Shown in pieces: positions 1-37,374 of a stretch of 37,374 nucleotides of DNA. The stretch comes from Acidobacteriota bacterium (GTDB lineage: Bacteria; Acidobacteriota; Vicinamibacteria; Vicinamibacterales; CAVVIG01). Below the pieces are notes generated by a model. It did not search any database and was not told the origin of the DNA. It saw only the letters and a list, made by a program, of their open reading frames with translations. The stretch spans positions 16,877 to 54,250 of the forward strand of contig JAHFUJ010000002.1 of NCBI GenBank assembly GCA_023265105.1, written 5' to 3'. Positions within the stretch are counted from its first letter, which is position 1; every line of letters begins with the position of its first letter. The translations under genes were made by a program, and so were the position numbers.

Positions 1-1554
1 ATCTGGCCGACACCGGCTATTCGCTGGCAAGGCGAGTTGTCCATCGAGCTCGCGGTTTGTCTGCTCGCCTTGTTGGCTGTGACGCGCTGGCTCGGCCCAC
101 CGTCGCGCGCCGCGCTTGTTGGACTGAGTGGGTTGTGGATGCTGCTGGTGATCGGGCGCTACGGGGACGTGACGGCACGCACGTTGTACGGCCGCGATGT
201 CAATCTCTATTGGGATCTGCGATTCGTCCCCGCCGTCACCGCGCTGCTGGCCCGTGCTGCGCCGATGCGGCTCGTCCTGTTGGTGAGCGCTGCCGCTTTG
301 TCGGTCCTCATCCTGCTGTACGTACTCGTCCGGTGGGCCCTGGGTCGCGTCGGCGAGGGGATGGCGAATTCTGGCGAGCGGCGTGCCCTCGGCGTGGTGG
401 GGGCAGCCGCTGCGATGCTGTTCGTTGGCCAATACCTCAGCGCTCGCGTTCCGGCCAGGCCCGTCTTCACGATGCCGGTGACCCAGACCTACGCGCGGCA
501 GCTTCGGCTCGTGACCGAAGCGCTCACCGGTTCGAAGTCGCTCGCCGCCAGCCCGGCGATGGATTCCGATCTTGCGCGCGTGAAGGGCGCGGATGTCTTT
601 CTGATCTTCCTCGAGTCTTACGGCGCCGTCACGTACGATCGGCCGGAGTTCGCGGCGCGCCTGGCGGCAGGTCGCGCGCAGTTCGAGTCGGCGATTCACG
701 CCACGAAGAGGGACGTGGTCTCGGCCTACGTCGAGTCGCCCACGTTCGGTGGGGTGTCGTGGCTGGCACACATCAGCCTGATGTCGGGCCTCGAGGTCCG
801 CGATCCGCAGACCAATGCCCTGCTGATGACCCAGAAGCGCGACACGCTGGTGCCGGCCTTCGCGCGTCACGGCTATCGCACCGTCGCGTTAATGCCCGGG
901 CTGTGGCAGAGGTGGCCGGAAGGGGCGTTCTATGGATTCGACGAGATCTATGGCGGTGCGCGGCTCGATTACCGGGGCCCCTCATTCGGGTGGTTCGACG
1001 TTCCGGATCAGTTTGCCATCGCCCGCTTCGACGCCCTCGAAGTCGGCCGGCCGGCGCGGGCGCCGCTTTTTCTGTTCTTCCCGACGATCAGCACGCACAC
1101 GCCGTACAGTCCGACGCCTCCGTATCAGCCCGACTGGCAGCGCATCCTGACGGATCGACCCTACGACGATGCAGATCTGGACCGCGCTTTCGCGCAGGAG
1201 GTCGACTGGTTGAATCTCGGGCCGAGCTACGCGGACGCCGTGTCGTACGCCTACGCCACGCTCGGCGGCTACCTTCGCGCGCGCGCGGATCGCGACTTTG
1301 TCATGATTCTCATCGGCGACCATCAGCCGCCGGCGCTGGTGAGCGGCGAGGGCGCCCCGTGGGACGTCCCCGTGCACGTGATCGCCAGTCGCCGGCCGCT
1401 CCTCGAGCGCCTCCTGGCCCACGGCTTCCGGCCGGGACTCGCGCCGACGCGTCCGGTCCTCGGCCGCATGCACACGTTGCTTCCGCTGCTGCTCGACGCC
1501 TTCGGCGACCGCGAGTCATCCATGAAGGGCCTCTCCAGTCGATCTGCCCCTTAA
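1..1554 (+). CDS. Membrane-bound sulfatase / alkaline-phosphatase-superfamily protein (5' partial)
   Basis: The frame is open to the first base, so the true start lies left of the window; TTG at 37 is only an internal candidate. About four hydrophobic segments come first (roughly bases 37-470). A large domain follows with LtaS/sulfatase-like marks: FLIFLESYG, SPTFGGVSWLAHISLMSGL, FFPTISTHTPY and a C-terminal IGDHQPP metal-binding motif. This is the architecture of membrane-anchored phospho- or sulfo-transferases and hydrolases acting outside the inner membrane. The substrate cannot be read from the sequence; lipoteichoic-acid synthesis itself is unlikely in a Gram-negative. It ends 69 bases before the next gene, which has its own strong ribosome binding site. 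Confidence 0.8.
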   Translation: MWPTPAIRWQGELSIELAVCLLALLAVTRWLGPPSRAALVGLSGLWMLLVIGRYGDVTARTLYGRDVNLYWDLRFVPAVTALLARAAPMRLVLLVSAAALSVLILLYVLVRWALGRVGEGMANSGERRALGVVGAAAAMLFVGQYLSARVPARPVFTMPVTQTYARQLRLVTEALTGSKSLAASPAMDSDLARVKGADVFLIFLESYGAVTYDRPEFAARLAAGRAQFESAIHATKRDVVSAYVESPTFGGVSWLAHISLMSGLEVRDPQTNALLMTQKRDTLVPAFARHGYRTVALMPGLWQRWPEGAFYGFDEIYGGARLDYRGPSFGWFDVPDQFAIARFDALEVGRPARAPLFLFFPTISTHTPYSPTPPYQPDWQRILTDRPYDDADLDRAFAQEVDWLNLGPSYADAVSYAYATLGGYLRARADRDFVMILIGDHQPPALVSGEGAPWDVPVHVIASRRPLLERLLAHGFRPGLAPTRPVLGRMHTLLPLLLDAFGDRESSMKGLSSRSAP

Positions 1555-1623
1555 CCGTCAGCTACGTAACGCGCGGGACTCATCGGCGTCTAACACTCCG
1601 AGTATTGCTTTAGGAGGGAATAG

Positions 1624-2229
1624 ATGCGTGTAAGAACGACCGTCGGCGGAGCCGTGGCGGCGCTCAGTCTATGCACCGCGCAGGCATCGGCTCAAAGCCG
1701 ATTCGATGTCGGGCTGCTTCTCGGGTCAACACAAGCGAGCGATGAAGGATCGGTGCTGCAATTCGATCGAGGCACGACGTATCAAGCGACCTTCGCCTGG
1801 CGTGTCTGGCAAACCGATGGCGTCAATCTCTCTATCGAAGTACCGTTCATCGCGTCACCAGCCTTTACGGTGATCACACCAGGGCCCTCGCTGCCACTGG
1901 AGTACGCATCGCTGTATCTGACGCCAGGCGTTCGCGTGACCGTTGTGCCGAAAGCCGCGGTCTCGTTCTTTGGTGCCGTTGGCGTCGGTTACGCACGATA
2001 CTCTGAGTCGAAGCTCAAGGCCGACAGGACCGCAAACCCGAACCAGCGCGATACGAACGCCGGCGCCCTCCAGTTCGGAGGAGGCGTCGATGTACGCGGC
2101 TTCGGATGGCTGGGGTTCCGGGGCGAAGTGCGGGACGTCTATACAGGTGCGCGCAACTTCTCGATTCGGACGCCGGGCGCACGTGTGCACAACGTGATTG
2201 GCTCCGGCGGTCTCGTCGTCCGGTTCTAG
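1624..2229 (+). CDS. Outer-membrane beta-barrel protein, hypothetical
   Basis: The product has 201 aa. AGGAGG at 1612-1617 fixes the ATG at 1624. A clear signal peptide ends near AQASAQS (residues 18-25). The mature part alternates polar and hydrophobic residues and ends in GGLVVRF, with the C-terminal phenylalanine typical of BamA-inserted barrels. Its size suggests about 8 strands (OmpA/OmpW-like porin fold). No specific family is recognised. The gene lies 11 bases before the YceI gene and probably shares its transcript, so both products would act in the cell envelope. Confidence 0.7.
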   Translation: MRVRTTVGGAVAALSLCTAQASAQSRFDVGLLLGSTQASDEGSVLQFDRGTTYQATFAWRVWQTDGVNLSIEVPFIASPAFTVITPGPSLPLEYASLYLTPGVRVTVVPKAAVSFFGAVGVGYARYSESKLKADRTANPNQRDTNAGALQFGGGVDVRGFGWLGFRGEVRDVYTGARNFSIRTPGARVHNVIGSGGLVVRF

Positions 2230-2240
2230 GAAACACGACC

Positions 2241-2831
2241 ATGCGGCACGGATTCCTCTTGCGTTGGGCCTTGGTTGCCGCCCTCGTCGGCATCTCCGCG
2301 GCCGCCCGTGCGGAAGCCGAGACTCGTCCGATCGATACCGAGCATTCAACGCTCACCGTGTTTGTGTACAAGTCAGGGCTCTTCTCCGCCTTTGCTGACA
2401 ACCATGTCATCAGCGCGCCGATCGCCAGCGGGTCGATTGCGGAGGGCGCGCCGCTGGGGATCGAGCTCGTGGTCCGTTCTGCCAATCTCCGGGTCCTCGA
2501 TCCGAATCTCTCGCCCGAGCGGCGCGCGGAAGTGCAGGCACGGATGCTCGGAGCAGAAGTCCTGGATGTCACGAGGTTTTCTGACATCACGTTTGCGTCC
2601 ACAGCAATTGACCCTGCGGGGGCCGATCGGTGGAAGGTGGCCGGCCGCCTGACGATACACGGTCAAACCAGAGTCATCACGTTCTCGGTCGTCCAGCTGA
2701 ATGGCAAATATCGTGGTGAAGTTCTCATCAAGCAACGCGACTTCGGCATCGAACCGATCAAGGTGGCAGGCGGAACCGTCAAGGTGAAAGACGAGCTGAA
2801 AATCCAGTTCGAAATTGTGGCCCCTGGCTAA
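2241..2831 (+). CDS. YceI-family periplasmic lipid-binding-like protein
   Basis: The 196-aa product starts at ATG 2241, eleven bases after the barrel gene; the longer open frame to the left has no signal peptide. A signal peptide (MRHGFLLRWALVAALVGISAAARAEA) precedes a YceI lipocalin-like domain. Diagnostic segments are IDTEHSTLTVFVYKSGLF, DVTRFSDITF and VAGRLTIHGQTRVITF. Characterised YceI proteins are periplasmic and bind long isoprenoid chains; the ligand here is unknown. The stop overlaps by 4 bases the stop of the convergent FMN reductase gene. Confidence 0.88.
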   Translation: MRHGFLLRWALVAALVGISAAARAEAETRPIDTEHSTLTVFVYKSGLFSAFADNHVISAPIASGSIAEGAPLGIELVVRSANLRVLDPNLSPERRAEVQARMLGAEVLDVTRFSDITFASTAIDPAGADRWKVAGRLTIHGQTRVITFSVVQLNGKYRGEVLIKQRDFGIEPIKVAGGTVKVKDELKIQFEIVAPG

Positions 2832-3406
2832 TACGGCACGCCCTTGCGTCGGGCTTCGCGCAGCGCGTCGGCGTACCATTCCAGTTCGGCGGCGAATCTT
2901 CCGAATCGGCGGTCGAGCGCCTGATCGAGCGCCATTCCACTGTCGTCGACCGCGTTCTGAATCTTCGGGATCGGGAACAAGCTGGAGATGCTCGGCATGC
3001 CGAGCTCGCAGAGCATCGCCCGCAGCTGCATCGCCGCGCGCACCCCGCCGAATCCGCCGGTCGAGTAGCACACAATCGCGGACGGCCGGAAGAAATACTC
3101 CTCCAGGAAATGATCCAGCAGGTTGCTCAACGCGGGAGGGATGCTGTGGTTGTACTCGCCGCTTACGACGACAAACCCGTCAGCTGCCCGATAAAGCGTC
3201 GCGAGCTCTTCGAGAACCGCCGGCGCCTTGCCTTTCTCGTATTCCTTGTACATGCGATCCAGCAGCGGCAATTGCACAGCGACCGGATCGACAATTGCGA
3301 CTTCGTGGCCACGGGCCGCCAGAGACTTTTCGACGTACCGCGCGGCCTTGATGCCTTGCCGATCGGACCTCACGGAACCGACCAGCACCACGAGCTTCAG
3401 ACCCAT
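2828..3406 (-). CDS. NADPH-dependent FMN reductase family protein
   Basis: The 192-aa flavodoxin-like protein starts at ATG 3406 (MGLKLVVLVGSVRSDRQG); the 29 codons upstream in frame are antisense-like and lie inside the debranching gene. It shows the P-loop-like GSVRSDRQGIKAARY phosphate-binding segment and GEYNHSIPPALSNLLDHF, the FMN isoalloxazine-contacting motif of the family. It would reduce FMN, quinones or azo compounds with NAD(P)H in the cytoplasm. Its start overlaps the end of the debranching enzyme gene by 10 bases, so the two are probably translationally coupled. It is the last gene of the 6970-2828 operon. Confidence 0.9.
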   Translation of the reverse strand: MGLKLVVLVGSVRSDRQGIKAARYVEKSLAARGHEVAIVDPVAVQLPLLDRMYKEYEKGKAPAVLEELATLYRAADGFVVVSGEYNHSIPPALSNLLDHFLEEYFFRPSAIVCYSTGGFGGVRAAMQLRAMLCELGMPSISSLFPIPKIQNAVDDSGMALDQALDRRFGRFAAELEWYADALREARRKGVPY

Positions 3407-5379
3407 TGCTGCTCGGCTTTTCCGGCTCGCGCTGCTCGTTTGGGCTCTGGAAGCACGACACGGTCGAGACGTAGCAGCTCGCCAAGCGACCACGCCTGGA
3501 AAGGACAGCCTCTTGGCTCAAACGGTGCTTCCGCGTCGGCAATTTCCGAGACGTGCCCAAGGCCGGCCGCCTGAAGATGCGGGAACAGCGGCTCCATGAA
3601 CCGCCGCCGTGCATCACGCCGTGCGGCGCTCGTATTGCCCCGGACTCGAACCCAGGCCTCGACGAACGGACCCATCAGCCATGGCCAAACGGTCCCCTGG
3701 TGATAGACAGCATCTCGCGCCGAAGAGTCGCCTTCATAGCGCGGCGCATAGCCCGGCTCACCAGGTGCCAGCGACCGCAGACCGAGGGGCGTCAGCAGCC
3801 GCTGCTCGACGGCGTCGACGATTCGTCGCGCGCGTTCTCCTTCGATCAACGCGAACGGCAGCCCTCCAACCGCGAGAATCTGGTTCGGTCGGAACGTGTC
3901 ATCGCGCGTACCGCGAACGTGGTCCACATCAACGACGTCAGCCAGGCGTCCGGTCTCCTCGTTCCAGAACCGATCGAGGAAGGAGGCTCGTCCTCTCTCG
4001 AATGGCTCGCGCCAGGTCGAATCAAGCTGCGATGCCATCGACAGCGCATTCAACCAGAGGGCCTGAACTTCCACCGGCTTTCCGATGCGGGGTGTGATGA
4101 CTCGATCGCCCACTCGTGCGTCCATCCAGGTGAGCTGAACGCCAGGCGCCCCTGCCGACAGCAGGCCGTCCGCGTCCATCCTGATGCCGAATCGAGTGCC
4201 GGCCGCATAACCGCTGACGATCTGCTTGACCGCGGACTCGAGCGCCTGCCGTTGTTCCGACGTGAGAAGCTTCGAACGGCTCGGGGCCAGCTGCAGCAGC
4301 TCGTGGACCGCGACGACGTACCACAAAGAGGCGTCGACAGAATTGAACTCGGGCGCTTCGCCGTGGTCGGGGAACCTGTTCGGCAGCATGCCCTCTGAAA
4401 CGGCTCCGGCCCATTCGACCAAAATATCGCGCGCGTCGCCGAGCCGGCCGGTGGCGAGGCACAGCCCACGAAGGGCGATGAATGTATCGCGGCCCCAGTC
4501 CGTAAACCACGGGTAGCCAGCGACAATCGTGCGCCCGGAGCCGCGCTGTACCAGATACGAATCCGCGGCGCGATCGAGAGGTGTCGCAAGACCCTTGCGT
4601 CGGCGGCGCTCCGCGACGCGCACGTCGCTCACGAGCCTCACGACATCGTCCGCCGTCCGCATCTCCGGCGCTGGGGCTGCAGCTGCCTTGAGAATCCAGA
4701 CCGCCTGCTCGCCAGGCCCGGACAGCGGCCAGCTGAACTCGCCTGGCGACGCGAGATCTTCCGTGTCGTCCAGGCCGCGTTCGCGCTCCGCGGTGTAGAG
4801 AAACTGGCGGTACCAATCCGGCGCGTGCCGATAATCGCCGTTCGACAGCGAGATCACGGCGGGAAGTCCGTCATATGGCCGGAAGGCGACGACCGCAGCA
4901 CTCCGGTCGGCGTCGAAGCGGAACGCCCCGTTTTGGTGATGCATCGAGTGATAGTCGCGGCCGGAGAAGAACGGTCTGACGCGCAGCACGACCGGGCCGT
5001 GGCCCCGCATCAGCGACCAGACCATGACGGTTGCGCCAATGCCGTGCTGAACAAGAAGCTCGTGGGTGATGCATGTTCCGTCCGGCGTTTCGAATTCCCA
5101 CGTGGGCCACGGATCGTGCGAGAAGGTCGTGATGCGCGACGCGCCATCTGGATGAACGACGCCCGGCGCATATCGCTGCGTCGATAACGCAAACGATCCG
5201 CCCGGCGTGTCAACCCATGCGTCGAAGCCGTTCACCAGCACCACTCTGCCTGTTGGGGGTGTGAGCGCCGTCAGCAGCAGCGCGTGATATCTGCGCGTCC
5301 GCACGCCAGAGGTCGTGCCGGACGCAAACCCGCCAAGGCCGTCGGCCTCGAGCCATTCCGTTCGATCGTCGATGTGCAT
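3397..5379 (-). CDS. Glycogen debranching enzyme, amylo-alpha-1,6-glucosidase type (GH133)
   Basis: The product has 660 aa. The N-terminal half matches the GDE N-terminal domain (WLEADGLGGFASGTTSGVRTRRYHALL at residues 9-35). The C-terminal half is the (alpha/alpha)6 catalytic domain with GYPWFTDWGRDTFIALRG near residues 287-304, and VYHQGTVWPWLMGPFVEAW near 565. Such enzymes cleave alpha-1,6 branches of glycogen or related glucans in the cytoplasm. The length is normal for the bacterial/archaeal type. Only two bases separate it from the upstream small gene (5382-5624), and no ribosome binding site of its own is obvious, which suggests coupling. It supplies glucan for the sugar-oxidising genes elsewhere in the window. 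Confidence 0.93.
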   Translation of the reverse strand: MHIDDRTEWLEADGLGGFASGTTSGVRTRRYHALLLTALTPPTGRVVLVNGFDAWVDTPGGSFALSTQRYAPGVVHPDGASRITTFSHDPWPTWEFETPDGTCITHELLVQHGIGATVMVWSLMRGHGPVVLRVRPFFSGRDYHSMHHQNGAFRFDADRSAAVVAFRPYDGLPAVISLSNGDYRHAPDWYRQFLYTAERERGLDDTEDLASPGEFSWPLSGPGEQAVWILKAAAAPAPEMRTADDVVRLVSDVRVAERRRRKGLATPLDRAADSYLVQRGSGRTIVAGYPWFTDWGRDTFIALRGLCLATGRLGDARDILVEWAGAVSEGMLPNRFPDHGEAPEFNSVDASLWYVVAVHELLQLAPSRSKLLTSEQRQALESAVKQIVSGYAAGTRFGIRMDADGLLSAGAPGVQLTWMDARVGDRVITPRIGKPVEVQALWLNALSMASQLDSTWREPFERGRASFLDRFWNEETGRLADVVDVDHVRGTRDDTFRPNQILAVGGLPFALIEGERARRIVDAVEQRLLTPLGLRSLAPGEPGYAPRYEGDSSARDAVYHQGTVWPWLMGPFVEAWVRVRGNTSAARRDARRRFMEPLFPHLQAAGLGHVSEIADAEAPFEPRGCPFQAWSLGELLRLDRVVLPEPKRAARAGKAEQQWV

Positions 5380-5381
5380 AG

Positions 5382-5624
5382 TCAGGGCCTTGAGGCGCGA
5401 AGATACGCGCCCTCTCGGTTCCTGAAGAGGAACCCTGTCGCCGTCAAACCGTCGAGAATCCGTTCGGAGGTCGCGCGATCGAGCGCCCAGAGTCGCGCGG
5501 CCTGGGCGGGCGTCAGCCGTAGTCCTGGCATCTCGAGAAATTCACTGCGAACGCGGTGCAACAGACGTGTGATGCTGTCCTCGTGTGTTGCCCGCTCGCC
5601 AAGGGGAGCCTCCAGCATCATCAT
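5382..5624 (-). CDS. Small winged-helix-like protein, hypothetical
   Basis: This 80-aa protein starts at ATG 5624, overlapping the NADH dehydrogenase stop by 4 bases. After a short N-terminus it reads FLEMPGLRLTPAQAARLWALDRATSERILDGLTATGFL, followed by FRNREGAYLRAS. This looks like a helix-turn-helix with a short beta wing: the LTPAQAARLWALD helix-turn-helix separates leucines as in small MarR/GntR-like folds. No full regulator or effector domain is present. It could be a DNA-binding modulator of its own operon, but the function is not established. Confidence 0.65.
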   Translation of the reverse strand: MMMLEAPLGERATHEDSITRLLHRVRSEFLEMPGLRLTPAQAARLWALDRATSERILDGLTATGFLFRNREGAYLRASRP

Positions 5625-6970
5625 CGCTTCACTTCAATTGGAACAGCCATCACCTCTTCCCCACGTGTCTCTGGCGGTTTGGCGTCCGGGATACGCATCG
5701 ACAGGACGGGCGCGCGAACGGTGAGGAACTGGACGAAATCCTTCGAGAACATCAGGTCGAGGGTCCAGTCGATGGCCACGCGACACTTCTTTTCGAACCG
5801 GGGCAACTTGCTGAGATAAATCGTCCGCCACAACCACCACGCCGGGAATCCCGAGAAGTTGAACCCGAAGATCCTTGCAACGCCGGTTCGACGGCCGATC
5901 GCGGCCAACTGCCCGATCGTACGAAAGTCGAATGCGACTGCTGCGCGCCCGCGCATCACAGCGGTGATGTTCGTCGCCACGGTTTTCGCCTCCCGCAACG
6001 CGTGCTGCGCCGTGGGAGGATGCGGCTTACCGGTGCGTCGATCGGGAACGACCGCGCAGTCGCCAAGCGCCCACACGCCCGGCCATCCGGGAACGGCGAG
6101 CGTTTCATCGACGACGATTCGCCCGCGGTCGAGGCCGCACGGCAGATCGTGAATCAGTGGATGCGGCGAGGTGCCGGCGGTCCAGACGACGAGCCGGCTC
6201 GGGATGTGCCGACCATCTTCGAGCGTCACCCCGAGCTCATCGACCCTCGCGACCTTCGCGTTGGTGATGATTTCGACGCCGCGTGCCGCCAGCTTCTTCT
6301 GCGCATAGGCGCCGAGTTTCTCGCCAAGCTCGGGGAGAATCACCGGGCCGGCGTGCACGAGGACCATGCGGATCCGGTCGGGGCTCAGCCGCGGGTAGAA
6401 CTTCAGGGCTTCGCGCACGAAGTCATTGACGCCGGCCAGCGTTTCGACACCCGCAAACCCACCGCCCGCAACGACAAACGTCAGCAGACCGTCACCTTTC
6501 GCGGCGCACTCGGTGTCGCCCTCTTCGAGGGTGGCAATGACCCGATTCCGCAAGTGAATCGCATCACCGAGCGTCTTCATCGTCAGGGCGCGCTGCTCGA
6601 GCCCCGGTAAGCCGTAGAAGTTGGTGATCGAACCCAAAGCGACGACGACGTGGTCGTACTCGAGCTCGTGGCTATGACGCTCGAACCCATGCGACACCAC
6701 GACGCGGCGCCGCCTGAGATCGACCGATTCCACGTCTCCAACGAACACGCTCGTCCGCCGGAGCAGCGTGCGAATAGGGCTGACGATGTGGGTGATGTCG
6801 AGGTCGCTGGCCGCGACCTCGTGAAGCATGGGGGTGAAGAGAAAGAAATTGTCGCGGCTGACGAGTGTGATCTCCACGTCAGGGTCGGCCCGGAGCGCTT
6901 TTTCGAGATGCAGGGCTGCATGGACGCCGCCAAAGCCCCCGCCGAGCACAAGAATTCGGGTCGTTGCCAC
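5621..6970 (-). CDS. Type II NADH:quinone oxidoreductase (NDH-2)-like FAD protein
   Basis: The 449-aa product starts at ATG 6970. It has two dinucleotide-binding motifs: GGGFGGVHAALHLE near the N-terminus for FAD, and VAGGGFAGVETLAG near residue 165 for NAD(P)H. The FAD-contacting segment WALGDCAVVPD lies near residue 295. The C-terminal region has aromatic and basic stretches (FPAWWLWRTIYLSKLPRFEKK) expected to seat the protein on the inner membrane, as in NDH-2 enzymes. It would pass electrons from NADH to quinone without pumping protons. It leads the operon 6970-2828 and faces the aquaporin gene across a 93-base divergent region. Confidence 0.9.
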   Translation of the reverse strand: MATTRILVLGGGFGGVHAALHLEKALRADPDVEITLVSRDNFFLFTPMLHEVAASDLDITHIVSPIRTLLRRTSVFVGDVESVDLRRRRVVVSHGFERHSHELEYDHVVVALGSITNFYGLPGLEQRALTMKTLGDAIHLRNRVIATLEEGDTECAAKGDGLLTFVVAGGGFAGVETLAGVNDFVREALKFYPRLSPDRIRMVLVHAGPVILPELGEKLGAYAQKKLAARGVEIITNAKVARVDELGVTLEDGRHIPSRLVVWTAGTSPHPLIHDLPCGLDRGRIVVDETLAVPGWPGVWALGDCAVVPDRRTGKPHPPTAQHALREAKTVATNITAVMRGRAAVAFDFRTIGQLAAIGRRTGVARIFGFNFSGFPAWWLWRTIYLSKLPRFEKKCRVAIDWTLDLMFSKDFVQFLTVRAPVLSMRIPDAKPPETRGEEVMAVPIEVKR

Positions 6971-7063
6971 GTTGGTTGCCTCGGCCGTTGGATGTCACGC
7001 CAGACCAAAGGTTTCAGGCCGCGACCGAAACCTTCGAGGCGGAGCGGGCATCGAACGACCGAC
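6971..7063. promoter_or_regulatory. Divergent promoter region between NDH-2 and aquaporin genes
   Basis: This is the only spacer between two divergent transcription units, so both promoters should lie here or just inside the genes. I could not pick out convincing -35/-10 boxes. The purine-rich GGAGCGGG at 7041-7048 is too far from GTG 7064 to be a confident ribosome binding site. Confidence 0.3.
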
Positions 7064-7867
7064 GTGCGTACCCTCAGCCAACATTGGCCGGAATATGTGA
7101 TGGAGGCGGTTTGTCTGGGCCTGTTCATGGTGTCGGCGGCGGGTTTCGCCACCTTGCTGCAACACCCGCTGTCGCCGTTGTCGGCCTGGCGCGCGTCACC
7201 GCTGGTCCAGCGGATTCCGATGGGCCTCGCGATGGGGCTCACGGCGGCCGCCATCATTTATTCGCCCTTCGGCAGGCGTTCGGGGGCGCACATGAACCCG
7301 GCGCTCACCTTGACGTTTTTGCGGCTTGGCAAGGTCGCCCCCGCGGATGCGTTGGGTTACATCTCGGGACAATTCGTCGGGGGCACGGCTGGAATCATCG
7401 CGGCCGGCTGGTTGTTTCGTGGTCTTCCCGCGGACCCGTCGGTGAATTATGTCGCCACGGTGCCTGGCCCGGGCGGCCCGGCGGTTGCGTTCGTGGCAGA
7501 GGCCGCGATTTCGTTCGGCATGATGCTGATGGTGCTCCAAGTGTCGAACACTCCCCGCCTGGCCCGATTCACGGGTTTGTGCGCGGGCGCGCTTGTCGCA
7601 ACCTACATCACGCTCGAGGCGCCGTTCTCTGGCATGAGCATGAATCCTGCCCGGACACTGGGGCCTGCCATGTTGGCGCACACCGTACGGAGTCTCTGGA
7701 TCTATTTCACGGCGCCGCTCCTCGGCATGCTACTGGCCGCCGAGTCCTTCATCCGCATCCACGGCCACGCGCGCGTCAAGTGCGCAAAGCTTCACCATCC
7801 GCGCAACATCCCCTGCATCTTCAAGTGCAGCTACGGCATGGATCAAGAAACGGGAGCACTCGCATGA
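7064..7867 (+). CDS. MIP-family aquaporin / glyceroporin
   Basis: The product has 267 aa if GTG 7064 is used, or 255 aa from ATG 7100. GTG is preferred because the resulting VRTLSQHWPEYVMEA is like the family N-terminus as I remember it. Six hydrophobic segments are present, with both half-helix motifs: AHMNPALTLTF and MSMNPARTLGPA (NPA twice). After the last membrane segment comes a Cys-rich tail (HARVKCAKLHHPRNIPCIFKC). The pore would conduct water or small neutral solutes across the inner membrane. The stop overlaps the ATG of the GMC oxidoreductase (ATGA), so channel and oxidoreductase are coupled. Confidence 0.88.
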   Translation: MRTLSQHWPEYVMEAVCLGLFMVSAAGFATLLQHPLSPLSAWRASPLVQRIPMGLAMGLTAAAIIYSPFGRRSGAHMNPALTLTFLRLGKVAPADALGYISGQFVGGTAGIIAAGWLFRGLPADPSVNYVATVPGPGGPAVAFVAEAAISFGMMLMVLQVSNTPRLARFTGLCAGALVATYITLEAPFSGMSMNPARTLGPAMLAHTVRSLWIYFTAPLLGMLLAAESFIRIHGHARVKCAKLHHPRNIPCIFKCSYGMDQETGALA

Positions 7868-9435
7868 CGCACTACGACGTGATCATCATCGGCACGGGCG
7901 CAGGCGGCGGAACACTCGCCTACCACCTGGCCCCCTCGGGCAAGCGGATCCTGCTCCTCGAACGCGGCGACTACGTCCGCCGCGAAAAGGACAACTGGAG
8001 CTCCCGCGCCGTCAACGTCGACGGGAAGTACAACACGAAAGAAGTGTGGCAGGACAAAGACGGCAAGCCGCTCCATCCCCACACCAACTACTACGTCGGC
8101 GGAAACACGAAGTTCTACGGCGCGGCGCTGTTCCGGCTTCGCAAGGAAGACTTCGGGGAGATTCGGCACCACGGCGGCGTCTCGCCCGCCTGGCCGATCG
8201 CCTACGAGGAGATCGAGCCGTACTACACGAAGGCCGAATACCTGTATCAGGTTCACGGCGAGCGTGGAGTCGATCCGACGGAGCCGTGGGCCAGCGCGCC
8301 GTATCGATTTCCGGCGGTGCAGCACGAGCCGCGCATCCAGCAGCTTCACGATGACTTGTCGCGGCGCGGGCTGCGTCCCTTCCACGTCCCGCTCGGCATC
8401 TTGTTGGACGAATCGGACCCGCACAAGAGCCGCTGCATCCGATGCAACACGTGCGACGGGTTCCCGTGTTTGGTCCACGCAAAGAGTGACGCACAGGTGA
8501 TCTGCGTCGACCCGGCGCTCGAGCATCCGAACGTGACGCTCCTCACCAACGCGCGTGTGACGCGCCTGGTGACGAGCGCGTCGGGTCGCGAGGTGACGGG
8601 CGTGGCCGTCCAGCGCAACGGCACCGAAGAGACCTTTTCGAGTGACGTCGTCGTCTCGTCGTGCGGGGCCATCAATTCGGCCGCACTGCTGTTGCGTTCC
8701 GCCAACGATCGCCACCCGCGGGGTCTCGCGAACGGATCGGGCGTCGTCGGACGTCATTACATGGGGCACGTCAACTCGGTGCTGCTAGCCATTTCGAAAT
8801 CGCCGAACGCCACGGTGTTTCAGAAGACGCTCGGCGTGAATGACTTCTATCTCGGCGACGATGAGTTCAAGTACCCGATGGGCCACATTTCGTTTGTCGG
8901 AAAGTTGGACGCGATTGCCCTCTCCGCTGGTGCGCCGGCCATCGTGCCAGGAATGACGCTCGACATCATGGCGAAGCACTCGCTGGATTTCTGGCTCACC
9001 TCGGAGGACCTGCCCGATCCCGACAACCGCGTGACGCTCGACCGCGACGGCAACATTGTCTTGTCGTACACGCCGAACAACGACGAGGGCCACAAGCGTC
9101 TGATCAAGAAGCTGGAGTACCTCCTCCAGCACCTGGACATGCATCCGCACCTTGTGCCTCGGAATCTGTTCGTGGGCAATCGCATTCCACTCGCCGGCGT
9201 GGCGCATCAGAACGGCACGGTTCGGTTCGGGCGCGATCCGAACACGTCGGCACTCGATTCGAACTGCAAAGCGCACGAGCTGGATAACTTGTATGTCGTG
9301 GACGGCAGTTTCTTTCCGTCGAGCGGCGCGGTGAATCCGGCGCTGACGATTATGGCCAACGCCCTTCGGGTCGGAGATCACATTCTGGAGCGGTTTGGCG
9401 CGAAGACGAGTGTCGCGCAAGGAGCTGTCGCATGA
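7864..9435 (+). CDS. GMC-family FAD oxidoreductase
   Basis: The 523-aa product starts at ATG 7864; the longer in-frame extension upstream is a shadow of the aquaporin gene. YDVIIIGTGAGGGTLA (residues 4-19) is the FAD Rossmann motif, and the C-terminal NLYVVDGSFFPSSGAVNPALTIMANA is typical of GMC enzymes. It resembles the gluconate-dehydrogenase / sugar-oxidase branch. A cysteine cluster at C191, C194, C197 and C202 (RCIRCNTCDGFPC) could bind a metal or Fe-S cluster, or form disulfides. No Tat signal is visible, so it is probably cytoplasmic or exported with a partner. It overlaps both neighbours by 4 bases (aquaporin before, VOC protein after). Confidence 0.9.
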   Translation: MTHYDVIIIGTGAGGGTLAYHLAPSGKRILLLERGDYVRREKDNWSSRAVNVDGKYNTKEVWQDKDGKPLHPHTNYYVGGNTKFYGAALFRLRKEDFGEIRHHGGVSPAWPIAYEEIEPYYTKAEYLYQVHGERGVDPTEPWASAPYRFPAVQHEPRIQQLHDDLSRRGLRPFHVPLGILLDESDPHKSRCIRCNTCDGFPCLVHAKSDAQVICVDPALEHPNVTLLTNARVTRLVTSASGREVTGVAVQRNGTEETFSSDVVVSSCGAINSAALLLRSANDRHPRGLANGSGVVGRHYMGHVNSVLLAISKSPNATVFQKTLGVNDFYLGDDEFKYPMGHISFVGKLDAIALSAGAPAIVPGMTLDIMAKHSLDFWLTSEDLPDPDNRVTLDRDGNIVLSYTPNNDEGHKRLIKKLEYLLQHLDMHPHLVPRNLFVGNRIPLAGVAHQNGTVRFGRDPNTSALDSNCKAHELDNLYVVDGSFFPSSGAVNPALTIMANALRVGDHILERFGAKTSVAQGAVA

Positions 9436-10568
9436 AGCGTCTGATCGTTGCGGTCGCAGTCGCAAGCGTGCTTGCGCCGCTGTATGTAGTGTCCGGCTTT
9501 AGCCGGACCTTGCCGATGGCACCTTCGTACGTGGCGTCCGGCTTGAGCCGGACCTTGCCGACGGCACCTTCGTACGTGGCGTCCGGCTTCAGCCGGACCT
9601 CGGCCGGGTCGACGGAGTCGAATCAGATTCTGCCGGTGACTGCCGTCGAATCAGTCGGCATGACCGTCTCCGATATGGATCGGGCGCTCGCGTTCTACAC
9701 GGGAGTGCTGCCATTCGTAAAAATCTCGGACCAGGAGCTCTCGGGACGCCCGTACGAGCTGCTCACGGGCGTCTTTGGCGCCCGTAGCCACGTCGTCAGG
9801 CTGCGGCTCGGTTCGGAAGAGATCGAGCTGACCGAGTTTCTGGCGCCGAAAGGCCGCCCGATGCCGCCCGACCTTCGCGCGAACGACCGTCTGTTTCAGC
9901 ACATTGCCATTGTCGTGAGCGACATCACGAAGGCGTACGGCGTCCTGAGACAGCATGGAATCGAGCATGCGTCGACCGGACCTCAACGGCTTCCTGACTG
10001 GAACCCAAACGCGGGCGGCATCAGTGCGTTCTATTTCCGCGACCCCGATCGCCACTTTCTCGAGATCATCGCCTTCCCACCCGGTAAGGGCTCGCCACGC
10101 TGGCAGGAGTCGTCCACGGGGCTGTTTCTCGGCATCGATCACACCGCGATTGTCGTCGACGACACCAGCGCATCGCTGCGGTTTTACCGCGACACGCTCG
10201 GGCTAGTGGTTGCCGGCGAGAGCGAGAACTACGACGTCGAGCAGGAACATCTCAACAACGTCTTCGGCGCGCGGCTGCGAATCACCGCGCTTCGTGCGGG
10301 CAAGGGGCCGGGTATCGAGCTCCTCGAGTATCTCGCGCCTCGCGATGGTCGACCGGCCCCGAACGATCTGCTCTCGAACGACATCGCGCACTGGCAGACG
10401 ACGCTCGTTGCCGATCGGCTCGATCCGTTGCTGGGTCTCGCCCGTGACCATCGCGTCTCGCTCGTCTCACCCGGCTCGGTAGATGCCTCATCACTTTCTC
10501 TCGGTTTCCGCACGGGATCGCTCACGCGCGATCCGGACGGGCACGGCATGCGCCTCGTCGCGAGATAA
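9432..10568 (+). CDS. Secreted two-domain VOC (glyoxalase/dioxygenase-like) protein with N-terminal repeat
   Basis: The 378-aa product starts at ATG 9432 inside the GMC stop. A hydrophobic export segment (residues 4-17) is followed at once by three 15-residue repeats (YV(V/A)SG(F/L)SRT with LP(M/T)APS, residues 18 to about 57) coded by a 45-bp DNA repeat. Two vicinal-oxygen-chelate domains follow, about residues 70-212 (VGMTVSDMDRALAFYTGVL) and 230-377 (IDHTAIVVDDTSASLRFYRDTLGL). VOC proteins bind a metal and act on vicinal oxygens (glyoxalases, dioxygenases, resistance proteins); the reaction here is unknown. The repeat looks like an insertion tolerated between signal peptide and mature protein. 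Confidence 0.85.
   Translation: MKRLIVAVAVASVLAPLYVVSGFSRTLPMAPSYVASGLSRTLPTAPSYVASGFSRTSAGSTESNQILPVTAVESVGMTVSDMDRALAFYTGVLPFVKISDQELSGRPYELLTGVFGARSHVVRLRLGSEEIELTEFLAPKGRPMPPDLRANDRLFQHIAIVVSDITKAYGVLRQHGIEHASTGPQRLPDWNPNAGGISAFYFRDPDRHFLEIIAFPPGKGSPRWQESSTGLFLGIDHTAIVVDDTSASLRFYRDTLGLVVAGESENYDVEQEHLNNVFGARLRITALRAGKGPGIELLEYLAPRDGRPAPNDLLSNDIAHWQTTLVADRLDPLLGLARDHRVSLVSPGSVDASSLSLGFRTGSLTRDPDGHGMRLVAR
9481..9600 (+). repeat. 45-bp tandem repeat with REP-like palindrome, inside the VOC gene
   Basis: The palindrome GTCCGGCTT(T/G/C)AGCCGGAC occurs at 9491-9508, 9536-9553 and 9581-9598, exactly 45 bp apart. The spacer (CTTGCC(G/A)(A/C)(T/G)GGCACCTTCGTA-type) is also repeated. Since 45 is a multiple of 3 the reading frame is kept, adding 15 codons per unit. 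The same palindrome occurs at 26227-26285 in an unrelated gene. Confidence 0.9.
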
Positions 10569-10600
10569 CGCCATCAGACGTCGAGAGGCATGTCGTTACC

Positions 10601-11057
10601 CTAACTCTTGGCGTCAAGTGCACTGGTCGCCGGAACCGGATCGGGCACGTGATTCGTGACCGGTGGAATCGACCGCAGATACGCGAACACCGCCTTCAAA
10701 TCCTCGTCGGTCATGTTGCGATACACCGGCCACGGCATGGGCGGCAAGATCGGGCGTGACGTGGCCATGTGTTTTCCCGTCCGTATCGTCTTTACGTTAC
10801 ATCGCTTCGGGCCAGATTCCGAGCCCGGTGTTCGGGTCCGGCGTGAGGTTTGCCGTGAACGAAACGCCCCAGGGCCCCGCGAACGCGGTGTTCGTGGCCG
10901 AGGTCACGGATTGCCACGAGCCGTTGGCGAGAAAGGTCGGCGAAGGCGACACGTTCACACCCTCGGGATGTCCCGACAACATGCGGCTCATGTCTGGCCC
11001 CGGACCAGTCGGGTCCATCTTCCAGGGCGTATGGCAATTGTGAAGGGAGTTTACCAA
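10601..11057 (-). pseudogene. c-type cytochrome remnant, frameshifted and N-terminally truncated
   Basis: Reading the minus strand from 11057, TTG starts [20 protein letters not shown], then ATNTAFAGPWGVSFTANLTPD and GLGIWPEAM. A TAA stop follows near 10797. The neighbouring frame continues at once with VKTIRTGKHMATSRPILPPMPW and DEDLKAVFAYLRSIPPV, to a TAG at 10601-10603. Together these match the conserved body of a diheme-like cytochrome c, split by about one inserted base near 10797-10800. The heme motif is damaged: the first Cys of CxxCH is Leu (LHNCH). The N-terminus and signal peptide are missing. No functional product is expected. Confidence 0.75.
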
Positions 11058-11244
11058 CCGCGAGCTTCGGCTCGACTCGACGCTGCAGCTTCCAGATTAC
11101 AAGGACAATCTCGAAGCCCGCTTGATCCTGCTCCGCCGCCGGCTCGACGAACGCCGGCCCCCTGTTCGCCTCATCAGAAGCGGCCGAGGGCATTTTCGTC
11201 TCCAGGCCGACAAGCATCTTGTGCTCGAGGAGATCGGGCCGTAG
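11044..11244 (+). pseudogene. Winged-helix DNA-binding domain fragment
   Basis: The frame between TGA 11041 and TAG 11242 reads [22 protein letters not shown], then [31 protein letters not shown] and ends VLEEIGP. The pattern (helix, recognition helix of the [12 protein letters not shown] type, then a beta wing [12 protein letters not shown]) looks like the C-terminal winged helix of a transcriptional regulator. There is no start codon and nothing upstream, because the reading frame abuts the cytochrome relic of the other strand. I take it as the 3' end of a lost regulator gene; the family assignment is by pattern only. Confidence 0.5.
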
Positions 11245-11330
11245 GGCGGTCCCTCTTCGATGGTCCGTCGGCCTAGACACGCCTGAGCAAAGGAGAGTAA
11301 AATAGGCACAAGAACTGAGGTTATCTGAGT

Positions 11331-11672
11331 ATGGCAAGAGTCCAGCCTGTGCTGACCCCCACTGAACTTGCGCTGGTCGACCAAATGGCCGAGCTGACGC
11401 GGTCGAAGCGCACCGACGTGATCAAGAGCGCTCTGGGCGTCTACCATTGGTTCGTGCGGCAGGCCTTGACCGGGAGCAAAGTGGTATCCCGCAAACCCAC
11501 CGGCGAGGAAGTCGCTCTCGAGACGGCCGAACTGGCCGCTCTGGAAGGGAGGGGCAATCGCCTCGGTCCTGAAGAGCTCGGTCTGCTCGCCAAGCAACTC
11601 GCCTCCGCGTCTGACCCAATCGACGCCGCTCGTCTAAAGGAACGCCTCACGCGCGGCTTCTACGGCATCTAA
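11331..11672 (+). CDS. Small ribbon-helix-helix-like protein
   Basis: The 113-aa product starts at ATG 11331. Residues 1-45 (MARVQPVLTPTELALVDQMA, then RSKRTDVIKSALGVYHWF) have the length and spacing of a ribbon-helix-helix domain: a short beta strand, then two helices with a basic turn. The remainder is charged and helical with no recognised domain. It is followed after 14 bases by another small gene (11687-11932), so the two probably form an operon. The arrangement resembles an antitoxin-type regulator with a partner, but neither toxin motifs nor autoregulatory operators are evident. Confidence 0.65.
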   Translation: MARVQPVLTPTELALVDQMAELTRSKRTDVIKSALGVYHWFVRQALTGSKVVSRKPTGEEVALETAELAALEGRGNRLGPEELGLLAKQLASASDPIDAARLKERLTRGFYGI

Positions 11673-11686
11673 GATTAGAGCGCGTC

Positions 11687-11932
11687 GTGCCGAAGGTCCG
11701 CCGCCACGACATTCCGCCCGCGCTGTTCCAGCATCTGCTCGACCGCATCCAAAGCCGGAAGATCCCAGCAACTCAGCTGGAATTGCTGGCGAAGTGGCTC
11801 GATACCGAACCGGAAGTCCCCGAGGGTCAGTGGTTCAAACGATTCACGGGCATAACGGTTTGCGGCGAAGGAGAGTTGGTCAAGACTTTTCTCCTCCCTG
11901 GTCAGCCCGCCAAAGGCCAGAGGGTCTCATGA
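11687..11932 (+). CDS. Hypothetical small protein, partner of the upstream RHH-like gene
   Basis: The 81-aa product starts at GTG 11687. It reads VPKVRRHDIPPALFQHLLDRI, then RKIPATQLELLAKWLDTEPEVPEGQWFKRF and GITVCGEGELVKTFLLPGQ. Two predicted helices with a basic N-terminus precede a short beta-rich end. I recall similar short proteins in acidobacterial and proteobacterial genomes with no function assigned. The 3' end overlaps the convergent fusion gene by 31 bases. The product shows no nuclease, kinase or PIN signature, so calling it a toxin would be speculation. Confidence 0.6.
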   Translation: MPKVRRHDIPPALFQHLLDRIQSRKIPATQLELLAKWLDTEPEVPEGQWFKRFTGITVCGEGELVKTFLLPGQPAKGQRVS

Positions 11933-14562
11933 AGCGGGGATCGGTCGGGACGTTCCCGCAGATGGCCGCGAGCCGTGCGCATGTACTCGCGAGTTAGGCG
12001 GATGAGCGTGCGCCCGGACGTGGGCGTGATGCCCCGGCGGCGGTTCTCCGCCGCGATCTCGAACGCGATCCGCCACTGCGTCATCAGAACACGATACGCC
12101 CTCGTCAACGGTGTCCCGGGATGGTAGATGTGCGTGGCTTCCGAGGTCACGCCGTTCAACTCGATAATCTTGAACCCGCGCCCATTCCGAAATGCCTCGA
12201 TCCCTCCGTCCACTCGTACATCGAATCGTCCGAAATAGAAGCCATCGAAACCTCGCGCGATCGCGTCGAAGCGCTCTTCGAGCGCCGGTGTGAGCACCCA
12301 CGCGCCGTCGAGGAACATGGCGCCGCGGCAGTGGGTACCGAGCTCCGCGAGCGGGATCGCCTCGCCGACCGACGGCACATCCCCTAGCCTCTCGCGGTGT
12401 CGCTCACAGTAGAGCCGCGCCATGCATACCGCGCGTTCGTCCTGAAGAATCAATTCTTCCAACGTGCGTCGGCCATCGCCTACCACCGTGGGGAACCTCT
12501 TCTCGGTAATAGAAAAGACGTGACCACGTGACTCAGAGGGGTACCGGTAGTAAAAGACGCCGAACTCGGCCCCGGCGACGTACTCCTGGATGATCGTGTC
12601 GACCGACGAGTGTGCGAGACAGTCTTCAAGGGCGTTCGTTGAACGAACGACGATGACACCGGACCCACGTTGACCGTGGTTGGGTTTGAGGACGATCGGG
12701 AACGCCAGCGCTTCATCAGCCATGAAGCGTTGTGCCTCTCGAACTTTCTCGGTCTGGCTCAGACTCCCCGCAATCAGGCGCGAGCGCGCCATGTACTGGC
12801 GGGCACCGGCGAGTGCCTGAAGAATGGCGTATTTCGATTCGCCGACGAAGCCGCCTGCCTCAATCGCTGGATTGGCGGCTGTAAACAGGGTGACACTCCG
12901 ATGCTTCACCATGAGGTACACGATGTACCCGAGCAGCGGCGGATAGAACACCCAGGGCGGCCAGAATTCCCATCTCGTGCACCGTCGCCAAGACGAGACC
13001 AGCAGCCTGCGTCCCTTGGCGGTCGCCGCAAACTGGATGACCTTGAGAGCGAGCGCAACAAGCGCAATGGTGCTCACCGCACGCGCGTACGGAGACAGCA
13101 AAGCCATTGACGGGATGAACAGAACGGAACTGACGAACGCCGAAACGCCGACTGCCAAGGCTGCCCAGATGGCGTTGGCGAGCAGCAACAAAACCATGAA
13201 TCTCCACAGGCCCACGTTCAGCAAACCTGCTGCGACAGTCGCGGTACGCCGCCTGCCCAGTGCGAGCGAACTGAGGTGACGCGTCGCGACGCCGTGCTGT
13301 GAAAGGAACGCGAGGCTCCGTTCGACGGCCTCTGGCGGGAATAGCCATCGCGTCGGCGCCGCCTGGAAGACGCGCCGCCCATAACGGCGACTGCCAAGGA
13401 ATAGCAGCAGGTGGGCGATGCACATGCCAGTGAAGCAGGCGCGCACCGCCAGGGCGGGGCTCACACGTCCACGCGCAACGAGCGCGCCGGCAGCAGCACC
13501 GGTGACATTCTCGGAAACCAATGCGGCGGTCGTCAGAAGTCCACTGAACACCGCCGCGGCGATCCCCCGCACTTGCGGCAGCCGCAACGCGTCAAAGGCG
13601 GGGCTCGCTGCACGGACCCGCTCTGGATCTGCATCCGCGAGCGCCGGCGCCCGGCCCTGTTCCGCGCGATCGACGAACTCGGCAATGAGATTGCCGAGAT
13701 ACGGCGCCCTGGTGAACAGCAGGAAGTGATCTCCGTACGGTATGTGCAGCTCACTTTGAGGAATCAGGCGATGGTGCTCCTGTGCCGCCTCAATCGGCAC
13801 TTGATCGTCGTCGGTACCGTGAACAATCAGGGTCGGCACGGTCACCCGCCGAAGGATGTTGCGAAGAGGTCGTTGATCGGAATCGAAGAAGTTGCGCGCA
13901 TACGGAACATCCAACATGGCGTTGTCGAGACGGCCCATGTGCGGGGTCGCTTCGTGCAGGAGCCACAGCGCAATGAGCTGGACGCCGTGAACCGCGTGGT
14001 TGACGTAATAGTCGCCCGTCAGCTCCATCTCCTGGACGCCGATTGCCGAGAGCATCGTCAGGGACGCGACACGTTCGGGCGCCACGTCGGTCAGGTTCAG
14101 CGCAACGCCGCCTCCCATGCTGAACCCCAGCACGTGCGTCCGCCCGATGCCGAGCTGATCCAGGAGCTGCCGCACATAGACGGCGTGAGCGCGAAATGAA
14201 TAATCCGGCAGCGTGCGCGTGGAAGAACCGAAACCGGGCAGATCGGGCACGATCACCCGGGCGTGTTGCGCCAGGACAGGCGCGAGACGCCCGAAGTCGT
14301 CTTTGCGGCCCGGACTGCCGTGGAGGAGCACGATCGTTTCCTGATCCTGGCCAGAGGGCGGTGCGTACTCTCGATACGCAACGCGGATCGCCTCGGATGT
14401 GAGCCGTGTGCCGTCAACCGCCTGCGCAACGGCGACGCGATCGAATGGGCCGGCATCCGCGAGGGCCTGATGCGAGGATCGGGCGAAGAACGAGACCCCG
14501 AGCAGCAGTCCGTAGGCGCCGACGCCCAACAGTACTCGACCGCGCCGGGTTCGGGCGCTCAT
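11902..14562 (-). CDS. Alpha/beta-hydrolase / DedA-like membrane / ATP-grasp three-part fusion protein
   Basis: The product has 886 aa from ATG 14562; the frame runs further upstream but is antisense to the DM13 gene. A membrane anchor lies at residues 11-27. An alpha/beta-hydrolase at about 55-300 has HGSPG (81-85), nucleophile S148 in GFSMG, acid D251 or D252, and H279. A DedA-like membrane block (about 333-510) contains SENVTGAAAGALVARG, matching SEDLTCIAAGLLIQRG of the DedA gene at 27198-27782. An ATP-grasp domain at about 560-830 has K626, E660, and Mg-binding E801 and N803 in IIELNGV. The last domain belongs to the D-Ala-D-Ala-ligase-like carboxylate-amine ligases. Lipid- or cell-wall-linked amide chemistry is possible; the substrate is unknown. 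Confidence 0.85.
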   Translation of the reverse strand: MSARTRRGRVLLGVGAYGLLLGVSFFARSSHQALADAGPFDRVAVAQAVDGTRLTSEAIRVAYREYAPPSGQDQETIVLLHGSPGRKDDFGRLAPVLAQHARVIVPDLPGFGSSTRTLPDYSFRAHAVYVRQLLDQLGIGRTHVLGFSMGGGVALNLTDVAPERVASLTMLSAIGVQEMELTGDYYVNHAVHGVQLIALWLLHEATPHMGRLDNAMLDVPYARNFFDSDQRPLRNILRRVTVPTLIVHGTDDDQVPIEAAQEHHRLIPQSELHIPYGDHFLLFTRAPYLGNLIAEFVDRAEQGRAPALADADPERVRAASPAFDALRLPQVRGIAAAVFSGLLTTAALVSENVTGAAAGALVARGRVSPALAVRACFTGMCIAHLLLFLGSRRYGRRVFQAAPTRWLFPPEAVERSLAFLSQHGVATRHLSSLALGRRRTATVAAGLLNVGLWRFMVLLLLANAIWAALAVGVSAFVSSVLFIPSMALLSPYARAVSTIALVALALKVIQFAATAKGRRLLVSSWRRCTRWEFWPPWVFYPPLLGYIVYLMVKHRSVTLFTAANPAIEAGGFVGESKYAILQALAGARQYMARSRLIAGSLSQTEKVREAQRFMADEALAFPIVLKPNHGQRGSGVIVVRSTNALEDCLAHSSVDTIIQEYVAGAEFGVFYYRYPSESRGHVFSITEKRFPTVVGDGRRTLEELILQDERAVCMARLYCERHRERLGDVPSVGEAIPLAELGTHCRGAMFLDGAWVLTPALEERFDAIARGFDGFYFGRFDVRVDGGIEAFRNGRGFKIIELNGVTSEATHIYHPGTPLTRAYRVLMTQWRIAFEIAAENRRRGITPTSGRTLIRLTREYMRTARGHLRERPDRSPLHETLWPLAG

Positions 14563-14614
14563 AGAGGTGAACGTTCCTTGGATGCCGGGGCGCTCGCAAT
14601 CGTTACGGCATGAG

Positions 14615-15138
14615 CATTCCGAAACCTCCTCAGCGCCACGGAATCCTAGGTTGCGAGCGGTACCAAGACAAGACCGGAAACAACAACCGCAGTGATTCAG
14701 GAGGACAGAATGATTCGTCGCACCATCCGGGCATTTCGTACAGCACTCTTCAGCATCGCGGCGCTCACCATGACGGCGACGTTTGCGCTGGCACAGAGCC
14801 AAACCAGCAAGCCGTTCTCTGGAGCCAAAGTGAACGGCGGCACCATCACACACTCGACGAGGGACGGCCAGGACGTGCTCACGCTGTCGGACGACTTCAA
14901 GGTTCCCGACACACCAGATCCGCACTGGCAGGTGGTCGACTCAAAGGGCAACAACTACCTGCTGCAGCGTCTGGGCGTGAAGAACCTCGGCGGCCTCGCC
15001 AAGGACCGGATCAACATGTCGATCACACTGCCGGCCTACGTCAAGGACGTCGCCAAAGTGCAGATCTACTGCGCGTGGGCGGAAGCGGTCCTCGGCGAGG
15101 CGCCGTTCGGCGCCCCGTTGATGACGATGAACAAGTAG
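14615..15138 (+). repeat. Segmental duplication, copy 1 (DM13 gene plus about 95-bp leader)
   Basis: The leader GCATTCCGAAACCTCCTCAG and onward through AGGAGGACAGAATG aligns, with small gaps, to the sequence from about 24264. The homology continues to the stop codons of both DM13 genes and then ends. The other copy is at 24264-24784. Confidence 0.85.
14710..15138 (+). CDS. DM13-domain exported protein, copy 1
   Basis: The 142-aa product starts at ATG 14710, set by AGGAGG at 14699-14704; an upstream in-frame GTG at 14692 lies before that site. The signal peptide ends at FALAQS (about residue 30). The mature part reads KPFSGAKVNGGTITHSTRDG, VLTLSDDFKVPDTPDPHWQVV and LPAYVKDVAKVQIYCAWAEAVLGEA. 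These are the elements of a DM13 domain, including its conserved Cys near the end; DM13 is proposed to take part in electron transfer in the periplasm or cell surface. It is 121/142 identical by eye to the copy at 24356-24784. Confidence 0.85.
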   Translation: MIRRTIRAFRTALFSIAALTMTATFALAQSQTSKPFSGAKVNGGTITHSTRDGQDVLTLSDDFKVPDTPDPHWQVVDSKGNNYLLQRLGVKNLGGLAKDRINMSITLPAYVKDVAKVQIYCAWAEAVLGEAPFGAPLMTMNK

Positions 15139-15158
15139 CCGAGCGCACGCGCGCAGGG

Positions 15159-15209
15159 TCGCGCCCTTCGGAGCCCAGGCCGGTATCAGGCCGGGCCCAA
15201 GGGGCGCGA
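15159..15209 (+). terminator. Long GC hairpin after DM13 copy 1
   Basis: TCGCGCCC at 15159-15166 pairs with GGGCGCGA at 15202-15209. Inside it, GGCC/GGCC and GCCC/GGGC arms pair around GGTATCA. The hairpin begins 20 bases after the stop. The downstream T-run is weak (CAGTTTAGC), so it may be a transcript-end stabiliser rather than a strict intrinsic terminator. Confidence 0.5.
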
Positions 15210-15320
15210 TCAGTTTAGCGACAGCTCATACTGTCGTGGCTCGGCTCTGCCGCGGCGGCCGATGCTCACAAGGCATGTAACCCGCGGCAACCGGCCGACA
15301 TCAGAAAGGCAGAGGGAGTG

Positions 15321-15806
15321 ATGAAGCTTCTGACGAATTTCGTGGGCGTCGCGGTTTTCTCGGCGGCAGCGGCAGTCATGACAGCCCAGACCAACGAACC
15401 CTTGGCGCTCGACAAGAAGGTTCTGAGTCTGGCAGCGGCCAGAAAGATCGTCGCCGCCTCTGAAGCCGAGGCGAAGGCTCGCCGTCTGGGTGTCGTCATC
15501 GTCGTCGTAGACGACACCGGGAACATCATCCAGCTCACACGGATGGACGCAGCCCAGGTCGCCAGCGTCAATGTGGGTATCGGCAAGGCACGTACGGCCG
15601 CGATCTACCGGCGTCCGAGCAAAGACTTCGAAGAGCAGATCAAGAACGGTCGCGTGGCGGCACTGGCTCTTGCCGACGCGACCCCGCTCCAAGGCGGCGT
15701 GCCGGTCTGGATTGGCGGCAAGGTGGTCGGAGCGGTCGGCGTGAGTGGAGATTCGCCGCAGGCGGATGAAGAGATCGCCATCGCGGGAGCGAAGGCGATC
15801 CCCTGA
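15321..15806 (+). CDS. GlcG/HbpS-family (heme-binding-like) exported protein
   Basis: The 161-aa product starts at ATG 15321 (GTG 15318 directly before it is an alternative; the purine run at 15311-15318 serves either). A signal peptide (MKLLTNFVGVAVFSAAAAVMTAQ) precedes the compact GlcG/HbpS fold: LAAARKIVAASEAEAKARRLGVVIVVVDDTGNIIQLTRMDAA and the C-terminal GGKVVGAVGVSGDSP. HbpS of Streptomyces is an extracellular heme-binding sensor of oxidative stress; other members are glycolate- or cobalamin-linked. The conserved context of exported redox-type proteins here fits a heme or redox role, which is inference. Confidence 0.85.
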   Translation: MKLLTNFVGVAVFSAAAAVMTAQTNEPLALDKKVLSLAAARKIVAASEAEAKARRLGVVIVVVDDTGNIIQLTRMDAAQVASVNVGIGKARTAAIYRRPSKDFEEQIKNGRVAALALADATPLQGGVPVWIGGKVVGAVGVSGDSPQADEEIAIAGAKAIP

Positions 15807-15926
15807 CGTGGGTGACTTTTGCGACCCGCCCGCACTTGACGCCAAGAAAGCTGAGGTGGCCGAAGAATTTCACCGCGCGTCCGGCCCGTACGGTATGCTT
15901 TGAGGCTCGATCCTCACGCGCGAGCA

Positions 15927-17723
15927 ATGAGCCTCATTCCGGAAACGGCGCTCCCCGATTCGTTCCCTCCCTACGAGGCGTTCCGGCAGCACTTCGGCTT
16001 CGTGCCGGCAATCTTTCGCGCCCAGAGTCTGCTTCCCCGAGTCATCGAGGCTGAAGCGCAGATGGCCGGCGCGGTCCTGCTGGCGCCTGGCGCCCTGACG
16101 CGCGTTCAGAAGGAAACCATCCTTCTGACGCTGGCATCGCGTCATGCCAACGCGTACTGCGTGACCGCTCATCGCCACTTTCTTGGCGGGCTTGGTGTTC
16201 CGCCGCACCAGCTGGATGTACTGGCGCGCGACTACCACGACGCTGGCCTCTCTTCGGCGGACGTGGCGCTCCTGGATTTCGCGCTCAAGCTGGGAAGCGA
16301 GCCGAACTTCATACACGGAGGCGAGATCGAGGCGCTGCGCGCCAACGGGTTGACCGACGAGCAGATACTGGAAGCCGTCCTGATGACGGCCTTGACGAAT
16401 TTCCTGTGCACACTCTCGGCCGGCCTCGACGTGGCGCCAGATTTCGAGTTATCGCCGATTCGTTGCTCAATCCAAAGTCCGCCGGCGACGCTCGCGTCCC
16501 CTCCGACCGTGGCGACGAAAGGTCCGTACCTGCGTGCTGTAGTTCGAGACCAGAAAGAATTTCCACCGTTCGCATTCTTCCAGGAGAAATTCGGCTTCAT
16601 TCCCAACATCTTTCGAGCCCAAACCCTGCGACCCGACGTGGTCGAGGCCGAAGCGTTCACGGTTGGAACCGTGCTGCTGACCGACGACATCCTCTCCCGC
16701 GTGCGAAAGGAATTCATTCTGCTCGTCATCTCGGCCGCGAACCTCAACACCTACTGTGTCGCGGTGCATTGCGAGATGCTGCGCAACCTCGGCATACCGG
16801 CGGACGCCTCCGACCAGATCGCCGTCGATCACCGCAGCGCCGACCTGGGACAGGCCGACAAGGCGTTGCTCGATGTCGCGCTCAAGGTGGCTCGCCGATC
16901 GCCGACCTTCGGGCAGGCGGACCTGGACGGACTCCGCACCCATGGCTTTACCGACCCCCAAATCCTCGAAGCTGTGGTCATGGCCTCCCTGACCAATTTC
17001 CTTAATACGCTGCAGGTTGGCCTGGGCACCGTCACCGATTTCCACCCGCGGCGGGTCTTTGCGACCAGCGTGAATCTTTTGGAAGACCCGGCCCATCCAA
17101 TGGATCAGGGGACCGGTGGGGCCGAGCCGGCGGGCGACCCGGACACCGAGCTGGTCGCCAGAGCGAAGAGCGGTGACAGAGGCGCGTTCGAGGCACTGGT
17201 GCGAAACCATCATCGCCGGATCTACCGGACGTTGTTGGGCGTGACCGGGAACCCGCCAGATGCGGAGGACGCGACACAGACGGCGTTTCTCAAGGCATTC
17301 CAGCATCTCGGGGACTTCGAAGGACACGCGCGCTTCGGCACCTGGCTGACACGTATCGCCATCAACGAAGGTCTCGAATGCGTGCGTACGCGAAAGCCGA
17401 CGGAGAGTCTTTCGCCCGAGGACGAAGACGGAGGGCCGTTCCGCCCGCGGCTCGTGCTGGGATGGGCGGACGACCCCGAGCGGCTGTATCAGCGCGAGGA
17501 GCTCCGGGCCATGGTGGAACGCGCGGTGACCTCTCTACCCGTCCGTTATCGGATGGCCGTGCTTCTACGCGATCTGGAACAACTGTCGACCGCGGAGGCT
17601 GCGGCAGCGCTGGGATTGGGAATCCCAACCCTCAAAACTCATTTGCTTCGGGGCCGCCTGATGCTTCGCGAAGCGCTGGCTCCCCACTTCATTCCTCGAC
17701 AAGGAGCGGTGGCTCGTGTTTAG
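15927..17723 (+). CDS. Fusion: two AhpD/CMD peroxidase-like domains plus ECF sigma factor
   Basis: The product has 598 aa from ATG 15927 (TTG 15900 is also in frame). The first CMD/AhpD-like domain is about residues 10-175 and the second about 205-375; they are clearly homologous (FGFVPAIFRAQSLLPRVIEAEAQ versus FGFIPNIFRAQTLRPDVVEAEAF). AhpD enzymes use a CxxC pair, but here each site has Asn for the first Cys: N75-A-Y-C78 with H82, and N274-T-Y-C277 with H281. From about M392 an ECF sigma factor follows, with region 2 DAEDATQTAFLKAFQHLGDF and region 4 LPVRYRMAVLLRDLEQLSTAEAAAALG. One continuous frame links all three parts. The zinc anti-sigma gene overlaps its end by 8 bases. Sensing by single-Cys domains coupled to sigma activity is my inference. 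Confidence 0.88.
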   Translation: MSLIPETALPDSFPPYEAFRQHFGFVPAIFRAQSLLPRVIEAEAQMAGAVLLAPGALTRVQKETILLTLASRHANAYCVTAHRHFLGGLGVPPHQLDVLARDYHDAGLSSADVALLDFALKLGSEPNFIHGGEIEALRANGLTDEQILEAVLMTALTNFLCTLSAGLDVAPDFELSPIRCSIQSPPATLASPPTVATKGPYLRAVVRDQKEFPPFAFFQEKFGFIPNIFRAQTLRPDVVEAEAFTVGTVLLTDDILSRVRKEFILLVISAANLNTYCVAVHCEMLRNLGIPADASDQIAVDHRSADLGQADKALLDVALKVARRSPTFGQADLDGLRTHGFTDPQILEAVVMASLTNFLNTLQVGLGTVTDFHPRRVFATSVNLLEDPAHPMDQGTGGAEPAGDPDTELVARAKSGDRGAFEALVRNHHRRIYRTLLGVTGNPPDAEDATQTAFLKAFQHLGDFEGHARFGTWLTRIAINEGLECVRTRKPTESLSPEDEDGGPFRPRLVLGWADDPERLYQREELRAMVERAVTSLPVRYRMAVLLRDLEQLSTAEAAAALGLGIPTLKTHLLRGRLMLREALAPHFIPRQGAVARV

Positions 17724-17976
17724 CTGCGAAGATGTTCGGGCTGCGCTCAGCAACTATTTGGACGGCGACGTCTCGCCGGACCTTCGCCGCGAGCTGGAGC
17801 GTCACTTGAGCGAGTGCCGAACGTGCCAAGTGCTTTACGACACGACTCGGAAGACCCTGCATATCGTGACGAACGTGGGATCCTTCGACATCCCAGAAGC
17901 CGTGTCGGAACAGCTCGTCAAACGGATCATGAGCAGGCTCACCCTCCCACCGTCCGCCCCGCCGTCTCACTCCTAG
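17716..17976 (+). CDS. zf-HC2 zinc-binding anti-sigma factor
   Basis: The 86-aa product starts at GTG 17716 with AAGGAG at 17701-17706, overlapping the sigma-fusion stop by 8 bases. Its CEDVRAALSNYLDGDV, HLSECRTC pattern gives zinc ligands C4, H30, C34 and C37 (Hx3Cx2C), the ZAS anti-sigma fold. No membrane segment is present, so it is soluble. ZAS proteins hold ECF sigma factors inactive and can release them on oxidation of the zinc thiolates. Position and overlap point to the upstream fusion as its partner; the separate ECF gene at 18056 could be a second target. The tail motif EQLVKRI recurs in the anti-sigma protein at 33479. Confidence 0.88.
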   Translation: MFSCEDVRAALSNYLDGDVSPDLRRELERHLSECRTCQVLYDTTRKTLHIVTNVGSFDIPEAVSEQLVKRIMSRLTLPPSAPPSHS

Positions 17977-18055
17977 TTCAACGTCGCGCGATCGGCGCGG
18001 TGAATCTTTTCTCGCAGTCGCTCCGTCTGATTGACGAACGGCGAGGACGGCCACC

Positions 18056-18688
18056 ATGCTTGAATCTAGCGGACACGACACGTTACAGACTGACCGGCCG
18101 GACGAAGCCGCGTGGGTCTGCCTGCTGCAGGCCAGGGATGATGACGCGTTCGAACGATTGGTCAGGACCTTCGGGGGTCGAATGCTGATGGTGGCGAAAC
18201 GCTACGTGAGCAACGAGGAAGATGCGAAAGATATCGTCCAGACGGCCTACCTCAGTGCGTTTCGGGCACTGGACCAATTTGAGGGTGCGGCCCAGCTCTC
18301 GACCTGGCTTCATCGGATCGTCGTCAATACGGCGCTGATGAAGCTCCGCTCAAGACGGCGAAAGCCTGAGGAGTCGATCGAAGACTTGCTACCGACATTC
18401 CAAGAGGATGGGCATCACGTCGAGCAGTTCTCGGAGTGGGGCGCGCCGGCCGATCAACTGATGGAGCGGAAGGAAACGTGCGCGACCGTCCGAGCGTGCA
18501 TCGAGCAGCTCCCGGAAAACTACCGCGCCGTGCTCATGCTGCGGGACATCGAGGAGCTCTCCACGCAAGAGGTGGCCGAGATGCTGACGATGACACCGAC
18601 GGCAGTGAAAGTTCGTCTACACCGCGCGCGCCAAGCGCTGTCCACATTGCTCCGGAAGCAGTACGCAAAGCCGAGCGTAACCTCTTAA
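18056..18688 (+). CDS. ECF-family RNA polymerase sigma factor
   Basis: The 210-aa product starts at ATG 18056. Region 2 (AFERLVRTFGGRMLMVAKRYV, then DAKDIVQTAYLSAFRALDQF and STWLHRIVVNTALMKLR) is separated by an acidic linker from region 4 (LPENYRAVLMLRDIEELSTQEVAEMLTMTPTAVKVRLHRARQAL). It directs core polymerase to a stress or envelope promoter set. It lies 79 bases after a zinc anti-sigma gene but has no dedicated one downstream. The last 13 codons lie inside the 84-bp dispersed repeat (18648-18731), so its C-terminus LRKQYAKPSVTS appears to come from that element. Confidence 0.92.
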   Translation: MLESSGHDTLQTDRPDEAAWVCLLQARDDDAFERLVRTFGGRMLMVAKRYVSNEEDAKDIVQTAYLSAFRALDQFEGAAQLSTWLHRIVVNTALMKLRSRRRKPEESIEDLLPTFQEDGHHVEQFSEWGAPADQLMERKETCATVRACIEQLPENYRAVLMLRDIEELSTQEVAEMLTMTPTAVKVRLHRARQALSTLLRKQYAKPSVTS

Positions 18689-18731
18689 CCCGGCGTGACA
18701 TGGAACCGGCAACCTCACATGCCGGGCGATC
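18648..18731. repeat. 84-bp dispersed repeat, copy A
   Basis: It aligns without gaps to 25343-25426, with 73 of 84 positions identical by my count. Both copies run from TGCTCCGGAAG to CATGCCGGGCGATC. This copy covers the end of the ECF sigma gene and the last codons of the convergent membrane-protein gene. Confidence 0.88.
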
Positions 18732-19230
18732 TTGACCTCCAGGTCTTGAAGCCCAGAGCAGCAAAGGCGACCCCGAACATGACGCCAGAGCAGACGAAGA
18801 GGGTACTGGCGTCCCCAACGACACTCCCAATAATGCCCACGAGCGTCGAGAGCAGCAGCGTCACAGGTACCCAGGCGGGAAGCCTGTTCGCGGTCCACGC
18901 GCTGACCGCGAGAAGGATCACTCCGCACGCGGTGGCCAATGCGGCAGCAGGATACAGATCGACAGCCGAAATGATGCGACTCGCCCTCACGGCCGCGATG
19001 CCGAGAAGCGCGAGCGCGAGACCGGCAGCACCTCGTCGTCCCAGCCTCTCAGCGTTCAACGCATAAAAAGCGAGGAGTCCCAGGGCTAAACACACATCAA
19101 CCACAAGGTAGAGTGATTCACGCTGGAGATCCGAGCCAACGACGACGGGCGCGAAAGCGGCCGCCGCACGCAGTACGCCACCGGCGATAGCTGCCAGCCC
19201 TCCCGCTCGAACGAGGCTCAGTCTTGTCAT
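18715..19230 (-). CDS. Small integral membrane protein, hypothetical
   Basis: The 171-aa product starts at ATG 19230 (MTRLSLVRAGGLAAIAGGVL). About five hydrophobic helices are visible: GLAAIAGGVLRAAAAFAPVV, LYLVVDVCLALGLLAFYAL, GAAGLALALLGIAAVRA, AAALATACGVILLAVSAW and VPVTLLLSTLVGIIGSVVG, with VMFGVAFAALGF at the end. No conserved functional motif is recognised. The 3' end (RSRSPGM) lies in the 84-bp dispersed repeat, and it converges on the ECF sigma gene with 26 bases between stops. It may be transcribed with nothing else. Confidence 0.65.
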   Translation of the reverse strand: MTRLSLVRAGGLAAIAGGVLRAAAAFAPVVVGSDLQRESLYLVVDVCLALGLLAFYALNAERLGRRGAAGLALALLGIAAVRASRIISAVDLYPAAALATACGVILLAVSAWTANRLPAWVPVTLLLSTLVGIIGSVVGDASTLFVCSGVMFGVAFAALGFKTWRSRSPGM

Positions 19231-19331
19231 CCACACTCCGCAACGCCCGACAGGATGCCGAGGACATTGCGCCTGCGTCCTCACTCCTAGGTCACAACGT
19301 GTTCAAGCGTTGGTGAGCGAAGGCTCGACGG

Positions 19332-19949
19332 TCACCTCTTGGCGACGGCGAGGTCGTTTTCGACGCCGAACACGCCAGTCACTTCCCTCGCTCTCACACC
19401 TGCAACACTCTTGTCGCTTTCGCTATCGACGATTCCGAGCAGCATCGTTCGCCCGTTCTTGACGATGATATGGATCGGATACGTTCCAAAGGGTTGCATT
19501 CCCGGGAACCGGGCGAACGAGAGCGCCTCGTATCGCGCACGCATCGCACCGCCAGGGGCATACCGCGAGAGAAAATCATCGGTGTAGATGTTGTAGAAGG
19601 TTGACCATCGGATGCGGTCGTCCTGCTGTGACGCGGGCAAGACCTCGATCTTGTTGGCGACCTCTTCCACGCCAGCCACACGCCTGATGGCGGAAAGGGC
19701 GTCGGCCTTGAGATTCCCGCGGTACGCGAAGCCCCCGATGCTCACGACCCCGCGATCGACGCCAAACACCAGGAAATCGAACACGCCGTAGTACGGCAGC
19801 CGCAACAGCGCGCGTTGCACCATCAAGGCGGTCTCCTTGGTGGCCACAGACTGCGCAGGTGGCGTCGCGGCCGAAAGAACCGTAACGGCGGCGACCAGGA
19901 CCGCGGCGACTGCGCTACGAGTCGCCAGCCGGGGAATTGAAGTCTTCAT
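19332..19949 (-). CDS. Exported BON-domain protein
   Basis: The 205-aa product starts at ATG 19949, with AGAGAGGAG on the minus strand near 19957-19965 as the ribosome binding site. A signal peptide (about residues 1-33, ending near PPAQS) precedes two BON repeats: LPYYGVFDFLVFGVDRGVVSIGGFA with VAGVEEVANKIEVLP, and a second, YPIHIIVKNGRTMLLGIVDSESDK with VTGVFGVENDLAV. BON domains bind membranes or lipids in OsmY-type periplasmic proteins induced by osmotic and envelope stress. The gene is divergent from the SMP-30 gene across a 321-base spacer. Confidence 0.82.
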   Translation of the reverse strand: MKTSIPRLATRSAVAAVLVAAVTVLSAATPPAQSVATKETALMVQRALLRLPYYGVFDFLVFGVDRGVVSIGGFAYRGNLKADALSAIRRVAGVEEVANKIEVLPASQQDDRIRWSTFYNIYTDDFLSRYAPGGAMRARYEALSFARFPGMQPFGTYPIHIIVKNGRTMLLGIVDSESDKSVAGVRAREVTGVFGVENDLAVAKR

Positions 19950-20270
19950 CGTGAGCTCCTCTCTAGATCGTCGGAAGATCGTTTCTGGCCATTCGTCTGC
20001 GTGCTCTTTGATGCCGCGCATGACAAGCAGATGCATCTACTCGAGGGCGACTGCCACCCGAAACTACTCTGGCGCGCCGGAATCCAACGCACAAGCAGAC
20101 GCGAACCATGCGTCTGTGATGCCGCTGTGCGCCAGCGGCCCGAGCGAGGCGCCGGAGGGGAGCGCGGCGAAGCCGCGCCGCCGAGCGAGAGCCGTCAGCC
20201 GAAGCGCCGGGAGTGGGGCCCCGGCGCCGTGAAAGATGTGGGGCCCCGCAAGCATTGATGGAGGTGCACA
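19950..20270. promoter_or_regulatory. 321-base divergent intergenic region with GC-rich structured element
   Basis: No gene is seen here. The right half (20120-20250) is dense in hairpins: GCCGCTG/CAGCGGC at 20120-20138, GCGCGGC/GCCGCGC at 20162-20178, and a direct repeat CGAGCGAG at about 20140 and 20181. GTGGGGCCCCG appears twice, at about 20213 and 20238. It could be a regulatory RNA leader, a dispersed intergenic repeat, or both. Promoters for the two divergent genes should also lie in this region. Confidence 0.5.
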
Positions 20271-21917
20271 GTGAGATCGCGGATTCCAGCTCGTCGTTCA
20301 ATCGGCGCCGTCGCCGCCGCCGTCCTGGCTCTTGCCATTGCCGAGCTCCATGCGCAGCATGCGGTCCGGAGACCGATCGATGGCAGACCGAGCGCGGTCA
20401 TCGATTTGCGCACAACTGATGGTGTGCGGCTCGTCAAAGGACAGTGGCGATACAGCGACACCACCATCATCGAGGCCGATTTCAACGCTCCAGGCTCCGA
20501 TCTCAGGCCGTCTGGAAAGCCGATCAAGACGTACGACTACACGCCGAAGGCCGGTGCCGCCGACTTCGACGATTCCCGATGGCAGGCCATCGAACCCGCG
20601 GCGCTCGAAGCTCGAAGGTCCACCGGGAAACTCTGCTTCAACTGGTATCGAACTGCCGTGACGATCCCGGAGCGGGTCGGCACGTTTTCGACGGCCGGTT
20701 CCACCGTGGTGTTCGAAATCGTCGTGGACGACTATGCCGAAGTGTGGGTTGACGGCAAACTGCCGAAAACACTCGGCCAGACAGGCGGCGCGCTGATCAA
20801 GGGGTTCAACGCGCCCAATCGCGTGGTGATCACGAACAACGCGCAGCCAGGTCAGACCATTCAGCTGGCGATCTTCGGCGTCAACGGTCCACTGGCCGAT
20901 CCACCGTCGAACTTCATTTGGGTCCGCTCGGCGACGCTGGATTTCTTCAAACCCGGCGCGACCACTGGACCGACAACACCCGCGCAAGTCACGCGGCTTG
21001 ATCCCGCGCTCGACGCGATCGTTCCGCCTGACGCGAAAATCGAGAAGCTCGCCGAAGGATTCCTTTTCACCGAGGGCCCGATCTGGATGCCCGACGGCTA
21101 CCTGCTGTTCAGCGATCCAAACAGCAACACCATCTATCGCTGGTCAGACAATGACGGCTTGTCGGTCTTCCGAACCAAGAGTGGATACACAGGGGTCGAT
21201 GTCGGCGAGTACGGCCAGCCCGGCTCGAACGGGCTGACGCTGGACCGGGACGGCCGGCTGACAATCGACGAGCACGGTAACCGACGGGTCACGCGGCTCG
21301 AAAAAAATGGCTCGCTGACCGTCTTGGCTGACCGCTACGACGGCAAGCGGCTGAACAGCCCGAACGACCTCGTGTACAAGTCGGACGGATCGCTGTACTT
21401 CACGGACCCGCCGTTTGGTCTGCCGAAATTCTTCGACGATCCACGGAAGGAAACGCCGTACAGCGGCGTGTATCGGTGGTTCGATGGGAAGGTGCAACTG
21501 CTCACCACGGATGTCACCGGACCGAACGGCCTGGCCTTCTCACCCGACGAGAGGTATTTCTACCTCGGGAACTGGGATGAGAAGAAGAAGATCGTGATGC
21601 GGTACGAGGTGAAACCGGACGGCACGCTGGCAAACGGCCGGGTGTTCTTCGATATGACGAGCGCACCAGGAGAAGACGCCCTCGACGGGTTGAAAGTCGA
21701 TCGGCAGGGGAACGTCTACGTGTCCGGACCCGGCGGCCTCTGGATTCTGTCGCCGACTGGAAAGCACCTCGGAACGATCGTCGGCCCCGAACACCCGCAC
21801 AATTTTGCGTGGGGCGACGCCGATGGCCGGACGCTCTATCTGACTGCGCAAACCGGACTGTATAGGATTCGACTGGGCATCCCGGGCACCCGTCCGTTGA
21901 CGGTTGCGACGCACTAA
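20271..21917 (+). CDS. SMP-30/gluconolactonase-like protein with N-terminal jelly-roll-like domain
   Basis: The 548-aa product starts at GTG 20271 with GGAGG at 20260-20264. A signal peptide ends near LHAQH (about residue 29). Residues about 40-235 resemble the galactose-binding jelly roll of glycosidases (WYRTAVTIPERVG, VFEIVVDDYAEVWVDGK). The SMP-30 beta-propeller follows, with metal ligand candidate E268 in TEGPIWMPDGYLLF, then LNSPNDLVYKSDGSLYFTDP, GPNGLAFSPDERYFY and DGLKVDRQGNVYVSG. SMP-30 enzymes hydrolyse sugar lactones; the fused binding domain suggests an exported enzyme on polysaccharide- or glycoside-linked substrates. A remnant of a second copy's tail is at 24183-24227. Confidence 0.85.
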   Translation: MRSRIPARRSIGAVAAAVLALAIAELHAQHAVRRPIDGRPSAVIDLRTTDGVRLVKGQWRYSDTTIIEADFNAPGSDLRPSGKPIKTYDYTPKAGAADFDDSRWQAIEPAALEARRSTGKLCFNWYRTAVTIPERVGTFSTAGSTVVFEIVVDDYAEVWVDGKLPKTLGQTGGALIKGFNAPNRVVITNNAQPGQTIQLAIFGVNGPLADPPSNFIWVRSATLDFFKPGATTGPTTPAQVTRLDPALDAIVPPDAKIEKLAEGFLFTEGPIWMPDGYLLFSDPNSNTIYRWSDNDGLSVFRTKSGYTGVDVGEYGQPGSNGLTLDRDGRLTIDEHGNRRVTRLEKNGSLTVLADRYDGKRLNSPNDLVYKSDGSLYFTDPPFGLPKFFDDPRKETPYSGVYRWFDGKVQLLTTDVTGPNGLAFSPDERYFYLGNWDEKKKIVMRYEVKPDGTLANGRVFFDMTSAPGEDALDGLKVDRQGNVYVSGPGGLWILSPTGKHLGTIVGPEHPHNFAWGDADGRTLYLTAQTGLYRIRLGIPGTRPLTVATH

Positions 21918-21963
21918 CCAGCACCGATCACCCACGAAGGACATCAAGGAGTGGCTTTTCCGT

Positions 21964-22851
21964 ATGACTCGCGGCGGCTTGAGCATCCAACCGACATCGA
22001 AGGTTCAATCGAGTACCGCAGGGATGCCTGACGAAAATCGAGGCGCCGCCGGGAGGCGGGTCCTACCGCATACCATCATGTGCAGCGAGGTATGGGGTGC
22101 GAACGGCAATGTCGCCCACGCGGTGGAGCTCCCGGGCCTCCTGGGTTGGGTGTACTCGGCGCCGATCGAGCTTGGTCAGAATGGGGGCGATATCCACTAT
22201 CTGTCAGTCTGTGACCACGGTCTGCTCTGTCGGGTCGCGCTTGCCGATGTCAGCGGACACGGCCGCGCAGTCAGCTCGGTGGCCGAGCGCCTGCTCAGCC
22301 TGATGCGACGACACGTTAACCGGATCGAACAGCGAGAATTTCTGCACGAGCTGAGCGATTCGCTTCACAAAATGAACAGCGCAAAAGATATGACGTTTGC
22401 GACCGCGCTGGTTCTGGGGTTCGATTCGAGATCGGGCGAGCTCGTGTTCACCAACGCCGGCCATCCGCCACCGCTCTGGTATCGCGCGGACAAAACTTGC
22501 TGGGGGTGGTTGCAGCAGACCACCTCCGATACCCGTGACGGGCTCCCGCTCGGCATGGATTTCTTCGGGAGCAGTTATGCGGACACTGTCGTCGAGCTCG
22601 GTGTGGGTGACCTGCTGATTTGCTATACGGACGGTCTCTCCGAAGCGGTTGATGCCACTGGACACGAGCTTGGCGGGGACGGGTTAATCGACCTGGCCCG
22701 CACGCTGCCTGTGGAGTCCCCCATGGCAGCCGGTGCGACGTTGCTCGGCCTCGTGGATGCGTTCCGACGAGGTGAGGCTGCCCTCGACGATGAAACGCTG
22801 GTCGTTCTCCAGCGGCCTCGTCTCACGGCCGATCTCTCGGCACATTCGTAG
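21964..22851 (+). CDS. SpoIIE/PP2C-family serine/threonine phosphatase
   Basis: The 295-aa product is taken from ATG 21964; ATG 22024 is an alternative start. The catalytic domain has GGDIHYLSVCDHGLLCRVALADVSGHG (metal Asp D95 in ADVSGHG), FATALVLGFDSRSGELVFTNAGHPPPLWY and the closing CYTDGLSEA and DDETLVVLQ motifs. This is the RsbU/SpoIIE type, which dephosphorylates anti-anti-sigma (STAS) proteins in partner-switching regulation. No sensor domain is fused, and no STAS or kinase gene is adjacent. It starts about 46 bases after the SMP-30 stop and may be co-transcribed with it. Confidence 0.88.
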   Translation: MTRGGLSIQPTSKVQSSTAGMPDENRGAAGRRVLPHTIMCSEVWGANGNVAHAVELPGLLGWVYSAPIELGQNGGDIHYLSVCDHGLLCRVALADVSGHGRAVSSVAERLLSLMRRHVNRIEQREFLHELSDSLHKMNSAKDMTFATALVLGFDSRSGELVFTNAGHPPPLWYRADKTCWGWLQQTTSDTRDGLPLGMDFFGSSYADTVVELGVGDLLICYTDGLSEAVDATGHELGGDGLIDLARTLPVESPMAAGATLLGLVDAFRRGEAALDDETLVVLQRPRLTADLSAHS

Positions 22852-22948
22852 GTAGGCAGGCACGCTCGTCATGTTCTTCGAGGACCGCATTTCGCGGCTC
22901 GGCGAAGCAGCGATCCTCTTTACGCTGAGGCGACCCTGAACCCTGCGA

Positions 22949-24085
22949 TCATCGTGGCCCCAGCACAGTGAGCGCCAGGGTCGCAGGCCGACGGGGTTCG
23001 TCCGCATAGATGGCCGTGAACTCACCGCCGCGGATCTCGAGGGCCGACGCCCGGCCACCGGGGAAGAAGCTTCCGCCCAGCATGCCTGTATCTACCTGAA
23101 GGACGCGGCCCCCAAACCGCGCTGCAATTCGTCCGTTCGGCGCAACCGTATGGCCGATGACGGCTGCGCGCGCCTCGAGGCCGGACAGAATGGACATCAC
23201 CGCGGGCAGAAAGGCCTCTTCGGGCTCCTGCGTGAGACCGCGGTACCACAACGGGCCGACTTCACTCGTCACCAGCAGGGAAGCCGGATCTCGGACCGCC
23301 GCCCGGCTCGCCGCCAACTCGAGGCGAACCGTGTCGTTCATCTGATCACACCGCAGCGACGCCGCGGACGGACTGACACCGCCGTGGAGGTACAGCACGT
23401 CGTTGATCTTGACGAGGACGTGATGGTTTCGGAGCCAGCGTCCGTACTCGCCGTCGGTCCCGAACGCCTGCTGCATCTCGATGGAGCCGAGTGGGACCTC
23501 GTGAAAGAACTGCGCCCTGAACGCGGCCTCCTCGTGAGGGCGGCCGGCCGCTTTCGCCTCGCGGCTCGCTTCGGCCGCCACGACACCGAAGGCGCGTTCA
23601 CGAATCTCCTCCGACGATCCGGTCTGAAAGGCCGCGTACTCTCCGGCGCTGACGTATCGCCAATCGTCGAGCATGCGCATGACTTCGTGGTTGCCGAGCA
23701 GCGCAAACACGCGGCCGCCGGCCTGGGCCGCTTCCCGCTCGAGCCGCCTCAGAAGATCCAGCGCCCGCCTCGAGTCGGACCCGCGATCCAGGACGTCACC
23801 GGTCTGTACCAGAATCGCGCGGCCACCGATCCAGCGGTCGCGCCCGTCGATGAGGGCCGCAGCGCGAAGGATCGCGGCGAACTGTGCATAAGCGCCGTGG
23901 ACGTCGCCTACCGCGACGACCCGTTCGCTGGTCCTCACGTCGCAGGGCGACATGCCACCGGGCTGCGCCAGCGCGCGCTCGTCGAGCGCGAGAGCGGCAA
24001 GGCCCAAGGCCAGGGCCGCTCGGGTGGCCGCGCCACGCGAACGTTTCGAGTAGCGAGAAGACATGGCGACTGCCGCGTTGGGCAT
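22949..24085 (-). CDS. Calcineurin-like metallophosphoesterase, exported
   Basis: The product has 378 aa from ATG 24085 (ATG 24064 is an alternative; neither has a strong ribosome binding site). A hydrophobic export segment lies at about residues 22-40. The metal-site motifs are in order: GDVHG (60-64), TGDVLDRG (94-101), LLGNHEVMR (about 128-136), then VLYLHGGVSPS and VIGHTVAPNG. These match Shelphs/ApaH-type protein phosphatases with two metal ions. It would act in the periplasm on phosphoproteins or nucleotides. The gene lies between the SMP-30/PP2C pair and a remnant of a second SMP-30 gene. Confidence 0.85.
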   Translation of the reverse strand: MPNAAVAMSSRYSKRSRGAATRAALALGLAALALDERALAQPGGMSPCDVRTSERVVAVGDVHGAYAQFAAILRAAALIDGRDRWIGGRAILVQTGDVLDRGSDSRRALDLLRRLEREAAQAGGRVFALLGNHEVMRMLDDWRYVSAGEYAAFQTGSSEEIRERAFGVVAAEASREAKAAGRPHEEAAFRAQFFHEVPLGSIEMQQAFGTDGEYGRWLRNHHVLVKINDVLYLHGGVSPSAASLRCDQMNDTVRLELAASRAAVRDPASLLVTSEVGPLWYRGLTQEPEEAFLPAVMSILSGLEARAAVIGHTVAPNGRIAARFGGRVLQVDTGMLGGSFFPGGRASALEIRGGEFTAIYADEPRRPATLALTVLGPR

Positions 24086-24182
24086 CGGAGGTCGCGGACC
24101 CTTGTCCGCATCCGTCAGATGCCAAATCGCCGGAACAGGTAACGGCCAGCGCCGCCCTTCCCGTCAACGGGCAATCACATGA

Positions 24183-24227
24183 CGGGGCATCACGGGCACC
24201 CGTCCGTTCACGGATCCGACCCACTGA
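24183..24227 (+). pseudogene. 3' tail remnant of a second SMP-30 gene
   Basis: The codons read GITGTRPFTDPTH then TGA. The intact SMP-30 gene ends GIPGTRPLTVATH then TAA at 21915. Similarity extends upstream to about 24181 and downstream about 25 bases past both stops (GATCA.CCACGAA). Nothing further upstream aligns, so only the tail of the paralogue is left. Confidence 0.7.
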
Positions 24228-24263
24228 CTCGCCCCACGATCAACCACGAACTATTCCTGCACG

Positions 24264-24784
24264 CATCGAAACCTTCTCAACAGGACGGAATCCAAGTGGT
24301 GAGCGGTAGAACGCAGAAAAGATCGGAAACAACCGCAGTGATTTAGGAGGACAGAATGAGTGGTCGCACCATCCAGACAGTTCGTACGGGGCTCTTCAGC
24401 ATCGCGGCGCTCGCCATGACGGCGACATTCGCACTCGCACAGAGCCACACCAGCAAGCCGTTCTCCGGCGCGAAAGTGAACGCCGGCACGGTCACACACT
24501 CGACCAAAGACGGCAGGGACGTGCTCACGCTGTCGGACGACTTCAAGGTGCCCGACACACCCGATCCGCACTGGCAGGTTGTGGACTCAAAGGGCAGCAC
24601 GTACCTCTTGCAGCGTCTCGGCGCGAAGAACCTCGCTGGCCTCGCCAACGACCGGATCAACATGTCGATCACGCTGCCCGCGTACATCAGGGATGTCGCC
24701 AAAGTGCAGATCTACTGCGCGTGGGCGGAAGCGATCCTCGGCGAGGCGCCCTTCAGCGCCCCGTTGATGACGATGAACAAGTAA
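24264..24784 (+). repeat. Segmental duplication, copy 2 (DM13 gene plus leader)
   Basis: Homologous to 14615-15138, including the leader with GAGCGGTA and GGAAACAACCGCAGTGATT and the AGGAGGACAGAATG start region. Small gaps occur only in the leader; the coding parts have equal length. Confidence 0.85.
24356..24784 (+). CDS. DM13-domain exported protein, copy 2
   Basis: The 142-aa product starts at ATG 24356 after AGGAGG. It differs from the copy at 14710 at 21 residues by eye, mostly conservative (K/R, I/V, G/A). The signal peptide and the DM13 core (KPFSGAKVNAGTVTHSTKDG, LPAYIRDVAKVQIYCAWAEAILGEA) are intact. It is followed after 11 bases by a cupin gene, so the second copy has a new operon partner. 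Both copies look functional; reduced divergence suggests a fairly recent duplication or gene conversion. Confidence 0.85.
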   Translation: MSGRTIQTVRTGLFSIAALAMTATFALAQSHTSKPFSGAKVNAGTVTHSTKDGRDVLTLSDDFKVPDTPDPHWQVVDSKGSTYLLQRLGAKNLAGLANDRINMSITLPAYIRDVAKVQIYCAWAEAILGEAPFSAPLMTMNK

Positions 24785-24795
24785 CGGGGAACATC

Positions 24796-25233
24796 ATGCG
24801 TTCATTCATTGCCATCACGATCGCCGTCGTCGCAGCGTATGGTGTCGGGCTCGCGCTGCCGGACGCCAGCTCGAAGGTCACCTACATTCCGGCCGACCAG
24901 GTGAAGGCCGCCTTTGCCAAGGGCGCGGTTCTCATCAACAACGGCAGCTATCAGGTTCACGCAAGCCGCCGCGAAGAGCCCGGGCAGGTCGAAGTCCACG
25001 TGAAGGACACAGACGTCGTCTACATGCTCGAAGGCACCACCACGTTCGTCACCGGCGGCACGATGGTCGGAGGCAAAACGACGGCTCCTGACGAAATCCG
25101 AGGCTCGAACGTGCAAGGCGGCGAGACGCGCACGCTCACAAAGGGCGATGTCATCATCGTCCCCAAAGGCACACCGCACTGGTTCAAAGAGATCTCCGGG
25201 CCGGTCCTCTATTACGTGGTGAAGGTCCAGTAA
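24796..25233 (+). CDS. Cupin-domain exported protein
   Basis: The 145-aa product starts at ATG 24796 with GGGGA just upstream. A short hydrophobic N-terminus (RSFIAITIAVVAAYGVGLAL) suggests export or anchoring. The cupin barrel shows GQVEVHVKDTDVVYMLEGTTTFVTGG and a second strand set, LTKGDVIIVPKGTPHWFKEISG. Candidate metal ligands include H in EVHVKDTD and H in PKGTPHW. Function is unknown; small cupins act as dioxygenases, isomerases or sensors. It follows DM13 copy 2 by 11 bases and is ended by a hairpin at 25274. Confidence 0.85.
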   Translation: MRSFIAITIAVVAAYGVGLALPDASSKVTYIPADQVKAAFAKGAVLINNGSYQVHASRREEPGQVEVHVKDTDVVYMLEGTTTFVTGGTMVGGKTTAPDEIRGSNVQGGETRTLTKGDVIIVPKGTPHWFKEISGPVLYYVVKVQ

Positions 25234-25273
25234 GCGTCCTCAGCAGTCCCCGGCGCCCTCCTGCCAGAACGAG

Positions 25274-25301
25274 AACGGCGCGACAAAAACGTCGCGCCGT
25301 T
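25274..25301 (+). terminator. Intrinsic-like terminator after the cupin gene
   Basis: AACGGCGCGAC (25274-25284), loop AAAAAC, and GTCGCGCCGTT (25291-25301) form a perfect 11-bp stem followed by TGTCC. It lies about 40 bases after the cupin stop and ends the DM13-cupin unit. Confidence 0.7.
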
Positions 25302-25342
25302 TGTCCCCGGCCCTCTTCACAAAGTCTTGACCTCAATCCCGC

Positions 25343-25426
25343 TGCTCCGGAAGTAGTACACACCGCCGGGCGTAACCTCGTAACCCGGCGCGACATCCAA
25401 CCGGCAACACCACATGCCGGGCGATC
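25343..25426. repeat. 84-bp dispersed repeat, copy B
   Basis: This copy aligns to 18648-18731 (73/84 identical by my count). It covers the region just upstream of the acyltransferase gene and provides its ATG and first codons (MPGDP). It may thus have created the current start of that gene. Confidence 0.88.
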
Positions 25427-27192
25427 CATTTCTGATCGACAGCCTGCCAACCACACCCCTCCGTCGCGCGGCGATTGCCGCCGCGCGGCCCCTCCTTTCG
25501 TGGTTGCTGCGGTTGCGCACCTATCGCGCGCTCTACGAGCAAACGCGGGCTGCTCCCGACGAACCGTTTGAGCGTCGCGCGCTCGAAGCACTCGACATAC
25601 GCCCGAGGCTTTTGCCTGGCGACGCAGGTGTGGTTCCGAAGCACGGTCCGCTGGTGATCGCGGCAAATCACCCCCATGGCGCGCTCGACGGGCTTCTGGT
25701 GGCCTCCATTGTCCGACGCACCAGATCGGACGTTCGAATTCTGGCGAATCACCTGCTCTCACGCATTCCCGAGCTGGCAGATTTGTGTTTCTTTGTGGAT
25801 CCCTTCGGAGGCCCAACCGCCGCCGCCCGTAGCGGGGCCGGGCTTCGCGCCGCGCATTTGTGGTTGAGAAACGGTGGAGCGCTTGTCGTGTTCCCCGCAG
25901 GTGAGGTCGCGCACGAGCCACGACCTGATGGATCGTACGCGGACTCGCCCTGGCGACCGACCATCGGTCGCCTGGTGCTCGCGACGGGCGCTCAGGTCGT
26001 CCCTGCGTTCATCGCCGGCACCAACACGAAGGTGTTCTACGCGGCCGGACGGGTACACTCCGCGCTGCGCACAGCGCTCCTCGCGCGCGAGTTGCTGAAC
26101 AAGCGCGGTCAAGCGGTCACGATGCGGCTCGGCCAGCCATTGGCGGCGCGAGATTTTGCCAATGCGGCTGGGGACGCCGCGGCGGCGACGCAAGTCATCC
26201 GCCGAGCCGTCGAGCAGCTGGGAACGGTCCGGCTGAAGCCGGACGCCACGCCTGGCCCGTACGTGGCGTCCGGCTTGAGCCGGACCAACTCGATCGCACC
26301 AGAAATCGCGCACCTGCCAAGGGAATCCTGTCTCGTCGAGAGCGGCGCGTTCCAGGTCTTCTGCGCGGAAGCATTTCAGATACCCTCCGCGCTCCGAGAG
26401 ATCGGTCGCCTGCGTGAGGTCACGTTCCGGGCCGTCGGCGAAGGCACCGGCCGCAGCCTGGATCTGGACGCCTTCGATGACCGCTATCTCCACCTCTTCG
26501 CCTGGGACGGCGAGCGGCAGCAGATTGTCGGCGCGTATCGCATCGGGCAGACCGATCGGATCATGGCGACCGAGGGCGTTGAGGGTCTCTACACGCGGAC
26601 GTTGTTCCGATACGACGAGCGCTTGATGACGCGCCTCTCACCCGCCTTGGAGCTGGGACGTTCCTTTGTCCGGGCCGAATACCAGAAGAACTACAACGCG
26701 CTGCTGCTCCTGTGGAAAGGCATCGGCCAGTTCGTCGTCCGTCACCCGGAATACCGCGTGCTCTTTGGTCCGGTCAGCATCAGCACCAGGTACTCGGACA
26801 GCTCACACCGGCTGCTGATGGCATTTCTCCAGCAGAATCACCTCGACCGTGCGCTCGCCGAGCTCGTGGAAGCGATCAATCCAAGCGCGATGGATCCGGC
26901 GCCGCCAGTCTTGACGGCGATCCCTCAGTCGATTGACGAGGCGAACCGGCTCGTGTCGAAAATGGAAGCCGACGGAAAAGGCGTACCGGTTCTGCTGCGC
27001 CAGTATCTGAAGCTGAACGCGCGCCTGCTTGGCTTCAACCTCGACCCGGATTTCGGCGATGCGCTGGACGCATTGATGATGGTCGACCTCGCAGCCGTCG
27101 ATGCGCCGATCCTGAATCGGTACTTCGGACGGCAAGAGGCCGCCAACTTCCTCGCGAGGCATCGTGGCAGGCAATCGGCACACGCCGCCTGA
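25414..27192 (+). CDS. Bifunctional acyltransferase: PlsC-like plus GNAT/OlsB-like (OlsF-type candidate)
   Basis: The 592-aa product is taken from ATG 25414. The N-terminal half (about 70-265) is a lysophospholipid acyltransferase with ANHPHGALDG (H86, D92) and VVFPAGEVAHEP (160-171). The C-terminal half (about 300-590) resembles hemolysin/OlsB-type N-acyltransferases: FCAEAFQIPSALREIGRLREVTFRAVGEGTG, YRIGQTD, ELGRSFVRAEYQKN and GPVSISTRYSD. This order matches OlsF, which makes ornithine lipids by N- then O-acylation; function here is by family. The linker (residues 272-291) is coded by a REPIN-like palindrome, and the first codons lie in a dispersed repeat. No Shine-Dalgarno is seen. Confidence 0.82.
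   Translation: MPGDPFLIDSLPTTPLRRAAIAAARPLLSWLLRLRTYRALYEQTRAAPDEPFERRALEALDIRPRLLPGDAGVVPKHGPLVIAANHPHGALDGLLVASIVRRTRSDVRILANHLLSRIPELADLCFFVDPFGGPTAAARSGAGLRAAHLWLRNGGALVVFPAGEVAHEPRPDGSYADSPWRPTIGRLVLATGAQVVPAFIAGTNTKVFYAAGRVHSALRTALLARELLNKRGQAVTMRLGQPLAARDFANAAGDAAAATQVIRRAVEQLGTVRLKPDATPGPYVASGLSRTNSIAPEIAHLPRESCLVESGAFQVFCAEAFQIPSALREIGRLREVTFRAVGEGTGRSLDLDAFDDRYLHLFAWDGERQQIVGAYRIGQTDRIMATEGVEGLYTRTLFRYDERLMTRLSPALELGRSFVRAEYQKNYNALLLLWKGIGQFVVRHPEYRVLFGPVSISTRYSDSSHRLLMAFLQQNHLDRALAELVEAINPSAMDPAPPVLTAIPQSIDEANRLVSKMEADGKGVPVLLRQYLKLNARLLGFNLDPDFGDALDALMMVDLAAVDAPILNRYFGRQEAANFLARHRGRQSAHAA
26226..26286 (+). repeat. REPIN-like inverted repeat inside the acyltransferase gene
   Basis: GGTCCGGCTGAAGCCGGACGCCAC-type arm (26226-26249) pairs with the reverse complement at 26263-26286 at 23 of 24 positions; each arm contains the same GTCCGGCTnnAGCCGGAC palindrome as at 9491-9598. 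The frame stays open and codes TVRLKPDATPGPYVASGLSR. Confidence 0.88.
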
Positions 27193-27197
27193 GCCAG

Positions 27198-27782
27198 TCA
27201 GTCACAGACAACGCTCATCGTCGAAAGACCGCGGGGTCGCATCGCAAGATCGCGCGCGAGCCGCAAGAGCATCAAGATGCCACCAGCAACCAGTAAGCGT
27301 GGTATCCACCCGAGCCCGACGATGGGCGCAAGGCGTGAGATGAACGCGTCGCCGAGGCTGACCGTCAGGAGGATGATCGTCGGCGTCCAGAGTGTCGCCC
27401 CGAGCAGAGCCCAAAGAGCGAAGACCCTACCCGGCAGCTTCAGGAGCCCGGCAATGACGTAGAGCGGGAGCCGCGTGCCGGGGAGAAACCGGCTGCCGAC
27501 AATCGCACCCGCGGCGTGTTGTTTGAGCCAGAGCTGCATCTCTTCAAATCGTCCTCGCTGGAGCTGACGGGCGACCCAGGGCCATGCCAGAGCCGCACCT
27601 CCAAACACGCGGCCTACTCCCCACAGCCCGAAATCACCAACGAAGATGCCGACGATGCACGCGAGTATGCCCGAGGCGACGCCGAGCTGACCGCGCTGAA
27701 TCAGCAGGCCTGCGGCGATGCAGGTGAGGTCTTCGGAGAGGAGTGTGCCAAACGCAAGTGAAATGAAAATGAGCACGATCAC
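27198..27782 (-). CDS. DedA-family membrane protein
   Basis: The 194-aa product starts at GTG 27782 within the NRDE stop (4-base overlap). About five membrane helices carry the family motifs SEDLTCIAAGLL near residue 16 and GSRFLPGTRLPLYVIAGLL (the FxRxxPGxR-type motif) in the middle. DedA proteins act as lipid flippases or proton-driven transporters in membrane homeostasis. It is the last gene of a DoxX-DinB-NRDE-DedA operon. The middle part of the fusion at 11902-14562 contains a related membrane block. Confidence 0.88.
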   Translation of the reverse strand: MIVLIFISLAFGTLLSEDLTCIAAGLLIQRGQLGVASGILACIVGIFVGDFGLWGVGRVFGGAALAWPWVARQLQRGRFEEMQLWLKQHAAGAIVGSRFLPGTRLPLYVIAGLLKLPGRVFALWALLGATLWTPTIILLTVSLGDAFISRLAPIVGLGWIPRLLVAGGILMLLRLARDLAMRPRGLSTMSVVCD

Positions 27783-28579
27783 GCCGCCTCGACCACGACC
27801 GGCCGGCTGCGCGCGCGGTCATATTTCGAATGATGAGCGTTTTTTGCCGGCGAAGCCGGCCTACTAGGAGCGTGTTCCCATTTCTCGGACACGCTCCCAG
27901 AACCGAGTGGTTCGTAGCAAAGTTGGATGGCGCGCGAGCTGACATCGATGACAGTTCGGCTGACAGTGAGCGCATCCGATCGTTCCATGCAGACGCTGAT
28001 TTCCGGCCTTTCCATCCATTGATGACGGTGGAAGCGGAATTGCCCGCATAGCCACCCGCTCTGGTCTGCTACCACCTGCCGCTCGAACAATCTGCGCCTG
28101 GGTTCCTCAACGAGCGCGTCACCAAGCGAGGAGGATGTAAACAACAGTGGAGCGGACATCCTCGAGATTTTGCGCGACAGCCCGTATCCGTCGCTGTTCA
28201 CCACGCCAACGGTGAAGCCGTGAACCAAGACGAGGCGGAACGGCTCGAAGGAGGTCGGATCGAGCCGCTCGGCGGCGGCGATCGCGCGGCGCAGCGATCC
28301 GTGCGCCAACACTGAGGGCACGATGCTTCCGCGGCTGCAGGCGGCTCGCTGGCGCCGCACAGCCCCGTCCATGGTTCGATTGAGGAGCGTAGCCGCGAGA
28401 CCTGCTTCGTTGACGCCAACCCACGTGCCCGCGCCAACGGGATCTACCGGAAAGATCGCCGTTCTGTCCTGCTGGCAGCGGAGCTGCGGCGGCGTTGCCG
28501 CCGGGCGGTCGCGCCGTTCGTCGCGGTTGCAGACCATCCGGAACCCCTCGTCGTGCGGAACGATGGTGACCGTGCACAT
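27779..28579 (-). CDS. NRDE/TANGO2-family protein
   Basis: The 266-aa product starts at ATG 28579. MCTVTIVP with CNRDERRDRP is the NRDE signature; the N-terminal Cys2 fits an Ntn-hydrolase-like fold. GAGTWVGVNEAGLAATLLNR and LLFTSSSL follow. The human relative TANGO2 is linked to heme and lipid metabolism; the bacterial function is open. The last about 35 residues (SVSEKWEHAPSRPASPAKNAHH onward) are coded by two palindromes (27846-27860, 27867-27897) and look like an added tail. It lies 12 bases after the DinB gene and overlaps DedA. Confidence 0.85.
   Translation of the reverse strand: MCTVTIVPHDEGFRMVCNRDERRDRPAATPPQLRCQQDRTAIFPVDPVGAGTWVGVNEAGLAATLLNRTMDGAVRRQRAACSRGSIVPSVLAHGSLRRAIAAAERLDPTSFEPFRLVLVHGFTVGVVNSDGYGLSRKISRMSAPLLFTSSSLGDALVEEPRRRLFERQVVADQSGWLCGQFRFHRHQWMERPEISVCMERSDALTVSRTVIDVSSRAIQLCYEPLGSGSVSEKWEHAPSRPASPAKNAHHSKYDRARSRPVVVEAA
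27846..27897. repeat. Two adjacent palindromes in the 3' end of the NRDE gene
   Basis: GCCGGCGAAGCCGGC (27846-27860) is a 6-bp stem with a GAA loop. GGAGCGTGT (27867-27875) pairs with ACACGCTCC (27889-27897), with CC/GG inside. They look like a dispersed intergenic element that has become part of the coding sequence. Confidence 0.7.
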
Positions 28580-28591
28580 GGGTACACGCGA

Positions 28592-29122
28592 TCAGTGTCT
28601 TAGCGGGGTGGACGGGGAGTGGCCGAATCGCTCCGGCACCGAATGGCCGTGGATCTCGAGGAGAACCGCAATCATCGCCTGGTGATGAATCGTGTGGCTC
28701 ACGACGAACGCCAACTCGCGAGCCAGCGTGGACCAGCCGGTCACTGCATCACCCGACCGAGAAATCATCGACGTCACACGAATCGGTTCGTCGAGCGATC
28801 GCCTCGACCAGGCGCTGAGTGCGCCTTTCAATTGCAGAATGTGACGGATCGCCTCGGCGGGATCGCTTTCCACGGCCGTTCCTCGGTGGCGGCGATCGTA
28901 GGACAGCGCCGTGGACGAATCAGCGGCCAGCAGCGCCGAGACGTGATCGAGACAATGCCTGACGTGTTCCCCGATTGTGCCCGAGACGTTCGTCGCGAGC
29001 CCGGCACAGTACACCTCTGGCGCCACTTCCATCAACAGTGAAGCAAGTTCGTCCAAGAGGCGCCACAGTGCCCAGGATGGCGACTCGGTCACGCGCGGGC
29101 GTTCTTCGATGGCTGCGATCAC
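28592..29122 (-). CDS. DinB-family protein
   Basis: The 176-aa four-helix protein starts at ATG 29122. Metal-ligand histidines characteristic of DinB/YfiT folds are in SGTIGEHVRHCLDHVSALL and in VVSHTIHHQAMIAVLLEIHG. Such proteins include thiol transferases and mycothiol- or bacillithiol-dependent enzymes; the substrate is not predictable. Gaps to its operon neighbours are 12 bases on each side (DoxX at 29135, NRDE at 28579). Confidence 0.82.
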   Translation of the reverse strand: MIAAIEERPRVTESPSWALWRLLDELASLLMEVAPEVYCAGLATNVSGTIGEHVRHCLDHVSALLAADSSTALSYDRRHRGTAVESDPAEAIRHILQLKGALSAWSRRSLDEPIRVTSMISRSGDAVTGWSTLARELAFVVSHTIHHQAMIAVLLEIHGHSVPERFGHSPSTPLRH

Positions 29123-29134
29123 GAAACCTCCGCC

Positions 29135-29545
29135 TCAGGCGAGTTGGAAAAATCGCCCGACAATTGGAATCTGCGACCGCCGAATGACCAGCACGATCGC
29201 ACTGCCGAGGAAGGCCGTCAGCGCGAGTCCGAACAGCAGGCCACCGTCCCCCTTCACTTCAATGCCAAGGATGGTGAGGTGGCTGACAATGGCTCCGCTC
29301 ATGACGCCCATGGTGACGATGGCCCCGAGCGGCGCGGTGGCCGGCGCCAGGAGCAGGAGCGACGCAATCAGCTCGACTACCCCAGAGCCGATGCGCCCCC
29401 AGGGCTCTGCTCCCAGCTTGCTGAAGATGTAGACCGATTCCTCGGCACCCGTGAACTTGAAAAACAGCGTTTGCAAGAGGATGCCGGCGACTGCGAGCTG
29501 CAGGATCCAGCTGACGACGGTTTGAGCTTTTGATAAGTGATTCAT
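29135..29545 (-). CDS. DoxX-like membrane protein
   Basis: The 136-aa product starts at ATG 29545. Four hydrophobic helices are visible: VVSWILQLAVAGILLQTLFFKFTG, RIGSGVVELIASLLLLAPA, PLGAIVTMGVMSGAIVSHL and GLLFGLALTAFLGSAIVLVI. The FKFTGAEESVYIFSKLG segment after helix 1 fits the DoxX family. DoxX-type proteins are linked to thiosulfate or oxidative stress metabolism in some bacteria. It leads the operon 29545-27198 and is divergent from the glucosidase gene. Confidence 0.8.
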   Translation of the reverse strand: MNHLSKAQTVVSWILQLAVAGILLQTLFFKFTGAEESVYIFSKLGAEPWGRIGSGVVELIASLLLLAPATAPLGAIVTMGVMSGAIVSHLTILGIEVKGDGGLLFGLALTAFLGSAIVLVIRRSQIPIVGRFFQLA

Positions 29546-29657
29546 GTCCCCTTAGATGACCCGGACCTCGAGCGGTTACGGGGTGACGGCCGTGAAACGT
29601 CGCCCCGTTTCAGGCATCCAAGTCATGTCGGCCAAAGCTGCCCGACCCGAGGACTTC

Positions 29658-32366
29658 ATGAATTCGACCGTTCAAGAGAAGGAAGCCGCCCCGCCAACCG
29701 CGCGGAGGGCGCCGAAAGAGACCGCAGAAGCCGGCCGTCTCGAGGAGGCCCGGAATCGGACCAAGCACTGGAAGCGGTGGGGGCCGTATGTCAGCGAACG
29801 GGCCTGGGGCAGCGTGCGCGAGGACTACAGCCCGGGCGGCACCGCCTGGGACTACTTCCCCCACGACCACGCCCGCTCACGCGCGTACCGGTGGAACGAA
29901 GACGGCCTGGCGGGCATCTGCGACCGGCACCAGCGGATCTGTTTCGCGATCGCGCTGTGGAATCACCGCGACCCGATCTTGAAGGAGCGGCTCTTCGGCC
30001 TGACCGGCGGCGAAGGGAACCACGGCGAGGACGTCAAAGAGTACTACTTCTATCTCGACAGCACGCCGACGCACTCGTACATGAAGTTCCTGTACAAGTA
30101 TCCGCACGCGCCGTTTCCGTATGCCGATCTGGTCGACGAGAATCGCCGGCGCGACAAGCACGCCCGGGAGTACGAGCTCGTCGACACGGGCGTGTTCAAC
30201 GAGGATCGATACTTCGATGTCGAAGTGGAGTACGCGAAGGCCGATCCCGAAGACATCCTGATTCAAATCCGGGCGACGAATCGCGGACCCGAGGCGGCGC
30301 TTCTGGATATTTTGCCGACCGTGTGGTTCCGAAACACCTGGTCGTGGTTTCCAGACGCGACGCGGCCGTCGTTGGCGCGCGTGCCTGGTCAGAAGAACGC
30401 GGTCGTTCTTGACGAACCGCAACACGGAAAGCGATGGCTCCATTGCGACGGCGATCCCGAGCTGCTTTTCACCGAAAACGACACGAATCTTGAGCGCCTC
30501 TACGGCTACGGCAACGGCGCGAAGTACGCAAAGGACGCCTTCCATCGGTTCGTCGTCAACGGCGAACGCGATGTCGTCAACCCCGAAGAACGCGGCACGA
30601 AGGCTGCGGCGCGTTACACGCTCGTGGTCCCCCCCGGCGAAAGCGTGACGTTGCGCCTTCGGCTGAACGACCGGCAACCGGACTCTCCTTCCGCATTCGG
30701 CAAGGCGTTCGACGATGTGTTCGAGACGCGGATGCGCGAAGCCGACGAGTTCTACGAGACGGTGATTCCGGCCACTCTCTCCACCGATGCGAAGAACGTC
30801 GCGCGCCAGGCGCTCGCGGGCCTGCTCTGGTCCAAGCAGTATTACCACTACGTCGTGAAGAACTGGCTCGAAGGCGATGCGACGCAGCCCGCGCCGCCGA
30901 GCGATCGGCAGCGAGGCCGCAATCACGAATGGACGCATCTTTACAACGCCGACGTCATCTCGATGCCAGACAAATGGGAGTACCCGTGGTACGCGGCGTG
31001 GGACCTGGCGTTTCACTGCGTGCCGCTGGCGCTCGTCGACTCAGACTTTGCCAAGGAGCAGCTCACGCTGCTGCTGCGCGAGTGGTACATGCACCCGAAC
31101 GGCCAGCTGCCGGCGTACGAGTGGGCCTTCGGCGACGTCAATCCGCCGGTTCACGCATGGTCGGCGTGGCGCGTCTACAAGATCGAACAGAAGCGGCGCG
31201 GCAAAGGCGATCTGAAGTTCCTCGAACGCGTGTTCCACAAGCTCCTTCTGAACTTCACCTGGTGGGTCAATCGCAAGGACGCCGAAGGGATGAACGTGTT
31301 CCAAGGAGGATTTCTCGGGCTCGACAACATCGGCGTGTTCGACCGGAGCGCGCCGCTGCCGACGGGCGGCCATCTCGAGCAGTCGGACGGTACGAGCTGG
31401 ATGGCGATGTACTCGCTGAACATGCTCGCGATTGCGATGGAGCTCGCCAAGCACAATCCAGCGTACGAGGACGTGGCGAGCAAGTTCTGGGAACACTTCC
31501 TCAACATCGCGCACGCGATGAGCGGCGGCCGGCTCCACGGCGGCGAGGGACACGATCTTTGGGACGACGAGGACGGCTTTTTCTACGACGTGCTCCACTT
31601 GCCGAACGACTCGCGCAAGCCGTTGAAGATTCGGTCGCTCGTCGGGTTGATCCCGCTGCTCGCGGTCCAGACGCTCGAGCCCGATGTGCTCGAGCGCCAC
31701 GAAGGATTCCGTCGCCGTCTCGACTGGTTCATCGCACACCGCCCGGACCTGACGGACGACGTGGCGTGCATGCGCACACCCGGCCATCGCGAGCGGCGTC
31801 TCCTCGCGGTCGTCGATGGCGATCGCCTCCGTCGCATCCTCAAGGTCATGCTCGATGAACGGGAGTTCCTGTCACCGTACGGGATCCGGGCAATTTCGCA
31901 GAGGCATCGCGATCAGCCGTATGTGCTGCGCGTGAACGGCACCGAGTATCGCGTCGACTACGAACCCGCCGAATCGACGAGTGGTCTGTTCGGCGGCAAC
32001 TCGAACTGGCGCGGACCGATCTGGTTCCCGATCAACTTCCTGCTCGTCGAAGCGCTGCAGAAGTTCCATCATTACTTTGGCGACGACTACAAGGTGGAGT
32101 GCCCGACCGGCTCGGGCCAGATGATGACCCTGTGGGACGTGGCGGCCGAGATCTCGCGCCGGCTCACCCGGATTTTCCTCGACGACGACGGCGGGAGACG
32201 GCCGGTCTTCGGTGGCATCCAACAGTTCGAGAACGACCCGAACTGGCACGACCTGATTCCGTTCCACGAGTATTTTCACGGCGATAGCGGCGCCGGCGTC
32301 GGCGCCAGCCACCAGACAGGCTGGACGGCGCTGGTTGCGAAGCTGCTTCAACAATCAGGGGTGTAA
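29658..32366 (+). CDS. GH63-type glucosidase (MGH1-like)
   Basis: The product has 902 aa from ATG 29658 (CGAGGA at 29648-29653); ATG 29625 and 29556 are alternatives. After a charged N-terminus, [44 protein letters not shown] begins the family-conserved N-terminal domain. The (alpha/alpha)6 domain contains [46 protein letters not shown] and [21 protein letters not shown]. It is an exo-acting alpha-glucosidase or related hydrolase by family; substrate specificity is not certain. It lacks a signal peptide. The glucose dehydrogenase follows 11 bases later and is probably co-transcribed, so released glucose could be oxidised directly. Confidence 0.9.
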
Positions 32367-32377
32367 GGAGGCAAGCG

Positions 32378-33475
32378 ATGAAAGCGATAGCAGTCCTGCC
32401 CGGCAAGCCCGGCAGCGTTCACCTCGCGGAACTTGCGAAGCCGTCAGTGTCAGACGTCCCGAGCGGCCGCGGCGTGCTCGTCAAGGTGTTGCGGGTGGGC
32501 GTCGACGGCACGGACCGCGAGATCAACGCGGCCGAATACGGTGCGGCGCCTGAAGGCTATGACTTCCTGATCATCGGTCACGAGGGCTTCGGCCAGGTCG
32601 AAGCTGTGGGACCGAACGTGTCGTTTCTGCGGCCCGGCGACTTCGTCGTCGCGACCGTCCGGCGTCCTGGCAAGAGCCTGTACGACGCGATCGGGCTCCA
32701 GGACATGACGACCGACAGTGAGTACTTCGAGCGCGGGATCAACCTGCGTCACGGCTATCTGACGGAGTACTACATCGAAGACGAAGAGTTCGTCGTCAAG
32801 ATCCCCCAGGGGTTGAAGGAGGTCGGCGTGCTACTCGAGCCGATGACCGTCGCCCAGAAAGGCATCACGCAGGCGTACGAGATTCAGCGCCGCATGAAGG
32901 TCTGGCGGCCTCGAAAAGCAGCGGTGATGGGCGCGGGCACGCTCGGGCTGCTGGCCACATTGGTGCTGCGTCTCCGCGGCCTGGACGTGACGACGTTCGG
33001 CCGGACTCCGAAGCCCTACCTCAATGCCGACCTGCTCGATGCGATCGGAGCGCGGTATGTGAATACGGCCGAACGGAGCATCACCGATGCCGCCACGGAA
33101 TTTGGCCCGTTCGACCTGATCTTCGAAGGAACCGGATCGTCGGCGGTCGTATTCGAGAGCATGCAGGTACTCGGCAAGAACGGTGTGCTGGTGCTGACCA
33201 GCATCACCGGCGGCAACCACAAGTTGGAAGTCCCCGCGGACCGCATCAATCTCGATTTCGTCCTCGGGAACAAGGTGATGGTGGGAAGCGTGAACGCCAG
33301 CCGAGACAACTTCGAGACCGGCGTACGCGACATGTCTCAGGCCGAAGCCGAATACCCGGGCTGGCTGCGTCAGCTCCTCACGCACCCCGTTCGGGGCCTC
33401 GATGGATACCGTGAGCTCTTCGACCGCTTGCAAAATCCCAACGGCGCGATCAAGATCTTCTGTGAGGTGAGCTGA
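32378..33475 (+). CDS. Zinc-dependent glucose 1-dehydrogenase, Asp-type
   Basis: The 365-aa product starts at ATG 32378 with AAGGAGG at 32366-32372. It is a medium-chain dehydrogenase: [11 protein letters not shown] (D43) and GHEGFG (H68, E69) form the catalytic zinc site, and [19 protein letters not shown] is the nucleotide-binding Rossmann motif. The usual Cys ligand is Asp here (D43), as in archaeal/haloarchaeal glucose dehydrogenases such as that of Haloferax. The C-terminal [19 protein letters not shown] is also typical of this family. It oxidises glucose (or another aldose) to the lactone with NAD(P)+. It sits between the glucosidase and an anti-sigma gene. Confidence 0.88.
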
Positions 33476-33478
33476 CGC

Positions 33479-33748
33479 ATGCCGCGTCGCCCGAGGAGCT
33501 ACTCAGTGACGTGCCGCGAATTCGCCGACTTCATGATGGACTACCTGTCGGGCGAGCTGCCGTCTGAGTCGCGAGCCCTGTTCGATCACCACCTGAGTTT
33601 GTGCGCCAATTGCCGGAAGTACCTCACCAGCTATGACGAGACGGTGACGCTCGGAAAGCGTGCGTTCGATGACGAAGAGGCGGCGTTGCCGGCAGATGTC
33701 CCAGAGCAGCTCGTCAAAGCCATTCTCGCCGCGCGCCGTTCGGCCTGA
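33479..33748 (+). CDS. zf-HC2 anti-sigma-type protein
   Basis: The 89-aa product starts at ATG 33479, 3 bases after the dehydrogenase stop. Zinc ligands are C12, H38, C42 and C45 (CREFADFMMDYLSGELPSES, HHLSLCANCRKYL). No membrane helix is present. C-terminal PEQLVKAIL resembles SEQLVKRIM of the anti-sigma protein at 17716. No sigma gene adjoins it; the lone ECF gene at 18056 is a possible partner by inference only. Co-transcription with glucosidase and glucose dehydrogenase would link sugar use to a sigma regulon. Confidence 0.8.
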   Translation: MPRRPRSYSVTCREFADFMMDYLSGELPSESRALFDHHLSLCANCRKYLTSYDETVTLGKRAFDDEEAALPADVPEQLVKAILAARRSA

Positions 33749-33845
33749 AACCAGAACGTCCCTTCCGTCATCTAACCTGCTGGAGGACAGAGAGCTCGCC
33801 CGCGGCAATCGTCCCTGGGCGGCGGGCACCATCACCTCGAGGATT

Positions 33846-34589
33846 ATGAGATCCCGAAGCATGCTCTTATTCGCGGGGTGGGCAGCGACCGCGTTGTTCA
33901 TCGCGGCATGTTCGACAACCCAGAGTCCGAACGCACCGAGTCCGCTGCCCACCGAAACGGCGACGCCGGCCTCGCCGTCACCGCCGACGGCCGCCGCGCC
34001 CACAACTGCGCGGTATCGGGTGACGTTTCAGGCGACGTGGAGCGGTACGACGCATCCTGTAGACTTCCCGTCGAACGCTCACTTGTCTCCTCTGGTCGGT
34101 GGCACCCACAACGCATCGGCAACGTTCTGGAGCGAGGGCACGCTTGCAAGCACCGGCATCAAAGATATGTCCGAACGCGGGCGAACGACGCCGCTCGATC
34201 AGGAAGTTGGCGCCGCCATTGCCGCTGGCACGGCTGAACATCTTCTTCTCGGCGGTGGCATTGAGACATCGCCAGGGTTGGTCAGCCTCGAGTTTGAGAT
34301 GAGCCAAATTTACCCGCTGGTGACGCTCGTGTCGATGATCGCTCCCAGTCCGGATTGGTTTGTCGGTGTCTCGCGGCTGCCACTGTTCGAGAACGGCCGC
34401 TGGGCCGACGAACGGCGGGTCGATCTCGTCCCGTGGGATGCCGGGACAGACAGCGGACTCACGTTCGCGTCGCCGGATCTCGTCACAACACCGCCTCAAC
34501 CGATTTCACGGATCGTGACCGCTCCGTTGTCGCCCGGCGGTCGCGTGACGCCGCTCGGCACCTTCACCTTTGTTCGGCTCCCGTCGTGA
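33846..34589 (+). CDS. Spondin-domain lipoprotein
   Basis: The 247-aa product starts at ATG 33846. A lipobox (LFIAAC) marks the lipid-modified Cys near residue 22, followed by a Pro/Thr/Ser linker. The spondin-like domain begins ARYRVTFQATWSGTTHPVDFP and continues HLSPLVGGTHNASATFW, TSPGLVSLEFEMSQIYPLVTLVSMIAPSPDWFVGVSRLPLF and VDLVPWDAGTDSG. It is displayed on the membrane or surface, probably in adhesion or ligand binding. Its stop overlaps the GTG start of LtrA by 4 bases. The long open frame upstream of 33846 is not used. Confidence 0.85.
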   Translation: MRSRSMLLFAGWAATALFIAACSTTQSPNAPSPLPTETATPASPSPPTAAAPTTARYRVTFQATWSGTTHPVDFPSNAHLSPLVGGTHNASATFWSEGTLASTGIKDMSERGRTTPLDQEVGAAIAAGTAEHLLLGGGIETSPGLVSLEFEMSQIYPLVTLVSMIAPSPDWFVGVSRLPLFENGRWADERRVDLVPWDAGTDSGLTFASPDLVTTPPQPISRIVTAPLSPGGRVTPLGTFTFVRLPS

Positions 34590-35788
34590 AGGGCTTTGTC
34601 GCACCTCTTCGACTCCGATCGCTCGCCGGTGGCGACGCGAGCCGCAAAGTCACCTGGCTCGAGCTGTTCTTCGATCTCATCTTCGTCGCCGCGGTCAGCC
34701 AGGTCGCGGAACCATTGCGCGAGCAGTATTCGCTCATGGGGCTCGTGCGGTTCACGCCGCTGTTCGTGCTGATCTGGTGGGCGTGGACGGGCCATGCCGT
34801 CTTCTCGACGCGCTTCGACACGGATGATGTGGTTCAGCGCGGGCTCACGCTGGTCCAGATGTTCGCCGTGGCCGCGATGGCGGCCAATGCGAAGGACGCG
34901 CTCGACAGCCGGTCCTCGGCCGGCTTCGCCGCTGCCTATGCAGCGGTGCGGTTCGTCCTCGTGGCGCAATACTTCCGCGCCCGTCAGGTACCAGACGCTC
35001 GTCCGCTGACGACGCGCTATCTCGTCGGCCACGGCAGCGCCGCCCTCTTGTGGCTGGCCTCGGCAGTCGTGCCGGCGCCCGGGCGCTTCTGGATTTGGGG
35101 CCTCGCATTTGCCATCGACCTCGGCACGCCCTGGCTGGCCGTTCCCCACAGCGTGAAAGTGCCACCGGACGCGGCCCATCTGCCGGAGCGCTTCGGACTC
35201 TTCACGCTCATTCTGCTCGGAGAATCGGTCGTCGCCGTCATGCAAGGCATGGAAAGCCAGGAGGACTGGACACTCGCGGCGGCGACGTCGGCGTTTCTGG
35301 GAATGGGCATCTCGTTTCTGATCTGGTGGTGGTATTTCGATGGCGCCTCGGGCGCGTCAGAACAGCCGGTCCGCACCCAGCGAGAAGCCGTTCGCTTTCA
35401 TATTTGGAGCTACGCCCATTTTCCCCTGTATCTCGGAATCGTCGTCGCCGGCGTCGGAGTTCAGCGAATCGTCACGGCGGCATCGCGGGCCACGCTGACG
35501 GCGACCGAGGCGACTGTTCTGACCGGTGCAATCGCCAGCGTCATGCTCGCGATGACCGCGATTGGAGCGGCGTCGGCAGGTGGACGGCGAAACGACTCGT
35601 TTGGAATCATGCAGAACGTGGCGCTTGCCGCCGCGACGCTGGCGATCGGACTGGTTGGTCATTTCGGATCGCCAGTTGGCCTGATCGTCGTGATCGCGGC
35701 GCTGTGCCTCGCGCAACTCGGTGTGTCGCTTGCGGGCGCGCCTTCAACTGGCTCGCTCGCGCACGCGGCCGTGGCTCATCACAAATGA
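34586..35788 (+). CDS. LtrA-family (low-temperature requirement) membrane protein
   Basis: The 400-aa product starts at GTG 34586, overlapping the spondin stop by 4 bases (GTGA); the longer frame has no membrane start. After a short N-terminus, KVTWLELFFDLIFVAAVSQVA is the LtrA signature, followed by about ten hydrophobic helices including WWAWTGHAVFSTRFDTDDVVQR and FGLFTLILLGESVVAVMQGM. LtrA was named from a Listeria cold-growth mutant; biochemical function is not known. It is coupled to the spondin gene. Confidence 0.9.
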   Translation: MKGFVAPLRLRSLAGGDASRKVTWLELFFDLIFVAAVSQVAEPLREQYSLMGLVRFTPLFVLIWWAWTGHAVFSTRFDTDDVVQRGLTLVQMFAVAAMAANAKDALDSRSSAGFAAAYAAVRFVLVAQYFRARQVPDARPLTTRYLVGHGSAALLWLASAVVPAPGRFWIWGLAFAIDLGTPWLAVPHSVKVPPDAAHLPERFGLFTLILLGESVVAVMQGMESQEDWTLAAATSAFLGMGISFLIWWWYFDGASGASEQPVRTQREAVRFHIWSYAHFPLYLGIVVAGVGVQRIVTAASRATLTATEATVLTGAIASVMLAMTAIGAASAGGRRNDSFGIMQNVALAAATLAIGLVGHFGSPVGLIVVIAALCLAQLGVSLAGAPSTGSLAHAAVAHHK

Positions 35789-35876
35789 CCTGGCTGAACC
35801 ACGACTTGCTTGTGGTTGTGCTCCCTCATCCTCTGATTCTCAGCGTCCGATAAACGATTCGAGGACGCCGGAAGGG

Positions 35877-35893
35877 CCGCGCGGTTCGCGCGG
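35877..35893 (+). repeat. Short GC hairpin upstream of the glycine-zipper lipoprotein gene
   Basis: CCGCGCG, loop GTT, CGCGCGG form a 7-bp perfect stem, 32 bases before the ATG at 35926 and so within a likely 5' leader. It could influence translation or be a repeat; no partner copy was seen in this window. Confidence 0.4.
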
Positions 35894-35925
35894 AGGACCA
35901 CCGCTGTGAAGATTGAGGTGATGAG

Positions 35926-36669
35926 ATGACAAAGTTACTCGCGCCGATCGTTTTGGGCTTGGGCCTCGCCGTGAGCGTCGGGTGTTCGTCGGGAGGCGGG
36001 AGCGCGCAGCCGGAAGCGCGTGCTGCCGGACAGCCGGCTCCCGCTGCCACCAGCTCCCAGTCCGCCACGGGCGGGGCGGCGACGACGACCGGGCTCGCAG
36101 AGAGATCTCCGGCGGTGGTGGCCTCTGAACCGTCGAAGCCTCAGGCGCGCGAAGTGACCGTTCCCGCCGGTACGGCGTTGAACGTGGTCCTCGAAACCGC
36201 CGTGTCTTCGGATCAGAGCAACGTCGAAGACACGGTGCGGGCCAAGCTCACCAAGCCGATTGTCATCGGCGGTACGACCGTCGTCCCCCAAGGCGCTACG
36301 CTCGTTGGCGCTGTGCTCGAAGCCAATCAATCGGGCCGCGTGAAGGGCCGCGCGTCGGTGGCGTTCCGCTTCACGCAACTGCAGGTGGGGAACGAGAACC
36401 AGGCGATTCGCACGCCTCGAATCAGCCGGGAGGCCGAAGCGACCAAGAGCGACGACGCGAAGAAGATCGGTATCGGTGCAGGCGCTGGCGCGTTGATTGG
36501 CGCGGTTGCCGGTGGCAAGAAGGGAGCCGCCATCGGCGGCGCCGTTGGGGCTGGCGCTGGCACGGGCGCCGTGCTCGCGACGCGCGGCAACGAAGTTCGG
36601 CTCGGGGCCGGCACGCGGGTCACGACGGTGCTCCAGGAGCCTGTCAAGATCCTGGTGCCGATCGACTGA
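35926..36669 (+). CDS. Lipoprotein with TrbI-like and glycine-zipper regions
   Basis: The 247-aa product starts at ATG 35926 after GAGGTGATGAG. A lipobox (VSVGC) ends the signal peptide near residue 20, and a Pro/Ala/Thr linker follows. A beta-rich part (VPAGTALNVVLETAVSSDQSNVEDTVRAKL, PIVIGGTTVVPQGATLVGAV) resembles the TrbI/LPS-linked conjugation fold. A glycine-zipper (IGIGAGAGALIGAVAGGKKGAAIGGAVGAGAGTG) then gives a membrane-spanning or oligomerising segment. It ends GTRVTTVLQEPVKILVPID. A role in envelope integrity is likely, not specific. A terminator follows at 36673. Confidence 0.75.
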   Translation: MTKLLAPIVLGLGLAVSVGCSSGGGSAQPEARAAGQPAPAATSSQSATGGAATTTGLAERSPAVVASEPSKPQAREVTVPAGTALNVVLETAVSSDQSNVEDTVRAKLTKPIVIGGTTVVPQGATLVGAVLEANQSGRVKGRASVAFRFTQLQVGNENQAIRTPRISREAEATKSDDAKKIGIGAGAGALIGAVAGGKKGAAIGGAVGAGAGTGAVLATRGNEVRLGAGTRVTTVLQEPVKILVPID

Positions 36670-36672
36670 ATG

Positions 36673-36697
36673 AAGCGGCAACCGCTTAGTGTTTTTT
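36673..36697 (+). terminator. Intrinsic terminator after the glycine-zipper lipoprotein
   Basis: AAGCGG (36673-36678), loop CAA, CCGCTT (36682-36687), then AGTG and a run of six T (36692-36697). It lies 3 bases after the stop and overlaps the last codons of the convergent MBG gene. Confidence 0.8.
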
Positions 36698-37374
36698 CGG
36701 TCTGACCACACTGATCGTCGCGCCGCCGCTGGGCGCGGCTACGTATTCAGTATTCGCCAACAACTCGAGGTTGACCGTATAGGTGTCGGCCGCGAGCGCG
36801 ACCGTCGCACTCGCTGTGTTGTCGCTGCCCACGGTCGCTGTCACCGCGATAGCCAAGCGGTTGTTCGATCGGTAAACCGAGAACTTCACTTGTTTGCCGG
36901 GAAGCGTGTTGCCCAGGGAGCCGTCTGCCGCTTCGCCGACAGCCGCGGCAAGCGTGACGCTCGCGGTGGACGCACCTGCTGGCGTCGACGTCGTCGCAGC
37001 TGTATCTCCGGTGTACGAGAGGAACGCGTCCTCGGCGACCACCGTGAGCGTACCTGGCACGAATAACATGAATTGATAGTTGGCGGCCGTCAACGTGCCG
37101 ATCGCCGGCGAAATCGAGTACGTCCCGGGGGCGCTGGCGGTCGTGGCCGTGGTGCCGAGCGAGGGTGCGCCGCTGATCGCGCTCGCCGTATCGCCCAGCA
37201 CAAAGCCGGTAATAGAGGCTGTCAGCACGGGCACCGGATCGCTGTACTGCTTCGACTTCTGGTTCGCCGCCACCGTCAGCAGCGCCTTCGCGATGTTGAA
37301 GGTCTGCGGGACATCAGGCGCGGCCGTGTAGTTTGTATCGCCCGCCTGGGAGGCCGTGATCGTGCAGGCACCTG
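36686..37374 (-). CDS. MBG/Ig-like repeat surface protein (partial at right edge)
   Basis: The frame is open to the window edge, so the N-terminus is missing; GTG at 37273 is internal. The visible part starts with GACTITASQAGDTNYTAAP at the edge, then an MBG-type repeat: YSDPVPVLTASITGFVLGDTASAISG, GTYSISPAIGTLTAANYQF and VPGTLTVV. A beta-rich C-terminal part follows and ends SVVRPKKH. MBG repeats occur in large secreted or surface adhesin-like proteins. Low-complexity Ala/Thr composition fits an extracellular stalk. It converges on the lipoprotein gene with 16 bases between stops. Confidence 0.8.
   Translation of the reverse strand, partial: GACTITASQAGDTNYTAAPDVPQTFNIAKALLTVAANQKSKQYSDPVPVLTASITGFVLGDTASAISGAPSLGTTATTASAPGTYSISPAIGTLTAANYQFMLFVPGTLTVVAEDAFLSYTGDTAATTSTPAGASTASVTLAAAVGEAADGSLGNTLPGKQVKFSVYRSNNRLAIAVTATVGSDNTASATVALAADTYTVNLELLANTEYVAAPSGGATISVVRPKKH

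Follow-up and report, generated by a model that had tools for sequence, protein, structure and literature searches.

An ECF sigma factor preceded, within one and the same protein, by two domains of the AhpD/CMD family is encoded at positions 15927-17723 of the forward strand of the window, a 37,374-nucleotide stretch of an Acidobacteriota genome. As an earlier note on this DNA had described, the open frame (598 amino acids) runs without a stop through both CMD domains, which are homologous, and through a full sigma part; all of these domains score above their cut-offs, and the fusion of the CMD pair to the sigma factor is real. In the reading that we prefer, to which we grant a little less than an even chance, the protein would be a single-protein regulator, where the tandem CMD pair placed at the N-terminus acts as a sensor for a sigma factor kept in check by a zinc anti-sigma factor of the soluble type. 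Such a gene switch, sensing redox state or a metabolite, would by its looks be of a rare design.

The first domain, CMD1 (residues 1-180; 15927..16466, +), and the second, CMD2 (residues ~199-380; 16521..17066, +), are 48% identical to each other, and both pass the NCBIfam cut-off of TIGR01926, the peroxidase-related model (81.8 bits), with 82.1 and 105.5 bits respectively; CMD2 also matches the solved structure 2prr with E=1.1e-22. After a linker (17067..17121, +) whose length differs among fusions, the ECF part (residues ~399-598; 17121..17723, +) displays sigma region 2 (Sigma70_r2, residues 424-489; PF04542 E=3.2e-14) and sigma region 4 (Sigma70_r4_2, residues 529-580; PF08281 E=4.1e-12), both above the Pfam gathering score, and no further domain, as befits an ECF factor, where sigma1 and sigma3 are absent. 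TIGR02937 recognizes this part with 77.8 bits (cut-off 42.9), and the best general model, NF008888, reaches 166.5 bits, below its cut-off of 204. Because the N-termini of homologous fusions align (MSLIP.., VSFFP.., VGFFR..), the ATG at 15927 is supported as the start of the protein. An AlphaFold model based on a two-sequence alignment of the fusion yielded a pLDDT of 44.8 and a pTM of 0.31, and this has to be counted against our preferred reading.

It might be argued that a frame error or a chimeric assembly fused two separate genes, as the contig comes from a MAG and relatives possess operons where the genes are separate. This is hardly credible. The same order is found in three other assemblies, at about 49-72% identity per domain, independent homologous fusions that rule out the artefact, and the separate-gene operons run the opposite way, with the ECF gene first and the CMD gene last. 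A frame error near position 17100, named beforehand as a way to undo the fusion, is excluded by the same homologues, and the junction of the fusion in the window contains neither stop nor frame change. In the same phylum as the window, the full fusion is present in two genomes of one other family, G178 (L042, a 631-aa frame, 59% identical across residues 2-597) and G200 (L043, a 671-aa frame), with a CMD2 that is 68-71% identical. In another phylum, a Methylomirabilota MAG (L011) carries it from CMD2 onward, where a contig end cuts it; since that contig begins before CMD2, CMD1 cannot be judged there. The homologues with the same domain order that one had to look for are thus at hand, twice in full and once in part.

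Identity between the fusions is 54-59% for CMD1, 67-72% for CMD2, 49-70% for sigma2, 63-72% for sigma4 and 8-24% for the linker, so that CMD1 is more diverged than CMD2. CMD2 equals or exceeds sigma2 in conservation, in contrast to the linkers, so it has been retained for a function; judging from these alignments, every domain of the fusion is under constraint. In the tree, the CMD1 copies (support 99/97) and the CMD2 copies (100/98) form sister groups, which indicates a single CMD duplication predating the divergence of the fusions, and a single origin for the fusion itself. It is a rare protein, found in 3 of the 396 genomes of the phylum. Across the 193 genomes searched in the class to which the window belongs, no fusion was found at E<=1e-50 beyond the window's own (1/193), and no second copy turned up at E<=1e-40 among the 95 genomes searched as the phylum group of the Methylomirabilota MAG (1/95). 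The viral contigs searched held no relative; in the plasmids searched, CMD and ECF matches occurred only apart from each other and never covered 80% of the query. This patchy occurrence suggests horizontal transfer.

The active site of the CMD pair departs from that of its family in a well-defined way. The residues E63/N75/Y77/C78/H82 and E262/N274/Y276/C277/H281 were confirmed letter by letter, which bears out that Asn stands for the first Cys in both sites, with the second Cys and the His kept. The motifs of the fusion, HANAYC in CMD1 and NLNTYC in CMD2, correspond to NxCxYC in solved TIGR01926 relatives, N274 aligning exactly to the first Cys of that motif in 2prr, 2pfx, 6k40, 2oyo and 3c1l. 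The pair resembles the TIGR01926/AhpD-like enzymes (2prr, 2oyo, 6k40; CxxU forms) in its fold family and its Glu/Tyr/Cys/His relay, but differs from them in having Asn at the first Cys in both domains, in being duplicated and in being fused to a sigma factor. The relay of AhpD and PA0269 is made of Glu, Cys, Tyr/His, Cys and His (PMC3141380): four of these five residues are present in both domains, E63/Y77/C78/H82 and E262/Y276/C277/H281, and the CxxC of a two-Cys AhpD-type peroxidase is absent from both.

This substitution extends to all 7 fused CMD domains, Asn being conserved throughout. In the 4 solo CMDs that belong to the same clade, this position holds Ser (3) or Asn (1), so that the group of 11 domains has N in 8 cases, S in 3 and never Cys; the other relatives from the phylum keep the first Cys in 26 cases out of 27, with Thr in the last. 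Fisher's test for loss of the first Cys in the 11-domain group against these relatives gives 1e-8, a value that ignores kinship and overstates the evidence, since all 11 group together in the tree as a single clade (support 93/99) and may reflect one event. The N/S change may then be a single event devoid of regulatory meaning, a point that counts against the sensor reading. In 13 of the 27 other relatives, an in-frame TGA occupies the place of the second Cys (e.g. NQCHYU, NRCQYU). Selenocysteine normally takes the place of the catalytic nucleophile, so that, by analogy, the Cys kept by the fusion would be the nucleophile and the missing first Cys the resolving one. Free-standing TIGR01926-like CMD genes with NxCxYU were seen, for example, at eight loci; the CxxU form has been described for AhpD-like selenoproteins (PMC2398784), and the TGA-bearing CMD genes of these same-phylum genomes are likely to code for selenoproteins.

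The CMD pair of the fusion is probably non-peroxidatic. The Thermus protein TTHA0727, a member of the CMD family which has likewise lost the first Cys (Ser there), is taken to be without peroxidase activity (cited in PMC3141380); unlike the sigma-fused pair, it is free-standing. The description of the domains as single-Cys did not survive inspection: CMD2 has both C277 and C282, and CMD1 further cysteines, C161 and C180. C282, directly after the relay His, is invariant in the 4 CMD2 copies and absent from CMD1, and it may be an alternative redox partner. One could also imagine that the CMD pair forms a stable all-helical pseudo-dimer which simply positions or protects the sigma part or recruits a partner (a solo CMD, or the second sigma factor ECF2 described below), with neither sensing nor catalysis. 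CMD-fold proteins are oligomeric in crystals (PMC3141380), the fusion has two CMD domains, and the cluster of G178 adds a solo one. We hold such a docking role to be improbable, as the active-site block of CMD2, ISAxNLNTYCVAVHCEML, is nearly invariant across phyla, beyond the needs of a pure scaffold.

In the preferred sensor reading, a partner holds the sigma factor, and the locus provides a candidate. A zf-HC2 (ZAS) anti-sigma gene of the soluble type (17716..17976, +; 86 aa; PF13490 E=2.6e-11) shares 8 bp with the 3' end of the fusion gene, an overlap already noticed, and such a gene follows the fusion in all three homologous loci (3/3), the overlap being equally long in L011 (1309 vs 1316). 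Its ligands, C4-x25-H30-x3-C34-x2-C37, are invariant in 12 aligned zf-HC2 relatives, as in a ZAS protein; their spacing is that of C11/H37/C41/C44 in RsrA (PMC3961337), and the protein has no evident membrane segment. An anti-sigma factor with RsrA-like ligand spacing, translationally coupled to the fusion, is thus supported by the arrangement of the genes. The locus resembles SigR/RsrA in having, beside a sigma gene, a zf-HC2 protein of soluble size with the C-x25-H-x3-C-x2-C pattern. It differs in that SigR is without CMD domains, where the fusion sigma has two, and in that the zf-HC2 protein scores 41.6 bits with the RsrA equivalog TIGR03988, below the cut-off of 62.5; a redox response would be assumed here by analogy. 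Soluble anti-sigma factors of this kind have been linked to cytosolic, often oxidative, signals (review, PMC8999054).

Upstream of the fusion are found a DM13-like exported protein (14692..15138, +), in a conserved gene order, and an HbpS/GlcG-like protein (15318..15806, +; PF03928 E=2.4e-30); downstream, an SMP-30/gluconolactonase-like exported protein, SGL (20271..21917, +; PF08450 E=3.6e-40), and a cupin (24721..25233, +; PF07883, start codon uncertain), a displaced member of the HbpS/cupin/SGL set, whose ortholog sits between HbpS and SGL in other genomes. Of the two neighbours singled out in the earlier note, HbpS is solid, while a firm DM13 annotation had to be rejected: with 14.5 bits for PF10517, below the Pfam cut-off of 25, DM13-like is the safer label. 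A (DM13-like) - HbpS - cupin - SGL operon exists in many genomes and families of the phylum (including L125-L140), often near ECF genes. In the window, this set is split, with DM13-like at 14692, HbpS at 15318, the fusion cluster, SGL at 20271, a second DM13-like gene at 24356 and the cupin at 24721. The two DM13-like copies (14618-15138 and 24267-24783), with 87% DNA identity, flank the fusion cluster, and this repeat pair suggests a partial duplication or a rearrangement of the locus.

In G178, HbpS, cupin and SGL face the fusion cluster tail to tail, as does the SGL gene in G200. SGL is present at E<=1e-100 in 25 of the 396 genomes, including all 3 fusion genomes of the phylum, a co-occurrence with a hypergeometric value of 2e-4, where G178 and G200, being related, are not independent. 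The window also encodes a second, unfused ECF sigma factor, ECF2 (18056..18688, +; PF08281/PF04542), that had been overlooked. In other genomes, its close relatives lie near a DM13-like gene or near the DM13-like/HbpS/cupin/SGL set, an ECF2-type sigma gene being close to the operon in G251 and G193, and the ECF tree places it nearest to ECF2 genes of its own family located near DM13-like genes. A heme or redox theme, as proposed in the earlier note, agrees with the presence of HbpS; as this gene is part of the conserved operon, however, sugar/lactone oxidation is equally backed, and the neighbourhood points to exported or sugar/lactone oxidation as much as to heme. Glucose dehydrogenase and aquaporin genes adjoin the fusion in L011, and the neighbourhood of L090 contains glucokinase and NDH-2-like genes. 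The search for a promoter motif common to the fusions and the operons gave nothing convincing and no sign of autoregulation, which counts against our preferred reading; a TTGAC..TAGCCT-like pair, judged by eye, is common to the upstream regions of L042 and L043. A promoter/terminator scan showed no sigma-70-type site and no terminator excess.

Relatives of the three modules also exist as separate genes, in the order ECF - zf-HC2 - CMD, in G214 (L044) and again in G178, at another locus (L070). The CMDs of these operons are basal in the 11-domain group, and their ECF parts share a clade with those of the fusions (support 100/97). As these operons use the same CMD clade, a CMD of this type goes with this sigma/anti-sigma pair in fused and in separate form alike. 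Separate-gene homologues had been announced as a refutation of the fusion; they do exist, but they occur beside fusions, and strengthen the functional link rather than refute it. In G178, the fusion and its zf-HC2 gene are followed by a second ECF gene, a second zf-HC2 gene and a solo CMD. The solo CMD of G200 (L071) is not adjacent to a sigma gene, another point against our preferred reading.

These operons lend weight to the main rival explanation, in which an enzyme has been joined to the regulator that governs it. The CMD gene, once the target or partner in an ECF/zf-HC2/CMD operon, would have been fused to the sigma gene, merely coupling production of enzyme and regulator; the CMD pair would still work as an enzyme, other than a classical two-Cys peroxidase, and the anti-sigma factor alone would sense. 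In ECF41, an ECF sigma factor which is likewise linked to a CMD-family protein and bears a fused extra domain, the only target known is the adjacent CMD gene, which shows no signalling role and is no sensor (PMC3426412), and we counted this against the sensor reading. The retained nucleophile and relay His/Glu/Tyr, together with the sugar/lactone-type neighbours (SGL, cupin, glucose dehydrogenase, glucokinase), also suit an enzyme. We nevertheless deem this explanation less likely than the sensor reading. A fusion ties the amount and the place of the enzyme to those of the regulator, which would be strange for a catalyst; all 11 members have lost the first Cys, which ECF41-linked CMDs keep within CxxC; and the Ser of TTHA0727 was read as a sign that peroxidase activity is absent. 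The comparison with ECF41 has further limits. There, the extension is C-terminal and SnoaL-like, there is no anti-sigma gene, and the CMD (COE) is a separate protein with CxxC; the fusion has its CMD pair at the N-terminus, a zinc anti-sigma gene, and has lost the first Cys. Membership of ECF41 was rejected, sigma4 ending at about residue 585 of 598 with no SnoaL match, a zf-HC2 gene overlapping, and N75/N274 being in place.

From the architecture, conservation, residue pattern and neighbourhood just described, we infer how the single-protein regulator might sense and respond. The zf-HC2 protein would hold the sigma part in the cytosol in an inactive state, and release it once its Cys/His zinc site is oxidized or otherwise opened. 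The CMD tandem, TIGR01926-type domains modified from peroxidase-like enzymes, would, with a nucleophilic Cys and a Glu/Tyr/His relay but no resolving Cys, act as a one-Cys or binding module, sensing a cytosolic oxidant or small ligand via C277, perhaps also C282. Its oligomeric state, or its contact with sigma or anti-sigma, would set how easily the sigma factor is released or used, and the free sigma would then drive its own cluster, probably also the neighbouring HbpS/cupin/gluconolactonase-like genes. The long, variable linker does not favour tight allostery, and this too weighs against the scheme.

Each element has its precedents: ECF factors extended at the N-terminus, ECF genes with a CMD gene for a neighbour, and zinc anti-sigma factors of the soluble kind. 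In the Planctomycetes, former ECF87-89 have, like the fusion, a candidate regulatory domain before sigma2 (PMC8103513), and a review of 2021 reported no mechanistic information on ECF regulation by N-terminal extensions (PMC8103513). Our literature search, the scope of which was that of papers available without subscription, found no CMD-ECF fusion combining a changed CMD site with a zinc anti-sigma factor; the fusion may be listed in the official ECF classification (2021). We advance only tentatively that it founds a class of its own, in which a single protein senses a redox or metabolite signal and a tandem CMD devoid of two-Cys chemistry gates the attached sigma factor together with a soluble zinc anti-sigma factor; it would then be the first N-terminal extension of a sigma factor whose sensing chemistry can be read. 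The family is a testable case: the chemistry of its fold is known, its first Cys is changed to Asn while the nucleophile stays, its anti-sigma partner is encoded next to it, and nature offers circuits of separate genes to compare it with. An antioxidant enzyme would here be seen to have turned into a regulator, and the family bears on the frequent adjacency of CMD and ECF genes.

Some features of the window and of its relatives may be added. On the reverse strand, a long frame (11902-14925, -) contains alpha/beta hydrolase, VTT-like and RimK-like ATP-grasp stretches; as its upstream part overlaps the DM13-like gene, its true start must lie later. An Rfam search of the window returned no match, and this includes a dispersed GC-rich repeat at 20124-20260, many copies of which, 75-94% identical over 40-130 bases, are present in its own genome and in the other genomes of the family. 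Finally, at L074 (822-2368), an unfused relative of the sigma part and its zf-HC2 gene come right behind a different ECF gene, which is accompanied by a ChrR-type cupin protein, so that two distinct zinc/cupin sigma systems stand next to each other.
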